Source: Sphingobacterium sp. T2
GTDB taxonomy: Bacteria; Bacteroidota; Bacteroidia; Sphingobacteriales; Sphingobacteriaceae
Length of the DNA stretch: 60,600 nucleotides
Assembly (NCBI RefSeq): GCF_000814685.1
Contig: NZ_JXAC01000014.1
Span: 1-60,600 of the forward strand
Direction: 5' to 3'
How positions within the stretch are numbered: the stretch's first letter is position 1; each line of letters begins with the position of its first letter. The position numbers were made by a program, and so were the translations under genes. Below, piece by piece: positions 1-60,600 of this stretch. The notes below the pieces were generated by a model. It saw only the letters and a program-made list of their open reading frames with translations. It made no database searches and was not told the origin of the DNA.

Positions 1-408
1 TAGGCATTACGCCGTCATTATGTAATCCTTGACCTTTAGGCAAGGTTGGGAATCCTGTACGGCGATGCTCTATCCAGCTTTGGAAATCTGTGAAGAACAA
101 GGCATAGTATTTTTGTAGGATGATACGTTCTAGTTTACGATCATCGTTGGTATAGGGATCCCAAGCTGCAGAAGTGGTAACGAAGTAGTTGGCCGGAACA
201 GTTCCTCCCCACAGGGTGATACCTGCCGACACCCCATCCTTATAGAAGGTCTCCACATCACCGTCGATGTAGCCTTTCAACGCACATTCAGCAAGGATAA
301 GCTTTAGTTCGCCATAGTTCATGATGTTACCCAAGAGCGGCTCTTGTTTTAATGCTTCCAAGTATTGTGAACGTGGAGAAGGTACCTGACCTACAGGATA
401 TCCACTAG
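1..408 (-). pseudogene. Inverted duplicate of a SusD/RagB gene fragment
   Basis: Read on the minus strand from 407 down to 1, this is one open frame of about 135 codons with typical SusD/RagB C-terminal features: a NYGELKLILAECAL helix, then FFTDFQSWIEHRRTG and a Gly/Leu-rich tail. It has no start or stop. Bases 1-210 are the exact reverse complement of 409-618, so the second half of this fragment is the same coding sequence as the plus-strand SusD gene. Bases 211-408 are unique and code for the residues that should lie just upstream of 409 in the true gene. The natural gene is therefore probably the reverse complement of 211-408 joined to 409-732. The inverted order looks like a fold-back artefact at a contig end. 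Confidence 0.8.
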
Positions 409-618
409 GGGGAGGAACTGTTCCGGCCAACTACTTCGTTACCACTTCTGCAGCTTGGGATCCCTATACCAACGATGATCGTAAACTAGAACGTATCATC
501 CTACAAAAATACTATGCCTTGTTCTTCACAGATTTCCAAAGCTGGATAGAGCATCGCCGTACAGGATTCCCAACCTTGCCTAAAGGTCAAGGATTACATA
601 ATGACGGCGTAATGCCTA
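1..618. repeat. Perfect inverted repeat, 210-bp arms, 198-bp centre
   Basis: Arm 1-210 and arm 409-618 are exact reverse complements in every base I compared (position x pairs with 619 minus x). The unpaired centre is 211-408. The junction at 408/409 lies in a run of G, and the true continuation also has a G run at this point, which leaves about three bases of microhomology. Both arms fall inside the same SusD coding frame, so this is not a mobile-element repeat. Confidence 0.92.
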
Positions 619-732
619 CGCGCCTGAAATATCCTGTGAATGTGCAGACATTAAACCGTGAAAACTACCAAAAGGCCGTAGAACAGATGGGAGGAGATGA
701 TAATGAAAACAAAAGTTTGGTGGAACAAATAA
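409..732 (+). CDS. SusD/RagB-family outer-membrane lipoprotein, C-terminal part
   Basis: SusD-like proteins are surface lipoproteins that cap a SusC-type TonB-dependent transporter and bind its ligand. Only the last ~107 codons are here, since the upstream part is displaced by the fold-back at 1-408. Visible features are YYALFFTDFQSWIEHRRTGFP and the end RLKYPVNVQTLNRENYQKAVEQ. The frame from 411 runs through the true C-terminus. Taking one A out of AAAA near 712-715 gives the usual ending KVWWNK and a stop at 730-732, eight bases before the next gene. Without that correction the frame runs on uselessly to 806. The partner SusC gene would lie off the left edge. The substrate cannot be told; association with DUF5689 is more usual for peptide or protein-type ligands than for defined glycans, which is weak inference. 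Confidence 0.85.
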
Positions 733-740
733 TTAAGACG

Positions 741-2045
741 ATGAACAACAGATTTTTAAATTATATTTCTTTTAGCATTGATGCTTGTAACGTTGTTTTC
801 GTGTAGAAAAAACGAATACGAGTCAGGAGGGGTGCTTAGTATTGTCATGCCTATGGCGAATATTAAGGCCCTACATATAGGAGACGATGTGCCTCTGAAG
901 AAAGAAGATTTCGAAGGAGCTTTTGAGCTGGCAGGAATTGTCATTTCCGATGTTGACAATGGTAATTTTGCTAAAAATGAACTTGTCGTACAGAATACCT
1001 TCCGTGGTACGGTAACAGGTTTGATATTTTCTTTTAATGATGAAAGTACGAACTTCAAGCTAGGTGACTCCGTAAAAATTAATATTGATAATACGGTGTT
1101 GACCCGCAAAAACGGAGCGCTGAAAATTACGGGGAAGGATTTCAAATTTGACCGTGTCACCAAAGTTTCTTCGAATAATGTCGTGACTCCTCGTAAGGTG
1201 GACTTGATTTCTTTGTATTCAAATTTCTATACCTATGAAAGCACGTTGGTGCAGTTGTCAGGTATGTCTTTTGAAGGTATCACCAACGGTCAACCATATA
1301 AAGGAGAAGCTCAGTTTGCTACAGAAAGTGCCAGCAGGTATATCTCTATACGATGAATACAGCTTCCTTCGCGGATAAGTCGATCCCTCTGGTGGCTGAT
1401 TTTGTCGGCATTCCTACATATTTCAATCCGGATGCTGATTATTATAATAGGGCTAAGATGTTATTGAAAATCCGCAATAGCGAGGACGTTTTTAACGAAA
1501 CAGGAGCTCCTTATTTTGGATTCCCTGAAACATTCGAAGGGGTATCTTCTTCCGTTAAATCGCAGTACATCATGCCAGAGATAGATGATGTCGTGGAATT
1601 TAGCACAGGCCCTTGGCGTCTTTATCAAGCAGTGATAGGCGACGAGCCTCGCTATGATCGTTTTAATCCGTTGAATGGAGTACAATGTATACGTCTTCGT
1701 GAGAAAATCAATCAGTCTGCATACTTGGAAATGAAGTTTGACCTACCTAACGGAGCTTCTAAGGTGGAAGTGGTACATGCTATCTACGGCCTATACACCA
1801 CAGATCCTAAGGTAGCTTCAGCGTGGGATCTTGAATACTCTCAAGATGAGGGAGCTACCTGGACCAAGGTAGGTGAAACCGTCATGGAGACAAACACCAA
1901 GAACCCTGCGGTAGTGAACTTCAACGTGAATATTCATGGTAAGGTGCGCTTCAGAATCCGCAAGTTAGGCTATGACGACTATCCGAATGGACAAAACGGT
2001 ATGCTTAACATAGATGATTTTAATGTGTATCAAAACGTAGACTAA
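741..2045 (+). CDS. DUF5689-domain lipoprotein with C-terminal jelly-roll domain
   Basis: A secreted, lipid-anchored protein of the kind encoded after SusCD pairs. The start is ATG 741. Removing one T from TTTT at 770-773 gives a signal peptide ending LVTLFSC, with the lipobox Cys near residue 20. The middle (to ~1340) resembles DUF5689 (OB-like beta domain, motif ELAGIVISD). A second frameshift near 1340-1352 separates it from the part ending at 2045, which reads on naturally as LYTMNTASFADKSIP. The last ~150 residues look like a choice-of-anchor/jelly-roll beta-sandwich (WDLEYSQDEGATWTKVGE, NIDDFNVYQN). It lies 8 bp after SusD and 16 bp before the TIG/NHL gene, so one operon is likely. Function unknown; ligand binding at the cell surface is inferred from context. 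Confidence 0.8.
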
Positions 2046-2061
2046 TCATTTATTAGACGAT

Positions 2062-3510
2062 ATGAAAAAGATTTTTTTGCTTTTCGCTTTAATACTATTC
2101 TTTGCGGCTTCCTGCTCCAAAGAAAGTAGCAGTGGTATCCCTGAGCCACAAAGCCCCTACATAACCTCCATCAGTCCTAATATAGGGATGGAAGAGACTA
2201 TAGTAACCTTGAAGGGTAAGCGTTTTTCGCCAATACCTTCTGAAAATATTGTTCGTTTTGCAGGTATAAGAGCGGAAGTTCTTACCGCCACGGACAGCCT
2301 ACTTACGGTAAAAGTACCGTATGGAGCTAGTACTGGTATAGTAACCATCACCGTGAAAAACAGAACAACGAACGGTCCTTCTTTTACTTATGGAAAGTCA
2401 GAAACCGAATTGGATAAAGATGGCAACGAAATAGAATACGACTATATAACCACCACCTATGCCGGTACGCCTGGGGTGCAGGGCAATGTGTTGGGCGATA
2501 AGGACCAAGCGCGGTTCATGCTCCCTAACGGGGTGTCGTATGACCCAACGACAGGAGACCTTATCGTAGCGGACCGTAGTGCACACAGTATAAAACGTAT
2601 CACCAAAGAAGGACAGGTAATCCTTATCGCTGGAACAGGAAGTTCGGGTCGGGTAGATGGTCCCATTGAAACGGCAAGCTTCTATAACCCTTACAAAACA
2701 GCAGTGGATAAGTTGGGGAATATTTATGTTGCCGACAACGGAAACCATAGAATCCGTAAGATAGACCTAATCAACGGCGTGGTGACTACCCTTGCAGGAG
2801 GAGCAGGAAGCAACACTTCCGGCTATACGGATGGTATAGGTACTACAGCTTTGTTTAATACCGTAACAGGTATTGCCGTGGATGATGACTTTAATGTATA
2901 CGTGGCGGATGCGGCCAACCACTGTGTGCGCAAGATCTCACCAGATGGTAGAGTGGCTACGCTGAGCGGAATCTTTGGTAGTCCCGGTATACGTGATGGG
3001 GTATGGCCTAATGTGACAAACAACCGCCCGACAGCGGTGTGTATGGGTAAAGATGGATTTCTGTATGTCGCCGACCGTTACGGCCAGCGCATCCGCAAAA
3101 CCAATGTGAAAACAAGGAGAGACAGTGACTATAGCCGGATCCGGAGGAAGTGCCGCTGGCTCGGGAGGACATGTGGATGGCGAAGCCTGAAAGCACGTTT
3201 CAACAACCCTTGGGGCATTGAAATCGATAAAAATGGGGTTATCTATATTACTGAGCTTGAAGGTACTGCCGGCAAAAATCAGTGTGTGCGTATGCTAAAG
3301 AACGGTCAGGTGTCTACCATCGCGGGTATTCCTAACCTCAGTGATTACGGATTCGTAAACGGCAAACAGGGAGAGTCCAGATTTTATAACCCTACAGATG
3401 TCACAGTGGATGACGAAGGAAATATTTATATTGCAGATATGAACAACTATGTTATCCGTAAAATTGTAAAAGTAAAAAGACAAATAATTAAAAAGTATTC
3501 TATATTTTAG
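2062..3510 (+). CDS. TIG/IPT-domain plus NHL-repeat lipoprotein
   Basis: The protein starts with a lipoprotein signal (lipobox ending FFAASC, Cys18). An IPT/TIG immunoglobulin-like domain follows (about residues 30-115, SISPNIGMEETIVTLKG), and then NHL repeats forming a beta-propeller (motifs IVADRSAHSIKRI, NIYVADNGNHRIRKI, VYVADAANHCVRKI, LYVADRYGQRIRK, IYIADMNNYVIRKI). The propeller probably binds carbohydrate or peptide outside the cell. Between ~3112 and ~3190 the frame is wrong: the listed frame gives an Arg/Cys-rich stretch (RIRRKCRWLGRTCGWR), while the next frame gives the expected repeat sequence GETVTIAGSGGSAAGSGG. Two compensating indels thus hide in an uninterrupted ORF. The extreme C-terminus (KRQIIKKYSIF) may also be shifted. 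It is third in the SusD operon and is followed by a terminator. Confidence 0.87.
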   Translation: MKKIFLLFALILFFAASCSKESSSGIPEPQSPYITSISPNIGMEETIVTLKGKRFSPIPSENIVRFAGIRAEVLTATDSLLTVKVPYGASTGIVTITVKNRTTNGPSFTYGKSETELDKDGNEIEYDYITTTYAGTPGVQGNVLGDKDQARFMLPNGVSYDPTTGDLIVADRSAHSIKRITKEGQVILIAGTGSSGRVDGPIETASFYNPYKTAVDKLGNIYVADNGNHRIRKIDLINGVVTTLAGGAGSNTSGYTDGIGTTALFNTVTGIAVDDDFNVYVADAANHCVRKISPDGRVATLSGIFGSPGIRDGVWPNVTNNRPTAVCMGKDGFLYVADRYGQRIRKTNVKTRRDSDYSRIRRKCRWLGRTCGWRSLKARFNNPWGIEIDKNGVIYITELEGTAGKNQCVRMLKNGQVSTIAGIPNLSDYGFVNGKQGESRFYNPTDVTVDDEGNIYIADMNNYVIRKIVKVKRQIIKKYSIF

Positions 3511-3545
3511 AAAGGAGCTTTCCGAGAGGTTAAGCTCCTTTTTTA
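3511..3545 (+). terminator. Rho-independent terminator after the SusD operon
   Basis: AAAGGAGCTT (3511-3520) pairs with AAGCTCCTTTT after an 11-base loop, and the T run continues to 3544. It starts one base after the stop codon of the TIG/NHL gene and separates it from the DUF218 gene. Confidence 0.75.
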
Positions 3546-3559
3546 TCCAAAGAACGATT

Positions 3560-4705
3560 ATGAAAGTTTTAGTAAGTGTATTAATCTCCATTTTATCAAT
3601 TGTCGGTTGTGTTTTGGGCCAGCAGCCAAAGACTGTTATGCTTGTGCTAGGATCTGCCGACATGACAACCTTGAAGGAAAGAATAGAAATTGCTTACGAA
3701 TTCCAGAAAAATAGACCTGTCGACAGAATTATCGTCAGCGGAGGATGTGGGGCACATAACTCCGCCATCTGTGAGGCCTCTATCATGGCGGAAACTCTTA
3801 TCAAGCGCGGCGTAGATAAACGAAAAATATTCAAGGAGGAAAATGCGAAAACGACGGTACAGAACTATATCTTCAGTAGAATACTTTGTGATGAAAAGGG
3901 TGAACAAATCATCCAGCCGAAGGATACGGTTTTCGTCGTATCAAACCATTGGCATGCCATGTCTGTAGCTGCACGTTTTGAAAAGTATGACAATGTAGTG
4001 GCTTATTACCATATCCAAGGCAACATCAAACCGAAAGCCAACGACAAGGCTGACTATGTGGGTATTCTGAATGGGGAGGAAGACAACGGTAAGTTTGTTC
4101 TCAAGGGGACCTGGCCAACACCGGATGCAAATTGGTATGAAGGCGGGAAGCAACATTTACTGTTTGGTGATCTTGTCTATATCACCGAGGAAAGCAACGA
4201 TAGCTTTACAATCAAAAGTAGTAAAGAAATATTGACCGACATATATAGCTATCTACCTCAAAAGCAAATTGCTTTTATAGATAATGGTAAATATTGGCTG
4301 GTGAAGACGAAAGAAGGAGAAATATTGCAGGTAGATAAAACCCACAAAAATGTTTTAAAAAAGTGGAAGGTAGAAGATTTATTACAAAACCTCCCTCAGG
4401 ATTTCTCTTTCCGCAATGTGAAAGCCGGATTAGTATTGGATAAAACGTTATGGCTATTTAGTCCTGAAGAAGTGGTAAAACTAGAGAAAAAAGGCAATAA
4501 ATATATTTTCCAAGAGCGAGGAAGCGGTACTTTGTTTACTACTCAATGGCCTTTTTCATGGGGTAAAAGCAATGTCTCTCATATCTGCTTCAATGATGAT
4601 AAAAAGGAAATCCTCATATTCCGCAATATGGAACTTATGAAGATGAATTACGTCCGGGAAGTGTTAGAGCAACCCATCCGCATAAAGTTGAAGTGGATAG
4701 AATAA
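3560..4705 (+). CDS. Secreted YdcF/DUF218-family protein with C-terminal extension
   Basis: After a signal peptide (residues 1-21, ending CVLGQ), residues ~25-150 match the DUF218/YdcF/SanA fold: VMLVLGSADM, RIIVSGGCG, SEASIMAE-like ICEASIMAETLIKRG, a Lys/Thr/Asn turn (AKTTVQNYIF) and VFVVSNHWHAMSVAARFE. DUF218 proteins are linked to cell-envelope maintenance; their reaction is unclear. The remaining ~190 residues carry beta-strand repeats (KQIAFIDNGKYWLVKT, KTLWLFSPEEVVKLEK, THICFNDDKKEILIF-like) suggesting a hemopexin-like or propeller-like domain. DUF218 proteins are usually about 200 residues, so this is an extended form. Only the terminator separates it from the SusD operon, so co-regulation by read-through is possible. 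No frameshift is evident. Confidence 0.75.
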   Translation: MKVLVSVLISILSIVGCVLGQQPKTVMLVLGSADMTTLKERIEIAYEFQKNRPVDRIIVSGGCGAHNSAICEASIMAETLIKRGVDKRKIFKEENAKTTVQNYIFSRILCDEKGEQIIQPKDTVFVVSNHWHAMSVAARFEKYDNVVAYYHIQGNIKPKANDKADYVGILNGEEDNGKFVLKGTWPTPDANWYEGGKQHLLFGDLVYITEESNDSFTIKSSKEILTDIYSYLPQKQIAFIDNGKYWLVKTKEGEILQVDKTHKNVLKKWKVEDLLQNLPQDFSFRNVKAGLVLDKTLWLFSPEEVVKLEKKGNKYIFQERGSGTLFTTQWPFSWGKSNVSHICFNDDKKEILIFRNMELMKMNYVREVLEQPIRIKLKWIE

Positions 4706-4779
4706 GTAAACTTTTTTGCTCTCTCCATTTGATGAAGAGCAAATAAGCTTTTTCTTCTTTAATAAAAAATGATCTTTAG

Positions 4780-4817
4780 AAAGAGTTGGTTCTAGATTCT
4801 TTAGTGACCAGCTCTTT
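4780..4817. terminator. Probable terminator between converging genes
   Basis: AAAGAGTTGGT (4780-4790) pairs with ACCAGCTCTTT (4807-4817), with one G-T pair, around a 16-base loop and then TTCACATTCT. It lies between the DUF218 gene and the converging SRPBCC gene. The rest of 4706-4970 holds nothing else I can name. Confidence 0.5.
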
Positions 4818-4970
4818 TCACATTCTATCAGAGCGTTCTTATTTGTCGTCGTAGCGATAACAGCAGGAGAATTAAACACATTTGATTATTTTATGTCAAA
4901 GAGGATAAAGATGAATGTGTCTTTGAAATTCATTAATAAAATTTTTCTTTATTTCAGTTTAAGGATAAGA

Positions 4971-5305
4971 TTATCCATGACTTTTGATCAGATACTCACT
5001 GGTTTGCACGCGCTGCTCTTGACTTAATAGACGTTCAACATGAAAGGCTATAGTAGCTTTATTTTCATTACCCATGATGCGAAGCTGTATGGTGGCATTA
5101 TTGTCCCAGCCCGGCAATCGCCATTTCGTACGAATGTGAGAGTAGGTTTAAAAGTCGTAAACTCTTTTTCTACATGTTGCATCCATATCTGTTCTCCAAC
5201 ATTAGAAAACATAAAATCCCAAACTTTTTCTTTGCTGGAAGGAATAGTTCTTCGTATGCCGAACTGCCATCCTACATCTTTGGTTAAGCCTATTGGACGT
5301 TCCAT
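4971..5305 (-). CDS. SRPBCC-domain (AHSA1-like) protein
   Basis: A small START/Bet v1-like protein of the AHSA1 group, which bind hydrophobic ligands or act as co-chaperones; the ligand is unknown. The N-terminus (VGWQFGIRRTIPSSKEKVWDFMFS) is the usual first strand and helix. The annotated frame stops early at 5048, but a missing T in the CCTACTC region (about 5140-5160) restores the family sequence PYSHIRTKWRLPGWDNNATI and continues as KATIAFHVERLLSQEQR to a stop at 4971-4973. The full product is about 111 residues, a little shorter than the usual 140-160. It is followed in the same direction by nothing and preceded by the VOC gene across a strong hairpin. Confidence 0.7.
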
Positions 5306-5336
5306 ATCATTGTAATCATTTTTTATTCGACATTAA

Positions 5337-5361
5337 AGCCAAAAGAGAGTAACTCTCTTTT
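5337..5361. terminator. Perfect hairpin after the VOC gene
   Basis: AGCCAAAAGAGAG (5337-5349) and CTCTCTTTTGGCT (5353-5365) pair perfectly around TAA. The hairpin overlaps the stop codon of the minus-strand VOC gene and lies before the SRPBCC start. The T tract on the minus strand is interrupted, so termination is probable but not certain. Confidence 0.6.
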
Positions 5362-5363
5362 GG

Positions 5364-5741
5364 CTATTGTAATAATTGACACGCTTCGAGCATGTTGCCG
5401 TCAGGGTCATAAAAATGGAAAAATTTTCCATATTCATCTTGCTCTATGGCATCAACCTTAACATCTTTTTTCTCCAACTCATTACGCAAAGCTTCTGCAT
5501 CTTTTGTTTTGAAGATAGGATAGGCACTTGTCTTGGAGTCACCCTTTATGGGCTGATCTGTTTTCCAAAGCGTCAGACTTGTAGGACCGCCTGTGTCTAA
5601 GACCACAAGTCCCATACTTTCATCTTCAAACAAGACATTGAATCCCAATGTTTCCGTATACCATTTTTTAGCATTGGCGGCATGACTTACCCGTATGATG
5701 ATAGTATCTATGCCTTGAATCAGCGATGATGTTGTTGACAT
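5364..5741 (-). CDS. VOC-superfamily (glyoxalase/bleomycin-resistance) protein
   Basis: A 125-residue single vicinal-oxygen-chelate module pair. The beta-alpha-beta units are visible as DTIIIRVSHAANAKKWYTETLGF (residues ~11-33) and, at the C-terminus, KFFHFYDPDGNMLEACQ. The DPDGN-x-LE signature with the metal-ligand Glu is typical of glyoxalase-like proteins. These act on or bind small oxidised or toxic molecules, usually as homodimers with a divalent metal; the substrate here is unknown. The frame is intact. It lies 45 bp downstream of the minus-strand GNAT gene and may be transcribed with it. Confidence 0.8.
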   Translation of the reverse strand: MSTTSSLIQGIDTIIIRVSHAANAKKWYTETLGFNVLFEDESMGLVVLDTGGPTSLTLWKTDQPIKGDSKTSAYPIFKTKDAEALRNELEKKDVKVDAIEQDEYGKFFHFYDPDGNMLEACQLLQ

Positions 5742-5786
5742 AATACAATAATTTAGGTTTTAAGCACTAATTTCTGTTAATATTCT

Positions 5787-6371
5787 TTATTTCAGAAGTT
5801 TAACTTTTAAGTCAGGCCATTCCTCTCTTAAAATGCTATAATATACAGTATTTCGGCGATGGCCATCCGAAAGCAGCATGTGATACCGAAAAATACCCTC
5901 CATTTTGCCGCCAATAGCTTCTATGGCTTTTCGTGATACAATATTTCTTTCATCGGTTTTGAACTCGATGCGTTCAGCCAGCAGCCTCTCGAAAGCATAT
6001 TCTAGCATCAGATATTTGCAGTTACGGTTCACCCCACTGCGATGAAAGGTACGTCCAAACCAAGTACCTCCGATTTCCAGCTTATCATCGTGGTTGGATA
6101 TATTCATAAAGCTGGTACAGCCTGCATAAGCTTGTGTTTTCTTACAATAGGCGATAAATGTATAACGTGTTTGATTCTCACGGTTGAGGATGGCCTCTTT
6201 GATAAAGTTAAGAAGCAAAGGTTCGGTGTATATAGGCTTGGGAGAGTATTCTAAAAGCTTTTTATCGCCAATAGCTAAAGGTTTTAAATACTCAAAATCG
6301 GTAAGTAGGATGGGACGTAGCTGTACAGCATCGTTTTCCAAAATAATGTCCTTATCAAAAACGAAATTCAT
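5787..6371 (-). CDS. GNAT acetyltransferase, RimJ/RimL type
   Basis: A 194-residue N-acetyltransferase. The pattern follows the RimJ/RimL (Acetyltransf_3) family: AVQLRPILLTDFEYLKPLA at the start, IGGTWFGRTFHRSGVNRNCK in the acetyl-CoA strand and loop region, FKTDERNIVSRKAIEAIGG as the conserved C-terminal helix and GIFRYHMLLSDGHRRNTVYYSI as the last strand pair. Such enzymes acetylate protein N-termini, amino-sugars or antibiotics using acetyl-CoA; the substrate cannot be named from sequence. The frame is intact. It diverges from the PepF gene, with 177 bp between their start codons. Confidence 0.8.
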   Translation of the reverse strand: MNFVFDKDIILENDAVQLRPILLTDFEYLKPLAIGDKKLLEYSPKPIYTEPLLLNFIKEAILNRENQTRYTFIAYCKKTQAYAGCTSFMNISNHDDKLEIGGTWFGRTFHRSGVNRNCKYLMLEYAFERLLAERIEFKTDERNIVSRKAIEAIGGKMEGIFRYHMLLSDGHRRNTVYYSILREEWPDLKVKLLK

Positions 6372-6548
6372 AGGGTGATGTTTATCATATCAATTTAGAT
6401 AATAAAAAGCTGTTTAGGAAGAATTTTCAATTAGGATGCCAAAATAATAGAAATAAAGAATTGCTGCCCTGCCTTTTTTTATGTGTAACATGTCGTTAAA
6501 CGTATAAATTTTTTGTAAATTCAGCACAGATTACGAAATATAGAGAAG

Positions 6549-8420
6549 ATGAAATCAACTTTATTTACAGCTATTATGTTATTGTCTTCATCCGTAGCAT
6601 TTTCACAGATGAAAGTAAGAGACGAGGTTCCGGATAAATACAAATGGAATTTGGAAGATATTTACAAAACAGATGATGTGTGGAAGGCGGAGAAGGAACG
6701 TATACAGGAGGCCATGCAGCAGATGGGTAAATATAAGGGAAAGCTTACACAGTCCGCCGCGACACTTTTGGAAGCGCTGGAGCTCAACACTTCGCTGGCA
6801 AAAGAGATGACGCGACTGTTTAGCTATGCTTCCATGAAGTCCGATCAGGACACACGCGTTACCAAATATGCGGGTATGAAGCAGGAATTACAACAAGTCT
6901 TTGCCCAGTACAGTGCGTTGACTTCTTATATAGAGCCTGAATTACTAGCCTCTTTGGATGAGAATAAGATTTCACAGTTTGTGTCGCAGGCGAAAGGGCT
7001 AGAGGTGTATCAATTTTATCTGAAAGACCTGTTGCGCAAGCGGGCACACCGTGGATCAGAAGAGGTAGAGAAGGTGATGGCTTATTCTTCCCTGATGTCG
7101 GGCAACGCATCAAACATATATAGCACTTTCTTCAATGCCGAATTTCCACATCCGGAAATAGAGATTGACGGTAAGACTGTTCGTCTTAATCCAGCAAACT
7201 TTGCATTATACAGGGAAAGCAAAGATCGCAATGTGCGTAAAAAAGTTTTTGAAACTTACTTTGGCAAGCTTCACGAGTTTCATCGCACCTTTGGCGCTCA
7301 GCTGTCGGGCAACATCAATGCGGCATTGTTTGCTACCAAGGCTAGAAATTACAACAGCACATTGGAACGCGCCCTAGATGCCGACAATATTCCTACGGGC
7401 GTATATCATAATCTTGTGAAGAATGTAAATGATAACTTGGCTACCTTCCACCGATATCTGAACCTTCGTAGACGTATGTTGGGCGTAGATACCCTGCATT
7501 ATTATGATCTATACGCTCCACTGGTCGAACAAGTAGACTTGTCATATACAGTGGAAGAAGCTATTGAGCATGTCTTGAAATCTTTAAAGCCGCTGGGAGA
7601 AGATTATATTGCTGTCGCCAAGAGAGCCTTCAACGAACGTTGGATAGACATGTATCCAAACGAAGGTAAACGATCTGGTGCTTATTCTAACGGTTCGGTT
7701 TACGATGTGCATCCTTACATTCTGATGAATTACAACGGCAAGTACAATGATGTATCTACGCTTACACACGAGCTAGGACATACCATGCACAGCTACCTGA
7801 CCAACAAGAAGCAGCACTTTGCCAATGCCAATTATTCCATTTTCGTGGCGGAGGTAGCTTCCACCTTCAATGAGGAGCTCTTGAACGACTATATGCTGAA
7901 ACAGATTAAGGACGACAGAACACGCTTGGCAATATTAGGGAACTATTTAGAAGGTGCAAAAGGCACTTTATTCCGTCAGACACAGTTTGCCGAATTTGAG
8001 CTGATGATTCATGATAAAGCAGCAAAAGGTGAAGCCCTAACGGGGGAGGACTTCGACAAAATGTATCTTGAGCTTACCCGCAAATACTATGGACATGACA
8101 AAAATGTGTGTATCGTTGACGATAATGTGAAGTCAGAATGGTCTTACATCCCGCATTTCTACTATAACTTCTACGTTTATCAATATGCTACTTCTTTCAC
8201 TGCTTCAACAGCTTTGTCCGAAAAGGTGCTCAAAGGCTCAAAAAGTGATTTGGAAAAATATTTGAACTTTCTATCTTCCGGCAGCACAAAGTATCCTGTA
8301 GATCTATTAAAGGATGCTGGAGTAGATATGAATACATCGGAACCTTTTGATCTTACTATAGCAAAAATCAATAAGGTGATAGATGAAATGGAAAGAATAC
8401 TGACCCGACTAGGTAAATAA
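6549..8420 (+). CDS. pepF: Secreted oligoendopeptidase F (M3B zinc peptidase)
   Basis: A 623-residue metallopeptidase that cleaves short peptides. An N-terminal helical region of the oligoendopeptidase F type (from KYKWNLEDIYKTDDVWKAE) is followed by the M3 catalytic domain with the zinc motif HELGH (H407, E408, H411) in LTHELGHTMHSY, and the conserved YQYATSFTAS region near residue 545. Unlike cytoplasmic PepF from Gram-positives, it starts with a signal peptide (residues 1-19, VAFSQ cleavage), so it probably acts in the periplasm on imported peptides. Length and motifs are complete with no frameshift. It stands alone and ends in a terminator shared with the converging lipoprotein gene. Confidence 0.93.
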   Translation: MKSTLFTAIMLLSSSVAFSQMKVRDEVPDKYKWNLEDIYKTDDVWKAEKERIQEAMQQMGKYKGKLTQSAATLLEALELNTSLAKEMTRLFSYASMKSDQDTRVTKYAGMKQELQQVFAQYSALTSYIEPELLASLDENKISQFVSQAKGLEVYQFYLKDLLRKRAHRGSEEVEKVMAYSSLMSGNASNIYSTFFNAEFPHPEIEIDGKTVRLNPANFALYRESKDRNVRKKVFETYFGKLHEFHRTFGAQLSGNINAALFATKARNYNSTLERALDADNIPTGVYHNLVKNVNDNLATFHRYLNLRRRMLGVDTLHYYDLYAPLVEQVDLSYTVEEAIEHVLKSLKPLGEDYIAVAKRAFNERWIDMYPNEGKRSGAYSNGSVYDVHPYILMNYNGKYNDVSTLTHELGHTMHSYLTNKKQHFANANYSIFVAEVASTFNEELLNDYMLKQIKDDRTRLAILGNYLEGAKGTLFRQTQFAEFELMIHDKAAKGEALTGEDFDKMYLELTRKYYGHDKNVCIVDDNVKSEWSYIPHFYYNFYVYQYATSFTASTALSEKVLKGSKSDLEKYLNFLSSGSTKYPVDLLKDAGVDMNTSEPFDLTIAKINKVIDEMERILTRLGK

Positions 8421-8427
8421 GATAATT

Positions 8428-8457
8428 AAAAAGGGCTACTATGGGTAGCCCTTTTTT
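8428..8457. terminator. Bidirectional terminator between pepF and lipoprotein gene
   Basis: AAAAGGGCTAC (from 8428) pairs with GTAGCCCTTTTTT around TATG. A T run follows the stem on the plus strand and an A run precedes it, so it can serve both strands. Its right end touches the stop codon of the minus-strand gene. Confidence 0.8.
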
Positions 8458-9211
8458 AACAGTCGAAATTTCTTCTTCCTTCATACATTTTGTTTTCCGA
8501 AGATAGAATAATAAGATACCGTTCTATTTCGTAATGCTGAGGACTTGACAGAATGAAATCCGGAAATCCATCTCTATCCAGATCCGCTATCATCACTATT
8601 TCTGTACAGGTGTCATCGTATTGTGATTGATGAATGAGTGTAATTCCTTCAGTATAGGCTGCTGCAAATAATTTTAAGGTGTAATGTCCTTCAGGATTGC
8701 GGCCATCTTCACTGTAAAAGGTTATACCTTCCGCTTCCAATGTATATGCGCTACCGTTAAAGGTAAATGTCCATGGCTTTCCGGGATAGATGATAGATTC
8801 GGAAAAGGCCACCGTGTCTAGTTTTCCTTCGGTAACATTTGCTATGGAAAACATCAGCAAAGCATTACGATGGGAGACTATTTCCTGCGCCGGTAGACCG
8901 GAGCAGGGATCTTCCTCAACAGTTGAGAGCGTATATTGTGCTGTACCTACCATATAATGGTCATCCTGTTTATAGATTTCTTTCCAGTTTCGCGACGTCA
9001 ACAGGCTTTTAAGATGTTCTTTCGGTGTAAATCTGTACGTGCCAGAAAGTAATATGGTGCTGTCTTCAACCTCTAGCATTGGATTCCAGCGTTCTTTGTC
9101 TCCTATTACTCTCACGCTAGAAGAATCTTGTGCAGTTGATTCTGTCTTCGGATTGTTACATGCCGAAAATAGCGCTATCAAGATTATAATGGTAAGTAGA
9201 TTTCTCCTCAT
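8456..9211 (-). CDS. Putative lipoprotein with a D-x-D-x-DG motif
   Basis: A 251-residue protein I do not recognise. The signal peptide ends in a lipobox (LIALFSAC, Cys18) followed by a Ser/Thr/Asp-rich linker, so it is a predicted lipoprotein. The middle contains beta-rich sequence. Near the C-terminus there is MIADLDRDGFPDFILSS, a calcium-loop motif as in FG-GAP or dockerin-like repeats, here followed by a single strand pair. The frame is intact and ends at the terminator. Its start codon is two bases from the stop of the monooxygenase gene at 9214, so the two are probably cotranscribed. Confidence 0.7.
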   Translation of the reverse strand: MRRNLLTIIILIALFSACNNPKTESTAQDSSSVRVIGDKERWNPMLEVEDSTILLSGTYRFTPKEHLKSLLTSRNWKEIYKQDDHYMVGTAQYTLSTVEEDPCSGLPAQEIVSHRNALLMFSIANVTEGKLDTVAFSESIIYPGKPWTFTFNGSAYTLEAEGITFYSEDGRNPEGHYTLKLFAAAYTEGITLIHQSQYDDTCTEIVMIADLDRDGFPDFILSSPQHYEIERYLIILSSENKMYEGRRNFDC

Positions 9212-9213
9212 CT

Positions 9214-10208
9214 TTATTTTTGTATTAAAGCTTTTGCGATGATATCAAAAGCCTTTAACCGTTTATTATTGTCATAGATATAGTTTGTGGTCATGATTTC
9301 ATCAGCCTGATGCATCTTGGCAAAATCTAATATTCCCTCACGTATTTCCTTTTCTGTTCCTATAAAGGTACAGTTTACCATACTTTGAACGGCATTTTCA
9401 ATTTCGGTAATGCATGATAAATAGGCTTACCGGTAGGAGGTGAAAGAGGACGACGCAGATTGGTGATGATACCCGCAAACATATTGAAAAGACTGGTCGA
9501 TAGATATTCCGCTTCTTCCACCGTGTCGGCGGCAATAACATTTACGCAGACGATGAAGTAAGGTTTCTGACAGTATTTGGACGGCTGGAATCTTTCGTGG
9601 TAGATTTCCGAAGCCTGTTTAAGCATGGCTGGAGCAAAATGGGCGGCAAAAGCATAGGGAAGTCCTAGCTCTGCAGCAAGATAGGCACTGTCCGTGCTGG
9701 AACCTAGAATATACATAGGTATGTTTAGACCTTCTCCTGGAAAAGCACGTACCTTCGCTGTGACATTGCTCTCATCAAAATATTGCTGCAATTCAAGGAT
9801 GTCGTCTTTAAAGTAGAACGAAGTATTCAAGTTGTTTCGACGTAGGGCCATAGCAGTAAGCTGATCCGTTCCGGGAGCGCGCCCCAGTCCCAAGTCTATA
9901 CGGCCGGGATAGATGCTTTCCAAGGTGCCAAACTGTTCCGCAATGACCAGAGGGGTATGGTTGGGCAGCATGATACCTCCAGAACCTACCCGTATGGTAG
10001 AGGTTTTGCCTGCAATATGACCGATAAGTACGGAGGTTGCAGAACTCGCTATGTGAGGCATGTTATGATGTTCGGCAAGCCATATGCGCTCGAACCCTAA
10101 CTTTTCTATATGTTGAGCTCCTTCCACGGCGCGCTGTATAGCTTCGGCCGGAGTGCTATCCTTACAGATTGTCGCTAACTCCAGTGCAGATATTTTCAAT
10201 TTTCCCAT
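9214..10208 (-). CDS. LLM-class flavin-dependent monooxygenase (luciferase-like)
   Basis: A bacterial-luciferase-like TIM barrel that binds FMNH2 and oxidises an unknown small substrate with O2. Visible landmarks are [12 protein letters not shown] near residue 40, [21 protein letters not shown] near 77 and [14 protein letters not shown] near 100, as in the single-component group of MsnO8/YhbW-like proteins. The continuous frame ends at 9375 (KMPFKVW), but about 60 more residues follow in another frame ([19 protein letters not shown] to [12 protein letters not shown], stop at 9214-9216), including the [14 protein letters not shown] end that is typical of the family. The shift lies near 9395-9405. 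Reconstructed length about 331, normal for the family. Confidence 0.87.
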
Positions 10209-10260
10209 AGTAGCATAAAGATACTAGGAATGGGCAACAAGAATGTAAAGTGAGTGTCTT

Positions 10261-11448
10261 TTATGAAAGTTTTTTGCCGTGGATGACGATGAGGTTATCG
10301 GCATAGTCCGTCGCAAAAAACAGATAGTCTTCGCCTCCGTCTTTGATTTTGAAGCGTTTGCGTATGTCCTCAACTTTCATCGGAAAGTTTTTAGTAGCAA
10401 CATTGGCTTTGGCAAAGGGAGAAAGCTTCTTAAACTCTGACAAGGAATACAGATTTTCGATCTTAAAAATCCTTCCCGGAAAGTCTGACACGACACTGTC
10501 CGACGTATAAAGGTGGGTGTGTGTATGTAGCTTAAACAAATTAAACTCTTTAGCAACACTTTTGAATGCCCCCGCCTTGGTCACTGCAACATCAGGATCG
10601 TATAGATATTGTAATGGGTGTGAGGTCTTTATTAGTCGTGGTTTTCTCTGCTTCCTGTGTGAAGGTCTACCTTTTGCAACTGATCAGAAAAAAGACGTAA
10701 TTGCCGTTATTCTGGTTTCTCCCTCATGATATCTATCCTGCAAAAATAAGAGCTCCTTACAGTCGCCATCAAGGCTGATGACATAGAGTAGTTTGACATG
10801 TTTAAGCTTCAATAGAGCCAAATTGATATCCATAAGAGGGGAAATCTTGCTGATTACATATCGCGCTTTACGCAAAAACATATCTTGAAGCGCTACAATA
10901 TTTGGTTCGCAATCTTCCAGCAAAAATACCCTTGTATTGTTTACTCTACGTGAAGGATCTATGTAAATGTAATCCAGAGAGTCATCTTCTTGCGCTTCGA
11001 CAAACTTGACACCGTCAATAAAGAGAGGCACCAAGTTGCGAACCCCCAGCTGTTCGGCGTTATGCTTGACGATTTGCGATAGACTTTCGTTGAGCTCGCA
11101 ATGTACTACGATTTCTGCTTCTTGCGCCATATAGCAGCTGTCTACGCTGAAGCCTCCCGTAACATCCACAACTTTGCTGCCCTTACGGATCAGAGACTGT
11201 TTTACCAAAGCGGTATGCTCTGACGAGCATTGTTCAAGGTTGATACGGTCAGGATAATAAATGTTAGGAGAATAAGCCCAAGTAGGCAGTTTTTTGCAGG
11301 CACGCTGCCAACCATCGATTTGCGCGGCCAGCTCAGAAGAGCTCACGTGCTCAAAAGGACTTTTCTGAAAAGCAATAGTGAAGGGGTCCAACATTCTGTT
11401 AGCCTGAATATATTCCTGAACCTCCTTATCTAAAATATGCTTATTCAT
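10261..11448 (-). CDS. SAM-dependent methyltransferase with C-terminal THUMP-like domain
   Basis: This matches the class I methyltransferase group of Bacteroidota typified by PG_1098, thought to act on RNA. The N-terminal part (11448 to 10684) has a helical region, then the Rossmann motif KGSKVVDVTGGFSVDSCYMA, a second motif VVHCELNE and the catalytic-type DYIYIDPSRR. The C-terminal part (10584 to 10261) has KAGAFKSVAKEFNLFKLH and HTHLYTSDS, the THUMP-like end. The 100 bases between them contain two or three frameshifts: QLQKVDLHTGSREN and YLYDPDVAVTKAGAF are readable in different frames. Its start overlaps the 3' end of the aspartokinase gene by eight bases, so it follows that gene in an operon. 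Confidence 0.8.
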
Positions 11449-12709
11449 TCAAATCTTTAACCAAAATTTGACAAGTATATTGATCCTTAAGTTCGCGAAT
11501 AATTTCCTTATTTACTAATACTCGATCAATAGTTTGCTGATTATAATAACGGATAGTGATTAATTCCAATCCTTTTTGTACTTCTACCTTATATCTTTTC
11601 TCCAAATCTCCACAAAAGGCTTTTATATTATCTCCTGTATTATCCACACTTATGGCAAAGCTGATGGCACTGTTGTGCATCATATTAATTTTGATGCGAT
11701 GCTGATGCAACAGGCTGAAGATGTGCGACAGGTTGTCCTCCACGATAAAGGAAAAGTCGCGAGGCTGAATGTTGAAAAAGACCTGATCTACCTTGAAGAT
11801 AAAGGAAGGGACAGGCAACGTCTGGTTTGTCGTACGAATCACGGTCCCTGGATTTTCGGGAGTTAGAAACGATCGTACATTCAGCGTTATTTTTTTATTT
11901 TGTAGTGGTTTTATTGTCTTCGGGTGAATTACGGTAGCACCGTAGTAGGTCAATTCTATAGCATCGGTGTACGACAGTTCCGGAATAAGTTCGGTATGAT
12001 CAAACCATTTAGGGTCAGCATTCAACACTCCCGGCACATCTTTCCAAATGGTGATGTCTTCAGCATTTAGACACGATGCAAAGATTGCCGCCGTATAGTC
12101 TGAACCTTCCCGTCCTAAGGTGGTGGTGAAGTTTTCCGAAGTAGATCCTATAAATCCTTGTGTGATGATTATAAAATCATCCAATATAGAAGGAAGGTCT
12201 CTTCGTATACGGTCTTCGGTAAGGCTCCAGTTTACTTTTGCTTCTCTGAAGGTGTTGTCCGTCTGTATGTAGTCACGGGCATCTACCCACTTGGTAGACA
12301 TACCAATATGCTGCGTATAGGCTGCGATGACTTTAGAAGATAAAATCTCGCCTAAAGAGACAATTTGGTCATACAGGTAGTCATAAGCATCCTGCGGTTC
12401 TTCCTCTAAAATCCATTCTACTTCTACGAAGGTGTTAGAAATCTCATTGTAGATAGGATGGGAGCTGTCTTCAAACAAATCGTCTAGGATAGCAAAATGT
12501 TCGGCCTTAATTTCATTCAAATAGTGGTGCGGATCTTCTGTCTGATGATAATAGGCATTTACGACTTGTTCCAGTGTATTTGTGGTTTTGTTGATGGCAG
12601 AGACCACTACCAATAGTTCTGATGTCTTATATTTCGCAATGATGGATGCTACATTTTTTATATTTTCTGCATTCTTAACAGAAGCACCTCCAAATTTGAA
12701 TACCTGCAT
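11441..12709 (-). CDS. lysC: Aspartate kinase (aspartokinase)
   Basis: Phosphorylates aspartate with ATP, the first step towards lysine, threonine, methionine and diaminopimelate. The 422-residue protein begins MQVFKFGGASVKNAENI, the lysine-rich nucleotide-binding motif of the amino-acid kinase fold, and contains FTTTLGREGSDYTAA (aspartate-binding and catalytic loop) and AIELTYYGATVIHPKTI (the conserved aspartokinase segment). The last ~120 residues form ACT-type regulatory domains, so feedback control by an end product is likely, though which one cannot be read. It is monofunctional, shorter than ThrA-type fusions. Intact frame; the methyltransferase gene follows with an overlap. Confidence 0.92.
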   Translation of the reverse strand: MQVFKFGGASVKNAENIKNVASIIAKYKTSELLVVVSAINKTTNTLEQVVNAYYHQTEDPHHYLNEIKAEHFAILDDLFEDSSHPIYNEISNTFVEVEWILEEEPQDAYDYLYDQIVSLGEILSSKVIAAYTQHIGMSTKWVDARDYIQTDNTFREAKVNWSLTEDRIRRDLPSILDDFIIITQGFIGSTSENFTTTLGREGSDYTAAIFASCLNAEDITIWKDVPGVLNADPKWFDHTELIPELSYTDAIELTYYGATVIHPKTIKPLQNKKITLNVRSFLTPENPGTVIRTTNQTLPVPSFIFKVDQVFFNIQPRDFSFIVEDNLSHIFSLLHQHRIKINMMHNSAISFAISVDNTGDNIKAFCGDLEKRYKVEVQKGLELITIRYYNQQTIDRVLVNKEIIRELKDQYTCQILVKDLNE

Positions 12710-12733
12710 GTACTAAGTTACTAATAGGAATGT

Positions 12734-13541
12734 CTAAAGATTTTTTAAGCTTGCCACATACGTTTTTCCTTGGGGACTCAAAAACTCATCAATCTCTTCG
12801 TAAGGGATTTCGAGTGTGGTAGGCCCTTCAGCGTACGGCTTGATTTCATATTCATTAAAATAAAAGACAAGATTGGACTTGGTCAATCCAAAATTATCGT
12901 TGAGCGCAAAAATACCATTTTCGAAAAAAAATTTATCTTCCAAACTTTCATTTTGAGATAAATTTTCCAATTTACGAAATAAAGTTTCGGCTTTCTTCGT
13001 AAAATCTTTCATCTTTTCTTTCTGAATAATATCCTTGAGCTCTATTTTTCTTTTTGTGGTAACATCTATATTGGATAATATATTATAATGTAAACCGTGT
13101 GCCCCTCCAGTATATTCATCGACAAAGGTGGATAAGGTCAATACTAAAGGAGTGTTAATCCATACGGTAGCAACCACATTCTTGTACCATGGAAAGAAAA
13201 TATATTTGGTACTGTTTTCCTCCACAAATTCATTGTAGCTCATGATAAAATTTTCGGAAGCCTGTTGTATGGAGCTGTCGCCGTCTAACAGAATGTAAGG
13301 ACGTACAGCTTCGTTAAGACCGGGGTCCTCAAATTCTGGGTAGCTAATTGCAAAATATGCCGTGTCTTGTTTTATCTTCGTTCGAAACGAGATACTGACT
13401 TATATCTTTGAAACTCTTGTAAACATAAGACATTGTGTCCTTTGGTGTAAAATATTCTTTTTCAGCATTATAATTGTTTTGACTTAAAGAATTACAAGAG
13501 GTCAAAAAAATAGTCAATAAGATGTATGCAACTTTGAGCAT
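12734..13541 (-). CDS. DUF3298/RsiV-like lipoprotein
   Basis: The N-terminus (from 13541) has a lipoprotein signal, LLTIFLTSC. The first frame breaks near 13352-13370 in an AAAAC stretch. The next frame continues DTAYFAISYPEFEDPGLNE into the long downstream frame from 13243. The downstream part matches the DUF4163-DUF3298 architecture (LVLTLSTFVDEYTGGAHG, then KRKIELKDII, and PYAEGPTTLEIPYEEI at the end), known in PdaC accessory domains and RsiV-type anti-sigma factors. The GGAHG loop is conserved in the family. Function here is unknown; a periplasmic ligand-binding role is plausible. Next to the YggS gene, same direction, 20 bp apart. Confidence 0.75.
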
Positions 13542-13561
13542 CTACGATTTCTTAAAATTAG

Positions 13562-14251
13562 TTATTGTGCTTTATAATGTTTTATGATGCGTTTTCCAAA
13601 CAAGACACTGCCTAGGCGTACAAGGTTACTTCCTTGTTCGATGGCTATCTTGTAGTCGGAAGACATACCCATAGATAAAGTGTCGAACGTCTCTTCATTT
13701 CTAAAGTAGCTCACTTTGATACCGTCGAACAAGGTTTTCAGTTCATAAAATTCTTCTTTGATTTCTTTTTCATTCTCGGTATTGGTAGCGATACCCATAA
13801 GGCCACGGATACGCACATTTTTAAGGGATGCAAACTCCTCACTTTCTAACAGCTCTATGAGCTCTACATGCTCCAATCCGAATTTAGTACTTTCCGATGC
13901 GATATATACTTGCAACAAACAATCGATTATCCTGTCGTGCTTCAAAGCATGCTTATTAATCTCTTTCAACAATTTCAATGAGTCTACCGATTCAATCATG
14001 TTGATGAAAGGAGCAATATACTTCACTTTGTTGGTCTGCAGGTGACCGATAAGATGCCATTGAATATCTTTAGGAAGCTTTTCGTACTTCTCTACCAGTT
14101 CTTGTACCAGATTCTCCCCAAAGATGCGCTGCCCGGCATCATAAGCTTCTTGTATTTCTTCTACGGATTTTGTCTTTGAAACAGCTACCAATGTTACTCC
14201 TAGCGGTGACAACTCTTTCTGAAACTCCTCAATGTTTGCTGCTATACTCAT
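13562..14251 (-). CDS. YggS/PLPBP-family pyridoxal-phosphate homeostasis protein
   Basis: A 229-residue single-domain TIM-barrel protein that binds pyridoxal 5'-phosphate and buffers its supply; members have no proven racemase activity. The PLP lysine is in LVAVSKTKS (K26), and the family signatures RIFGENLVQELVEKY, WHLIGHLQTNKVKY and LSMGMSSDYKIAIEQGSNLVRLG are all present. The last gives the phosphate-binding loop. Full length, intact. It diverges from the DUF4296 gene across 93 bp. Confidence 0.9.
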   Translation of the reverse strand: MSIAANIEEFQKELSPLGVTLVAVSKTKSVEEIQEAYDAGQRIFGENLVQELVEKYEKLPKDIQWHLIGHLQTNKVKYIAPFINMIESVDSLKLLKEINKHALKHDRIIDCLLQVYIASESTKFGLEHVELIELLESEEFASLKNVRIRGLMGIATNTENEKEIKEEFYELKTLFDGIKVSYFRNEETFDTLSMGMSSDYKIAIEQGSNLVRLGSVLFGKRIIKHYKAQ

Positions 14252-14322
14252 TCTCGATTTTTATTTGTTAGAAGATAAAATGATTATTTTACAAGATGTA
14301 CCGATACAAAGGTATCATTTCG

Positions 14323-14330
14323 TAAATTTG
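14323..14330 (+). promoter_or_regulatory. Candidate -7 promoter box before the DUF4296 gene
   Basis: TAAATTTG matches the Bacteroidota -7 consensus TAnnTTTG exactly and lies 14 bases before the start codon at 14345. I see no TTTG at the expected -33 distance, so this rests on one element only. Confidence 0.35.
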
Positions 14331-14344
14331 TACAAATTTAAGCA

Positions 14345-15260
14345 ATGCAAAGGTTATTATACAGCATAATTATTTCGTTTTTTCTGATTATTTCTTGCGG
14401 TAAGAAAAGACCTGAAGGCGTAGTCTCTGAGAAGAAGATGTCGGAGATTCTGACCGAAGTATCTTTGATAGATGGATATCTCAACAGCCTACCTACAGAC
14501 AGTGCCCGTAAGGTCATGCCTGTACTGTACGGAAAGGTATTTGAAAGATTCAAATTAGACTCTGCATTGTTTATTCGTAACGTAGACTACTACTACGGCA
14601 ATCCGGAATTGACGGAAAAAGTATATAAAAAGGTTCAGGAAAATCTCTCACAATATGAAAGGGTGGCCCGAGTGGAGGATTCTGTGCGAACGGCTTTCGT
14701 ACAGGATAGCATAAACCGCATCAATTATATGCAACGTCTTTATTCTAACTTGCAGAACCTACGGTACTATTATAAAGGCGATGATAAAATCCAGAACTAT
14801 ATAGATTATTCGAAGCAGTTTTTCCTTAAATTTCGGCTTAGATTATTTTGTTTCGCAAATGAATATAAATCCTATCCGGATAATCAACTATCAGTTGCCG
14901 GATAGTTTGAAGGGAAGATTCAGCAAAGAGTTATATCCGCTACTTAGTGTGGACACCGTTAAAAATGATTCTACCGTTGTCGTACCTAAGGTGAATCTTC
15001 GCAACATTCAAAAGTTGGGAGAGAGCTTCTATGAATCTTTTGTTCCGAACAGTATAAAACGTTATTTGCAGCTGGGCTATACCGCAAGCAATACACCGAC
15101 TGTGCAGCTGACGGCACCTTCAGTACCACAAACACCACAAGGAGGAACACCTGAAGCTGAGGCTCAAGAAGTGCTGCAGCCGGCAGAGAAACAGGTACCA
15201 ACGAAACCCGTCTCCAGAAAAATAGGAGGCAAGGGGCTTCAACGTGTCCAACAACAATAA
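14345..15260 (+). CDS. DUF4296-domain lipoprotein
   Basis: The start at 14345 gives a lipoprotein signal (IISFFLIISC, Cys18). Residues ~20-115 match DUF4296 (VSEKKMSEILTEVSLIDGYL, then FERFKLDSALFIRNVDYYYGNPEL and a helix VYKKVQENLSQYERV). The frame breaks near 14835-14840: an extra C in TTTCGGCTTAG. The corrected frame reads KFGLDYFVSQMNINPIRI and runs to 15260, ending in a Pro/Gln/Thr-rich tail. The product of ~305 residues is about twice the usual DUF4296 length; the added part has no family I know. It is 14 bp upstream of mutS2. Function unknown. Confidence 0.78.
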
Positions 15261-15274
15261 AGACTTTTTCTTTT

Positions 15275-17656
15275 ATGATATATCCTGAAAACGCCATAGA
15301 TAAGTTAGGTTTTTCCGAAATCAGAGAGCTGATCAAGGAGAAGTGTTTGAGTGAGGCTGGGCGTAATATGGTTGATAAAATCCAACCGCAGACCAAGATC
15401 GACCAGATAGATCGCTTTTTACGACAGACCCATGAATTCAAGCAGCTGCTTTTGCATGATGAGCCGCTGCCTGTTGATCATATATACGCTATAAAGCCTT
15501 TAGCCGAAAAGGTTAAGCTAGAAGGGGCCTTCCTTTTAGAAGAAGAGCTGTATCGCATGTTGCTGGCTCTAAGAACTGTGTTTAATATTATCCGCTATTT
15601 TAATGAACGCGAAGGACAATATGCACATCTGGAGCTGCTTTTCGAACATCTTCCTATAGAAAAGTCTATAGTCCGTTCGATAGAGAAGGTGTTGGATGAA
15701 AATGGAAAGGTGCGCAATAACGCTTCTCGTCTGTTGGAAGCTATTACACATGAAATTCTGAAGTCAGAGCAGGAAGCGCGCAAACGGCTGGATATGGTTT
15801 TCCGTCAAGCGCAAGCCAACGGCTGGACTGCTGACGGTGGACTTACCATCAGAGAGGGAAGACTTTGTATCCCTATCCTTGCCGAAAACAAACGTAAACT
15901 GAAAGGCCTTATACATGATGAGTCGGCCACAGGACAGACCGCCTATATTGAGCCGGAAGAAGTCTTCCACCTTAATAATAAGATCAGGGACTTGGAATTT
16001 GATAGAAGACGGGAGGTGGTACGTATACTCACGGAAATCACCAACGAACTAAGACCGTACGTTCCTTTGTTATTATCATACCACGGATTGCTGACCAAGG
16101 TGGACTTCGTTCGTGCTAAAGCTTTGTTTGCCATAGACTTGGAGGCCAACATGCCTATCTTGGACAAAGAAGCAAGCATCAGCCTTATTGAGGCTCGTCA
16201 CCCTTTGTTATATCTTAACAGCATAAAAGAGAAGTCTCATGCGGTAGTCCCGTTGAACATTCAAATAGATAGTACGAACCGTATAATTTTGGTCTCGGGA
16301 CCTAATGCAGGAGGTAAGTCGGTCTGTATGAAGACAGTGGGATTATTGCAGTTAATGGTGCAGTCGGGATTGCTCATCCCTGCCGATGAGCGATCGAAGG
16401 TGGGTGTTTTCAAGCAGATTTTCGCCGACATTGGTGATGATCAGTCTATAGAAAGCGATCTGAGCACCTATTCGGCTCATTTATCCAAGATGAAGCATTT
16501 TACGACCTTTGCCAATGGACGTACCTTAGTGCTTATCGACGAATTTGGTACAGGAACGGATCCGCAGTTTGGTGGGCCCATAGCGGAAGCGGTGCTCGAA
16601 CATCTCAATAAGAAGCAGGTGAGGGGTGTCATCACGACCCACTATTCGAATCTTAAAGTTTTTGCCAGCCACACCCAAGGCTTGGAAAATGCATCTATGT
16701 TGTTTGACAACGAAAAGATGCAACCTCTTTATATCTTGCAGATAGGAAAGCCTGGAAGTTCCTATGCTTTCGAGATAGCGCAAAAGATAGGACTGGCAAA
16801 GGATATTTTAGATGCCGCCAAACAGAAGATTGGGGTTCAACAGAAGAAAGTGGATACGCTGCTTGTGGATTTGGAGCGCGACAAAAAAGAAATTGCGGAT
16901 ACTAAGGCTGCTATCAGCAGAAGAGAAAAAGAACTTATCGATTTAAAGAGCAAATACGAAAAGCTCAAAGAGGAAATTGAAACCAATAAGAGGGAAATCA
17001 TCCGCAAAGCGAAGGAGGAGGCCAAGTTTATCCTTAAAGACGCTAACAAACTTATAGAAAATACGATTTCAGAAATAAAAGCGGTACAAGCTGAAAAAGA
17101 AAAGACCAAGGAGATACGGAAAAAGGTTGACAAGGCGCTGGCACAACACCAGGCAGCACTGGAAAAAGAACAGAAGCAGCCTGCAAAATCCGTTGTGAAC
17201 AATGGCTCTTTGGAAGTAGGAGATTGGGTGCGCATCGAAGACACAGGCTCGGAGGGAGAAATTCTTGAAATCACTAAAAATAATTCCCTGATTATAGCTC
17301 TTGGAGAACTGCGTACCGTGGTAAAAGCCACCCGTGTTACAAAGCTCAAAAGCAAAGAAAAGTCTAAGGCTAAAAAGAAATTGTCTTCTGTGACTGCAGA
17401 TATAGTGTCAGACTTCTTTCCTGAGGTGGATGTGCGCGGCATGCGTACTGAGGAGGCTTTAGGAAAGATTGAAACTGTGCTTGATAGAGCCGTGATGATA
17501 GGTTATCCGAGTGTTAAAATTATTCACGGCAAAGGCGACGGCATCCTACGTCGTTTTATAAGAGATTATCTACGTAAATACAATCATGTGTCTCGCTTAG
17601 AGGATGAACATGCAGACAGAGGTGGCGATGGCATTACCTATGCTTATTTGGATTAG
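15275..17656 (+). CDS. mutS2: MutS2 family ATPase/endonuclease
   Basis: MutS2 proteins suppress homologous recombination and, in some bacteria, rescue collided ribosomes by splitting them; which role applies here is unknown. Residues ~1-310 are the helical core and clamp, then the ABC-type ATPase with Walker A GPNAGGKS (342-349), Walker B TLVLIDEFGTGTDPQFGGP and the ITTHYSNLK switch. A long charged coiled coil (about 520-630) and a KOW-like region (EVGDWVRIED) follow. The C-terminal Smr nuclease domain has VDVRGMRTEEAL and VKIIHGKGDGILR. It lacks the mismatch-recognition domain of MutS, as expected. At 793 residues it is full length and intact. Confidence 0.95.
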   Translation: MIYPENAIDKLGFSEIRELIKEKCLSEAGRNMVDKIQPQTKIDQIDRFLRQTHEFKQLLLHDEPLPVDHIYAIKPLAEKVKLEGAFLLEEELYRMLLALRTVFNIIRYFNEREGQYAHLELLFEHLPIEKSIVRSIEKVLDENGKVRNNASRLLEAITHEILKSEQEARKRLDMVFRQAQANGWTADGGLTIREGRLCIPILAENKRKLKGLIHDESATGQTAYIEPEEVFHLNNKIRDLEFDRRREVVRILTEITNELRPYVPLLLSYHGLLTKVDFVRAKALFAIDLEANMPILDKEASISLIEARHPLLYLNSIKEKSHAVVPLNIQIDSTNRIILVSGPNAGGKSVCMKTVGLLQLMVQSGLLIPADERSKVGVFKQIFADIGDDQSIESDLSTYSAHLSKMKHFTTFANGRTLVLIDEFGTGTDPQFGGPIAEAVLEHLNKKQVRGVITTHYSNLKVFASHTQGLENASMLFDNEKMQPLYILQIGKPGSSYAFEIAQKIGLAKDILDAAKQKIGVQQKKVDTLLVDLERDKKEIADTKAAISRREKELIDLKSKYEKLKEEIETNKREIIRKAKEEAKFILKDANKLIENTISEIKAVQAEKEKTKEIRKKVDKALAQHQAALEKEQKQPAKSVVNNGSLEVGDWVRIEDTGSEGEILEITKNNSLIIALGELRTVVKATRVTKLKSKEKSKAKKKLSSVTADIVSDFFPEVDVRGMRTEEALGKIETVLDRAVMIGYPSVKIIHGKGDGILRRFIRDYLRKYNHVSRLEDEHADRGGDGITYAYLD

Positions 17657-17675
17657 ATAGAAAGGAAAGGTGCAT

Positions 17676-17888
17676 ATGGAAATTGAAGAGTTAAAGAGAA
17701 CATTGTTGGGTAGAACTTATCCTGAGAAAGTTAAAATCAGTGAAGATCAGACCGTAGTCGATGTTCCTTTGTTTTTGAAGGTGCAGTTTATCGAAGTGGA
17801 AAAATGGCAGAAGGACCTACATAAATGTCCGGCATACTTGCGTCTGCTGAAATTCAAAAAGGCCATAGAAGAGCTCGAAAACCAATAA
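17676..17888 (+). CDS. Small conserved protein, DUF6965-like
   Basis: A 70-residue acidic protein. I take ATG 17676 rather than GTG 17670 because the purine-rich AAAGGAAAGG (17661-17670) sits 5 bases before it as a good ribosome binding site. The sequence pattern (EIEELKRTLLGRTYPEKVKI, then DVPLFLKVQFIEVEKW and a basic, Leu-rich end LRLLKFKKAIEEL) resembles DUF6965 proteins, which have no known function. It is the last gene of the mutS2 transcript and ends in a strong terminator. Confidence 0.65.
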   Translation: MEIEELKRTLLGRTYPEKVKISEDQTVVDVPLFLKVQFIEVEKWQKDLHKCPAYLRLLKFKKAIEELENQ

Positions 17889-17890
17889 AT

Positions 17891-17927
17891 AAAGGAAATG
17901 CGAAGTCTGTGGCTTCGCATTTCCTTT
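17891..17927. terminator. Strong bidirectional terminator
   Basis: AAAGGAAATGCGAAG (17891-17905) pairs perfectly with CTTCGCATTTCCTTT (17913-17927) around a 7-base loop. It lies between converging genes and overlaps the stop region of the minus-strand ATP-cone gene. Confidence 0.85.
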
Positions 17928-18768
17928 ATTTGTTTCTCACAGGACTGATAATCAACTCTTCCGCTTCGTTTAATAGTTCTTCTTTCTGTTTGTTGTTTAT
18001 ATCCAAGATATCTAGGAATTTAGGATTCCTGACAATATCTTTGACCAAGATACACTGCGCTTTAAGCAATTGAGCTTTTTCGGCATTGGAAATGGATGTT
18101 AAGCAGGTAATGGGATATTCTCCGTTGTTGTCGACCACTGTTTTTATGTTTTTATGTGCCGGATAGTCCCATGACAATATGTTGAGATTATAATATTCCG
18201 CAAAAGCTTTCGAATCCGAAGTAAGATAGGCATTGGTCACTAACCAACCTTCTGTAACCTTCAAGGTCTTGTTAAAAAAAGTATAAGGCTTATTGCTGAT
18301 GTCTTTTACGCGCGACATGAAATACATAGGGGTTGTCACCGAAATTTTGGCTTCCACATCATTGCGAAACTTACATTCTATGGCCAGCAGCTCATTACCT
18401 TTGGAAGCTACCACATCGATTTCATGTGATACAGCATGTCCTTGTATCGTCTGTCCCGTCATGGCCTTATAGCCGTCTTCCTGAAAAATTCGTGCTACCC
18501 ACTTTTCGAAATAAAATCCCTCCGGTCCAAGATCTCGCAAAGCTCTTTTGAGGCTGTAGCGGGCAGCGTATGTCTTTCGTATACATTTCAATGCATTGAA
18601 AGCCAGATCATACAGTTCCTTGGTGGAAATACCGTTATATAATTTAGATTTTATGGCTTCAAAGACATTATCGACCTCACTTTCGGAGGCTCCCGACTTG
18701 GTAAGAGAGTTCCTTAAGGCTTTGGGATTATAGTTAACTAATTCTCCTGAATGTTTCTTAACCTGCAT
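17926..18768 (-). CDS. ATP-cone domain fused to Mrr-like endonuclease
   Basis: A 280-residue two-domain protein. Residues 1-~85 match the ATP-cone found in ribonucleotide reductase and NrdR (VKKHSGELVNYNPKALRNSL, then GISTKELYDLAFNALKC). This part senses ATP or dATP in those proteins. Residues ~85-180 are a PD-(D/E)xK nuclease of the Mrr type: FEKWVARIFQEDGY (E88), EIDVV (D118) and LLAIECKFR (E131, K133), all active-site residues present. The remaining ~100 residues are helical and unassigned. It stands alone with no methylase or helicase beside it, so it is not part of a plain restriction-modification pair. Nuclease activity gated by adenine nucleotide is an attractive inference, untested. 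Confidence 0.83.
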   Translation of the reverse strand: MQVKKHSGELVNYNPKALRNSLTKSGASESEVDNVFEAIKSKLYNGISTKELYDLAFNALKCIRKTYAARYSLKRALRDLGPEGFYFEKWVARIFQEDGYKAMTGQTIQGHAVSHEIDVVASKGNELLAIECKFRNDVEAKISVTTPMYFMSRVKDISNKPYTFFNKTLKVTEGWLVTNAYLTSDSKAFAEYYNLNILSWDYPAHKNIKTVVDNNGEYPITCLTSISNAEKAQLLKAQCILVKDIVRNPKFLDILDINNKQKEELLNEAEELIISPVRNK

Positions 18769-18882
18769 AAATGATTATAACTGTGACAAAAGTAAATGTA
18801 ATATTATTTTTTGTTAAAAAATATCTGTAAGTAAAACAAAACCTTATTGCAAATGTTCTTTCATTAGTAAAAACACAAGCTT

Positions 18883-19185
18883 ATGAGTGCACTATTAGAA
18901 TTAGCAATAGATAAATTGAGACAAAAGGTTGATGACAACTGTGTGACGGGCAATATAGGAACATCAGAGCGTATTCTGTCGGTCGTTGCCGGAGGACTTA
19001 TCTGCACATTGGGAATAAAGCGTATTCTCAAGCATCCTTTAACTGCTCTTTCGGGAGTAGCTTTGGGAGCAGGCTTAGTGTATCGCGGTATCACCGGGCA
19101 GTGTAAGGTTAAGGCCGCATTAGCAGATATGGCTAACGATAAAAAAGAAATAACTGTAATAGAACACCGTTATCTGGTGAAATAA
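18883..19185 (+). CDS. DUF2892-like small membrane protein
   Basis: A 100-residue protein with two hydrophobic stretches (SVVAGGLICTLGI and TALSGVALGAGLVYRGI), matching the inner-membrane YgaP-type DUF2892 hairpin (GTSERILSVVAGG is the usual start of the domain). Such domains occur alone or fused to rhodanese. Role unknown. Complete, followed by a clear terminator before the sirtuin gene. Confidence 0.75.
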   Translation: MSALLELAIDKLRQKVDDNCVTGNIGTSERILSVVAGGLICTLGIKRILKHPLTALSGVALGAGLVYRGITGQCKVKAALADMANDKKEITVIEHRYLVK

Positions 19186-19209
19186 ATTCTAATACATTCT
19201 TACAAGGCA

Positions 19210-19247
19210 AATGGTCGAAAATTGGTATTTTCGACCATTACTTTTTT
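19210..19247 (+). terminator. Rho-independent terminator after DUF2892 gene
   Basis: AATGGTCGAAAAT (19210-19222) pairs with ATTTTCGACCATT (19227-19239) around TGGT and is followed by ACTTTTTT. It ends 7 bases before the start codon of the sirtuin gene. Confidence 0.82.
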
Positions 19248-19253
19248 GTAACT

Positions 19254-19937
19254 ATGAAGAATATTGTAGTATTAACAGGTGCTGGCATTTCTGCGGAAAG
19301 TGGATTGCAAACATTCCGCGGCAACAATGGACTATGGGAAGGATATCGAGTAGAAGAAGTAGCCTCTCCCGAAGCTTGGCAACGTAATCCCGAGATGGTT
19401 CAACGATTCTACAATATGCGAAGGGCTGCATGCCGTAAGGCTATGCCTAACGCAGCGCATATCGCCTTGAAAGAGTTGGAAAAGAAGGCCAACGTACATA
19501 TCATCACCCAAAATATTGACGACCTACACGAAAGAGCGGGAAGTAGTCAGATCCTCCATCTGCACGGAGAAATTATGAAAGCGCAGTCTTCTAAATATCC
19601 TGAATTGGTGTACGACATAGAAGGTGACGAACTACACATGGGACAACTGTGTGAAAAGGGATATCAGCTCAGACCTCACGTCGTGTGGTTTGGTGAGCCT
19701 GTCCCTAATATTTTGAAGGCTATGGAAATCGTGAGTCAGGCTGACATATTTTTGATCATAGGAACATCCTTGCAAGTTTACCCGGCGGCCAGTTTGATAC
19801 ATGATACCAGACCGGATTGTCAAGTCATTCTGATAGATCCAGAGGCCGAAAGTTTCAGGGTGAGCAATAGAGTGCATCTTATCGCCCAAAAAGCTACAGT
19901 AGCAGTCCCTAAATGGGTAGAAAATTTCACAGAATAA
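19254..19937 (+). CDS. Sirtuin-type NAD-dependent protein deacylase
   Basis: Removes acyl groups from lysine using NAD+. The Rossmann part shows GAGISAESGLQTFRG (residues 9-23), TQNIDDLHERAG (85-96) and the catalytic His in HLHGE (H104). YNMRR at 53-57 gives the class III YxxR signature (Y53, R56), which in SIRT5 and CobB favours succinyl and other acidic acyl groups. The four zinc cysteines of most sirtuins are absent: the small domain between H104 and RPHVVWFGEPVP has only one Cys. Some bacterial class III members also lack them. 227 residues, intact. The terminator before it suggests a separate transcript. Confidence 0.9.
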   Translation: MKNIVVLTGAGISAESGLQTFRGNNGLWEGYRVEEVASPEAWQRNPEMVQRFYNMRRAACRKAMPNAAHIALKELEKKANVHIITQNIDDLHERAGSSQILHLHGEIMKAQSSKYPELVYDIEGDELHMGQLCEKGYQLRPHVVWFGEPVPNILKAMEIVSQADIFLIIGTSLQVYPAASLIHDTRPDCQVILIDPEAESFRVSNRVHLIAQKATVAVPKWVENFTE

Positions 19938-20128
19938 TATTTTGTTATCAACCATAACTAATTTTATTTCAATTAGTTATGCATTCTATTTATAGGTAAA
20001 GTTTATACTTTTGCATAAGCTTTGCTTAAGTTGAACAAAAAACACCAAATAAAATTTGGATTATCACATTTTTAAAATATAACAATCTATTTATCAGTGT
20101 TTAACATCTCTTCATTTGATTTATAAGT

Positions 20129-20374
20129 TTAATAATATTTGTTGTAGGTTTTAATAAAAGATTCACGCATCTTTTGGAACGAATCTAACACCGTAGCAAT
20201 AAATTCTTCGTCCAAAATTTCAAAGACACCGTTCACTCCGTTCAGCACATCTGCTTCGGCGATTTTATAAGTTTGCTCTAGGTTCCCTTGTTCAAACTTG
20301 ATAATAAACTTTTGATTCATACCAAAAATGGTAATCTTACATTCTGGGTGTGGTAATTCAGCAATTGCTCTCAT
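20129..20374 (-). CDS. Small conserved hypothetical protein
   Basis: An 81-residue protein with mixed charge and predicted beta-alpha content (CKITIFGMNQKFIIKFEQGNLEQ, then a helical end FIATVLDSFQKMRESFIKTY). I do not recognise a family. It starts cleanly at ATG 20374 and is not cut short by the neighbouring sequence. It is upstream of a terminator-flanked gdhA and on the same strand, but the terminator at 20432-20456 separates them. Confidence 0.55.
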   Translation of the reverse strand: MRAIAELPHPECKITIFGMNQKFIIKFEQGNLEQTYKIAEADVLNGVNGVFEILDEEFIATVLDSFQKMRESFIKTYNKYY

Positions 20375-20431
20375 GGAAATATTTGTACTACTGTTTGCGA
20401 AAATAAACTTTAATAAGCATAAAAATAAAAC

Positions 20432-20456
20432 AGGGGAATAATATTCTTATTCCCCT
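20432..20456. terminator. Terminator after gdhA
   Basis: AGGGGAATAA (20432-20441) pairs with TTATTCCCCT (20447-20456) around TATTC. On the minus strand, the direction of gdhA, the stem is followed by GTTTTATTTTT. Confidence 0.75.
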
Positions 20457-20494
20457 TTATGCAATTAATACAAAGATGAGCAAAAAATTCTATC

Positions 20495-21826
20495 CTACAA
20501 TACGCCTTGAGCTTTCATGGCTTCAGCAACTTTAATAAAGCCTCCTATATTAGCGCCTTTAAGGTAATTGATATAACCATCTTTCTCTTTTCCATAACGA
20601 ATACAGGTTTTGAAGATGTTGTTCATGATGGCTTTCAAACGGTCATCAACCTTGGAGGCATGCCATTGTTGACCTATTGAATTTTGTGACATTTCCAATC
20701 CGGATACAGCCACACCACCTGCATTTGCAGCTTTTCCAGGGGCATAAGCTATTTTAGCCTTGTGGAACACCTTGATAGCACCAGCCGTAGAAGGCATATT
20801 TGCTCCCTCAGCCACACAGACGCAGCCATTCTTTATCAATGTTTTGGCATCATCCGCATCGAGTTCGTTTTGTGTGGCACATGGCAATGCAATATCGCAC
20901 TTAAACTGCCATGGCTTTTCGTTAGCATGGAAGGTGGCGGAAGGGTATTTTTCGGTATAAGCTTGCAGATTACGGCCCAGAGTGGCAATATGGTCAAGCT
21001 TTTCAAGAGTAAAGCCTTCCTTGTCGTATAGCACCCCCGTACTGTTTGAAAGAGTGATAACTTTGGCGCCCAGCGAGAGAGCCTTTTCTGCTGCATAATA
21101 TGCCACATTTCCCGCTCCCGATATAGCCACTACTTTACCTTTCAAATCATCATTCATGCTATCGAAGATACATTCAACGAAGTACAACAGGCCGTAGCCT
21201 GTGGCTTCAGGTCGGATATAAGAGCCGCCCCATTGAAGTCCTTTTCCGGTCAATACCCCTGTAAAATTGTTTTGAATGCGCTTATATTGTCCGAAAAGAT
21301 AGCCTATCTCACGGGAACCCACACCGATATCTCCTGCAGGAACATCCGTCTCAGCACCGATATGGCGATAGAGTTCGGTCATAAAAGCCTGACAGAAACG
21401 CATTATTTCGTTGTCCGACTTACCCTTAGGATCAAAATTTGAACCTCCTTTACCGCCTCCTATTGGCAGACTGGTTAATGCATTTTTGAACACCTGTTCG
21501 AAAGCTAAAAATTTCAGGATGCTTAGGTTGACCGTAGGTGAAAAACGCAATCCGCCTTTATACGGTCCTATAGCGCTGTTCATCTGTACACGATAGCCTC
21601 TGTTAATCTGAATGTTGTTATTGTCATCCATCCACGCCACCCGAAAGGAAACTACGCGTTCCGGTTCCACGATACGCTCCAAGATCCTCAAGTCAGCATA
21701 CTCCGGATGATATTCATTGATATATGGAATTACATCTTCTGAAACTTCCGTCACAGCCTGTAAAAATTCTGGCTCGTTGGGATTTAGTTTTTCAACGTAG
21801 TCAATAAATTCATTAAGATTAAGCAT
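20495..21826 (-). CDS. gdhA: NADP-type glutamate dehydrogenase
   Basis: Interconverts glutamate with 2-oxoglutarate and ammonia. At 443 residues it is the hexameric short form. The catalytic-lysine region GPYKGGLRFSPTVNLSILKF and GGGKGGSNFDPKGK are conserved, as is DVPAGDIGVGSREIGYLFGQY. The dinucleotide-binding motif is VAISGAGNVAYYAAEKA, with the NADP-type pattern rather than a clear Asp/Glu for NAD; coenzyme choice is inferred from family similarity. Intact, with a candidate -7 box upstream at 21868-21875 and a terminator downstream. Confidence 0.94.
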   Translation of the reverse strand: MLNLNEFIDYVEKLNPNEPEFLQAVTEVSEDVIPYINEYHPEYADLRILERIVEPERVVSFRVAWMDDNNNIQINRGYRVQMNSAIGPYKGGLRFSPTVNLSILKFLAFEQVFKNALTSLPIGGGKGGSNFDPKGKSDNEIMRFCQAFMTELYRHIGAETDVPAGDIGVGSREIGYLFGQYKRIQNNFTGVLTGKGLQWGGSYIRPEATGYGLLYFVECIFDSMNDDLKGKVVAISGAGNVAYYAAEKALSLGAKVITLSNSTGVLYDKEGFTLEKLDHIATLGRNLQAYTEKYPSATFHANEKPWQFKCDIALPCATQNELDADDAKTLIKNGCVCVAEGANMPSTAGAIKVFHKAKIAYAPGKAANAGGVAVSGLEMSQNSIGQQWHASKVDDRLKAIMNNIFKTCIRYGKEKDGYINYLKGANIGGFIKVAEAMKAQGVL

Positions 21827-21867
21827 TATTTGTTGATGATTTTTTATTAGAAAGAGTTTTTACTTGT

Positions 21868-21875
21868 CAAATATA
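21868..21875 (-). promoter_or_regulatory. Candidate -7 box of the gdhA promoter
   Basis: On the minus strand this reads TATATTTG, an exact match to TAnnTTTG, 41 bases before the gdhA start. No clear -33 TTTG is at the right distance, so only one element supports it. Confidence 0.4.
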
Positions 21876-22019
21876 CATTTTTTAAAGCTTTTTATTAAGT
21901 TTTAATCATGGAAAAATGAAATATTTTCATTTTTTAACATCTACATATTTATTATTGCATTACATTTATCCGTTATAGCCCTTAGTTGAATTTTAGTATA
22001 TTCGAGTCAAATAAAAGAT

Positions 22020-23017
22020 ATGAGAAAGATTAATCTTAAACAGTTTCCGAAAGTTAAATTGATTGAACGTCCTTCGCAGATACAATACCTAAAGAACATC
22101 AGCAAACACTTAGGGGTGGAGGTATATGTCAAACGTGACGATTTGCTGGCTATGGGATATGGGGGAAATAAGTTACGAAAGCTTGAATACTTATTGGGAG
22201 AGGCAAAGAAACAGGAAGCTACTCATATCTTTACTATAGGAGCTGTGCAGTCTAACCACGCTCGGATGACCGCTATTGCCGCAACGATGAATGGCTTTGA
22301 AGCGGAACTGTTTTTGAAAAACAGTGTTCCTATAAGGCAATCGGAATACCATACTAATGGCAACGTGTTGCTCAACAAAATCATTGATGTAACCATTCAT
22401 CCTGTAGAAAATAACGAGCACGCCTATGAACGTATTGCAGAACGGGAAAAGGAACTGTTGGCACAAGGAGAGAGGCCCTATGTAATTCCCGTAGGAGGTC
22501 CAATGCATTGGGAACCCTTGGCTATATGGATGCTTATTTTGAGATTTTAAACCAACAAAACGAGGTTAACGTTAAGTTTGATTGGATAGCGACAGCTACC
22601 GGATCAGGCGGTACACATGCAGGATTGGCTATAGGGCAGGCTTTATCACCGGAAGCTATTCCCGTGAAAGGATATAGTGTGGAGCCAAACGCACAATATA
22701 TACTGGATCATACACTTGCCATCGCCAATGAAGCACTGAAAATGATAGGTGAGGAAACCTTATTGAAGACGAAAGATTTTTATTTTTCGGAGGAATATAG
22801 TGGAGAAGCATATGGCATTCCTTCGCCAATACATATTGATACCATCAAATGGCTAGCTAAATATGAAGGCATTTTCTTGGATCCGGTATACACTTCCAAA
22901 GCTTTCACAGCCTTGATAATGGACATTAAGAATGGCGTGATAAAGGCAGGGAGCAAGGTGCTATATGTGCATACCGGAGGACTGCCGGGAATCTTTGCTT
23001 ATCCGCAGTATTTCTAA
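22020..23017 (+). CDS. D-cysteine desulfhydrase/ACC deaminase-family PLP enzyme
   Basis: A fold-type II pyridoxal-phosphate enzyme. Landmarks are VYVKRDDLLAMGYGGNKLRKLEYLLGEA with the PLP lysine in GGNKLRK, then the SNHARMTA motif and the Gly-rich ATGSGGTHAGL phosphate loop, and LYVHTGGLPGIFAYP at the end. ACC deaminases and D-cysteine desulfhydrases cannot be told apart here without the diagnostic residues, so I give both. A frameshift at about 22498 splits it: a missing T turns GGSNALGTLGYMDAY into GGPMHWEPLAIW. Its stop codon overlaps that of the converging CDF transporter gene. Confidence 0.87.
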
Positions 23018-23907
23018 AGTCCTGCTGCAACCTCAGGGTTGAATGGCTCAATATGAACGAATACATTAGATATTTGAGGCATTTGCTGCATGAGATAATC
23101 TTTCAGATTATGTGCTATGTCGTGACCTTCTTTGACCGAAAGTTCGGAGTCAACTATAGCATGGATATCCACGATATAGCTCATACCGATTTTACGGACA
23201 AAACACTTTTCTGTATCCAAAACCCCGCTGACATTCTTTGATTTGGACTTTATATCTTCAACCATATCTTCATATAGGTTCTCATCCATAATTTCTCCTA
23301 AAGCAGGTCTGAAGATACGATAACAGTTATATAGGATAAAAGCTGCAGCAAATAGGGCAGCCCAATCATCGGCACTTTGATACCCTTCACCCAATAACAG
23401 AGCTATAGAAATACCAATAAAAGCAGCAACAGAAGTGATGGCATCACTGCGATGATGCCAAGCATCAGCTCGTAAAGAGCTGCTATTTAAAGTTTTAGCT
23501 TTACGCATGACAACCTGATAGCTAATTTCTTTCCAAATAATTATTATACCTAAAACGATTAAAGTCCAAGGCTTAGGCAATTCATGCGGGGTACGGATAT
23601 TTATAAGACTTTGATGCGCTATGACTGTAGCTGAAATTACAAGGAAAATAACCACAATAAACGTGATCAACGGTTCGATTCGGCCATGACCATATGGATG
23701 GGTTTTGTCTGCAGGACGTTCAGAATATTTAATCCCTAAAAGAACAAGAATGGAAGAAAAGATGTCTGAAGTAGATTCTATGGCATCAGCTATCAAAGCG
23801 AAAGAATTTCCAAAGAAACCGGCAAGCCACTTAATCACAGCAAGCCCAAAACTACCGAGGATACTGAAATAAACTGTTTTTTTTGCTTTTTCGGATTGCT
23901 GTGACAT
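23014..23907 (-). CDS. Cation diffusion facilitator metal transporter
   Basis: A proton-driven exporter of divalent metals such as Zn2+, Fe2+ or Cd2+. The N-terminal ~210 residues contain about six membrane segments with the metal-site motifs DAIESTSDIFSS in the second and HHRSDAITS in the fifth. A cytoplasmic ferredoxin-like CDF dimerisation domain follows (about residues 210-290, SKSKNVSGVLDTEKCFVRKIG and DIHAIVDSELSVKEGHDIAHNL). 297 residues, intact. The metal cannot be assigned from sequence. Confidence 0.91.
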   Translation of the reverse strand: MSQQSEKAKKTVYFSILGSFGLAVIKWLAGFFGNSFALIADAIESTSDIFSSILVLLGIKYSERPADKTHPYGHGRIEPLITFIVVIFLVISATVIAHQSLINIRTPHELPKPWTLIVLGIIIIWKEISYQVVMRKAKTLNSSSLRADAWHHRSDAITSVAAFIGISIALLLGEGYQSADDWAALFAAAFILYNCYRIFRPALGEIMDENLYEDMVEDIKSKSKNVSGVLDTEKCFVRKIGMSYIVDIHAIVDSELSVKEGHDIAHNLKDYLMQQMPQISNVFVHIEPFNPEVAAGL

Positions 23908-24107
23908 TACGATAAGTTTTGTGCAAAATAACAGAATTCTATACGTTATTAAAAATAATAAAAACTAACAATATTTCCACGCTAATAAATGGGGAGTTCT
24001 AAGAGGTGAAATTAATACTACGGGGTGGAGTTAAAAATTTCTATTTAACATAATATAAATTATAGGACAAATTATTATGTTTATTTTGAGCTTGTATTTC
24101 ATAAAAA

Positions 24108-24137
24108 ATGCAGAGTCTTTATCCTGAGACTCTGCAT
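24108..24137. terminator. Terminator after the Gfo/Idh-DUF1080 operon
   Basis: ATGCAGAGTCT (24108-24118) pairs with AGACTCTGCAT (24127-24137) around an 8-base loop, and on the minus strand a T run follows (ATTTTTTATG). It ends the minus-strand operon. The other bases of 23908-24163 hold nothing I can name. Confidence 0.8.
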
Positions 24138-24163
24138 GAAAATCAAGCGAAGGTATTTTAAGA

Positions 24164-25581
24164 CTACAGCTTGTAATATTGTTCCCAACCTTTAGCTGGC
24201 GGAGGTCCGACCAATAAAGCGTTGGCAAATTTGTTGTTGGTAATTTCTTTTTTGACTGGATCGAATTCCAATGTCGTATTTAACCGCTGAGCAATAACAC
24301 CCAAGCAAAACACCTGACTTAAAGGTCCGGCAATAGCAAATGGTGAGCGTGTTTGCTCCAAATCTTTACAGGCTAACAGAAAATTTTTAAAATGGTTGGA
24401 ATGCGATTTTTCAATTGATGGCAACTGATTTTCCAAATCCTTAGCTTTGTCATGAGGAATGATTTGTAAGGTACTCGCATGCGATCCGCCTTTGAAGATC
24501 AGATCTTTGCTATAAATGATTTTCCCGGGATTAAGTTTTACCGGTTCTAATTTACCTGTACTTGGTGCAGGAATGTTTGGGTCCAACCCTGAGACACCAT
24601 ATCCTTCAGGAATTGGCGGCAGATTATTTAATCCGTCGTACCAAGTTACATCCACGGCTGGATAATTTTTCCTTTGTGGAAAGCTGAATTTTATGGTGCT
24701 GGACATAGGGAAAAAAAAATGAATTATGGCCTTCTAATTTAACAGCTTCTACCCTTGTTGGTAAGCCCATTTCCAGAAACTCGTGTGCCGTATCTAAGAT
24801 GTGTGCCCCCCAGTCACCCAGAGCTCCCATTCCAAAGTCGTACCAACATCTCCATTGTCCATTCACGAAATCTTTGTTGTAGGTATGCCCCATGGTATGC
24901 ATCTGCCATAAGTCCCAATCCAATGTTTCAGGAATAGGCTCAGCTTCAGGAAAATTCTTGATTTGAGGATCCCAGGAATGCCAGCGCCTAGGCATGTTCA
25001 TATGTGCGTCGATACGTGTCACGTCTTTGATGATTCCTGCTTCTTTCCAGGCCTTGAACTGGAAGTAATTGGCTTCGGAATGCCCTTGATTGCCCATTTG
25101 CGTCGCTAGCTTGGGGGATTTTGCTGCTTTTTTCATTAGCAATTCATTTTCCAAAAATGTGTGGGCCAAAGGTTTTTCTACGTAGACATGTTTCCCCAAA
25201 TCCAATGCCGTCATCGCTATGGCAAAATGAGAAAAGTCGGGAGTTCCTATCGATACAGCGTCAATTTCACTGCTAATGTCGTCAAACATTTTGCGGAAGT
25301 CCTGATACCTTTTTGCATGAGGAAACATATGCAAGATTTCCTGTGTATGTTTGGCACCTATGTCTACATCACATAATGCCACCACATTACACAGTCCCGT
25401 CTTATACAGTTCTTTGATGATTTCTCCTCCCCGAAAACCGATACCGATACAAGCTAGATTCACTCTTTCGTTGGGAGCAGCAAAGGCTATTTGCCCTAGT
25501 AGACTGCCAGAAAACAACATGCTCCCTCCTGCTTGTATTTGTTTTTGAAATAAAGCTTCGTCTGGAAATATAATGTCTCAT
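24164..25581 (-). CDS. Gfo/Idh/MocA-family oxidoreductase with Tat signal
   Basis: An NAD(P)-linked sugar oxidoreductase, probably exported through Tat. The real start is ATG 25581: removing one T in the AGCTTTATTT stretch near 25555 joins the twin-arginine segment SRRSLFQKQ to MLFSGSLLGQIAFAAP. The Rossmann motif NLACIGIGFRGGEII and the lysine region VYVEKPLAHTF of the family are present. A second break falls in nine consecutive A (24711-24719): with eight, HNSFFFPMSSTIKFSFPQRK reads straight through to the stop at 24164. The full protein is about 470 residues. It is the third gene of the operon. A role in 3-keto-sugar metabolism is inferred from its partners. Confidence 0.84.
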
Positions 25582-25609
25582 TAGAATTTATTTGCTGATG
25601 ATGGAAACG

Positions 25610-27013
25610 CTATTTTAACTCGCGAATTTTGATATTACGAAAAGACACCTCGTCACCATGATCTTGCAATAAGATATGTCCTTTGGGTGCTTCACCGAAG
25701 TTTTTCCATACTTTATACTTACTTATGGCTACCAAATCCCTAAACTCTTCTGAACCTCTCTTATAGCTCAACATCTTGAAACCGTTCAGATAATGGGTTA
25801 CCGTATTATCAGGGCTTACCACTATACGTCCCATATTCCACTGACCTATAGGTCTTCTGGCCCGACCATCTTTGTTGGAAGGAATAAGATCGTAAAGGGA
25901 AGCCAATGTACGATTTCTGTCACGTCCCATCTTTGCGTCGGGGTGTTTGGCATCATCCAGTAATTGGTATTCCAATCCTATGGCCGAACCTGATGTTTGC
26001 TCACTACCCGTAACGAAATATTTAACACCACTATTAGCTCCTTCGGTAAGTTTGAACTCAAACGATAGGTCGAAGCTGCTGAACTGCTGTTCGGAGATGA
26101 TATCGCCGCCATTGGTAGATTCTCCTCCATCTGCTTTTAAAACCTTGATCATTCCATCTTTGATTTCCCATCCTTTTGCAGGAAATCCTTCATGGCGTAC
26201 GCTACGCCAGTTGGTGGAGCTTTCACCGTCAAACAACAATCTGTATCCGGCATCTTCTTCAAACCGACTAAGTTTGTTCGGCGTTAGGTTCACCACATAG
26301 ACGTCCTTAGGAAAACCTTTTGGCTTTAGATTCTTAGTTTGTATGCGTATGTTTCGAAAATACACTTTTTTGCCATCCAGCTCGTTAGGTACACTATGCA
26401 CCTGCAGTCCTATAAAACCCGTAGGGTCCAACGTATCGATAAGATAAGCGGTAGGAATGCCATTCACCCATGTTTTAAGCTCATTGCCTATATGTTCAAT
26501 CCGGAAGTGATTGAATTCGTTGGGTTTAAAGGCTACTTTTGCTTTCTCGTTAAGATCCAATGTGTAGAGCCAGCCACGTCGTGCTTCGTCATAAATACCT
26601 CCCGTCCATGCACGAGAGGTAGGGTCCACCTCTACCTGACGGCCATATACCCTGCCATGCCCTCTGTTACCATTAGGATCCAGATGGCTACGCACCTGGA
26701 TACCAGAATTGCTACCTTCTCCTTCAATCTTAATTTCAAGCTCAAGGATAAAATCACCGTATTCTTTCTCGGTAACCAAAAAGGTATTGGGAGTGCCTTT
26801 AGTCATGTGCCCTACAATTACACCTTCTTCCACGGTGAAAGGGGCCTTCCCTCCTAACGACTTCCATCCGTTCAAGGTTTTCCCGTCAAATAAAGGTTGC
26901 CAATCCTCCTTATGCTGCGATTGTGCTCCCACATGTTGTAAGCCGCACAATATTGCTATCGTGGATAGAAGGCAAGCACAAAAAGATTTTTTGCTGATAA
27001 AAGAAACTTGCAT
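25610..27013 (-). CDS. Tandem DUF1080 3-keto-glycoside hydrolase-like protein
   Basis: A 467-residue secreted protein with signal peptide (ending HVGAQ) and two DUF1080 jelly-roll domains. The first runs about 35-240 (WQPLFDGKTLNGWKS to KKVYFRNIRIQTKNL), the second about 260-467 (YRLLFDGESSTNWRSV to SFRNIKIREL). DUF1080 proteins are now classed with 3-keto-disaccharide hydrolases, which cleave glycosides after oxidation at C3. Each domain has the motif GFIGLQVHS or LLQDHGDEVSFRNIKI, the first and last strands. The gene is flanked by Gfo/Idh/MocA genes on the same strand with gaps of 28 bp on both sides, which fits a pathway of oxidation, cleavage and reduction. Intact. Confidence 0.9.
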   Translation of the reverse strand: MQVSFISKKSFCACLLSTIAILCGLQHVGAQSQHKEDWQPLFDGKTLNGWKSLGGKAPFTVEEGVIVGHMTKGTPNTFLVTEKEYGDFILELEIKIEGEGSNSGIQVRSHLDPNGNRGHGRVYGRQVEVDPTSRAWTGGIYDEARRGWLYTLDLNEKAKVAFKPNEFNHFRIEHIGNELKTWVNGIPTAYLIDTLDPTGFIGLQVHSVPNELDGKKVYFRNIRIQTKNLKPKGFPKDVYVVNLTPNKLSRFEEDAGYRLLFDGESSTNWRSVRHEGFPAKGWEIKDGMIKVLKADGGESTNGGDIISEQQFSSFDLSFEFKLTEGANSGVKYFVTGSEQTSGSAIGLEYQLLDDAKHPDAKMGRDRNRTLASLYDLIPSNKDGRARRPIGQWNMGRIVVSPDNTVTHYLNGFKMLSYKRGSEEFRDLVAISKYKVWKNFGEAPKGHILLQDHGDEVSFRNIKIRELK

Positions 27014-27041
27014 ATGCCAAAATTTTTAGATTTAACAATAG

Positions 27042-28325
27042 CTATACCGCAGGAATGGAATAGCCGTTATGGTATGGAGCTGCTAAATAGTGATTTGCTT
27101 CATCGTCTGTAAAACGACGCTTCAGCCTATCCCAATATATCTTTTTCCCTGTACGATAAGCTATATTTCCCATCTGCGAAACGATAGCCACATGACTGCC
27201 AGCTTCTATTGGAGCGTTGAGCAAAGATTTATCTTTATTGACAATGGCCTGCACAAAGTTTTCCATATGCTTATCCAGACCTTTATCTACAGGTTTTTGC
27301 AAAGGAATAGGTTCCATGCGATTTTGTTCGGGTATTACCTCCCAGCCTCGCCTGTTGAGTATTAATGTCCCGTTATATCCTATGAAAGCAATGCCGTGAT
27401 CACGTCCATATAATCCAGAACCTAAGCCCAAGACATGTTCCCACTGTATATTGAAGTCATCAAACTCATACATGGCGGTGAGGGTGTCCGGTGTTTCTGC
27501 GGCTGTGTTAGGGTCGGCATAAATACCTCCTGATGCCACTATGGCTTTGGGAAAATCCGCTTTCATACCTTGCAATGCATAGTCCAACAGGTGAACACCC
27601 CAATCGGTCATCAAACCGCCGGCATAGTCCCAGAACCATCTGAACTCAAAATGAAAGCGATTTATATTAAAATTACGTTTCTGGGCAGGACCAAGCCAAC
27701 GGTCGTAATCTACCCCTACAGGAACGGGACTGTCAGGCTTTTTGATTATTGGTGTTTTCCATCCCACGTATGACCAAGCTTTTGCCAAACGTATGCGCCC
27801 CAGCTTTCCAGAATGTACAAAGGCTATAGCATCCTTGAAGTGTTGCTGGCTGCGTTGCCATTGTCCTACCTGCACTATACTCTTGGACTGGGCGGCAGCG
27901 GCTACCATGACCTCACACTCCTTGATGGAATTGCCAATAGGCTTTTCTACATATACATGTTTGCCGGCACGCACGGCATCTACCATCTGCAGGCAATGCC
28001 AATGATCCGGAGTAGCAATGATAACAGCATCTACCACATTATCTTCCAACAGCTTTTTGTGGTCCGAATAAGTCTTTACGTGGATATTAAGTTGTTGCAA
28101 TTCCTCCTTTCTCTTTTCTAATAGATTGGCATCTATGTCGCAGAGAGCGGTACATTCTACATTTTTTAATTTAATGATGGATTGTAGGTCTGTCCATCCC
28201 ATTCCATTTACGCCGATAAGGCCAACTCTTATTTTTTCCGAGGATAAAGAAAAAGCCTTTCCCGGCTTATAAAATGACGTAGCGGCAAGTAAAGCACCGG
28301 CTTTCAAAAAGTCTTTTCTCTTCAT
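27042..28325 (-). CDS. Gfo/Idh/MocA-family oxidoreductase, first in operon
   Basis: A 427-residue NAD(P)-dependent oxidoreductase. The N-terminus KRKDFLKAGALLAATSF has one basic run and a hydrophobic core and is probably a signal (Tat-like but with KR in place of RR). The Rossmann motif VGLIGVNGMGWTDL, the catalytic-type VYVEKPIGNSIKECE and the C-terminal GGLMTDWGVHLLDYAL are typical. It leads a transcript with the DUF1080 gene (28 bp) and the second Gfo/Idh gene. Such enzymes can oxidise glucosides at C3 with NAD+ or a bound cofactor. Assignment of direction and sugar would need biochemistry. Confidence 0.88.
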   Translation of the reverse strand: MKRKDFLKAGALLAATSFYKPGKAFSLSSEKIRVGLIGVNGMGWTDLQSIIKLKNVECTALCDIDANLLEKRKEELQQLNIHVKTYSDHKKLLEDNVVDAVIIATPDHWHCLQMVDAVRAGKHVYVEKPIGNSIKECEVMVAAAAQSKSIVQVGQWQRSQQHFKDAIAFVHSGKLGRIRLAKAWSYVGWKTPIIKKPDSPVPVGVDYDRWLGPAQKRNFNINRFHFEFRWFWDYAGGLMTDWGVHLLDYALQGMKADFPKAIVASGGIYADPNTAAETPDTLTAMYEFDDFNIQWEHVLGLGSGLYGRDHGIAFIGYNGTLILNRRGWEVIPEQNRMEPIPLQKPVDKGLDKHMENFVQAIVNKDKSLLNAPIEAGSHVAIVSQMGNIAYRTGKKIYWDRLKRRFTDDEANHYLAAPYHNGYSIPAV

Positions 28326-28359
28326 AATTCAAGTTTATAACCGCAATTTAATGATTATA

Positions 28360-28373
28360 TGACATTTATGTCA
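28360..28373. promoter_or_regulatory. Candidate operator palindrome upstream of keto-glycoside operon
   Basis: TGACATTTATGTCA (28360-28373): TGACAT and ATGTCA are inverted around two bases. It lies 35 bp upstream of the start of the first operon gene (28325), where a regulator would bind. No other copy was found in the intergenic DNA I scanned. Confidence 0.3.
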
Positions 28374-28476
28374 ATACAAAAGCTTATGACAACTAATAAG
28401 TTACAATTTTTTCTTAAAAAATTAACGACTTACACAACGAGAAATCAATTCGCTTGTTAAACTAAAAAAAGAAAAT

Positions 28477-29089
28477 ATGAAAAATAAATTATCCATTAAT
28501 CTTATGCTTCTTTTAATAGGAGCTTCATTTGTTTTAACGACATCCTGTCTATCTATTCCGAAAAGTGCTACGGTAATAAAGGACTTTGACGCTTCCAAAT
28601 ATGTTGGCACATGGTATGAAATTGCACGAATCGATTTCAAACATGAAAGAAATCTCAACAACACGACAGCACAATATAGTCTAAAGGACAATGGCGACAT
28701 CAAAGTTGTAAACTCAGGGTTTAATTACCTTAAAAATGAAATGGACTCAACGAGAAGGAAATGCCAAGTTCAGAGGTGCAAAAAATATAGGAGCACTCAA
28801 AGTGTCGTTCTTTGGTCCCTTCTACTCGGGATACAATATATACGCTCTGGATAAAGAATACAAATATGTACTAATCGGTGGTAAAAATTATGATTATCTA
28901 TGGATTTTATCTCGTGAGAAAAGTATTCCGAACCATGTTAAGCAACATTATCTGAGAATAGCCTCAGATTTTGGATATAATGTAAACGACCTGCTATGGG
29001 TAGAACATGATAAAAACAATCCCTACTTCCAAATAAGTCTTATTTTTTCGTTAAGGACAAACATTCCTTCCAACCATCTGTTCTTCTAA
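28477..29089 (+). CDS. blc: Lipocalin (Blc-type) lipoprotein
   Basis: Bacterial lipocalins are membrane-anchored beta-barrels that bind fatty acids or other hydrophobic molecules. The signal ends in a lipobox (VLTTSC, Cys24). The lipocalin signature KYVGTWYEIARIDF (residues 41-54) is present, and YDYLWILSREKSI and the C-terminal helix follow. The frame breaks at about 28738, where an extra A turns KNEWTQREGNAKF into KNEMDSTRRK; the corrected frame then reads to the stop at 29089, though the last ~20 residues may be inflated by another shift. It lies 41 bp before the catalase gene on the same strand. Confidence 0.87.
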
Positions 29090-29130
29090 TTAAGCACAGA
29101 GTGCTGGATTATTCACTAAAACTTTAAATT

Positions 29131-31252
29131 ATGAAAGAGAAAAATGCAAACAAAAAGGTTGAGCATATTCATAAGTATGTCGTAGACAATACGGACAAGA
29201 GGATGACTACCAATGATGGTGTCCCCATACATGACAATAACAATACATTAAAAGGCGGAGAGCGAGGTCCTTCCCTGTTGGAAGATTTCATCTATCAGGA
29301 CAAGATGGCGCATTTCGACAGAGAAAGAATCCCTGAACGTGTTGTTCATGCCCGAGGATCAGGAGCTCATGGAATCTTTGAAGCTAAAGCCGATATGTCG
29401 AAATTAACAAAGGCTAAGTTTCTCAAAAAGGGAACTATCACGCCTGTTTTTGTACGATTTTCCACTGTGGCTGGATTCAAAGGATCGACAGATCTGGCTC
29501 GTGATGTACGCGGATTTTCGGTAAAGTTTTATACCGAAGAAGGAAACTATGATTTGGTAGGTAACAACATACCGGTATTTTTTATTCAGGATGCCATGAA
29601 CTTTCCTGACTTAGTGCATGCGGTGAAGCCCGAACCCGACAATGAGATGCCACAAGCAGCTTCTGCCCACGACACCTTCTGGGATTTTATTTCCTTGATG
29701 CCTGAAGCAGCCCATATGATCATGTGGGTAATGTCGGACAGAGCCATTCCACGTTCCTTTAGGATGATGGAAGGCTTCGGCGTCCATACGTTCAAATTTG
29801 TAAATGAGGAAGGTAAAGGTACTTTCGTCAAATTCCATTGGAAACCCCGACTGGGTGTTCATAGCGTAGCCTGGCAGGAAGCACAAAAAATTTCAGGATA
29901 TGATGCTGATTTTCACCGTCGCGACCTGTGGGAAGCTATAGACAAAGGTCATTTTCCTCAATGGGACCTCGGCGTCCAACTGATTCCGGAAGAAGATGAA
30001 GACAATGTTTTCTTTCGACCTATTGGATCCTACCAAGATTATTCCCGAAGAGCTGGTGCCGCTACAGATTATAGGTACTATGACGCTCAACAAAAACCCG
30101 GATAACTTCTTTGCAGAGACCGAACAGATAGCTTTCGATCCTGGGAGATTAGTTCCAGGTATAGACTTCTCTAACGACCCTTTATTGCAAGGAAGAGTTT
30201 TCTCGTATGCAGACACACAAAATTACAGGTTGGGAGGTCCTAACTTTCATGAAATACCAATCAATAGACCTGTCAACGGAAAACACAACAACCAGAAAGA
30301 TGGTTTCGGCCGCCAAGATATCCTCAAAGGAAACACATCTTATTTTCCTAATAGCACAGGAGGTGGATGCCCTTACCATGCTATGTTAAAAGGTGAAAAA
30401 GGCTTTGAATCCCATGCTGAAAAAATAGATGGCAGAAAGATTAGAGGACGGTCAACGTCTTTCGCGGATCATTTTACGCAAGCTCGTCTTTTCTTCCATT
30501 CTCAATCTCCCGAAGAACAAGAACATATCATTTCGGCTTACAGCTTTGAGCTTTCCAAAGTTAATGACCCTAAGATTCGTGAGCGTGAATTAGCAATTCT
30601 ACATCAGATAGATAAGGATTTAGCTAAAAGTGTAGGTAAAAATTTGGGAATAACCCCTCCAAGCACTTTGGATCCGCTGACCGTTCAATTTGCCAAACAG
30701 AATCATCCGGAATACCCCATTCAGGCGCCTACACCTGAAGTTACGGTGTCCAAAGCTTTAAGTATGCATATTCAACCTGGAGAAGGAAATATAGAGAGCC
30801 GTAAGGTCGCTTTTCTAGTAGCCGACGGCGTAAGTAAGGCCAGTGTAGATGAGATGAAAGCAGCCCTAGAAGCTGAAGGGGCCGAAGCTGTATTGGTAAG
30901 CACCCATGTGGGAAAAATGACATTTAAGGAAGGCGATACCGAAGAGGTGCAGCACACTTTTCTTACCGATGCTTCGGTGTGTTATGACGCCATATATACG
31001 CCAGAAGGAGATTCAATAAAAACATTGATGCAGGAACCGGATTATTTTCAATTTCTAAATGAAGCGTACCGTCATTGCAAAGCTATAGCTTTTGATAAAG
31101 GTGCTGAAAAGCTTATCGAACAAACGCTTATCAAAAAAGTGGATGAAGGTATCATACTAGCTTCGAAGGGTAATCTCACTAAGGACTTTATTTTTGTCAT
31201 GAAAGGTCATAGAGTCTGGGAAAGAGAAAAAGATAGAAAAGTAGCTGTATAA
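29131..31252 (+). CDS. katE: Large-subunit (clade II) catalase, KatE/HPII type
   Basis: Breaks down hydrogen peroxide with a haem-b or -d group. About 706 residues, the large subunit type. The catalytic His lies in [14 protein letters not shown], the Asn in [13 protein letters not shown] and the haem-ligand Tyr in [20 protein letters not shown]-terminal flavodoxin-like (DJ-1/PfpI) domain of ~160 residues starts near [17 protein letters not shown] frameshift near 30010 splits it: an extra A in GACAATG. With it removed, [21 protein letters not shown] reads through as in other catalases. The gene follows a lipocalin and ends in a strong terminator. Confidence 0.92.
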
Positions 31253-31258
31253 AAATAA

Positions 31259-31286
31259 AGAGGAGTAAACAGATGTTTACTCCTCT
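31259..31286. terminator. Bidirectional terminator after katE
   Basis: AGAGGAGTAAAC (31259-31270) pairs exactly with GTTTACTCCTCT (31275-31286) around AGAT. It overlaps the 3' end of the minus-strand small gene. Confidence 0.75.
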
Positions 31287-31501
31287 TCCATTTCATGTCC
31301 ATTTCGTTCGTTGTTGATATGATAGGTATAGTTGGTGCAGATAATAATATCGTTGGCATCGAAATGCTTAACTATTCCATTGTGTTCCAAAGTCACTACC
31401 CAACACGAATTTTGGTGCATACCATAATCGATCAAAAAAAGCGCATGTCCCTTGCCTAAAGGCGTATCCACATAAATCGTGGGATTAAGCTGCAAGATCA
31501 T
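31277..31501 (-). CDS. Small conserved protein, 74 residues
   Basis: I choose ATG 31501 as the start because AGAGGAGG lies 7 bases upstream, a much stronger ribosome binding site than its neighbours have, even though an upstream ATG-like codon at 31582 would extend the frame. The product has a YVDTPLGKGHALFLIDYG strand pattern and ends in HEMEEE. It looks like a short SH3-like or beta-strand protein of unknown function. No signal peptide. Confidence 0.6.
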   Translation of the reverse strand: MILQLNPTIYVDTPLGKGHALFLIDYGMHQNSCWVVTLEHNGIVKHFDANDIIICTNYTYHINNERNGHEMEEE

Positions 31502-31641
31502 ATTTTTTCCTCCTCTTATTGATTGAACATATGAGCATAGAAAATTGTTTATGAAGAACAACAACATTTTGTCATGTAACACAACAAAATAGCAAAGGGC
31601 ATATGATGACCCAACACTTTTTTTAGAACAGAAAATCTATA

Positions 31642-31672
31642 TTGGAAAAGCCACTTTATTTTGATATATTTC
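31642..31672 (+). promoter_or_regulatory. Candidate promoter of the ABC efflux operon
   Basis: TTG at 31642-31644 lies 20 bases before TATATTTC (31665-31672), the spacing and sequence expected of Bacteroidota -33 (TTTG) and -7 (TAnnTTTG) boxes, with one mismatch in each. The first ATG is 31683. Confidence 0.35.
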
Positions 31673-31691
31673 TTTATAATAAATGCTGTGT

Positions 31692-32393
31692 ATGGAAAAA
31701 GAAATCGTTCGGCTGGAAAGCGTTAAGAAAATTTATAAAACTGGCGATACAACCATAACAGCGTTGGACACCACCACCATAAGCTTCGAAACCAGCAAGC
31801 TAACACTTATCATGGGACCATCGGGTAGCGGAAAGACTACGCTACTCTCCATTTTAGGATGTGTAATATATCCTAGTGAAGGACAAGTATTTTATAAAGG
31901 ACAAAATATTACGAACCTTTCCGAATCCCAATTGGCAGATCTGCGACTGAGGGAAATAGGCTTTGTATTTCAACATTTTAATCTTATAGAGCCCTTGAAT
32001 GCGTTGGAAAATGTGATGCAGCCCTTACGTCTTCAACGTGTAAGTAAAGCACAAGCCAAACAAATGGCTGAAAAAGCTCTAAAAGATGTAGGTCTTTCGC
32101 AACGCATGTATAATCTTCCCAAAAAATTGAGTGGAGGACAAAAGCAACGTGTAGCCATTGCGCGCGCTTTGGTAACTAATCCTACCATGATTTTATGTGA
32201 TGAACCTACGGCGTCCTTAGACGCTAAAAGTGCGGAAGCAATCATGACAGAACTCAAATCTTTAGCACAACAAGATAAAGCCGTTATCATTGTAACGCAT
32301 GACCTTCGACTGCGTAAATATGCAGATAAGGTTATTTATGTGGAAGAAGGAAAAGTCTCCAATACGATTAAAGATGAAAAAGTTTATAAGTAA
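31692..32393 (+). CDS. ABC transporter ATP-binding protein, MacB/LolD type
   Basis: The motor of a tripartite exporter. All ABC motifs are present: Walker A MGPSGSGKTTLL (about residue 40), Q-loop GFVFQHFNLIEPL, signature LSGGQKQRVAIARAL, Walker B MILCDEPTASLD and the switch His in IIVTHDLRL. Another in-frame ATG at 31683 is three codons upstream; I take 31692 as the family norm, with little confidence between them. The next gene starts inside this one (20-base overlap), so translation is coupled. Confidence 0.9.
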   Translation: MEKEIVRLESVKKIYKTGDTTITALDTTTISFETSKLTLIMGPSGSGKTTLLSILGCVIYPSEGQVFYKGQNITNLSESQLADLRLREIGFVFQHFNLIEPLNALENVMQPLRLQRVSKAQAKQMAEKALKDVGLSQRMYNLPKKLSGGQKQRVAIARALVTNPTMILCDEPTASLDAKSAEAIMTELKSLAQQDKAVIIVTHDLRLRKYADKVIYVEEGKVSNTIKDEKVYK

Positions 32394-33321
32394 AATATGT
32401 GCCATATCGGTATTGTCCATAGTGGCAGCATGTTCTTCCAAAGAAGACAAAAACACCTCAGAACGTAGTGATAAAGCTATTCTTCAAGAGGTTACAGAGG
32501 TAAAAGCTATAGGAAAGGTGATTCCCGCAGAGACCGAGGCAATCATTGCTAGTGATGTCAGCGGAATAGTGGATCAGGTGCTTGTCAAAGAAGGCGATAG
32601 TGTACGGCAAGGACAGGTTGTTGTTGTTCTCAAGAAAGACAATATAACTTTGGATGTCCGAGAATCCGAATTGCAGTTGCAAAACCTCAAAGAGCAGAAC
32701 AAATCACTGTTGACCGATATCGAGAAGGCCGAAATTTTTGCTAAAGAGCTACAGGAAAAATACGAAACCTCAAAGATGCTGTTTGCTCAAAATGCTGAAA
32801 CACGGGAAAAGATGGATGCCGACTATTCCAGTTGGCAGCAACAGCTGACCACCATCAAAGGGTTAAAACATAAACTTCTCGCACAACAGCAATCAGAACG
32901 TGAACAGGCCGTTAAAGTTCAAAAATCAAAAAATATTGCGGAAAATTATTTAATCAAAGCGGTTAAGGCTGGTATAATTACTGAGCTGAAGGCAATGCCA
33001 GGACAACATATCAATACCACGGAAGTTCTAGGAAAAATCATTAACACTACGAATCCTGTCATTGAAGCAGAGGTCGATGAACTGTTTGCCAATGATATAC
33101 GCTCCGGTCAGAAGGTATTTATTCTACCTATAGGAAGAAAAGATACTCTCGCAATAGGAAGCATTTTTTATACCGACCCCATATTGTCAAATAAATCCAT
33201 TTTATATGAATCGGCAAATGAAAGTGAAGATCGTCGCGTAAGACGCATAAAAATTAACATGGAAGACAACAACATTTTGGTTATCAATGCCAAGGTGGAT
33301 TGTATAATACAGATAAAATAA
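32374..33321 (+). CDS. Periplasmic adaptor (membrane-fusion) lipoprotein of an ABC exporter
   Basis: Bridges the inner-membrane ABC exporter and an outer-membrane channel. I start it at ATG 32374, giving a lipoprotein signal (VLSIVAACSS); an earlier frame start at 32299 would add residues from the ABC gene. The lipoyl-like motif GIVDQVLVKEGDSVRQGQVVVVL, a coiled-coil hairpin (about residues 95-190) and the beta-barrel strand end (INMEDNNILVINAKVD) are in the usual order for HlyD/MacA proteins. Intact. Its gene ends one base before the permease gene starts. Confidence 0.86.
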   Translation: MKKFISKICAISVLSIVAACSSKEDKNTSERSDKAILQEVTEVKAIGKVIPAETEAIIASDVSGIVDQVLVKEGDSVRQGQVVVVLKKDNITLDVRESELQLQNLKEQNKSLLTDIEKAEIFAKELQEKYETSKMLFAQNAETREKMDADYSSWQQQLTTIKGLKHKLLAQQQSEREQAVKVQKSKNIAENYLIKAVKAGIITELKAMPGQHINTTEVLGKIINTTNPVIEAEVDELFANDIRSGQKVFILPIGRKDTLAIGSIFYTDPILSNKSILYESANESEDRRVRRIKINMEDNNILVINAKVDCIIQIK

Positions 33322-33322
33322 T

Positions 33323-34455
33323 ATGCTTGCCCTAGCTTACAAGTTTATCCGATATGATCGTGCGAAAAGCATAGGCATCATCACGGCAATAGTCATCAGT
33401 ATATTTTTGATAGGTCAACAACTAAGTCTGATGTTTTTCCTTATGGGACTGATGGGCAACCTTGTAGGAAACGCTTATGTGTCAGATAATCAGCTTTGGA
33501 TTATAGAATCACAAAGCTCAAATATCAATGCCGTAAATGTCATCGACAGACGTCTGGTGCAGCAGATAGCAAGTCTACCCGAAGTTGAAAGCACCTACCC
33601 TGTCGTAGTAGCTCCTGCCCAAGCTTCATTTCTGGATGGCAAGACTGCTCCCGTGACACTCATTGGCACCAATTCTCCTTCCTTCATCATGGGGCCCTTA
33701 GAGTCGAAAATCCACGAAGGTAGGTTAATAGACCTTATACAACCAGCTTCGGTAAGTGCTGAGCTTTATAATGCGAAAACTTGGAAAACAACATTAGAAC
33801 TTAATAAACCTATTGAAATAAATGGTAAGAGTGCCAAAATAGCTCTGATAACAAAAAATGCACAGACATTTGGTGCTAGCATCATGTATACTTCTATAGA
33901 AAATGCGCAAATGCTGGGAAATGTCTCCCCTTCCAAGGTGAGTATCATCATCGCTACAGTGAAAAATGTTGAAGATAAAGCTAAAGTCCGACGTGATATA
34001 GAACAGCTATTTCCCAACCTACGGGCTTGGGATGCCAATAAGCTTAAAAACTCGTCGGTGATGGAAATTATGATAACCTCCAACATGGGGATGAGTTTTG
34101 GTACATTGGTGCTTTTTGCATGATAAGTGGTTTCTTTATCATTGGTCTAACCCTATATTCTTCTGCGTTGGATAGAATAAAAGACTATGGAACACTAAAG
34201 GCTATTGGAGCTAAGAAAAGATATGTAAATCGCCTTATTATCGCTCAGGCATTTCTATATGCACTTATAGGTTTCGTAATTGCGATGATATTACTTGTAG
34301 GCTTCAAGTTTGGGGTGGCCACCTCAGGACTTATTATCGACCTGACACCGGCATTCATATTGTTTTTACTTATCATCACCTTGTTGATCTCTGTGGGAGG
34401 TTCTCTCTTTGCCGTCCGCAAAATCTCCAAGTTAGAGCCTGCATCTGTATTCTGA
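33323..34455 (+). CDS. MacB/FtsX-type ABC transporter permease
   Basis: The membrane component: an N-terminal membrane segment (IGIITAIVISIFLIGQQ), a periplasmic domain of about 230 residues and three C-terminal membrane segments (FIIGLTLYSSA, AFLYALIGFVIAMILLV and FILFLLIITLLISVGG), the standard FtsX topology. A frameshift falls near 34118: a missing A between GCA and ATG; LFAMISGFF reads through. The product is about 377 residues. It is between the adaptor and an outer-membrane factor gene. Confidence 0.85.
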
Positions 34456-34457
34456 TA

Positions 34458-35727
34458 ATGAAAAAATTTGCCATAATTATACTGCTTGCGTCACCACAAT
34501 ATCTGTGGGCACAAAGTCTTAGCATTCAAGACTTATGGAACCAATATAGAGGTAACAGCAAATACCAACAAACAGTACTGAATACACAAATTAAAACACA
34601 GGAGTTGAAAGAACTGCAAACAGACCGCATTCCTGTATTCTATGTTGATGGTAACCTTCAACACAATATCATCATTCCCACCACACCTGTGCCAGCCATA
34701 GCCTTTGATCCCTCCGCACAAGAAGGAGCTATCATACCGTTGAAGTTTGCGACAAAATGGTCTTCAAAAGCGGGAGTGCAAGTTGAATGGAAACTGTTTG
34801 ACCCGCAGCGTAAGTACAGTGAAGACCAGAAATCCTTGGAAATAGAAAAGGCAGAAATAGAATTGCAACGCACAGAAGAAAATTGGAAAAAGGATGCAAC
34901 ATTAGCCTATGCTGCGGTAGTATTGGCAAGTTATCAATATCAGTCTGCCCTTGAAGACTCCGTTGCCTATGCTGAGATTCTCCAAATAACGAAAAACCGC
35001 TATAAGGTAGGAAGAGAAAGTTCATCCAATTATATAAGCGCACAACAGCAATTTGAAAGACAGCTCATCCAACTTTATGAAGCGTTCTATGTATTAAAAC
35101 AGGCTGATTTAGAGCTTAATAATTATATTGACATAAAGCAATACAAGAATTTATCGTCAGGATTTGAAGATATAAAAAATGCCATTTCACCACGTGATAA
35201 AAATTACTATGACATGCAGTCTTTAATGGTCGACAAACGTATAGTTGACAACCAATGGATAGCGGCAAAAAGACAATGGCTCCCATCCTTAACCTTAAAC
35301 GGATATCTTGGCGAGCAATATTATAGCAATGAATTAAGAATCACACGCAAAGAAGAGTGGTTTGGCAACAGCTTTATCAATTTGGCATTAAGAATTCCTC
35401 TTTCATCCTATTTTACTGGCCAAGCTACACTCCGTAAGATCCAGCTCAACAGCAAACTTATAGATCTGACAAATCACGGAAAAGCAGGCGGATGATCAAT
35501 CTTTACACAATAAAAAACAACTTAAGATTTCTGCGGCAGAAGAAAAGTTGCGCAGACTGGAAAAGATTAAAGCCCTAGCCTTACAGGACATGAACGAACA
35601 ACGGGAAGCCTATAAAGCGGGAAGAGCCCTCATCACAATGTATAATCAGTCTTTGATAAACTATAAAAAAGCAGAGCAGGATGTTTGGCAGGCACAATAC
35701 GACTTAATAAAAACCATCTTAGATTGA
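34458..35727 (+). CDS. TolC-like outer-membrane efflux protein
   Basis: The outer channel of the exporter. The N-terminal signal ends YLWAQ. Two repeats of coiled helices and beta strands follow, with QSALEDSVAYAEILQITKNRYKVGRESSSNYI typical of the first half and an Ala/Gln/Glu-rich coil at the end. The first frame ends at 35495; a shift near 35488 continues as QADDQSLHNKKQLKISAAEEK and runs to a TGA at 35725-35727, so the reconstructed protein is about 422 residues. The gene lies two bases after the permease stop, and its own stop is six bases from the converging regulator. Confidence 0.83.
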
Positions 35728-35733
35728 GATTTA

Positions 35734-36270
35734 CTAATTTTTATGTTCTGCGCGGAATGCAGATGGTGTCATGCCGATGTGTTGTTTAAACTGGCTGGCA
35801 AAATGTTGCGGACTGCTGTATCCTAAAGCGTAAGCTATGGAACTTAGATCTTTATCGCTATATTTCAGCATTTCCTTAGCTCTGTCCAGCCGCAGTTCAA
35901 TAAAATATTTCTCTATTGTCTTATTTTCTGTTTTTGAAAAAAGGTCGCTTAAGTAGCTGTATTCATATGGCAGCTTATCACGGACATATGCTGACATCTT
36001 TAAAGCCTTGCCCTGTGCCAGCTGTTCTAAGTATTCGACAAGGCTGGCTTTTATAGCTTGAATTATTTTTTCTGTTTTGTCCTCCACAATCTCAAAGCCC
36101 ACCCTCTCCAATTCTTCTTTCAGCAAAGTCATACGTTCTTCCGAAGGCTGTTCCGACAGCTCTATCTCTCCCATATTAACCGAAAAGTTTCTAAAGCCCA
36201 GCTTTTCCAATATGCTTTCGGTAACGATAACACACCGACTACAAACCATATGGGAAACTGTGATTTTCAT
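35734..36270 (-). CDS. AraC-type regulator with N-terminal metal-binding HMA-like domain
   Basis: A 178-residue one-component regulator. The N-terminus (SHMVCSRCVIVTESILEKLGF) resembles heavy-metal-associated domains with C10-x-x-C13, the metal site. The C-terminal ~95 residues are an AraC DNA-binding domain with two helix-turn-helix motifs, the second ending SSIAYALGYSSPQHFASQF. A linker of about 50 residues joins them. This arrangement recurs in Bacteroidota near metal transporters. It converges on the efflux operon with a six-base gap, so it could regulate it, but no promoter overlap proves this. Confidence 0.8.
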   Translation of the reverse strand: MKITVSHMVCSRCVIVTESILEKLGFRNFSVNMGEIELSEQPSEERMTLLKEELERVGFEIVEDKTEKIIQAIKASLVEYLEQLAQGKALKMSAYVRDKLPYEYSYLSDLFSKTENKTIEKYFIELRLDRAKEMLKYSDKDLSSIAYALGYSSPQHFASQFKQHIGMTPSAFRAEHKN

Positions 36271-36464
36271 AACGGATTAACTTTACTAATCAAAGATATT
36301 TATTTCTAATTACTTATCTTGTATAGCACAAAATTACTTTACTTATAAATGACTACCAGGTAATACATCAGAATTATTCTCCAAATTATTTTCTTCCTAT
36401 ATTGAAAAAAAAATAAATACTTATTCCAGTAGCTTTACTTCCTCCAATTACGTTTTAACACTAT

Positions 36465-37031
36465 ATGACTATACTGATACACATAAAAATTAATGACGAT
36501 ATAGAGCTGTGCCAGCTGCAGAGAGAAGATGCTCAGGACATCTATAGTACCATCGACGGCGAAAGAGCTTTTCTGGGACGATGGCTTCCTTTTGTGTCTT
36601 TTACCCAAGATATTGCGGATACGCAAGCCTATGTGGACTCCATCGTCAATGCACCTGAAAGCTCTTATGAATATGTTTTTACTATCCGTGAAAATGGAAA
36701 ATTCGTTGGAATGATAGGTCTTGTCCGTAGCGACTATAACAATAAGAAGACAGAAATTGGTTATTGGATGTCCGAAAAAAGCCAACACAAAGGCATCATG
36801 TCCCGAAGTGTCAAAGCTTTGTGCCGCTTCGCCTTTGAAGAGCTGCACATGAACAGAATTATGATAAAATGCGCTGTGGGTAACACAGCTAGTAGTAACA
36901 TTCCCAAACGTCTGGGATTCACTTTCGAAGGTATCGAACGTCAAGGAGAGCTATTTCCTGACGGTCATTTCGAGGATTTAGAGATTTACAGTTTACTCAA
37001 ATCGGAATCTATCAGCCCTAACAACCTATGA
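36465..37031 (+). CDS. GNAT acetyltransferase, RimJ/RimL type
   Basis: A 188-residue acetyltransferase with the RimL pattern: IELCQLQREDAQDIYSTI at the start, FVGMIGLVRSDYN and IGYWMSEKSQHKGIMSRSVKAL in the acetyl-CoA region, and RIMIKCAVGNTASSNIPKRLGF at the helix-loop typical of ribosomal-protein or Ser/Thr N-acetyltransferases. Substrate unknown. Its stop overlaps the ATG of the next gene (ATGA at 37028), so the two are coupled. Confidence 0.83.
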   Translation: MTILIHIKINDDIELCQLQREDAQDIYSTIDGERAFLGRWLPFVSFTQDIADTQAYVDSIVNAPESSYEYVFTIRENGKFVGMIGLVRSDYNNKKTEIGYWMSEKSQHKGIMSRSVKALCRFAFEELHMNRIMIKCAVGNTASSNIPKRLGFTFEGIERQGELFPDGHFEDLEIYSLLKSESISPNNL

Positions 37032-37876
37032 TTACCATCAAAACTTTAGAAGGAATAGATATTCCTACCCTCACAAACACTTTTAACCAAGCTTTTTCGG
37101 ACTACCTTGTGTCGCTGCAACTTACGGAAGAACAGCTTAAGTCCAAACTTATTGCCGATGATACATTTCTTCAATATTCCGTAGGCGCATTTTCCCATAA
37201 TCAGCTGGTAGGATTTATCTTGCATGGCTTTCGTCAGGAAGACGGCAAAAGGAGAATATACAACGGAGGTACCGGAGTCATTCCAGAGTACAGAGGCAAC
37301 AGACTTACCGTTTCCATGTATAAACATATATTGCCTGTACTGAAGACGCATCACATTCACGAGATTGTGTTGGAAGTGCTTGAAAACAATACGAAAGCTT
37401 TACAATCCTACGAAACGGCCGGCTTTAAAGCAAATCGAATGGTAAAATGCTATTCGGGAAAGGTAAGCATCAACACTATCAATCAGGACATACAGATTAA
37501 GGCTATAGAAAATCCTGATTGGCAAAAGCTAACAAGATTCTGGGACTTCCTGCCTACTTGGCAAAATACGGTACAATCCGTACAGAATTTGAGAGATACT
37601 GTCGTAGTTATAGGTGCATACTTATCCGATGAATTAGTGGGTTACGTAGCATTTAATCCAATGTCAAAACGCATTCAACAGCTTGCTGTAAATCCTTCGT
37701 CCAGAAATAAAGGTATCGGAGCGACATTGATCCATTACTTGATAACAAATTATTCGCATGAGCTTAGCATCATGAATGTCGAAGATAATCATCCACAAAC
37801 GCACAACTTTCTTGCAAGGCTAGGACTTCAAAATACCGTCAATCAAATAGAGATGGTGCTAAGAATCGAGGGATAA
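37028..37876 (+). CDS. Tandem GNAT acetyltransferase (two GNAT domains)
   Basis: 282 residues with two acetyltransferase modules. The first (about 1-145) has VGFILHGFRQEDGKRRIYNGGTGVIPEYRGNRLTVSMYKHI, the second (about 150-282) has LVGYVAFNPMSKRIQQLAVNPSSRNKGIGATLIHYLITNY, both with the acetyl-CoA-binding R/Q-x-x-G-x-G/A pattern and YETAGF or FLARLGL near the end. Only one domain may be catalytic. The overlap with the preceding GNAT gene points to a shared task. Intact. Confidence 0.82.
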   Translation: MITIKTLEGIDIPTLTNTFNQAFSDYLVSLQLTEEQLKSKLIADDTFLQYSVGAFSHNQLVGFILHGFRQEDGKRRIYNGGTGVIPEYRGNRLTVSMYKHILPVLKTHHIHEIVLEVLENNTKALQSYETAGFKANRMVKCYSGKVSINTINQDIQIKAIENPDWQKLTRFWDFLPTWQNTVQSVQNLRDTVVVIGAYLSDELVGYVAFNPMSKRIQQLAVNPSSRNKGIGATLIHYLITNYSHELSIMNVEDNHPQTHNFLARLGLQNTVNQIEMVLRIEG

Positions 37877-37878
37877 TA

Positions 37879-38526
37879 TCACTTTATGGGTATTATCCCA
37901 TTTTCAAGTATGGCATATTGAGTGGTTTCCTCCAGTTGGAATTGGGTGTCCAGTCCGGTAAAATGGCTGAAAGCAGGAAGCACAATCTTTTGGGGGCTTA
38001 CCACAAAGCAAGGCAAGCGAACGAATTTTTGGGTAGGAAGACGTAAGCTAACACCAGGATGCACATGACCACAAATCTGATAGGTGCTTCCGGATAATGG
38101 TGCATGTACGAAAGTAATATTCCCCAAAGTATAGTGTGGTAATACTGTCAGCAATCCAAGTTCATCGAACTCTTGAGCTGTCAACCTATCGTGGTTTCCT
38201 CTGACGAGGATAAATTCTATGGCGGTATATTTCTCAAGGAAATCCTTAAAGTCTAATACTTCCGTATTTTTTCCGGCATGGATAAGGTCTCCTACAATTA
38301 TAATTCTTTTAGGAAAATAATGCGCGATAAGCTTTTCGAGTAAGGTAAGATCTTTAAGATGGATTTCTGAGGTGATAGGAATGCCGTTTTTACGGAAATG
38401 AGCCGCCTTTCCCAAATGGAGGTCGGAGAGTATCAAAGCCTCCCTATCCTTCCAATATAGGGCTCTTCGGTTTGTTAATGTAAGCTGCTCGTCCGCCCAA
38501 ATTATTTGTTGTTCGTAAATAATCAT
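37879..38526 (-). CDS. pdeM: Ligase-associated DNA damage response endonuclease PdeM
   Basis: A calcineurin-like metallophosphoesterase, 215 residues. The metal-binding residues are in LILSDLHLGK (D-x-H), RIIIVGDLIHAG (GD), ILVRGNHDRL (GNHD) and ICGHVHPGV (GHxH). The family is defined by the neighbouring genes for a ligase, a helicase and a metallo-beta-lactamase nuclease. It overlaps the helicase gene by four bases. Its exact role in repair is unproven. Intact. Confidence 0.92.
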   Translation of the reverse strand: MIIYEQQIIWADEQLTLTNRRALYWKDREALILSDLHLGKAAHFRKNGIPITSEIHLKDLTLLEKLIAHYFPKRIIIVGDLIHAGKNTEVLDFKDFLEKYTAIEFILVRGNHDRLTAQEFDELGLLTVLPHYTLGNITFVHAPLSGSTYQICGHVHPGVSLRLPTQKFVRLPCFVVSPQKIVLPAFSHFTGLDTQFQLEETTQYAILENGIIPIK

Positions 38527-40984
38527 TTCCTCTTACTTTTGTAACGGTTGCTCCTTTCTTGCATTCGCAATATACGGGCAGCCAGATCTTCGCTGGATAA
38601 GGACTGCCGCAGGCTATCTACCTTTATAGGAAAACTCAAAGGTGTAAAACTTTCTACTATTTTATAAATTATGGTTGAAGCATTGATTCTTTCAAAGGCT
38701 GCTGTGAGTCGCGGCTCTTCCAACTGTTGGTTAAACACCTCTGTATACGCCTGTTTCAGCAGAAGATTGTGTGGTTCATGCTCCTCCAAAACCTGAAATA
38801 TGATGCCAGCCGATGCCTGTAAAGACTTGTTGCTTTGTTGACGTCCATGATGGTTTTGAATAACATATCCCGCAATGACCGCTATATCACGAAACTTACG
38901 TTTGGCCATCTCCGTAGCATTGATACTGGCTGAAACATCCTTCATAAGATCATCTTTTCTCAAAATATAGTGCAGCTGCTCTTCCGTTAAGACAATATCC
39001 TTGTCGGAGAAAAGTTCAAAACCATAGTCGTTCATGGCCATAGAGAAACTGATAGGATATAACTGGCTGATACGGTAAGCCATAAGGCTGGCCATCACTT
39101 CGTGTACAAGTCGCCCCTCGAAAGGATACATGAACAGATGGCATCCCTCTTTAGTGGTGATCTTCTCTACAAGGAATTCATCTTCTGAAGGAATATGGGA
39201 TTTGTTCTGTTGACTTTCTACCAAAGGAAAAAGGAAGTTGAGTTCCTTATCCTTTGAGGAAGGTGCTTTAGACTCGGCAAGCTTTTTACGAAGCAGAAAA
39301 CCCAAATTAGAACTTAGAGGAAGCCGTCCACCCAACCAGCTTGGGGTGATGCCCCTGCCTTGTGAGGCTTTGACATAAACGGTCATCTCTTTCATACGCA
39401 AATACTCCAATACTCTTCCTGCAAGGATAAATTTGTCCCCTTCCTTCAATTTGGAAATAAAGTATTCTTCTACCATTCCTATATATCCCCCACCGAGAAA
39501 TTTTACCTTAACCATAGCATCTGAAACTATGACTCCGAGGTTCATCCGATGGAGCATAGCGATACGGCGCCGCTCTACAACATATATTCCTTCTTCATTT
39601 TTCACTACCTTATGGAAATCTTCATACCGACGTCCTATTTTTCCTCCCACAGTGATAAAGGTTGTGCACCACTCCCAATCCTCCTTTGTCATCCATTGAA
39701 AAGAGAACGTGTTCTTTACGATATCGAAGAGTTCTTCATAGTCGAAGCCTCCACCTAAGGCTACGGTAACCATAAATTGAACTAAGACATCATAGCATAA
39801 AACTAAAGGCTCTCTATTTTCTATGACATTGCGCTTTACCGCCTCTTTGAGAGCTGAAACTTCTATAAGTTCTAAAGAATGGGTAGGTACAAAATAAATT
39901 TTGGATACTTCGAAAGGTGAATGGCCACTTCGCCCGGCTCTTTGCATGAAGCGAGCCACCCCTTTACTTGACCCTACTTGTATTACTGTATCTACTGGCT
40001 TAAAGTCGACTCCTAAATCTAACGAAGAAGTTGCCACTACAGCCTTCAGCTTTCCCATACTCAAAGCCTCTTCTATCCAGTTGCGGATGTCCGCATCTAT
40101 AGAGCTATGATGTAAGGCCAACTGTCCAGCAAAAGACGGGATAAGCATCTAGCAAAAGTTGATACCAATATTCGCTCTGGCTACGCGTATTAGTAAAGAT
40201 AATTGTAGACTTACTTTGGAGGATAATGGGAACCACCTGTTCCACTAACTTTGCCCCCAGATGCCCTGCCCAAGGGAGAATCTCCACATCCGGAGGAAAT
40301 ACGGAGATGATTTCCATCTCTTTCTTTTCCTTGGCTATGATTTTTGCTCTTTTGTTGCTTTGAGGTAATAAGACCTGTAAGGCTTCATTGAGATTACCTA
40401 TGGTTGCCGTGATCCCCCATATTAACAGCGAAGGGTTTCTATGCTTTAGATAGGATGCTGCAAGCTCTACCATCACCCCTCTTTTCGTGCTAAGAAGCTC
40501 GTGCCATTCGTCGATTACCACAGCTTTCAACGTACGGAAAAATTTATCTCTTCCTTTTTGCGCGAGTAGAAGATGCCAACTTTCCGGAGTTAGCAGCAAA
40601 ACATCAGGCATCTGACGGCTTTGTCGCTGCTTTACTTTCACATCGGTATCTCCATTGCGTACTTCTACCACCCAGTCCAGACCTATCTGATCCACCGCTT
40701 CCTGCATGGCACGCGCTAAGTCCTTGGCTAAAGATCGTAGAGGCGTTATCCATATCACTTTCAGACCGCTTTTATAATGCTCGGGATGATTCATATAGTC
40801 TATCAATATTCCTATAGAAAACGGAATATGTCTTTCCGAAACCTGTAGGAGCTACGACCATACCGCTATATCCCTGAGCTATCTTTTTCCACGTCTGAAG
40901 CTGAAAGGAAAAAGGTTCCCTTGTCTGCTGTTGCAGCCAAGTCAAGACTGTCCGAAAACCGTATGACTGTTCAAAAGAATTCAA
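38523..40984 (-). CDS. Ligase-associated DNA damage response DEXH helicase (Lhr-like)
   Basis: An SF2 helicase of the Lhr family, about 820 residues. Frame pieces 40984-40772, 40806-40105 and 40148-38523 join by single-base corrections. Motif I is PTGFGKT (about residue 47), motif II is VIDEWHELL, and RAGRSGHSP is motif VI. The break near 40820 (TTCTATAGG) and the one near 40135 (an extra C: LLDAYPSFAGQLALHHSS) are both simple. The C-terminal part has the winged-helix and Lhr core. It is 21 bp after the ligase gene in the operon. Confidence 0.9.
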
Positions 40985-41005
40985 CGTTCTATTTTTAGGA
41001 TTAAA

Positions 41006-42586
41006 TTAATGAATTAATTTCTTAATGGATGCCAAATCATCGATTTCTTCTACCGTCTTATCTTTACGCCAACGTACTATTCGAGGAAAGCGCAGTGCCA
41101 CCCCCGCCTTATGTCTACTGCTCCATCCTATACCTTCAAAAGCTATCTCGAAAACCAATAGGGGCTTCACTGTACGTACGGGACCAAACTTTTCTATTGC
41201 ATTTTTATTCACAAAACGGCTTACTTCTTGGATTTCTTTATCTGTCAATCCTGAATAAGCTTTGGCAATGGTGACCAGCTTATCGCCATCCCGCACAGCA
41301 AATGTATAATCCGTGTAGTAGCTGCTACGACGGCCACTACCCTTCTGTGCATAGATAAGCACGGCATCAATGGTCAGTGGGTCTATCTTCCATTTCCACC
41401 AATCTCCTTTTTTGCGGCCTACATGATATACCGATTTTTTATGTTTAAGCATCAAACCTTCACTATTGATTTGCCGAGCTTCTTCTCTTATTACTTTTAG
41501 TTGTCCTAATGACTTTTCCGCAATGACAGGCGAAAGATGGATTTGGGTAGAAGGATTATTCCGGATAAGTTTTTCCAGCAAAGCCCTGCGCCTATCCATT
41601 GCCCATTCCCTTAAATCAACCCCTCGATATTCTAAAATATCGTACACGTACATGCCTACCGGCACTTCAGACAAAATTTTCTTTGATAGTACTTTGCGGT
41701 TAAGCCGTTTTTGTAGGGCTGTAAAGTTTAATATTTCACCATTAGATATAGCCAATATCTCACCATCCAATACAAAATCTCCTTTCCATTGGGCGACTTC
41801 CACCACTATTTCGGGAAACTGCGAGGTGACGAGCTCTTCGCCTCTCGACCAAATAAAAATTTCATCTTTCCTTTTAATAAGCTGACCGCGAATGCCATCC
41901 CATTTATATTCAATCTGCCATTGTGAAAGGTCCTTTAAAGTTTCTTCCACATCTTCTATAGGATAGGCTAAGCAGAAAGGATAGGGTTTGGAAAGGTTGT
42001 TATCTACATAATGTCCATGAACGAGCTCTTCGAAAGCAGATTCTTCCACTTCCCATTCTCCCATAATGCTATGAGACACTGCGCTAGGCTCTAGACCGTA
42101 ATACGAGGAAATAGCGTTGATAAGTCCTTTTGCCGATATACCTAAGCGGAAACTTCCTCCTAAAAGCTTGTTGAACAAAAAGCGTTCTTGATGCGGTAAA
42201 TTATCCCAAGCTTGCAATACAAAGTTTCTTTTATCCTCTTCAGATGTGAACTCAAGGGCACGAATCCGATGCATCCACTCTGCCAGCGAGTAATCCCAAT
42301 ATCCCTTTGGAGGTGGAAGTAATAGGGATAATGTCTCACCCAAATCACCTACGGAACTATAAGATTCCTGAAACAACCATTCAGGTAAGCCTGTCGTTTC
42401 AAGTACCCATTCTCTCATCAGTTTTGTTGAGACTGTACGTTTAGGTCTTTTTCCTGAAAATAAGGCTAATAACCAAAGTTTATCTTTGTCGTCAGCTTCA
42501 TTCAAAAAAACATGAACAGCCATCATCTTTTGACTTGTCTTATTGGTGCTATCTAACGCATACACCAGTCGGGCAAAAGCTTTCAT
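41006..42586 (-). CDS. ATP-dependent DNA ligase
   Basis: Joins nicks in DNA using ATP, unlike the NAD-dependent LigA of replication. 526 residues: an N-terminal DNA-binding domain, then the nucleotidyltransferase core with the AMP-lysine in YKWDGIR (K228), GDFVLDGEILA, SEGLMLKHKKS and GDWWKWKID, and the OB domain with the C-terminal motif ALRFPRIVRWRKDK. It overlaps the nuclease gene by four bases. Complete and intact. Confidence 0.93.
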   Translation of the reverse strand: MKAFARLVYALDSTNKTSQKMMAVHVFLNEADDKDKLWLLALFSGKRPKRTVSTKLMREWVLETTGLPEWLFQESYSSVGDLGETLSLLLPPPKGYWDYSLAEWMHRIRALEFTSEEDKRNFVLQAWDNLPHQERFLFNKLLGGSFRLGISAKGLINAISSYYGLEPSAVSHSIMGEWEVEESAFEELVHGHYVDNNLSKPYPFCLAYPIEDVEETLKDLSQWQIEYKWDGIRGQLIKRKDEIFIWSRGEELVTSQFPEIVVEVAQWKGDFVLDGEILAISNGEILNFTALQKRLNRKVLSKKILSEVPVGMYVYDILEYRGVDLREWAMDRRRALLEKLIRNNPSTQIHLSPVIAEKSLGQLKVIREEARQINSEGLMLKHKKSVYHVGRKKGDWWKWKIDPLTIDAVLIYAQKGSGRRSSYYTDYTFAVRDGDKLVTIAKAYSGLTDKEIQEVSRFVNKNAIEKFGPVRTVKPLLVFEIAFEGIGWSSRHKAGVALRFPRIVRWRKDKTVEEIDDLASIKKLIH

Positions 42587-43597
42587 ACGTTTCCCTCCAG
42601 TTCGATAGCATTACTCTCTTCTTCACCATAAGCTGTCATCACTTCTTCTGCCTCATACCCTAGTTCGCAAAGATACTTGCTGAAAATAGTCGTCTGTCCA
42701 TGTGTGATATATATCTTTTCTGCTTCTGTACTTCTGATTGCCTTTAAAAGGTCGTTCCAGTCCGCATGATCGCTAAGAGCAAAACCTGCATCGGCACTAC
42801 GCCAACGACGGGCACCGCGCACTGTCATCCAACCCGAACAGATGGCGTATGACATGTTGGGAATCTTTTTAATAACCTTGCTTTCTATCATCGCCGGTGG
42901 CAACACCACAATGCCTTGGTCAACATACTTTATATCTTCCCGAAAATCTAATACTTCATACTTTGGAAGTTCTATGCCTATACTTTCATATGCTTGGTTA
43001 ATCCTATGAATGGAATGATGAACATATGTAGGTGCCACATCTGCTACAGCCTTCAATATACGTTGCGCCTTACCTAATGAATAACCTACAAATACCGACG
43101 TCCGGCCATAAGATTGATTATGTGCTATCCATTGACGTAACTCCTCCTCCTGCTTATCTATATCGTTCCACTGGTATATAGGAAGACCAAAGGTACTCTC
43201 ACTAACAAATTCATGGCATCGTATGGGTTCAAAAGGCGTAGATAGTCCGTCGTCCTGAAGTTTATAATCTCCCGAAACCACAACTACCTTCCCTTTGTAT
43301 TCCATGCGGATTTGCGCGGAGCCCACCACATGTCCCGCCGGATGAAAGGAAACACGAACGCCATTGATGACTATGGTTTCATTAAAGCCAATACCTTCCA
43401 CCGTTATATCCGGCCCCAATCGACTTTGAAGGATAGGAACACTAAAATGATGACATAAATATTTTTTCATCCCCCGGTGTTGCATGATCTCCATGTCCAT
43501 GGGTAATTAATGCTCTCTCTACAGGCTTCCATGGGTCTATATAGAATTTGCCGGGCACACAATATATTCCTTCGTGCCGAAATTGAATAATCTGCAT
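42583..43597 (-). CDS. Ligase-associated DNA exonuclease (metallo-beta-lactamase fold)
   Basis: A beta-CASP nuclease, the first gene of the repair operon. The continuous frame starts at 43500, but the true start is ATG 43597: MQIIQFRHEGIYCVPGKFYIDPW and ALITHGHGDHATPG precede it in another frame. HGHGDH is the metal-binding HxHxDH motif and its loss would abolish activity. Correcting five G to four (43464-43480 area) gives HATPGMKKYLCHHFSVP. The rest has VSGDYKL and ALSDHADWNDLL. About 338 residues. It diverges from the histidine kinase gene. Confidence 0.9.
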
Positions 43598-43736
43598 GAT
43601 GAGATAACCATTTATCTCTCATAAAGTTTTTATAGAATTTAGATGATTCTAAAATATTTGTTTTACGATAAATTTATCTTTACATACTATTTAGTAACTT
43701 TGGTGTAGGACTTTAACATTTAATCATCTTTTTGTC

Positions 43737-45851
43737 GTGGCGGAGAAAAATACATTCTATTTAAGGCTTCTGTTACCGGGAACAGTAATAGTTACAAGCT
43801 TAATCCTATGTGTAATTTTCTTTTTTTCAATACAAGGAATATAAGGAAGTCGAAGCTAGGCTTAATAAAGCATACGAGACTAAGACAAACTCTTCTCCTA
43901 TCATCTATGAGCTGATGACTACTTTCAGTGAAGTAGACAATTTATTCCGACTATATGCGGTGTCCTTTGATAAGGATAACCTAAAAGACTTATCAAGATA
44001 AACTGGATACGTTGAATGATATCATCACGAGAGTAGACAGCATACAACAGCTAAAAATAAGTGCCACAAACAATATTATTGATCAAAATATAGCCCTTCA
44101 ATATGTCCAGCTCAAAAAGAGGATTGACGACCTCATTACCTTTGCAGACGAAAAGCTGGCAAACAACACTACGGACTTGAACAGCAGACGATTAAGTCGT
44201 TCAAGGATGACTACAGACTCCTTGATGAAGAATATCATGCGTGACACCTCTTACAAGGATGTGATGCAGGACACTATAGTGCGTAAAAAGCAAAGTCTGT
44301 TCAAACGGATTTTCAACGCCAAAGACGATACCACTTTCAATCAGGTTGAAAAAGAGATATTTAATGTAAATCAGCTAAACATCATCGAAAAAAATGTTGA
44401 AAATCTTGTTCAGGCTAATGAAAGAGTCTATAACAGAAATTTCAGAGAACTGCAACGCATATATCTTCTTTCTAAGGAACAGGAGCGTAACCTCATCACC
44501 TCCAATTACTCTTTACTCAGCGACTTGAAAAAGACTATAGACGATATCAAGGAGCAAGAAGCTCAACTTCTTCGGGAATCCGAAAAATCTGATTATTTTC
44601 TACTTCAGAAGAATTCCCATAAGTTCGGCATCTATGCCATGATGGCATTGGGAATAATCTTTCTTATGCTGATATTTATTGTTTATTATCAATATCTTGT
44701 TGCAAATTACGAAAGTAAAATCATTAAGGAAAAAGAATATGCAGCCAACGTTGCAGAAGAAAAAACCAACCTCTTAGCGAATATAAGTCACGAAATAAGA
44801 ACGCCATTGATTTCTCTGCAAGGTGTTGTTCAGTTATTGAAAAACAATGAATTTACTCCGGAGAAGTTGGATAGAACTCTTATTAACAATATTGACCAAG
44901 ATATCAGTGTCATCAACAACAGTATCAATGATATTTTGAGTCTCAGCAAAATCGAATCTGGCAACATGGAGGTTGTCATGGATGAAGTATATATAGCCAA
45001 AATCATTGAAGATACATATAGCCTCCATACGTTTCAGGCAAGCAACAAAGGTTTGAAGTTGAATAAAGAAAATAACCTGAAACATAATCTCAAAATTATC
45101 TCTAATGAATTTAGATTACGTCAAATTATCTCTAATCTGATATCCAACGCCATCAAATATACAGAGAAAGGATCGGTGACCATCCGTGCTTATATTAGCA
45201 ACAATCAGATTTTCGTCGATGTAGAAGATACAGGAATAGGTATCGAAAAAAGTAAGCAGGAGCAAATCTTCCGTAAATACTATATAGTAGAAAACAAGAA
45301 GACAGGCTTCGGACTAGGATTGCATATTTCGCAGTTACTAGCTAATCAGATAAACGGAAAACTTTCAGTAAAAAGTCAGCTTGGAAAGGGATCGACCTTC
45401 ACTCTTCAAATTCCTTTGAAGCTAGCGCAAGGTCAGAAAAACCAGAAGAAAGATTCAATGCCATCGTCAAAGACAGACCTGTCGAAAGATCTATCTATAG
45501 TACTTATTGACGATAATAAAATCAATCTTTTGCTGGCAAAACAAATGTTTAAAGACTTTGAGCATGTATCTTTCTTTGAGGATGCTGCAAATGCACTCAA
45601 CTTCATAAAGCAATACAAAACGGATATTGTTGTTACAGATGTCATAATGCCTCATATGTCGGGATGGGATTTGTTAGATGCCATCAAGTCTTCTGACAAA
45701 GTTGAAACATATACTTGTATTTGCTAATACGGCAGATGAAGCGGTGGCCGAAAATAATCACTCTTCATCCAATCATGCTTTTGATGGGATAATCACTAAA
45801 CCTATTAGCGTCCAAAAGCTTGCCGAAGCATACAAAAAAATAAAAGAATAG
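43737..45851 (+). CDS. Hybrid sensor histidine kinase with C-terminal receiver
   Basis: A membrane sensor kinase. GTG 43737 is the best start I see. Two membrane segments (TVIVTSLILCVIFFF and YAMMALGIIFLMLIFIVYY) flank a ~270-residue extracytoplasmic coiled domain. The kinase has NISHEIRTPL (H-box), NLISNAIKYTEKG (N-box), DVEDTGIGI and GFGLGLHIS (G boxes). A receiver follows with DDNKIN, the phospho-acceptor Asp in VVTDVIMP, and KP. Three shifts occur: T7 at 43821-43827 (six fit FFFQYKEYKEV), one T near 43990 (KDYQDKLDTL) and one base near 45703 (KVKHILVFANTADEA), after which it reads to TAG 45849-45851. No partner regulator gene adjoins. Confidence 0.85.
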
Positions 45852-45872
45852 GCAAACAGCCTATTCTTTTTT
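45845..45872. terminator. Bidirectional terminator between kinase and GH95 genes
   Basis: AGAATAGGC (45845-45853) pairs with GCCTATTCT (45859-45867) around AAACA and is followed by TTTTTT, and A runs precede it for the minus strand. Confidence 0.83.
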
Positions 45873-45911
45873 CATTAAACTAAAAGCTAACAACATACTT
45901 AAATAACTCTT

Positions 45912-48266
45912 TTAGAAACGGTTACTTAGATCGTAGGTCTGATTTTTATTTGTTTTAACCTTAATTTTTTTGCCTTTATACTGCACTACAGCTTCACCTC
46001 CATTTCGGGAATGTAAAAGAAGTTTTTCCAGTTTTCCTGCTTTCCAGGATACGCTAACCTCGAAAGCACCACGCGCCACCAGTCCCGAATAGGCCCCTTC
46101 ATTCCATGCTTCAGGTACCGCCGGTAGCACATGTATTATGCCCTCATGGCTTTGTAATAGCATCTCTGCTATGCCTGCCGTTCCTCCGAAATTTCCATCA
46201 ATCTGAAAAGGAGGATGTGTATCGAAAAGGTTGTTTAATGTCGATTTTGCCAACAGGTCCTGAACATTCTTCCAGGCTTCCTCTCCATCGAGCAGACGGG
46301 CATAAAAGTTGATAATCCATGCTCTGCTCCATCCCGTATGTCCTCCACCATGAGTAAGCCTTCTTGTCAGTGTATGACGGGCCGCCTCAAAAAGCTCCGG
46401 TGTCGCCGGAGTAATAAGATTGGCAGGATATAATCCTACGAGCTGAGACATATGTCTATGACCCGGCTCTACTTCCTCATAATCCGCTATCCATTCTTGG
46501 ACTATACCATACTTTTGGCTCACCTTTGTAGGTGGTATTCTTTTTAACGTAGCTTTAAGCTGTTTCAAAAATTGAGGATCTTCACCTACTATATTTCCAG
46601 CGTCTATACAGGCTGATAAAAAGCGGTGATGAGTTGGTTATCTATAGTTGGTGCATATGTTAATTGTTCTGCTTTGCCGTTAGCCAGACGGAAACTATTT
46701 TCCGGTGACATTGATGGCGCGGTAACCAAATAACCATTGGGAGCTTCAATCAAAAAGCTCTCTACATACTCTGCAGCCTCCCGCATTATAGGATAAATTT
46801 TGTCTTTAAGATATTGCTTATCTTGAGTAAAAAGATTAGTTTTCCCAAAGGTTGAGACAAAGCCATACCCCCGATAGTGGTGAAGTACCCCAATGTATTC
46901 CTGAAATAATGCCTGATTTTCCGAAGACGTCCGTAGCATGATGTATGGTCCATCCTTTGGCCTTATACATCTTCTGCGCAGTGATACGTCCCGGCACCCG
47001 CAAGCGATCCACAAACTCCACATACGGACGTACCGTCTCCGAAAGATTGGTCACATCAGCAGGCCAGTAATTCATCTGTACATTTATGTTGGTATGGTAA
47101 TCCGACTTCCATGGTGCTTCAAAATGCTCATTCCATATGCCCTGCAGATTAGCAGGCAAAACGCCGGGAGCTCGAGAGCTAGAAAGCAGAAGATATCTCC
47201 CATATTGAAAATAAAGGCTTACCAACCCCAAATCGGCTTTACCTTCCTTCACACGCTGTAGGCGTACATCCGTCGGAAGATTTTGGTTATCTTCATTTCC
47301 CAAATGCAATGATACGCGCTTAAAATAGGGTTGATAATCTGCCAGATGATTTTGTTTTAACCTTTCAAACGAATAACTTTCAGCTTGACGGATTAATTTT
47401 TTGGATATGTCGTAAGGATCAATGTCTCGATTAAAGTTAAGCTGTGAAAGGTCGTAGTCCGTCGCTGCCGTAAAAATCAATAAAGCCTCATCTGCGTCGG
47501 TAACTATCACGGTATTGTTCAGACTATGCATTTCTCCTCCTTGCGGGATAATGCGTAAGGCGGCAGCAAACTTCATATGCAGTCCACCAGGTCCCATACT
47601 CTCCGAAGGGAGATCGACAAGCTGTCCCTGCATGAGTAACATCCCTTGGCCTTCAGCTTGTACTGTGGCATCATATTGCCTTGACAGTGTGGCTTTGAAA
47701 CTAAGTCCTCTCGCCTTATCACTGCTGAGTCGAATGACCATTACATTTTGTGGAGCAGAAATGAAATATTCTCTTTTATAGCGTACTCCATTAACGGAAT
47801 AACTGACTTCACTTATAGCTTCTTCCAAATTCAAGCTGCGACGATAACTCGCAACAGGTCCTTCATGTGCAAAGTCTAAATATATGTTTCCTAAAGTCTG
47901 ATATGAACGAAAGTCCGCAGGGGTGGCCAACAGATATTGCTTTGCTAACTCATGAGCCTTATCGTTGTCTCCTGCCAACAACAATCGTCGTATCTCATCA
48001 ATATGCTGACCTGCCTGTGGGTTAGTATTATCAAAATTGGAACCTCCGACTAGGCTTTCTTCGTTAAGTTGAATAATATCTTTTTGCACTCCCCCATATA
48101 CCATCGCACCTAAACGTCCATTGCCTATTGGCAGTGCTTCATTCCAATTCTTGGCCGCTTGTTTATACCACAAGAGGAGATCACTCTGAGCTCGAAGATT
48201 ATAAAAGTTGAAGAAAAGGAGAAAAATTAAACAATATCTCCAATTGACATGACACAAAAAATTCAT
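45912..48266 (-). CDS. Glycoside hydrolase family 95 (alpha-L-fucosidase type)
   Basis: Removes alpha-1,2-fucose or related residues; some members act on L-galactose. About 785 residues after a signal ending NLRAQ. The N-terminal beta-sandwich (LLLWYKQAAKNWNEALPIGNGRLG) and the (alpha/alpha)6 barrel are present, with PANLQGIWNEHFEAPWKSDYH and NVQMNYWPADVTNLSE carrying family residues and GNFGGTAGIAEMLLQS near the C-terminus. Two frameshifts split it: near 46840 (an extra A; LWENYLFTQDKQYL) and near 46605 (a missing T; ITAFLSACIDAGN). Same strand as the GH92 gene but upstream of nothing. Confidence 0.9.
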
Positions 48267-48452
48267 TGTCTATAAATTATAAAATAAGACTATTAAGTAT
48301 TGTTAGGTTACTGAGTAATAAACAGAAATACCGGTTAGTATCTGTGATAACTAAAATACCGGCATTTCAGCGAATAAAAGTAAACCATATTACCCAATAC
48401 TTATCTTATTTTATCATCCATGAAAGTAGAAGGCTTTATTTTTCCTAGAACA

Positions 48453-50744
48453 TTAATCATGAGTACTTAACGAATACGGAAAATCCGATGACTGGATACC
48501 TCTTTTTGTATTCGGTTTATTATCCATAGTAAAATTCAACTTTGCTCCTTTTATAAGCTCGGAATGCTTTAAATAATTCTTACTATAGCTCTTGCCATTG
48601 AGTGTCAAATCTTTGATATATCTATTCTCTGCGTTATTGTTCACGCTACGGATTTCTATTGTTTTACCGTTACTAAGATGCAGCTTGACTTCATCGAAGA
48701 GCGGCGAGCCTATAACATATTCGTCCACCGCTGGCGTTACTGGATAAAATCCCAAAGCAGAGAAAACATACCAGGCGGAAGTTTGTCCGTTGTCTTCATC
48801 ACCACAGTAGCCATCCGGATTAGGAGAATACATCCTGTCCATGGTTTCTCTCACCCAGAACTGGGATTTCCAAGGTGCCCCGACATAATTATATAGATAT
48901 GCCATATGCTGTATAGGCTGATTGCCGTGTGCGTATTGTCCCATATTGACAATCTGCATCTCACGGATTTCATGGATAGGAAAACCATAATAGCTGTCAT
49001 CAAATATAGGAGGCAAAATGAACACAGAATCTAACTTATTCTCCATCGCTTTATTGCCACCCATCAGCTTGGCTAGCCCTGCAAAATCTTGGAATACTGA
49101 CCAACTGTAATGCCAGCTGTTACCTTCAGTAAAAGCGTCTCCCCATTTAAACGGATTAAATGGAGATTGGAAGGAACCGTCCTTATTCTTTCCTCGCATC
49201 AGTCCTGTCGCGGGATCAAAAAGTTTTTTGTAATTGAACGATCTATCCTTGTAGAATTGTAAATCGTCTTTTCCTTTACCTATAGCTTTGGCCAGCTGAT
49301 AAATTGCGAAATCATCATACGCATATTCCAGTGTACGAGCAGCATTTTCGTTGATATTAACATCGTAAGGAACATAGCCCAGCTCATTATAATACTCCGC
49401 TCCGGCTCTTCCAACAGCAGGAAGAGGTCCTGCATTTTTGGAGCCCTTTACTACAGCTTCATATAGGATTTCGATATCCTTGCTTCGCACCCCCTTTATC
49501 CATGCATCAGCCACCACAGAAGCTGAATTGTTGCCAACCATAACATTACGATAGCCTGGACTAGCCCATTCCGGCAGCCATCCTCCCTCACGATAAGCGT
49601 TGGCTAAGCCATCTTGCATCTTAAGACTCATCTCCGGATACATGAGATTCAGGAAAGGGAACAAACAGCGAAATGTATCCCAAAACCCCGTGTCTGTAAA
49701 CATATATCCGGGTAGTACCTGACCATTATATGGTGAATAGTGAACGATATCCCCGTTTTCGTTGTATTCATAAAATGTCCTTGGAAACAACAGTGAACGG
49801 TATAAGCAAGAATAGAAAGTTCGTAACTGATCGATTGTACCACCGCGCACTTCTATCTTGCCTAACTCCTTATTCCATATGGATTCTGCCTCACTTTTTA
49901 CCATTTCAAAGGTTTTATCACCAATCTCCTTAAGGTTTCGCTCCGCCTGTTCGTTCGAAATAAAAGAAGAAGCTACCTTCATCAAAAGAGGATCATCTTT
50001 GCCTTTCACGGAAAAGCCTATCAGAGCTCCTACATGCTCTGCCTTAACACTATACCTTCCATCCTCCAGCACAGAGTCTGCAAAGGTGGAAATATCTTTA
50101 AAAGGCTTATTGAATTCCAAAACAAAATAATTCTTGAAATTGCTTGGAACTCCTCCACTATTTTTTGTCGAATAACCAATAATCTTATTTTCTTGAGGCA
50201 AAACTTCCACATAAGATCCTTTATCGAAAGCATCCAACAGCACGTAAGCCTCTTCCGTTTGCGGAAAGGTAAAGCGGAAATAAGCAGCTCTGGATGTAGG
50301 TGTCACTTCTACCTTCGTATCATAATCTGCCAGATATACCGAATAATAATGTGGTTTAGCAACTTCCGCTTTATGGGAGAAATAGCTGGCTCTTTTTTCC
50401 TGATCGAAGGTTTTATTTCCCACCATAGCCATAATACTGAACTGACCATAATCGTTCATCCAGGGCGAAGGCTGATGAGTTTGTTTGATACCTCGGATTT
50501 TCTCCGCCGTATAGGTATACATCCATCCATCTCCCATCTTTCCGGTTTGAGGGCTCCAGAAATTCATCCCCCAAGGCACAGCAATAGCTGGATATGTATT
50601 GCCACTGGACAAAAAATATGTTGACTGCGTTCCTACTAAAGTACTTACATAATCCAACGGCTTTCCAACCTGACTTATTCGCTGGGCATGACCAACACTT
50701 GCGGACAACAGAAGTATGGAAAATACAAGGAATTTAAGTTTCAT
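48453..50744 (-). CDS. Glycoside hydrolase family 92 alpha-mannosidase
   Basis: GH92 enzymes are calcium-dependent exo-alpha-mannosidases for mannan and N-glycans. 763 residues, with signal peptide (ending VGHAQ), an N-terminal beta-sandwich (about 25-260) and the (alpha/alpha)6 domain containing FTDTGFWDTFRCLFPFLNL, EWASPGYRNVMVGNNSASVV and GYCGDEDNGQTSAWYVFSALG, the last holding the catalytic Glu and Asp region. Linkage specificity cannot be told. Intact. 186 bp separate it from the GH95 start; both are transcribed leftwards and form a glycan-trimming pair. Confidence 0.93.
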   Translation of the reverse strand: MKLKFLVFSILLLSASVGHAQRISQVGKPLDYVSTLVGTQSTYFLSSGNTYPAIAVPWGMNFWSPQTGKMGDGWMYTYTAEKIRGIKQTHQPSPWMNDYGQFSIMAMVGNKTFDQEKRASYFSHKAEVAKPHYYSVYLADYDTKVEVTPTSRAAYFRFTFPQTEEAYVLLDAFDKGSYVEVLPQENKIIGYSTKNSGGVPSNFKNYFVLEFNKPFKDISTFADSVLEDGRYSVKAEHVGALIGFSVKGKDDPLLMKVASSFISNEQAERNLKEIGDKTFEMVKSEAESIWNKELGKIEVRGGTIDQLRTFYSCLYRSLLFPRTFYEYNENGDIVHYSPYNGQVLPGYMFTDTGFWDTFRCLFPFLNLMYPEMSLKMQDGLANAYREGGWLPEWASPGYRNVMVGNNSASVVADAWIKGVRSKDIEILYEAVVKGSKNAGPLPAVGRAGAEYYNELGYVPYDVNINENAARTLEYAYDDFAIYQLAKAIGKGKDDLQFYKDRSFNYKKLFDPATGLMRGKNKDGSFQSPFNPFKWGDAFTEGNSWHYSWSVFQDFAGLAKLMGGNKAMENKLDSVFILPPIFDDSYYGFPIHEIREMQIVNMGQYAHGNQPIQHMAYLYNYVGAPWKSQFWVRETMDRMYSPNPDGYCGDEDNGQTSAWYVFSALGFYPVTPAVDEYVIGSPLFDEVKLHLSNGKTIEIRSVNNNAENRYIKDLTLNGKSYSKNYLKHSELIKGAKLNFTMDNKPNTKRGIQSSDFPYSLSTHD

Positions 50745-50817
50745 AATGCTTACAATTATTTACCTAAAGATGTAAATAATTATTCATACTTCCAAAGTCT
50801 AAATTAATTTTAGCTCT

Positions 50818-51789
50818 TTAAAAAGAGAGGACTATCTTCCCTAAAATCTCGCTACTTTCCATCAGTCGATGAGCTTCCCAAGCTTCCACAAACGGCACTA
50901 CCTTATAGATAGGAAGAATCAATTTTCTTTCGTTAATGAGTGGAAGAAGATGGGCTTTGATATCTGCTGTAAGAGCCTCTTTAAAAGCGCTGTCTCTATT
51001 GCGTAAAGTACTACCGGTGATGGTTAGTCTTTTCTGCATAAGCTTAAGGATATTTAGCGTGACCTTCACGCCTTGCATGGCATTGATGTACACTAATCTT
51101 CCTTCTTCACGCAGTACATGGATGTTTTTTTCGAAATACTCTCCTCCTATAAAGTCGAGTACGACATCTACCCCTTTATCTTTCAGTCCCATTTCAAAAT
51201 CAGAAGTCGAATAATCAATGATTATATCGGCTCCCAATTGTTTCACAAATTCTTTTTTGGCAGCACCACGAACGGTTGTCGCTACTTCTGCTCCCCAAAG
51301 CTTTGAAAGCAATATGGCAGTACTACCTATACCTCCTGCACCGCCATGGATTAAAATCCTTTCACCCTTAGTTAGGTTGGCTCTCTGAAAGACATTATGC
51401 CATACCGTATATATTGTCTCGGGCATGGCGGCAGCCTCCTCAAATGTTAGGCTTTCCGGCAATGGAATACAAACGCCGCTGTGAGCTGCAACAAATTCGG
51501 CGTAACCGCCTCCGGCTACCAAAGCCATGACACGATCGCCCAAATTCAGCTCTTTTACGTTCTCTCCTATTGCGGCTATGGTACCCGCCACCTCTAAGCC
51601 AAGAACATCCTGTACTACCCCTTGCGGGGCAGGATATTTCCCTAAACGTTGCAATACGTCCGGTCTATTAACTCCGGCGGCATGCACCCTGATAAGCACC
51701 TCATCTGCCGATATGGTAGGTATATCTCTTTCCTGAACCTGCAATACTTCCGGACCACCGGCTGTTGTCATCACTACTGCTTTCATCAT
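50818..51789 (-). CDS. NAD(P)H:quinone oxidoreductase, zinc-free MDR family
   Basis: A 323-residue medium-chain reductase of the PIG3/QOR group that reduces quinones with NADPH. The GroES-like part has VLIRVHAAGVNRPDVLQRLGK and LGLEVAGTIAAIGENVK; the Rossmann motif is IHGGAGGIGSTAILLSKL; VDVVLDFIGGEYFEKN is also typical. No zinc Cys/His set. The receptor gene stop abuts its first ATG with zero spacing (TAA then ATG), and a second in-frame ATG is one codon further in. Intact. Confidence 0.9.
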   Translation of the reverse strand: MMKAVVMTTAGGPEVLQVQERDIPTISADEVLIRVHAAGVNRPDVLQRLGKYPAPQGVVQDVLGLEVAGTIAAIGENVKELNLGDRVMALVAGGGYAEFVAAHSGVCIPLPESLTFEEAAAMPETIYTVWHNVFQRANLTKGERILIHGGAGGIGSTAILLSKLWGAEVATTVRGAAKKEFVKQLGADIIIDYSTSDFEMGLKDKGVDVVLDFIGGEYFEKNIHVLREEGRLVYINAMQGVKVTLNILKLMQKRLTITGSTLRNRDSAFKEALTADIKAHLLPLINERKLILPIYKVVPFVEAWEAHRLMESSEILGKIVLSF

Positions 51790-54505
51790 TTATTTTTGAA
51801 GTCGGATATTTAAAGCCAACATAATGTATCTGCCCAAGCGGCTTTTACGCTCCTCATATAGATCATTTCCAATATATTCCGAATAGATTCCCATATTAGT
51901 ATTCTGATCGAAGAGATCGTACGCATGGATACGTAACATGGCTGTCCTATTTTGCAAAAAGGAATATTCTATAAATGCATTCATCAATGTCTGGTTTACA
52001 TTCATGAAATTATTGAAATACCCATCATTGTTACGTTGCGACATTTCCACCCCCATAGAGAAATTGTCTTTTACATAACCTTTTATCCCCAATCCCAAAA
52101 ACAAAGATTGCACATTGATTCTTGTTCGGAAAGGAATATCATAGCGGGCATAATTTTGGGAATAGACGGCATTCAATGAAGATTCAACATATTCATCCAA
52201 AGAATATTTCAATTTCAATGCCTGTTGGAACAAAAACTGTTTGGTGGTTCTCTTACGATCTTCGATGAATGAAAGGTTATTGAAATAGTTTACACTTCCA
52301 TCTAGGTTAAGTTGCCAGCTGTCTCCTCCCAAAGGCGTATTGAAAATATAATTTAACTTCCAGTCGTAATATCCATTGGTATTGCGGAATGTAGTCTGCT
52401 GGATGGTAGTGTTTTCTAAAGGCTTTTTGTCATTAACAATTTTATCTTTTACCTTGTTGAAGATAAAGCTGGTTTCTAGATATTGCATGCGTACCGGAAA
52501 AAACGCTCTTACCGTGCTGAGAAAACTATGAGTAAACTCCGACTTCAACTCCGGATTACCGATGATGATATTCCTCGAGTTCGTGTTATTCCTTACAGGG
52601 GCAATTTGGAAAAAACTCGGCTCGTTATTTTTACCTTTATAGCTCAACTGGAAATCCAGATTATTCGAAATCTTATATGTAAGGTTTGATGTAGGTACCA
52701 AATTGATGTTGTCGTAGCTGTATGTTAAGGTGTCGTTCAAAATTTCCCCCAGCATCTTAATAGGTTGTACGGCAAAACCTATGTTAAACTTCAGTTTCTT
52801 CGGAAGGTTATATTGGTAAGTAATGCCCATCTTATTGGTGAAATATTGATAACCATAATCTACCGTCAAAGAGTCAATAATTCCTCGAGGTTGATTATTA
52901 ATCCAGTTGTATGTATATCGGCTAGCGTCAATTCTGTTGTGTTCGAATTCATACTTGAATTCAAACAATCCATTATTCAGAAAAGGTTCTACATAAGACA
53001 TCATCAGATTTTTGGAATCGTTATAATTTTTCATATCCACAAACTGATGATTTAGCTCCATCACCGTATCTAATGACATCTGATAAGCTACCGTATATTC
53101 CTCGTTAACGTACTCTCTGTCGGTAAGTTTGTAGGCACGTAAGCCCATCTTTCCCACAAACTTCCGATTCTTGTTCTCGAAATTCTTCACAAAGGTCATT
53201 TCGACATTTCCCATAGGAAGAACCTGTTTGGTAGAGTCTGTATTGTTACCTTTATTTTGTAAGAATGAGTTACTCAATTCTGTTTTTCGCTCATTCATAT
53301 AGGATTTATTATGTAAAGTGAAGTTACCTTCGATTTTCAGCAAGTCCTCATTCTCAAATTTTTTATCCAGCAAAAACCTGAGAATTATGATTATAGTCGT
53401 TTTGTATGATATCAAAATCTTCTGTCTTAGTGATGGTATTGCCTGTATAGGCTGACTTCATGTTTGAAAAACCTGTAACCTGACTATTCTTATGTATAAA
53501 ATTATAAGCTCCACTTAGTCTGGTCCGCGAATTAATTTTTTTGACCCAGTTAGTTCCTATGGAGTAAGTCGTATTGATGCCGTCCGTAGGATCAATATAT
53601 TCATCAATATCAAAAGATTTAGTATTGCGGCTTCCTCCCATAATATCGCCAAAAGAAAATAAATTCGTATTGGTATTATTGATAGATCCAAGGATAGACA
53701 TCTCGTTACCATCGTCAAATCTGTTGATGCCGAAGCTTCCTAGGTAGCGTTGGTTGGTTCCTGCTCCAAAAGTGAGCTGTCCAAAATGGAATATTTTACG
53801 GTCTTCTTTTAGGTTTATGTTCAATATTTTCTCGGTGGCCTGATTGTCCACAATGCCGTTGTCGGCGGCATCATTCTCATTGCGGACTTCTATAAGTTGA
53901 ATATTGTTAATATAATCCACCGGAAGGTTTTTTGTCGCCGTAAGTACGTCTCCACCAAAAAAATCAATTATTATTTACCCTAACCCTCCGTATATGGTAC
54001 CATTAAAATATACAGATCCGTCGCGCAACACCTGAAAGCCGGGGAGTTTCTTAAGACCATCTTCCAGAAGGGCGTGCTTACCGAACCTAAACGCTCCCAT
54101 ATTATACTGAATCGTATCTCCATTGACCACAATAGGAATTACCTTGGTCACTGTGACATCTTCTATGATAAAAGCTGCCCTACTCAATATTACATTGGGA
54201 AGTTTATTGTTGATTAAATCTTTACGTGTAAAGAAAAACTCTTCATAGGCATAACCTAAGATCGAAAACCCTAAATGAATGGTATAGGTTTCCCTAGGAA
54301 GAGTAAAGCTGTAAATCCCCCTACCGTTGGTGATAGCAAACAGCGTGTCTTTAGGTGTATAAAGACGTACGTTTACATCTTTAATAGGATTGCCCGCAGT
54401 ATCCAAGACCACCCCGCTGAAGTGTTCCTGTCCAAAAACTATTTGAGTTGTAATACATACAACCAGCATAAAAAAACACCCTGTCTTTGTTAATAAACTT
54501 CGCAC
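51790..54505 (-). CDS. TonB-dependent receptor-like outer-membrane beta-barrel protein
   Basis: About 900 residues after a signal (TTQIVFGQ). A CarboxypepD_reg-like domain (GVVLDTAGNPIKDVNVRLY) is followed by a plug-like region and a barrel with a C-terminal strand ending LNIRLQK. Two breaks exist. One is an in-frame TAA at 53975-53977 where the same frame is open on both sides; the motif FFGGDVLTATKNLP just after it is the usual plug sequence, which suggests two compensating indels. The other is near 53375, where NHNSQFLLDKKFENED reads through. It is not next to a SusD gene, so it may not be a glycan importer. The quinone reductase gene follows directly. Confidence 0.85.
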
Positions 54506-54619
54506 AACTCAAACTAGCTTATACAGCAATCAAGATAATAAATATTGTAGATTCAAAAAATTACACCGGCAACTTTTACCCTATATTTAACGTAAAATAA
54601 TAAGTATTAGTATAAAAAA

Positions 54620-54647
54620 AGCGAGATATAAAAGTTTATATCTCGCT
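54620..54647. terminator. Terminator after the ferritin gene
   Basis: AGCGAGATATAAA (54620-54632) pairs with TTTATATCTCGCT (54635-54647). On the minus strand, the ferritin direction, it is followed by TTTTTTTATACT. Confidence 0.75.
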
Positions 54648-54673
54648 TCGCTATTAATTATTAGCTTTCTTTC

Positions 54674-55201
54674 TTATTCTCCATCGAAAGAAACTTTCAC
54701 CAAATGTCTGTCAATTTCCCAACGGCCGGTACCCTCTTCACCGATAACGTCAAACAATTCCAAGATGCGTCTTGCAACATACTCTTCTTCCACTTGCTCC
54801 TCTAAGAACCATTGTAAGAAGTTAAAAGTAACATAGTCCTTTGCCTTCACACAGGTGTCAGCAATTTTGTTGAACTGTTCAGTTACAAACATCTCTTGCT
54901 CTAATGTCTGCTCGAAAACACCTCTGAACGACTCAAATTCCGAAGGAATATTAGTTATCTCCGGTGAAATAGGTTTACCTCCGCGGCTGCTGATATAATG
55001 AAAAAGCTTCAACATATGCTGACGCTCTTCATCCGACTGCTTCGCAAAGAATTTTGCCGCATTGTCCAACCCTTGATCTTCACACCATGCCGACATAGAA
55101 AGGTATAGTGCCGAAGAATGCGCTTCTACTTTAATCTGTGCGTTCAAAATAATTTCGATCTCTTCTGATAAAGATGATTTTAGTTTCAATAAGTCTTTCA
55201 T
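54674..55201 (-). CDS. ftnA: Bacterial non-haem ferritin
   Basis: Stores iron as ferric mineral in a 24-subunit shell. The start at 55201 gives about 175 residues, the family norm; an upstream frame start would add 13 residues. The four-helix bundle with ferroxidase ligands is readable: EIEIILNAQIKVEAHSSALYL in helix A, DEERQHMLKLFHYI in helix B, and EEQVEEEYVARRILEL in helix D. Intact. Its iron store is close to the copper genes but on the other strand. Confidence 0.93.
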   Translation of the reverse strand: MKDLLKLKSSLSEEIEIILNAQIKVEAHSSALYLSMSAWCEDQGLDNAAKFFAKQSDEERQHMLKLFHYISSRGGKPISPEITNIPSEFESFRGVFEQTLEQEMFVTEQFNKIADTCVKAKDYVTFNFLQWFLEEQVEEEYVARRILELFDVIGEEGTGRWEIDRHLVKVSFDGE

Positions 55202-55383
55202 ATGATGAATATTTTTTTGTTTACAATTATGTACAAGCATAAATAAGCAAAACTCATACCGCTTATTTGCTCTAACAAAAATATACAGAAGAGAATGGGA
55301 AAAAGAATGAAAAAAATGTAATACAAATTCAGTCTAAATTAGACTTTGAATCTGTAACCTATTTAGAATCAGTATAATTTTAA

Positions 55384-55747
55384 TTAGCGAGCCAACATAG
55401 CTCCCTCACGTAGGATGCTCTTAATCTGTCCGTTCAGTTCAATGACAAATTTACGCCCCGTCCAAGATTTCTCGAAGATTTAGAATATCCGACACAGTAA
55501 GTACAAAACAGCGATCGGTACGAAAAGGCATCACAATTTCTACATCCGCACTGCGAGATGAATCACAAATCATCTTCTCTATATCGATACTGTCTATGCG
55601 CTTTTTGAATTTGAAAAAATCACTTACACTGAAGGATGTTGTCGTATTTTGAAATTCTAACCAGTAACAGTTTTTGCGGCTGCATTGATATACAGCTCCC
55701 TCCGATGTCTTAAATACTTCCTCTACGTTTGCTAATGGACAAATCAT
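55384..55747 (-). CDS. DUF6686-family protein
   Basis: A short cytoplasmic protein. I take ATG 55747 (a TTG at 55771 would add residues). It starts MICPLANVEEVFKTSEGAVYQC, with a Cys pair near Cys24/Cys29 (CSRKNCYWLEF), and ends in an open frame that the sequence cuts off at 55451. Reducing GGGG to GGG there gives DGRKFVIELNGQIKSIL and a stop at 55384-55386, so the C-terminus is about 20 residues longer than it appears. Function unknown. Confidence 0.7.
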
Positions 55748-55828
55748 CTTCAATAATCTTGACGCAAACAAAGATATAGCTTATTAAGAATTAATCCAAA
55801 TAAAATTCAACAAGAATAACTACCCTCA

Positions 55829-55859
55829 TTTTGAAATATAGAAGAATGTTGTAACTTTG
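55829..55859 (+). promoter_or_regulatory. Strong candidate promoter of the MbnP/MbnH operon
   Basis: TTTTG at 55829-55833 and TAACTTTG at 55852-55859 are exact matches to the Bacteroidota -33 and -7 elements with an 18-base spacer. The first ATG (55866) begins only six bases after the -7 box, so transcription may start at or very near it. Confidence 0.6.
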
Positions 55860-55865
55860 CGATGC

Positions 55866-56237
55866 ATGAAAAAGTGGCTTACATATCTACTTATTCCTGT
55901 CATGTTAATCCAATGCAACATGACGCTAGTGATATGTACGTCATTTTACTATAATCAAAAATACATCGAAAAATACCTCTGTGTACAGCGCAATATGGAA
56001 CACAACACCTGTCATGGAAAGTGTTACCTAATGAAGAAGCTGAAAGCACAGCAGGAAAATGAACAGAAAAATTTCAAGGTAAACTTCCATGAGGGCTTAG
56101 CTGTGGATCACTTCCAAAATGAGGTCGATTTATGTACAACCGTTACGGAGCTTGCAAAAACATACCCTCTATACTTTTGTAATTTAAATCCGCAAGATTA
56201 TATCTATTCGATAGATCATCCCCCTCTCTTTATTTAA
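55866..56237 (+). CDS. Small membrane-anchored Cys-motif protein of copper cassette
   Basis: A 123-residue protein from ATG 55866 (an earlier TTG at 55857 lies inside the -7 box and is unlikely). It starts with a membrane or signal segment (WLTYLLIPVMLIQCNMTLVIC) and has Cys39, Cys49 and Cys53 in the motif C-H-G-K-C. Similar proteins with CHGKC or CNGKC are often found beside MbnP-like and cytochrome-peroxidase-like genes in Bacteroidota; a copper-chaperone or assembly role is possible but unproven. The rest is charged (KKLKAQQENEQKNF), then aromatic near the end. It is separated by 110 bp from the MbnP-like gene. Confidence 0.7.
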   Translation: MKKWLTYLLIPVMLIQCNMTLVICTSFYYNQKYIEKYLCVQRNMEHNTCHGKCYLMKKLKAQQENEQKNFKVNFHEGLAVDHFQNEVDLCTTVTELAKTYPLYFCNLNPQDYIYSIDHPPLFI

Positions 56238-56347
56238 TTATTCCTAACACTTGTATTATCCCTACTCCTATGTTGCATCCATCCGTACAGATGGGAGTAG
56301 CATTAATTGTATTTGGTTTTAATTAAATAAAGAATAGATAAGTCAAC

Positions 56348-57151
56348 ATGAAAAATTTATTGGGGGCTTTAGTAGCCATAGTGTTTTTATTTACTAATTG
56401 TAGCAAAACAGAATCTATCGAAACGGACAGCAATAAAAACGGTCAGGTAAAACTTAAATTTGACCTTATAGTCAACGGTAAAAAGCTCGTTCTCAATGAT
56501 TATACCTATACCAATAGCAATGGAGAATCTTTCAACATTTCCCTACTGAAATTCTATGTCAGCAATATCGTCTTAGGCAAGCCTAATGGTGAAACCTACA
56601 CCGTGCCGAAAATGGAGTCTTTCTTTCTGATTGACGCCCAAGATAATAAAAGCCTATATCCTATCATCAGTGCCCCGGAAGGGGAATACAGTTATCTGCA
56701 GTTTAATTTGGGTGTTGACAGCCTTACCAACACCTTACCTGCAGAACAAAGAACCGGCGTTTTGGATGTGTCAAAACACGACATGTATTGGACCTGGAAT
56801 TCCGGTTATATACACTTCAAAATCGAAGGAGCCTCTCCTCAAGCTAATACCGTAAACAATCAATTTAAGTACCATATAGGTTTCTTCGGAGGATATAGCA
56901 GCCCTACACCTAATAACAATAGGATTATAACGCTCGATCTATCAAAGGCTGGCATCAGCAAGGTTCAGGAAAACCTATCCTCAGATATCCACCTCATGGT
57001 AGATATAGGAAGGATCTTCGATGCTGTACATACCATCTCTATAAGTGAGTATCCTACCATCATGACGCAGGGTCCTCACGAGCAAATGGCGGATAATTAC
57101 GCCACTATGTTTACACATGATCATACCCATAACTTCCAAAAAATCAACTGA
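56348..57151 (+). CDS. MbnP-like copper-binding lipoprotein
   Basis: A 267-residue periplasmic lipoprotein (lipobox VFLFTNC, Cys18). It matches the MbnP family: LKFDLIVNGKKLVLN, then FNISLLKFYVSNIVLG, SYLQFNLGVDSLTN, and MYWTWNSGYIHFKIEG (W148 and W150, H156). In methanotroph MbnP and CorA, copper is bound by His and by a Trp oxidised to kynurenine; the di-haem partner MbnH makes this change. The Trp here are candidates. His lie at 144, 156, 176, 215, 228 and 244, and the tail has THDHTHN. The gene overlaps the next by one base. Intact. Confidence 0.88.
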   Translation: MKNLLGALVAIVFLFTNCSKTESIETDSNKNGQVKLKFDLIVNGKKLVLNDYTYTNSNGESFNISLLKFYVSNIVLGKPNGETYTVPKMESFFLIDAQDNKSLYPIISAPEGEYSYLQFNLGVDSLTNTLPAEQRTGVLDVSKHDMYWTWNSGYIHFKIEGASPQANTVNNQFKYHIGFFGGYSSPTPNNNRIITLDLSKAGISKVQENLSSDIHLMVDIGRIFDAVHTISISEYPTIMTQGPHEQMADNYATMFTHDHTHNFQKIN

Positions 57152-58182
57152 TGGTAAACAGAAAAAGATGGTCAGTCTTCGCTATAATCCTTCTAGTGAT
57201 AGTGGCATGTCAAAAAAGCGAAGATCTTAACTTTGAAGAATTTATAGGCTTCCGGAAACCTACACACTTTCCGGATCCTGTATATAATTTTGCCACCACA
57301 CCTCTCACAAAAGAAACCGTGGAATTGGGGCGCAAGTTATTTTATGACGAACGTCTGTCGCGCAACAACACTATCTCTTGCGCAAGCTGTCACATCAGCC
57401 AGAATGCTTTCACGCACCACGGACACGATGTTAGTCACGGCATAGACGATAAATTGGGCATACGCAATGCACCTACCCTTGCCAACCTTGCATGGGCTAC
57501 ATCCTTCTTCTGGGACGGAGGTGTGCCACAGCTGGACCTCGTCTCCTTGGCTGCCATTGTGAATGAGGTGGAGATGGATGAAAACATGAACAATATACTG
57601 GTCAAACTGAAAGCCGACGCTAAATATCCCGATATGTTCACAAAGGCATTCGGCAAAAGTGAATTTTCGGGAAATGAGGTACTAAAAGCATTGGCACATT
57701 TCATGACCACTCTAGTTTCTGACAATTCCAAATACGACAAGGTCAAGCGAGGAGAAGATTCTTTCACCGAAGAAGAAGAAAAAGGCTATCAGCTTTTCTT
57801 AGCCAAATGTAATAGCTGTCATACAGAACCTCTATTCACGGATTACAGCTTCCGCGACAACGGTCTAGGCATTAACCCTGCAAATGATTTGGGAAGATTT
57901 GAAGTGACCCTTAACGAAAAAGATAAACTTCGCTTTAAAGTTCCTACACTGCGCAACTTGAGTTATACAGCGCCTTATATGCATGACGGCAGATTTTACA
58001 CCTTACACGCTGTATTGAATCATTACGCTAAGGAAGTGGTCTTGACAGACAATCTTGATCCTCTCTTGAGGATTAACAAAGGTATTCCCCTGACGAAGGA
58101 AGAAATGGAGGCTCTTCTTAGCTTCCTCAAAACGCTGGACGACGAATCTTTCATTCAAAACAAAAACTTCATACAACCATGA
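57151..58182 (+). CDS. MauG/MbnH-like di-haem cytochrome c peroxidase-family protein
   Basis: A lipoprotein (VIVAC, Cys20) of 343 residues with two haem-c sites, CASCH (77-81) and CNSCH (220-224), and the family motifs ELGRKLFYDERLSRNNTISC, APTLANLAWATSFFWDGG and APYMHDGRFYTLHAV. It belongs to the bacterial cytochrome c peroxidase/MauG group. Its adjacency to an MbnP-like gene, with a one-base overlap (TGATG), makes an MbnH-like role, oxidising a Trp of MbnP, more likely than peroxide removal. It overlaps the next gene by four bases. Confidence 0.9.
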   Translation: MVNRKRWSVFAIILLVIVACQKSEDLNFEEFIGFRKPTHFPDPVYNFATTPLTKETVELGRKLFYDERLSRNNTISCASCHISQNAFTHHGHDVSHGIDDKLGIRNAPTLANLAWATSFFWDGGVPQLDLVSLAAIVNEVEMDENMNNILVKLKADAKYPDMFTKAFGKSEFSGNEVLKALAHFMTTLVSDNSKYDKVKRGEDSFTEEEEKGYQLFLAKCNSCHTEPLFTDYSFRDNGLGINPANDLGRFEVTLNEKDKLRFKVPTLRNLSYTAPYMHDGRFYTLHAVLNHYAKEVVLTDNLDPLLRINKGIPLTKEEMEALLSFLKTLDDESFIQNKNFIQP

Positions 58183-59081
58183 AAAAATTAACTGCACTCA
58201 TCATAGCCTACTTCGCTGCAACAGGTGCTTATGCCTGTGATATCTGTGGCGGAGGTCTCGGAAATTCATACAATGGGCTCCTTCCCAACTTCAACAAGAG
58301 GTTCGTTGGAGTTCGCTATCACTTTAATCAACTTTACACGCAGCTGGATATTCATGGAAATATTACGGCCTTGAGTAATAAAGAGAAGTACCATACCGCC
58401 GAGATTTGGTCTGCTTGGAATATCCATCCCAAGTGGAGGGTGATGGCTATTATTCCTTACAGCAAAATATTCAAATACAATTATGGTACTACATCTGAAA
58501 TCAATAAATCTGGATTAGGAGACATTAATGTTAGTACTTACTATAATCTACTGAACACCTCAAATAACAGCAACCATAATGTCTGGCTGGGTATCGGCGT
58601 TAAGCTACCTACGGGAGAATATCGTAAAGAAGACTTAGACACCAATTCACCTAACATCTATCAGTTAGGAACAGGAAGCTTAGACCTTATTGCCAGCGCC
58701 AGCTACGACATCCGTGTAGACAATATGGGCCTGAATACCAACCTAAGTTATAAATGGAATACAGAAAATAGTGAAAAGTACCGCTATGGCAATAAGACTA
58801 CACTGAATGCCAGTCTCTACTACCTTCATGCTTTTTCAGAGAAGAGTAACATACGTCCTCATGCAGGAATCCAATATGAATATCAAACGAAAGATAGGAC
58901 TTTAGGGTATATACTGGATCAAACCGGAGGATACAACCTTAACCTTAATGTAGGTGCAGAAGCCACTATACACAAACTGGCGGTGGGAGTCTTCTACCAA
59001 TCTCCTCTTCAGCAAAATATCAGTAATCATCGTACCGAACTTATTCAAAAGGTAGGAATGCATGTTACTTTCACCTTCTAA
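58179..59081 (+). CDS. Outer-membrane beta-barrel protein with N-terminal CxxC
   Basis: 300 residues. A signal peptide ends at AYAC, and Cys20-Asp-Ile-Cys23 starts the mature protein (ACDICGGGLG). The rest is beta-barrel-like: alternating strands ending in KVGMHVTFTF, a C-terminal Phe, and a LGIGVKLPTGEYRKED loop as in transporter-type barrels. Similar proteins in Bacteroidota carry CDICGC near the start. It may be a copper or redox-linked channel, given its coupled gene order, but no activity is known. Intact; followed by a palindromic terminator. Confidence 0.8.
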   Translation: MKKLTALIIAYFAATGAYACDICGGGLGNSYNGLLPNFNKRFVGVRYHFNQLYTQLDIHGNITALSNKEKYHTAEIWSAWNIHPKWRVMAIIPYSKIFKYNYGTTSEINKSGLGDINVSTYYNLLNTSNNSNHNVWLGIGVKLPTGEYRKEDLDTNSPNIYQLGTGSLDLIASASYDIRVDNMGLNTNLSYKWNTENSEKYRYGNKTTLNASLYYLHAFSEKSNIRPHAGIQYEYQTKDRTLGYILDQTGGYNLNLNVGAEATIHKLAVGVFYQSPLQQNISNHRTELIQKVGMHVTFTF

Positions 59082-59083
59082 AA

Positions 59084-59119
59084 AGTAAGGGCTTCAACTT
59101 TAAAGTTGAAGCCCTTACT
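59084..59119. terminator. Perfect palindromic terminator after the copper cassette
   Basis: AGTAAGGGCTTCAACTTT (59084-59101) and AAAGTTGAAGCCCTTACT (59102-59119) are exact inverse complements with no spacer. It lies between the barrel gene and the converging SRPBCC gene and is bidirectional in form, though poly-T is weak. Confidence 0.72.
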
Positions 59120-59136
59120 CATTTATAATATAGTTT

Positions 59137-59535
59137 TTATGCCAAAACCTCCTTTAACCGACTTACCTGATAGTCTACCAGTTTTTGCAGAGGACCGCTT
59201 GCTATCATCTTCATCATCATATTCAATTCGGCTTCGATGACAAAGGTAGCTTTCGTCTCTTGTGTGGATAGCTGATCCAGCTTCCAAGACAATCTAACCT
59301 TGAAAGGTGCCTCCTCACTAGGCTCACACACTATTTCCTTATTCTCTACACGTTGCGTTACTTTCAAGGCCAGCTTAGCCATGTTTTTAATCGTAAAACG
59401 AGCCTCATCACTCGTCGATGACCAATTGTAGATGTTCTCAGGCATAAGCTGTTCGTGATTGTTTAAATCACTTAGGTAAGCATACACATCCTCTACAGGT
59501 TTGTTTAATGTTGTGCTGTTTTGAATCAAGGTCAT
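59137..59535 (-). CDS. SRPBCC-family protein
   Basis: A 132-residue START-like protein (NKPVEDVYAYLSDLNNHEQLMPENI is the usual helix-strand start; the end is LVDYQVSRLKEVL). Such proteins bind hydrophobic ligands. It follows pyrE on the minus strand with a 25-base gap and may be cotranscribed with it. Ligand unknown; the domain differs from that of the gene at 4971. Confidence 0.78.
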   Translation of the reverse strand: MTLIQNSTTLNKPVEDVYAYLSDLNNHEQLMPENIYNWSSTSDEARFTIKNMAKLALKVTQRVENKEIVCEPSEEAPFKVRLSWKLDQLSTQETKATFVIEAELNMMMKMIASGPLQKLVDYQVSRLKEVLA

Positions 59536-59560
59536 ATAGGTAGTGAAATATTGATGGTGA

Positions 59561-60208
59561 CTATTCTTCAGGTTTCCAGTTTGCTGGATCTTTTCTCCAA
59601 GCTTTCAAGAAATCTACATCCGACTCCAACACATATCCGTTTTCCACAGCTACTTTTATCAAAGCATCGTAGTTACACAAGCTGTACATAGTGCATTTTG
59701 CTTCCGCAAAATTTTTAGCTGCCTCTTCGAAACCATAAGTAAAGATTGAAACCAAACCTACAACATTACAGCCTGCATTACGTAAAGCTTGAACGGCTTG
59801 CAACGAACTCTTACCGGTAGAAATCAAATCTTCGATTACTACTACACGCTGACCTTCTACTACCTCTCCCTCGATAAGGTTCTGACGGCCGTGGTCTTTG
59901 GCACTGCTACGCACATATGTGAAAGGCAGCCCCAGTTCCTGTGCTACCAATACCCCTTGTGGAATTCCGGCAGTAGCCACTCCCGAAATCATTTCTACCG
60001 CTCCAAATTCATCTTGAATCAACTTAGCTAATTTCTGACGGATATAGGTACGGATAGCTGGATGCGATAAAGTGATACGATTATCACAATAAATTGGAGA
60101 CTTCCAACCCGACGCCCATGTAAAAGGACTTTTAGGTTGCAATTTTATTGCTTTAATTTGCAATAAGGATTCAGCAATTTTTTGTTCAACCTCATTTAAA
60201 TTATTCAT
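59561..60208 (-). CDS. pyrE: Orotate phosphoribosyltransferase
   Basis: Makes orotidine 5'-monophosphate from orotate and PRPP in pyrimidine synthesis. 215 residues. The PRPP-binding motif is VVVIEDLISTGKSSLQAV (about residues 118-135). FTWASGWKSPIYCDNR is the orotate-binding start, and TYVRSSAKDHGRQN holds the flexible loop. Intact. Its start codon overlaps the start codon of the divergent NUDIX gene. Confidence 0.94.
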   Translation of the reverse strand: MNNLNEVEQKIAESLLQIKAIKLQPKSPFTWASGWKSPIYCDNRITLSHPAIRTYIRQKLAKLIQDEFGAVEMISGVATAGIPQGVLVAQELGLPFTYVRSSAKDHGRQNLIEGEVVEGQRVVVIEDLISTGKSSLQAVQALRNAGCNVVGLVSIFTYGFEEAAKNFAEAKCTMYSLCNYDALIKVAVENGYVLESDVDFLKAWRKDPANWKPEE

Positions 60209-60600
60209 GGCACAAATTTATAAAATTTATATGAACCACAGCCTGCTTATTTTAGCAGATTTCGTTCCTAAAGCTCCTAAAAACAGCCAAACGATTGGTT
60301 TACAAGACATTGACTTAGAAAAACTTTTTGATAGCTCTACAAAGAACGGAAAGACTACTTATCTCTACGTTCATCCCGATATCAAAGATATCTTCAAAAA
60401 GATTACAGACGGCATAAAGACCATCTTCGCTGCTGGTGGCGTAAGTAGAAAAACGGAAAAGGTAAAATTTTATTCATTCAACCGCCTGACGGAAAATGGA
60501 TCCTAACCGGAAAAAGGTGAAAGTTGAATGGAAGGTAACGAAAAAGTAAGTCGAGTGAACGTAACGTGACGTGAGATGAAGGGAAGTAGGAAAGAAGAAC
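60207..60600 (+). CDS. NUDIX hydrolase, partial and degraded at the window end
   Basis: Bacteroidota proteins of this type have a family-specific N-terminal domain and a NUDIX box. The readable part from 60207 (MAQIYKIYMNHSLLILADF, YVHPDIKDIFKKITDGIKTIFAAGGV) ends near 60450. After that, the DNA still resembles GKWDLPKGKVE and the NUDIX box (RExxxE) but with many indels: the frame is closed at 60506, and 60507-60600 is a T-poor, purine-rich string with several stops in the coding frame. So the gene is cut off by poor sequence, not shown to be truncated in the cell. The start could also be the Met at 60231. Confidence 0.8.

Follow-up and report, generated by a model that had tools for sequence, protein, structure and literature searches.

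A four-gene MbnP/MbnH-type cassette in Sphingobacterium headed by a candidate copper-sensing leader peptide

Organisation of the cassette

The window analysed is a 60,600-nt stretch of Sphingobacterium sp. T2 DNA (contig NZ_JXAC01000014.1). Positions 55829-59119 of this Sphingobacterium-type genome carry one cassette of four open reading frames, all on the + strand. They lie in the order K, which encodes a small protein with a CHGKC motif (55866..56237), an MbnP-family lipoprotein (56348..57151), an MbnH-like di-haem enzyme (57151..58182) and an outer-membrane beta-barrel with a CDIC motif (58179..59081). An earlier note had proposed this arrangement; it was confirmed from the sequence, and the same order is found in 65 of 80 named loci, so the four-gene cassette is real. 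The overlaps of one base between the MbnP and di-haem genes and of four bases between the di-haem and barrel genes are also as that note gave them. Its description of the whole set as coupled holds for the last three genes and fails for K, which lies 110 nt apart from MbnP; coupling is therefore limited to those three. Across loci K and MbnP are separated by a median of 136 nt, whereas the medians for the two remaining joints are 4 and 6 nt.

The proposal that a promoter and a terminator bound the genes as one unit was upheld, with a Bacteroidota-type box at the 5' side and a strong terminator at the 3' side. The box, TTTG-N18-TAACTTTG, lies at 55830..55859 on the + strand, 6 nt 5' of the K ATG at 55866. 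A TAnnTTTG element within 25 nt 5' of that ATG is present in eight of the nine Sphingobacterium loci compared, the exception being L116, and the upstream TTTG of the box is mostly not conserved. Position 55829 itself belongs to the promoter and no gene starts there. At the other end, an intrinsic-terminator-like hairpin with a 16-bp stem (59084..59119, +) has a fold z of -7.6, with none of 200 shuffles equally stable.

Co-occurrence and genomic context

The search for the genes in related genomes that the earlier note had suggested was run. Besides the shared order in the named loci, MbnP was found in 59 of 62 barrel genomes compared with 15 of 89 others (Fisher 1.6e-23, with no correction for phylogeny). 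Co-occurrence is strong, and refutation by its lack thus fails; judged by these sequence counts, the cassette is widely conserved in Bacteroidota. K, MbnP and the barrel occur with no nearby di-haem gene in seven of 39 class loci. The genomes of those seven loci are among 12 inspected for it, and all 12 hold a di-haem gene elsewhere; the test is weak, as such matches are found in 109 of the 151 family genomes in any case.

The thresholds were an E of 1e-5 or better in the named and K-only loci and 1e-3 in another census. MbnP proteins scoring 240 bits or less (24 of 163) were set aside as secondary copies. The barrel is matched in 76 genomes at E 0.001, and 14 with weak matches only (<50 bits) were excluded. 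Loci L032-L091 were hand-picked from the best-scoring MbnP matches and are not a random sample, L162 and L163 are one genome, and some loci stop at contig ends (e.g. L160, L174, L175), so that an absent barrel there is no evidence.

The genome holds no MbnB-family gene (PF05114, the sole methanobactin family searched), in agreement with the earlier placing of the cassette outside a methanobactin context. Gene clusters with OprC-like, Sco1 and YtkA representatives adjoin subsets of the loci; for the first of these representatives, a Pfam search at E 0.01 gave no match. The link to copper drawn from these neighbours is indirect but consistent.

The K gene

K is 123 aa long and has a hydrophobic N-terminal segment (by Kyte-Doolittle alone), C39, C49xGxC53 and P119P120. 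The CHGKC (CxGxC) codons are at 56010..56024 (+), and of 146 unique proteins of the family 144 have the motif. The terminal Pro-Pro codons, within HPPLFI-stop, are at 56220..56225 (+) and are the proposed stall site; a PP within 25 residues of the end is present in 145 of the 146, in the context [HRQ]PP. The spacing from CxGxC to PP is 66.0 +/- 1.9 residues in 143 K proteins, the three without a motif being left out. The linker between the two has a median identity of 14.5%, and conservation is confined to the Cys region and the terminal PP. K is present in 120 of 296 sampled genomes and also heads TonB-receptor (TBDT)/PepSY_TM loci that have no MbnP. It is not always a clear operon head, since a same-strand gene lies less than 60 nt upstream in 19 of 84, 2 of 19 and 13 of 49 cases in three sets.

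Membership of DUF2946 was rejected: the window K has no PF11162 match in the Pfam search, PF11162 is not among the families matched by 35 K-family members, and hhalign against four Sphingobacterium DUF2946 proteins gave an E of 0.44. A Pfam DAN domain, matched by seven of the 35 (best E 1.9e-5), was taken as chance Cys similarity.

The earlier note had suggested that K may load or sense copper or pass it across the outer membrane. A genuine chaperone or loader of copper, in the periplasm or anchored to the membrane, whose C and CxGxC cysteines deliver Cu(I) to MbnP or take it through the outer membrane, would explain the hydrophobic N-terminus, the link to MbnP loci and the three nearly invariant cysteines, which stand in a region that is itself fairly conserved, as expected of a real metal-binding domain. 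It would not explain why the remainder of K is hardly conserved apart from a PP beside the stop, a feature without a known chaperone role, or why K precedes receptor genes without MbnP as well, or why the K-MbnP gap is long and structured when the other genes are coupled. Because of the PP and spacing pattern a di-thiol chaperone is held as a rival only, and we think it unlikely. The conservation pattern and the contexts fit a copper-sensing leader (arrest) peptide better. On the strength of its conservation, spacing and context, together with the RNA pairing and the parallels with CruR and CutF given below, K most likely senses copper as a nascent chain and controls the cassette in this way, and is not a carrier.

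The MbnP-family lipoprotein and the di-haem enzyme

The lipoprotein (267 aa) matches PF20243 with an E of 5.4e-47 and 160.6 bits against a curated cut-off of 27. Its predicted model (pLDDT 91.7) matches the solved MbnP 7l6g with a Z of 18.1 and an rmsd of 3.3 over 223 residues. Together with the WxW motif, these matches make the MbnP assignment already suggested for it secure at the level of sequence and predicted fold. The score against the MbnP equivalog TIGR04052 is 52.6 bits, below the curated cut-off of 140, and the protein is therefore counted as MbnP-family and not as that equivalog. The WxW motif, here WTW (W148, W150; 56789..56797, +), is a candidate kynurenine precursor site. The idea that it is lost in MbnP without an adjacent di-haem gene was rejected, as 10 of 12 such proteins keep it.

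The C-terminal HDHTHN tail of MbnP (57116..57133, +) is associated with the presence of the barrel. The 80 named loci were drawn by two patterns, one of which is the tail itself, and are biased towards it; the comparison was therefore redone on loci selected by Pfam score alone. Among these the strict HxH tail is present in 33 of 38 barrel loci and none of 19 barrel-less loci. With the named loci added the figures are 94 of 108 with the barrel and four of 31 without, 14 barrel loci having no strict tail. Thirteen independent pairs, scored with a broader tail motif, gave six concordant, no discordant and seven uninformative cases. As sequence features, the HxH tail and the barrel go together across loci.

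The di-haem enzyme (343 aa, PF03150) has a lipobox-like N-terminus and two haem motifs, CASCH (57379..57393, +) and CNSCH (57808..57822, +). Its best PDB match is 6e1c (E 2.2e-42), which is titled 'Di-heme enzyme' and which we take to be the MbnH of Methylosinus trichosporium. Two CxxCH motifs, an inter-haem Trp, W115, W121 and a C-terminal tail are common to both. Against the MbnH model TIGR04039 the enzyme scores 220.6 bits, and the curated cut-off of 362.85 is reached in none of the 151 family genomes; it is for this reason called MbnH-like and not filed as a TIGR04039 member. With the nearest solved structure being 6e1c, the gene adjoining that of MbnP, and W115, W121 and the tail in common, its identification as the MbnH-type partner of MbnP stands on sequence and model comparison. 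Relative to the methanobactin-operon pair (M. trichosporium MbnP 7l6g; 6e1c), the adjacency, the MbnP fold and WxW are the same, whereas the window pair falls below the NCBIfam cut-offs, has HxxxH by haem 1 and the HxH tail, and is accompanied by the barrel and K.

The H92xxxH96 motif beside the first haem (57424..57438, +) is a lineage feature not found in 6e1c. It was rejected as barrel-specific, since in the alignment the majority of main enzymes have H92/H96 whether a barrel is there or not (class and family loci: 45 of 48). The axial Met position of cytochrome c peroxidases is variable among the enzymes and was dropped as a class marker. This HxxxH, and the missed TIGR04039 and TIGR04052 cut-offs, would suit an ordinary peroxidase next to an MbnP that is an unrelated metal or substrate binder, with no Trp conversion. 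We regard that as improbable, in view of the fold match to 7l6g, the retention of WxW in all 54 MbnP having an adjacent di-haem gene, and W115 and the C-terminal tail, which are common to 6e1c but absent in L192, the other TIGR04039 match of the same genome. The distribution also argues for an MbnH-type enzyme: among 151 genomes examined, all 74 with MbnP have a TIGR04039 match (E <= 0.001), and MbnP occurs in none of the 42 without one.

The outer-membrane barrel

The last gene product (300 aa) is predicted to form a channel-like barrel of 12-13 strands with a FapF/COG4313-type fold. Its model matches the FapF/COG4313 outer-membrane channels 5o67 and 4rl8 with Foldseek E values of 8.8e-12 and 5.7e-11, the identity being 12-17% among the matches listed. 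ACDIC adjoins the signal segment, and the CDIC motif (58236..58247, +), where model confidence is low, lies directly 3' of an AxA-type signal-peptidase site, giving a presumed mature N-terminus of CDICGG; CDICGC is the commoner form. The CDIC(GC) motif and the copper-cassette context distinguish the protein from FapF and the COG4313 channels. On plasmids four weak matches to the barrel were found, none reaching 80% coverage. One interval of the barrel is as invariant in length (sd 1.5) as the spacing in K, and fixed spacing is thus not unique to K.

RNA pairing in the K-MbnP gap

A 14-bp RNA stem is predicted across the gap. Its 5' arm (56227..56240, +) begins one base 3' of the PP codons and includes the K stop codon, and its 3' arm (56320..56333, +) lies 15-28 nt 5' of the MbnP start. 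Over 84 gaps the pairing between the K stop region and the region before MbnP has a p of 4e-6, after identical pairs were collapsed to one and gaps shorter than about 70 nt excluded; a genus permutation gave p 0.0002. Gap RNA has a z of -1.86 against -0.19 (20 shuffles per sequence), gaps outside about 60-260 nt being excluded from this fold test and from that for end-to-end stems. In the latter, stems with at least eight end-to-end pairs numbered 26 against 26.4 in shuffles (70 gaps), and general end-to-end pairing was dropped for want of enrichment. The duplex of the window itself was not significant when its AT-rich arm was shuffled for comparison (z -0.94), and no clear stem was seen in four of 12 genus loci (L116, L118, L189 and L142; z -0.75 to +1.07). 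Covariation offers the stop-region pairing some support, which is partial and depends on the locus. An ordinary attenuator or processing site behind a passive small ORF would agree with gaps that are structured on average and with the uneven support for a specific stem, but K is conserved with fixed spacing at the protein level, and we consider this reading very improbable.

Proposed mechanism

To our knowledge, copper acquisition and control in Bacteroidota have been little studied. We believe, with some reservation, that the locus is a copper-responsive cassette for copper handling in the outer membrane and periplasm, and that K acts as a nascent-chain copper sensor controlling MbnP, the MbnH-like enzyme and the barrel. 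During export the three cysteines of K would be at the periplasmic side when the ribosome gets to the terminal PP; about 66 residues is, by estimate, the reach from the peptidyl-transferase centre via the tunnel and SecYEG. Copper bound to the cysteines would alter the stall at PP, in either direction. A stalled ribosome would cover the 5' arm of the stem and so could control translation (or termination) of the three genes downstream. By analogy with solved relatives, the di-haem enzyme may oxidise a Trp of the WxW in MbnP to kynurenine, creating a copper site, and the HxH tail may exchange copper with the N-terminal Cys motif of the barrel at the outer membrane; we infer in this way a role for the barrel in copper hand-off. 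More tentatively, CxGxC...PP sensors with a ruler of about 66 residues may control TonB-receptor/PepSY_TM operons as well as this cassette throughout the phylum, coupled with copper hand-off between the barrel cysteines and the MbnP HxH.

Relation to known systems

In the sections of PMC9426467 drawn on here, CruR (DUF2946) of Bordetella pertussis is the product of a first gene and has a Cys motif, a C-terminal PP near the stop, a fixed spacing and a long gap, and leaders of its type belong to TBDT + PepSY_TM and MbnPH-like operons; stalling by CruR was demonstrated in vitro, according to sections of PMC12992588. K is similar in its Cys motif, PP, spacing, gap and types of locus. It differs in having CxGxC, a spacing of 66 and [HRQ]PP and no PF11162 match, whereas CruR has CXXC, a 45-residue spacing, RAPP and a signal that is not needed. 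The same sections of PMC12992588 report RAPP/RGPP-type leaders before TonB-related genes in Gram-negatives, and such leaders of copper genes as missing in Bacteroidota.

CutF of Rhodobacter capsulatus, as presented in parts of PMC9973294, is exported, has CxxxC, a proline-rich C-terminus and a stem-loop before the next gene, and senses periplasmic copper. It controls a multicopper oxidase and has a spacing of 45 compared with 66 in K. Of the rules for CutF-like proteins in these parts, K agrees with those on length (<150 aa; K has 123), CxxxC (CHGKC in K), PP in the 15 C-terminal residues (in K only three residues separate it from the stop) and a same-strand gene within 1,000 nt (110-nt gap). 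For the Sec signal peptide that the rules also include, K shows the hydrophobic segment, and for a stem-loop masking the start of the next gene, the predicted stem with its uneven support. No Bacteroidota member of CutF is described in those parts; list D of CutF-like proteins has 5,334 entries, 19% of them from Bacteroidota, so that K may already be included, unnamed. Among the open-licence papers listed in our searches, none described a Bacteroidota copper leader of the K type. If the proposal is right, regulation of the CruR/CutF type extends to Bacteroidota, with a longer spacing that would suit sensing outside the membrane, and one short gene family would flag candidate copper-responsive operons across the phylum.

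Sections of PMC3621798 place the MbnP/MbnH pair far beyond methanobactin producers, under a heading calling them 'mysterious partners'. Among the open-licence papers listed, no report of MbnP/MbnH with such a barrel was found. MopE/SACCP and CorA/CorB of methanotrophs are described, in parts of PMC3912023, as a copper protein of the cell surface in which kynurenine is a ligand, together with a co-transcribed di-haem peroxidase-like gene; no MopE or CorA chains are among the fold matches listed for the MbnP model. The window cassette likewise pairs a copper-type protein with a di-haem gene, and has K and the barrel in addition, giving the MbnP/MbnH pair added partners in the barrel and the HxH tail.

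Organisation of the cassette

The cassette (window 55829-59119, forward strand) comprises, in order, K, a 123-residue protein with a CHGKC motif, then MbnP, a di-haem MbnH-like enzyme and a barrel protein. The earlier note had described four open reading frames with one- and four-base overlaps, a promoter-like box and a terminator, and all of these were found as described. The overlapping genes are those for MbnP, the di-haem enzyme and the barrel. K begins at an ATG at 55866 and ends at 56237, and is followed by a gap of 110 nt before MbnP. The terminator fold is far more stable than its shuffles (z -7.6). A TAnnTTTG box lies no more than 25 nt 5' of the K ATG in 8/9 Sphingobacterium loci compared, so near that the K message is probably almost leaderless. 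Upstream and divergent, on the reverse strand, are a DUF6686 gene (55451-55771) and a ferritin gene (54674-55240); downstream are pyrE and polyketide-cyclase-like genes, which also adjoin nine further loci in the set. A large outer-membrane protein gene on the reverse strand (51790-54505) is spread over several ORFs, with tblastn matches in two frames, and its counterpart in a relative, L114, is a single 904-aa ORF. Further genes in the window also appear split, and there may therefore be frameshifts in the assembly.

Identity and distribution of the MbnP/MbnH pair

The MbnP protein matched Pfam PF20243 at 5.4e-47, and its five nearest sequences, from Sphingobacterium, are 62-68% identical. 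An AlphaFold2 model built from 46 sequences (pLDDT 91.7) matched the solved MbnP 7l6g in Foldseek (E 7.1e-11, Z 18.1); the second-ranked entry had Z 5.5. The nearest structure for the di-haem protein is 6e1c (E 2.2e-42), which we take to be the M. trichosporium MbnH. The two share W115, W121 and a C-terminal LKTL-D tail; the other TIGR04039 match in the window's genome has W121 and lacks both W115 and the tail Asp. Against the NCBIfam models, MbnP scored 52.6 bits with TIGR04052 (cut-off 140) and the di-haem protein 220.6 with TIGR04039 (cut-off 362.85). H92 and H96, which adjoin haem 1, are present in 77/77 high-scoring enzymes, namely the window's own and 76 of the named loci, and together in 45/48 main enzymes of the class and family loci, with or without a barrel, and are missing from 6e1c and from most secondary tandem copies. 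By sequence, then, the pair belongs to a divergent branch of MbnP/MbnH in Bacteroidota and is distinct from the methanotroph-type equivalog. No gene of the MbnB family (PF05114) was found in the genome.

Co-occurrence of the four genes, which the earlier note had proposed as a check, was borne out. They stand in this order at 65/80 named loci, all of which were brought in via MbnP, and barrel and MbnP are associated across the 151 genomes of the family: MbnP occurs in 74, a barrel scoring over 100 bits in 62 and both in 59 (Fisher 1.6e-23, kinship ignored). Every one of the 74 MbnP genomes has a TIGR04039 match, and MbnP is present in 0/42 family genomes lacking such a match. Among 22 family loci, the window included, 19 have all four genes and three are without the barrel. 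The 39 class loci, taken from among the best MbnP scores, are more varied: 12 have all four genes, 15 MbnP and the di-haem gene only, seven K, MbnP and barrel without the di-haem gene, one K only, one barrel and di-haem gene, two nothing else, and in one no MbnP was called. The cassette and its MbnP/MbnH pair are real and widespread, and the pair itself is already a known kind. Neighbours in subsets of loci, each cluster identified from one representative, point to a copper context: an OprC-like receptor (six loci; best PDB match OprC, E 5.6e-5, with no Pfam match), Sco1 (six) and YtkA (five).

At 11 of the 65 ordered loci (L127, L128, L132, L141, L152, L153, L159, L164, L168, L171 and L172) a second MbnP-MbnH pair is in tandem between K and the first; it is divergent, without the HxH tail and mostly without the haem-1 histidines. 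Near MbnP-MbnH pairs without K and barrel (L049, L052, L053, L056, L057 and L061) there is a secreted YHYH-domain protein, whose representative, from L053, ends in a sorting tail of type IX type.

K as a putative leader

K is more widespread than the cassette, occurring in 126/151 family genomes and in 120/296 genomes sampled across the phylum. Of 146 unique K proteins, 144 contain CxGxC and 145 a PP near the stop. The distance between the two is 66.0 ± 1.9 residues (62-73, n = 143), and linkers of equal length have a median identity of 14.5%. Two to five residues follow PP in 121/143 proteins; the preceding residue is H, R or Q in 123/143, itself preceded by F in 99. The surroundings of the cysteines are fairly conserved, which would be explicable by a sensor or a carrier alike. 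It is the fixed spacing between them and a PP at the stop that favours a leader.

The gap from K to MbnP has a median of 136 nt and is at least 50 nt in 69/71 loci, compared with 4 and 6 nt for the remaining joints, these lengths being approximate because starts were taken at the first possible position. In 65/84, 17/19 and 36/49 cases in three locus sets, the gene preceding K is transcribed divergently, is itself a K or lies 60 nt or more upstream; K therefore usually, not always, heads its operon. At 14/16 MbnP-less loci with K called, the next same-strand ORF encodes 741-829 aa, and these ORFs all belong to a single cluster of TonB-receptor type, whose representative, L095, matches Pfam TBDT. 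Of the fetched MbnP-less K loci, 11/17 contain a PepSY_TM-type gene (representative L096), and some have a Sco1 or heavy-metal-binding-domain gene as well. The earlier suggestion that K loads or carries copper was not borne out, given the constant CxGxC-to-PP distance, the long gap and the MbnP-less receptor loci; K is probably a leader and not a carrier. The new and most testable element is the interpretation of K as a putative nascent-chain copper sensor, serving this cassette as well as receptor loci across the phylum.

Predicted RNA structure between K and MbnP

Compared with 20 dinucleotide shuffles per sequence, the gap folds more stably (n = 70, mean z -1.86), the control value for equal-length DNA upstream of K being -0.19. 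In the window a 14-bp stem is predicted between 56227-56240, which starts one base 3' of the PP codons and contains the K stop, and 56320-56333, 15-28 nt 5' of the MbnP ATG. This region has z -3.6, with 2/200 shuffles equally stable; the duplex itself is not significant in the shuffle test (z -0.94). Over 84 distinct gaps, the stop region pairs better with the pre-MbnP region than with shuffled versions of the latter (mean z -0.72, p 4e-6), z falling under -2 in 13. At 12 loci of the genus each sequence pairs better with its own partner than across species (permutation p 0.0002), and the stem is built from different sequences in different species; four of the 12 have no clear stem. Stems of at least eight end-to-end pairs were not enriched (26/70 loci, 26.4 expected), which, like the non-significant window duplex and the four loci with no clear stem, speaks against the pairing.

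Comparison with known copper-sensing leaders

In Bordetella pertussis the upstream ORF CruR responds to copper; its CXXC and RAPP motifs are separated by 45 residues, and TBDT and PepSY_TM genes come after it. The authors include MbnPH-like genes among the contents of such operons, and Bacteroidota are not mentioned in the available text (PMC9426467). CutF of Rhodobacter capsulatus is described as an exported CxxxC/proline-rich leader which detects copper in the periplasm and thereby opens the stem that precedes cutO, and Bacteroidota make up 19% of the CutF-like list (PMC9973294). The copper responses of the two, as described, run in opposite directions. K resembles both in architecture and context; however, it has no match to the DUF2946 model of CruR and has its own spacing, and it is therefore classed as CruR/CutF-like, not as a member. 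Copper-gene RAPP/RGPP leaders are reported absent from Bacteroidota in the available part of one account, which gives TonB-class ones as general in Gram-negatives (PMC12992588). An arrest-peptide survey, as far as available, describes different leaders in Bacteroidota that end in Pro and precede sec genes (PMC10987492), and the accessible text of two more Bordetella operon papers names no Bacteroidota leader (PMC12914433, PMC13038864).

A His-rich DUF2946 protein with CxxC-type cysteines and a C-terminal RGPP or RAPP is encoded in 4/151 family genomes, of the same genus (L197:1387-1791, L198:1495-1983, L199:1486-1875 and L200:1399-1791), with a TonB-receptor-like ORF immediately 3'. It is perhaps a metal-sensing arrest leader.

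The barrel and the MbnP tail

The barrel model (pLDDT 87.8) matches the folds of FapF and a COG4313 channel; its pLDDT is under 50 across residues 14-30, Cys motif included. The CDICG(C) motif directly follows an AxA-type site, so the mature protein would start with Cys; the window's barrel has Gly in place of the third Cys. A [DE]HxHN-type C-terminal tail is found on MbnP in 33/38 Pfam-selected loci with a barrel and 0/19 without. With named loci added, for which the tail was one search pattern, the counts are 94/108 and 4/31, and with a broader tail motif six of 13 phylogenetically independent pairs agree, none disagrees and seven are uninformative. This association suggests that the MbnP tail and the barrel may be in contact or exchange copper. 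At L092 and L093 the barrel directly follows K, and the MbnP and di-haem genes were not found in the fetched stretch, which suggests that these two genes can make up an independent unit; L092 also has Sco1.
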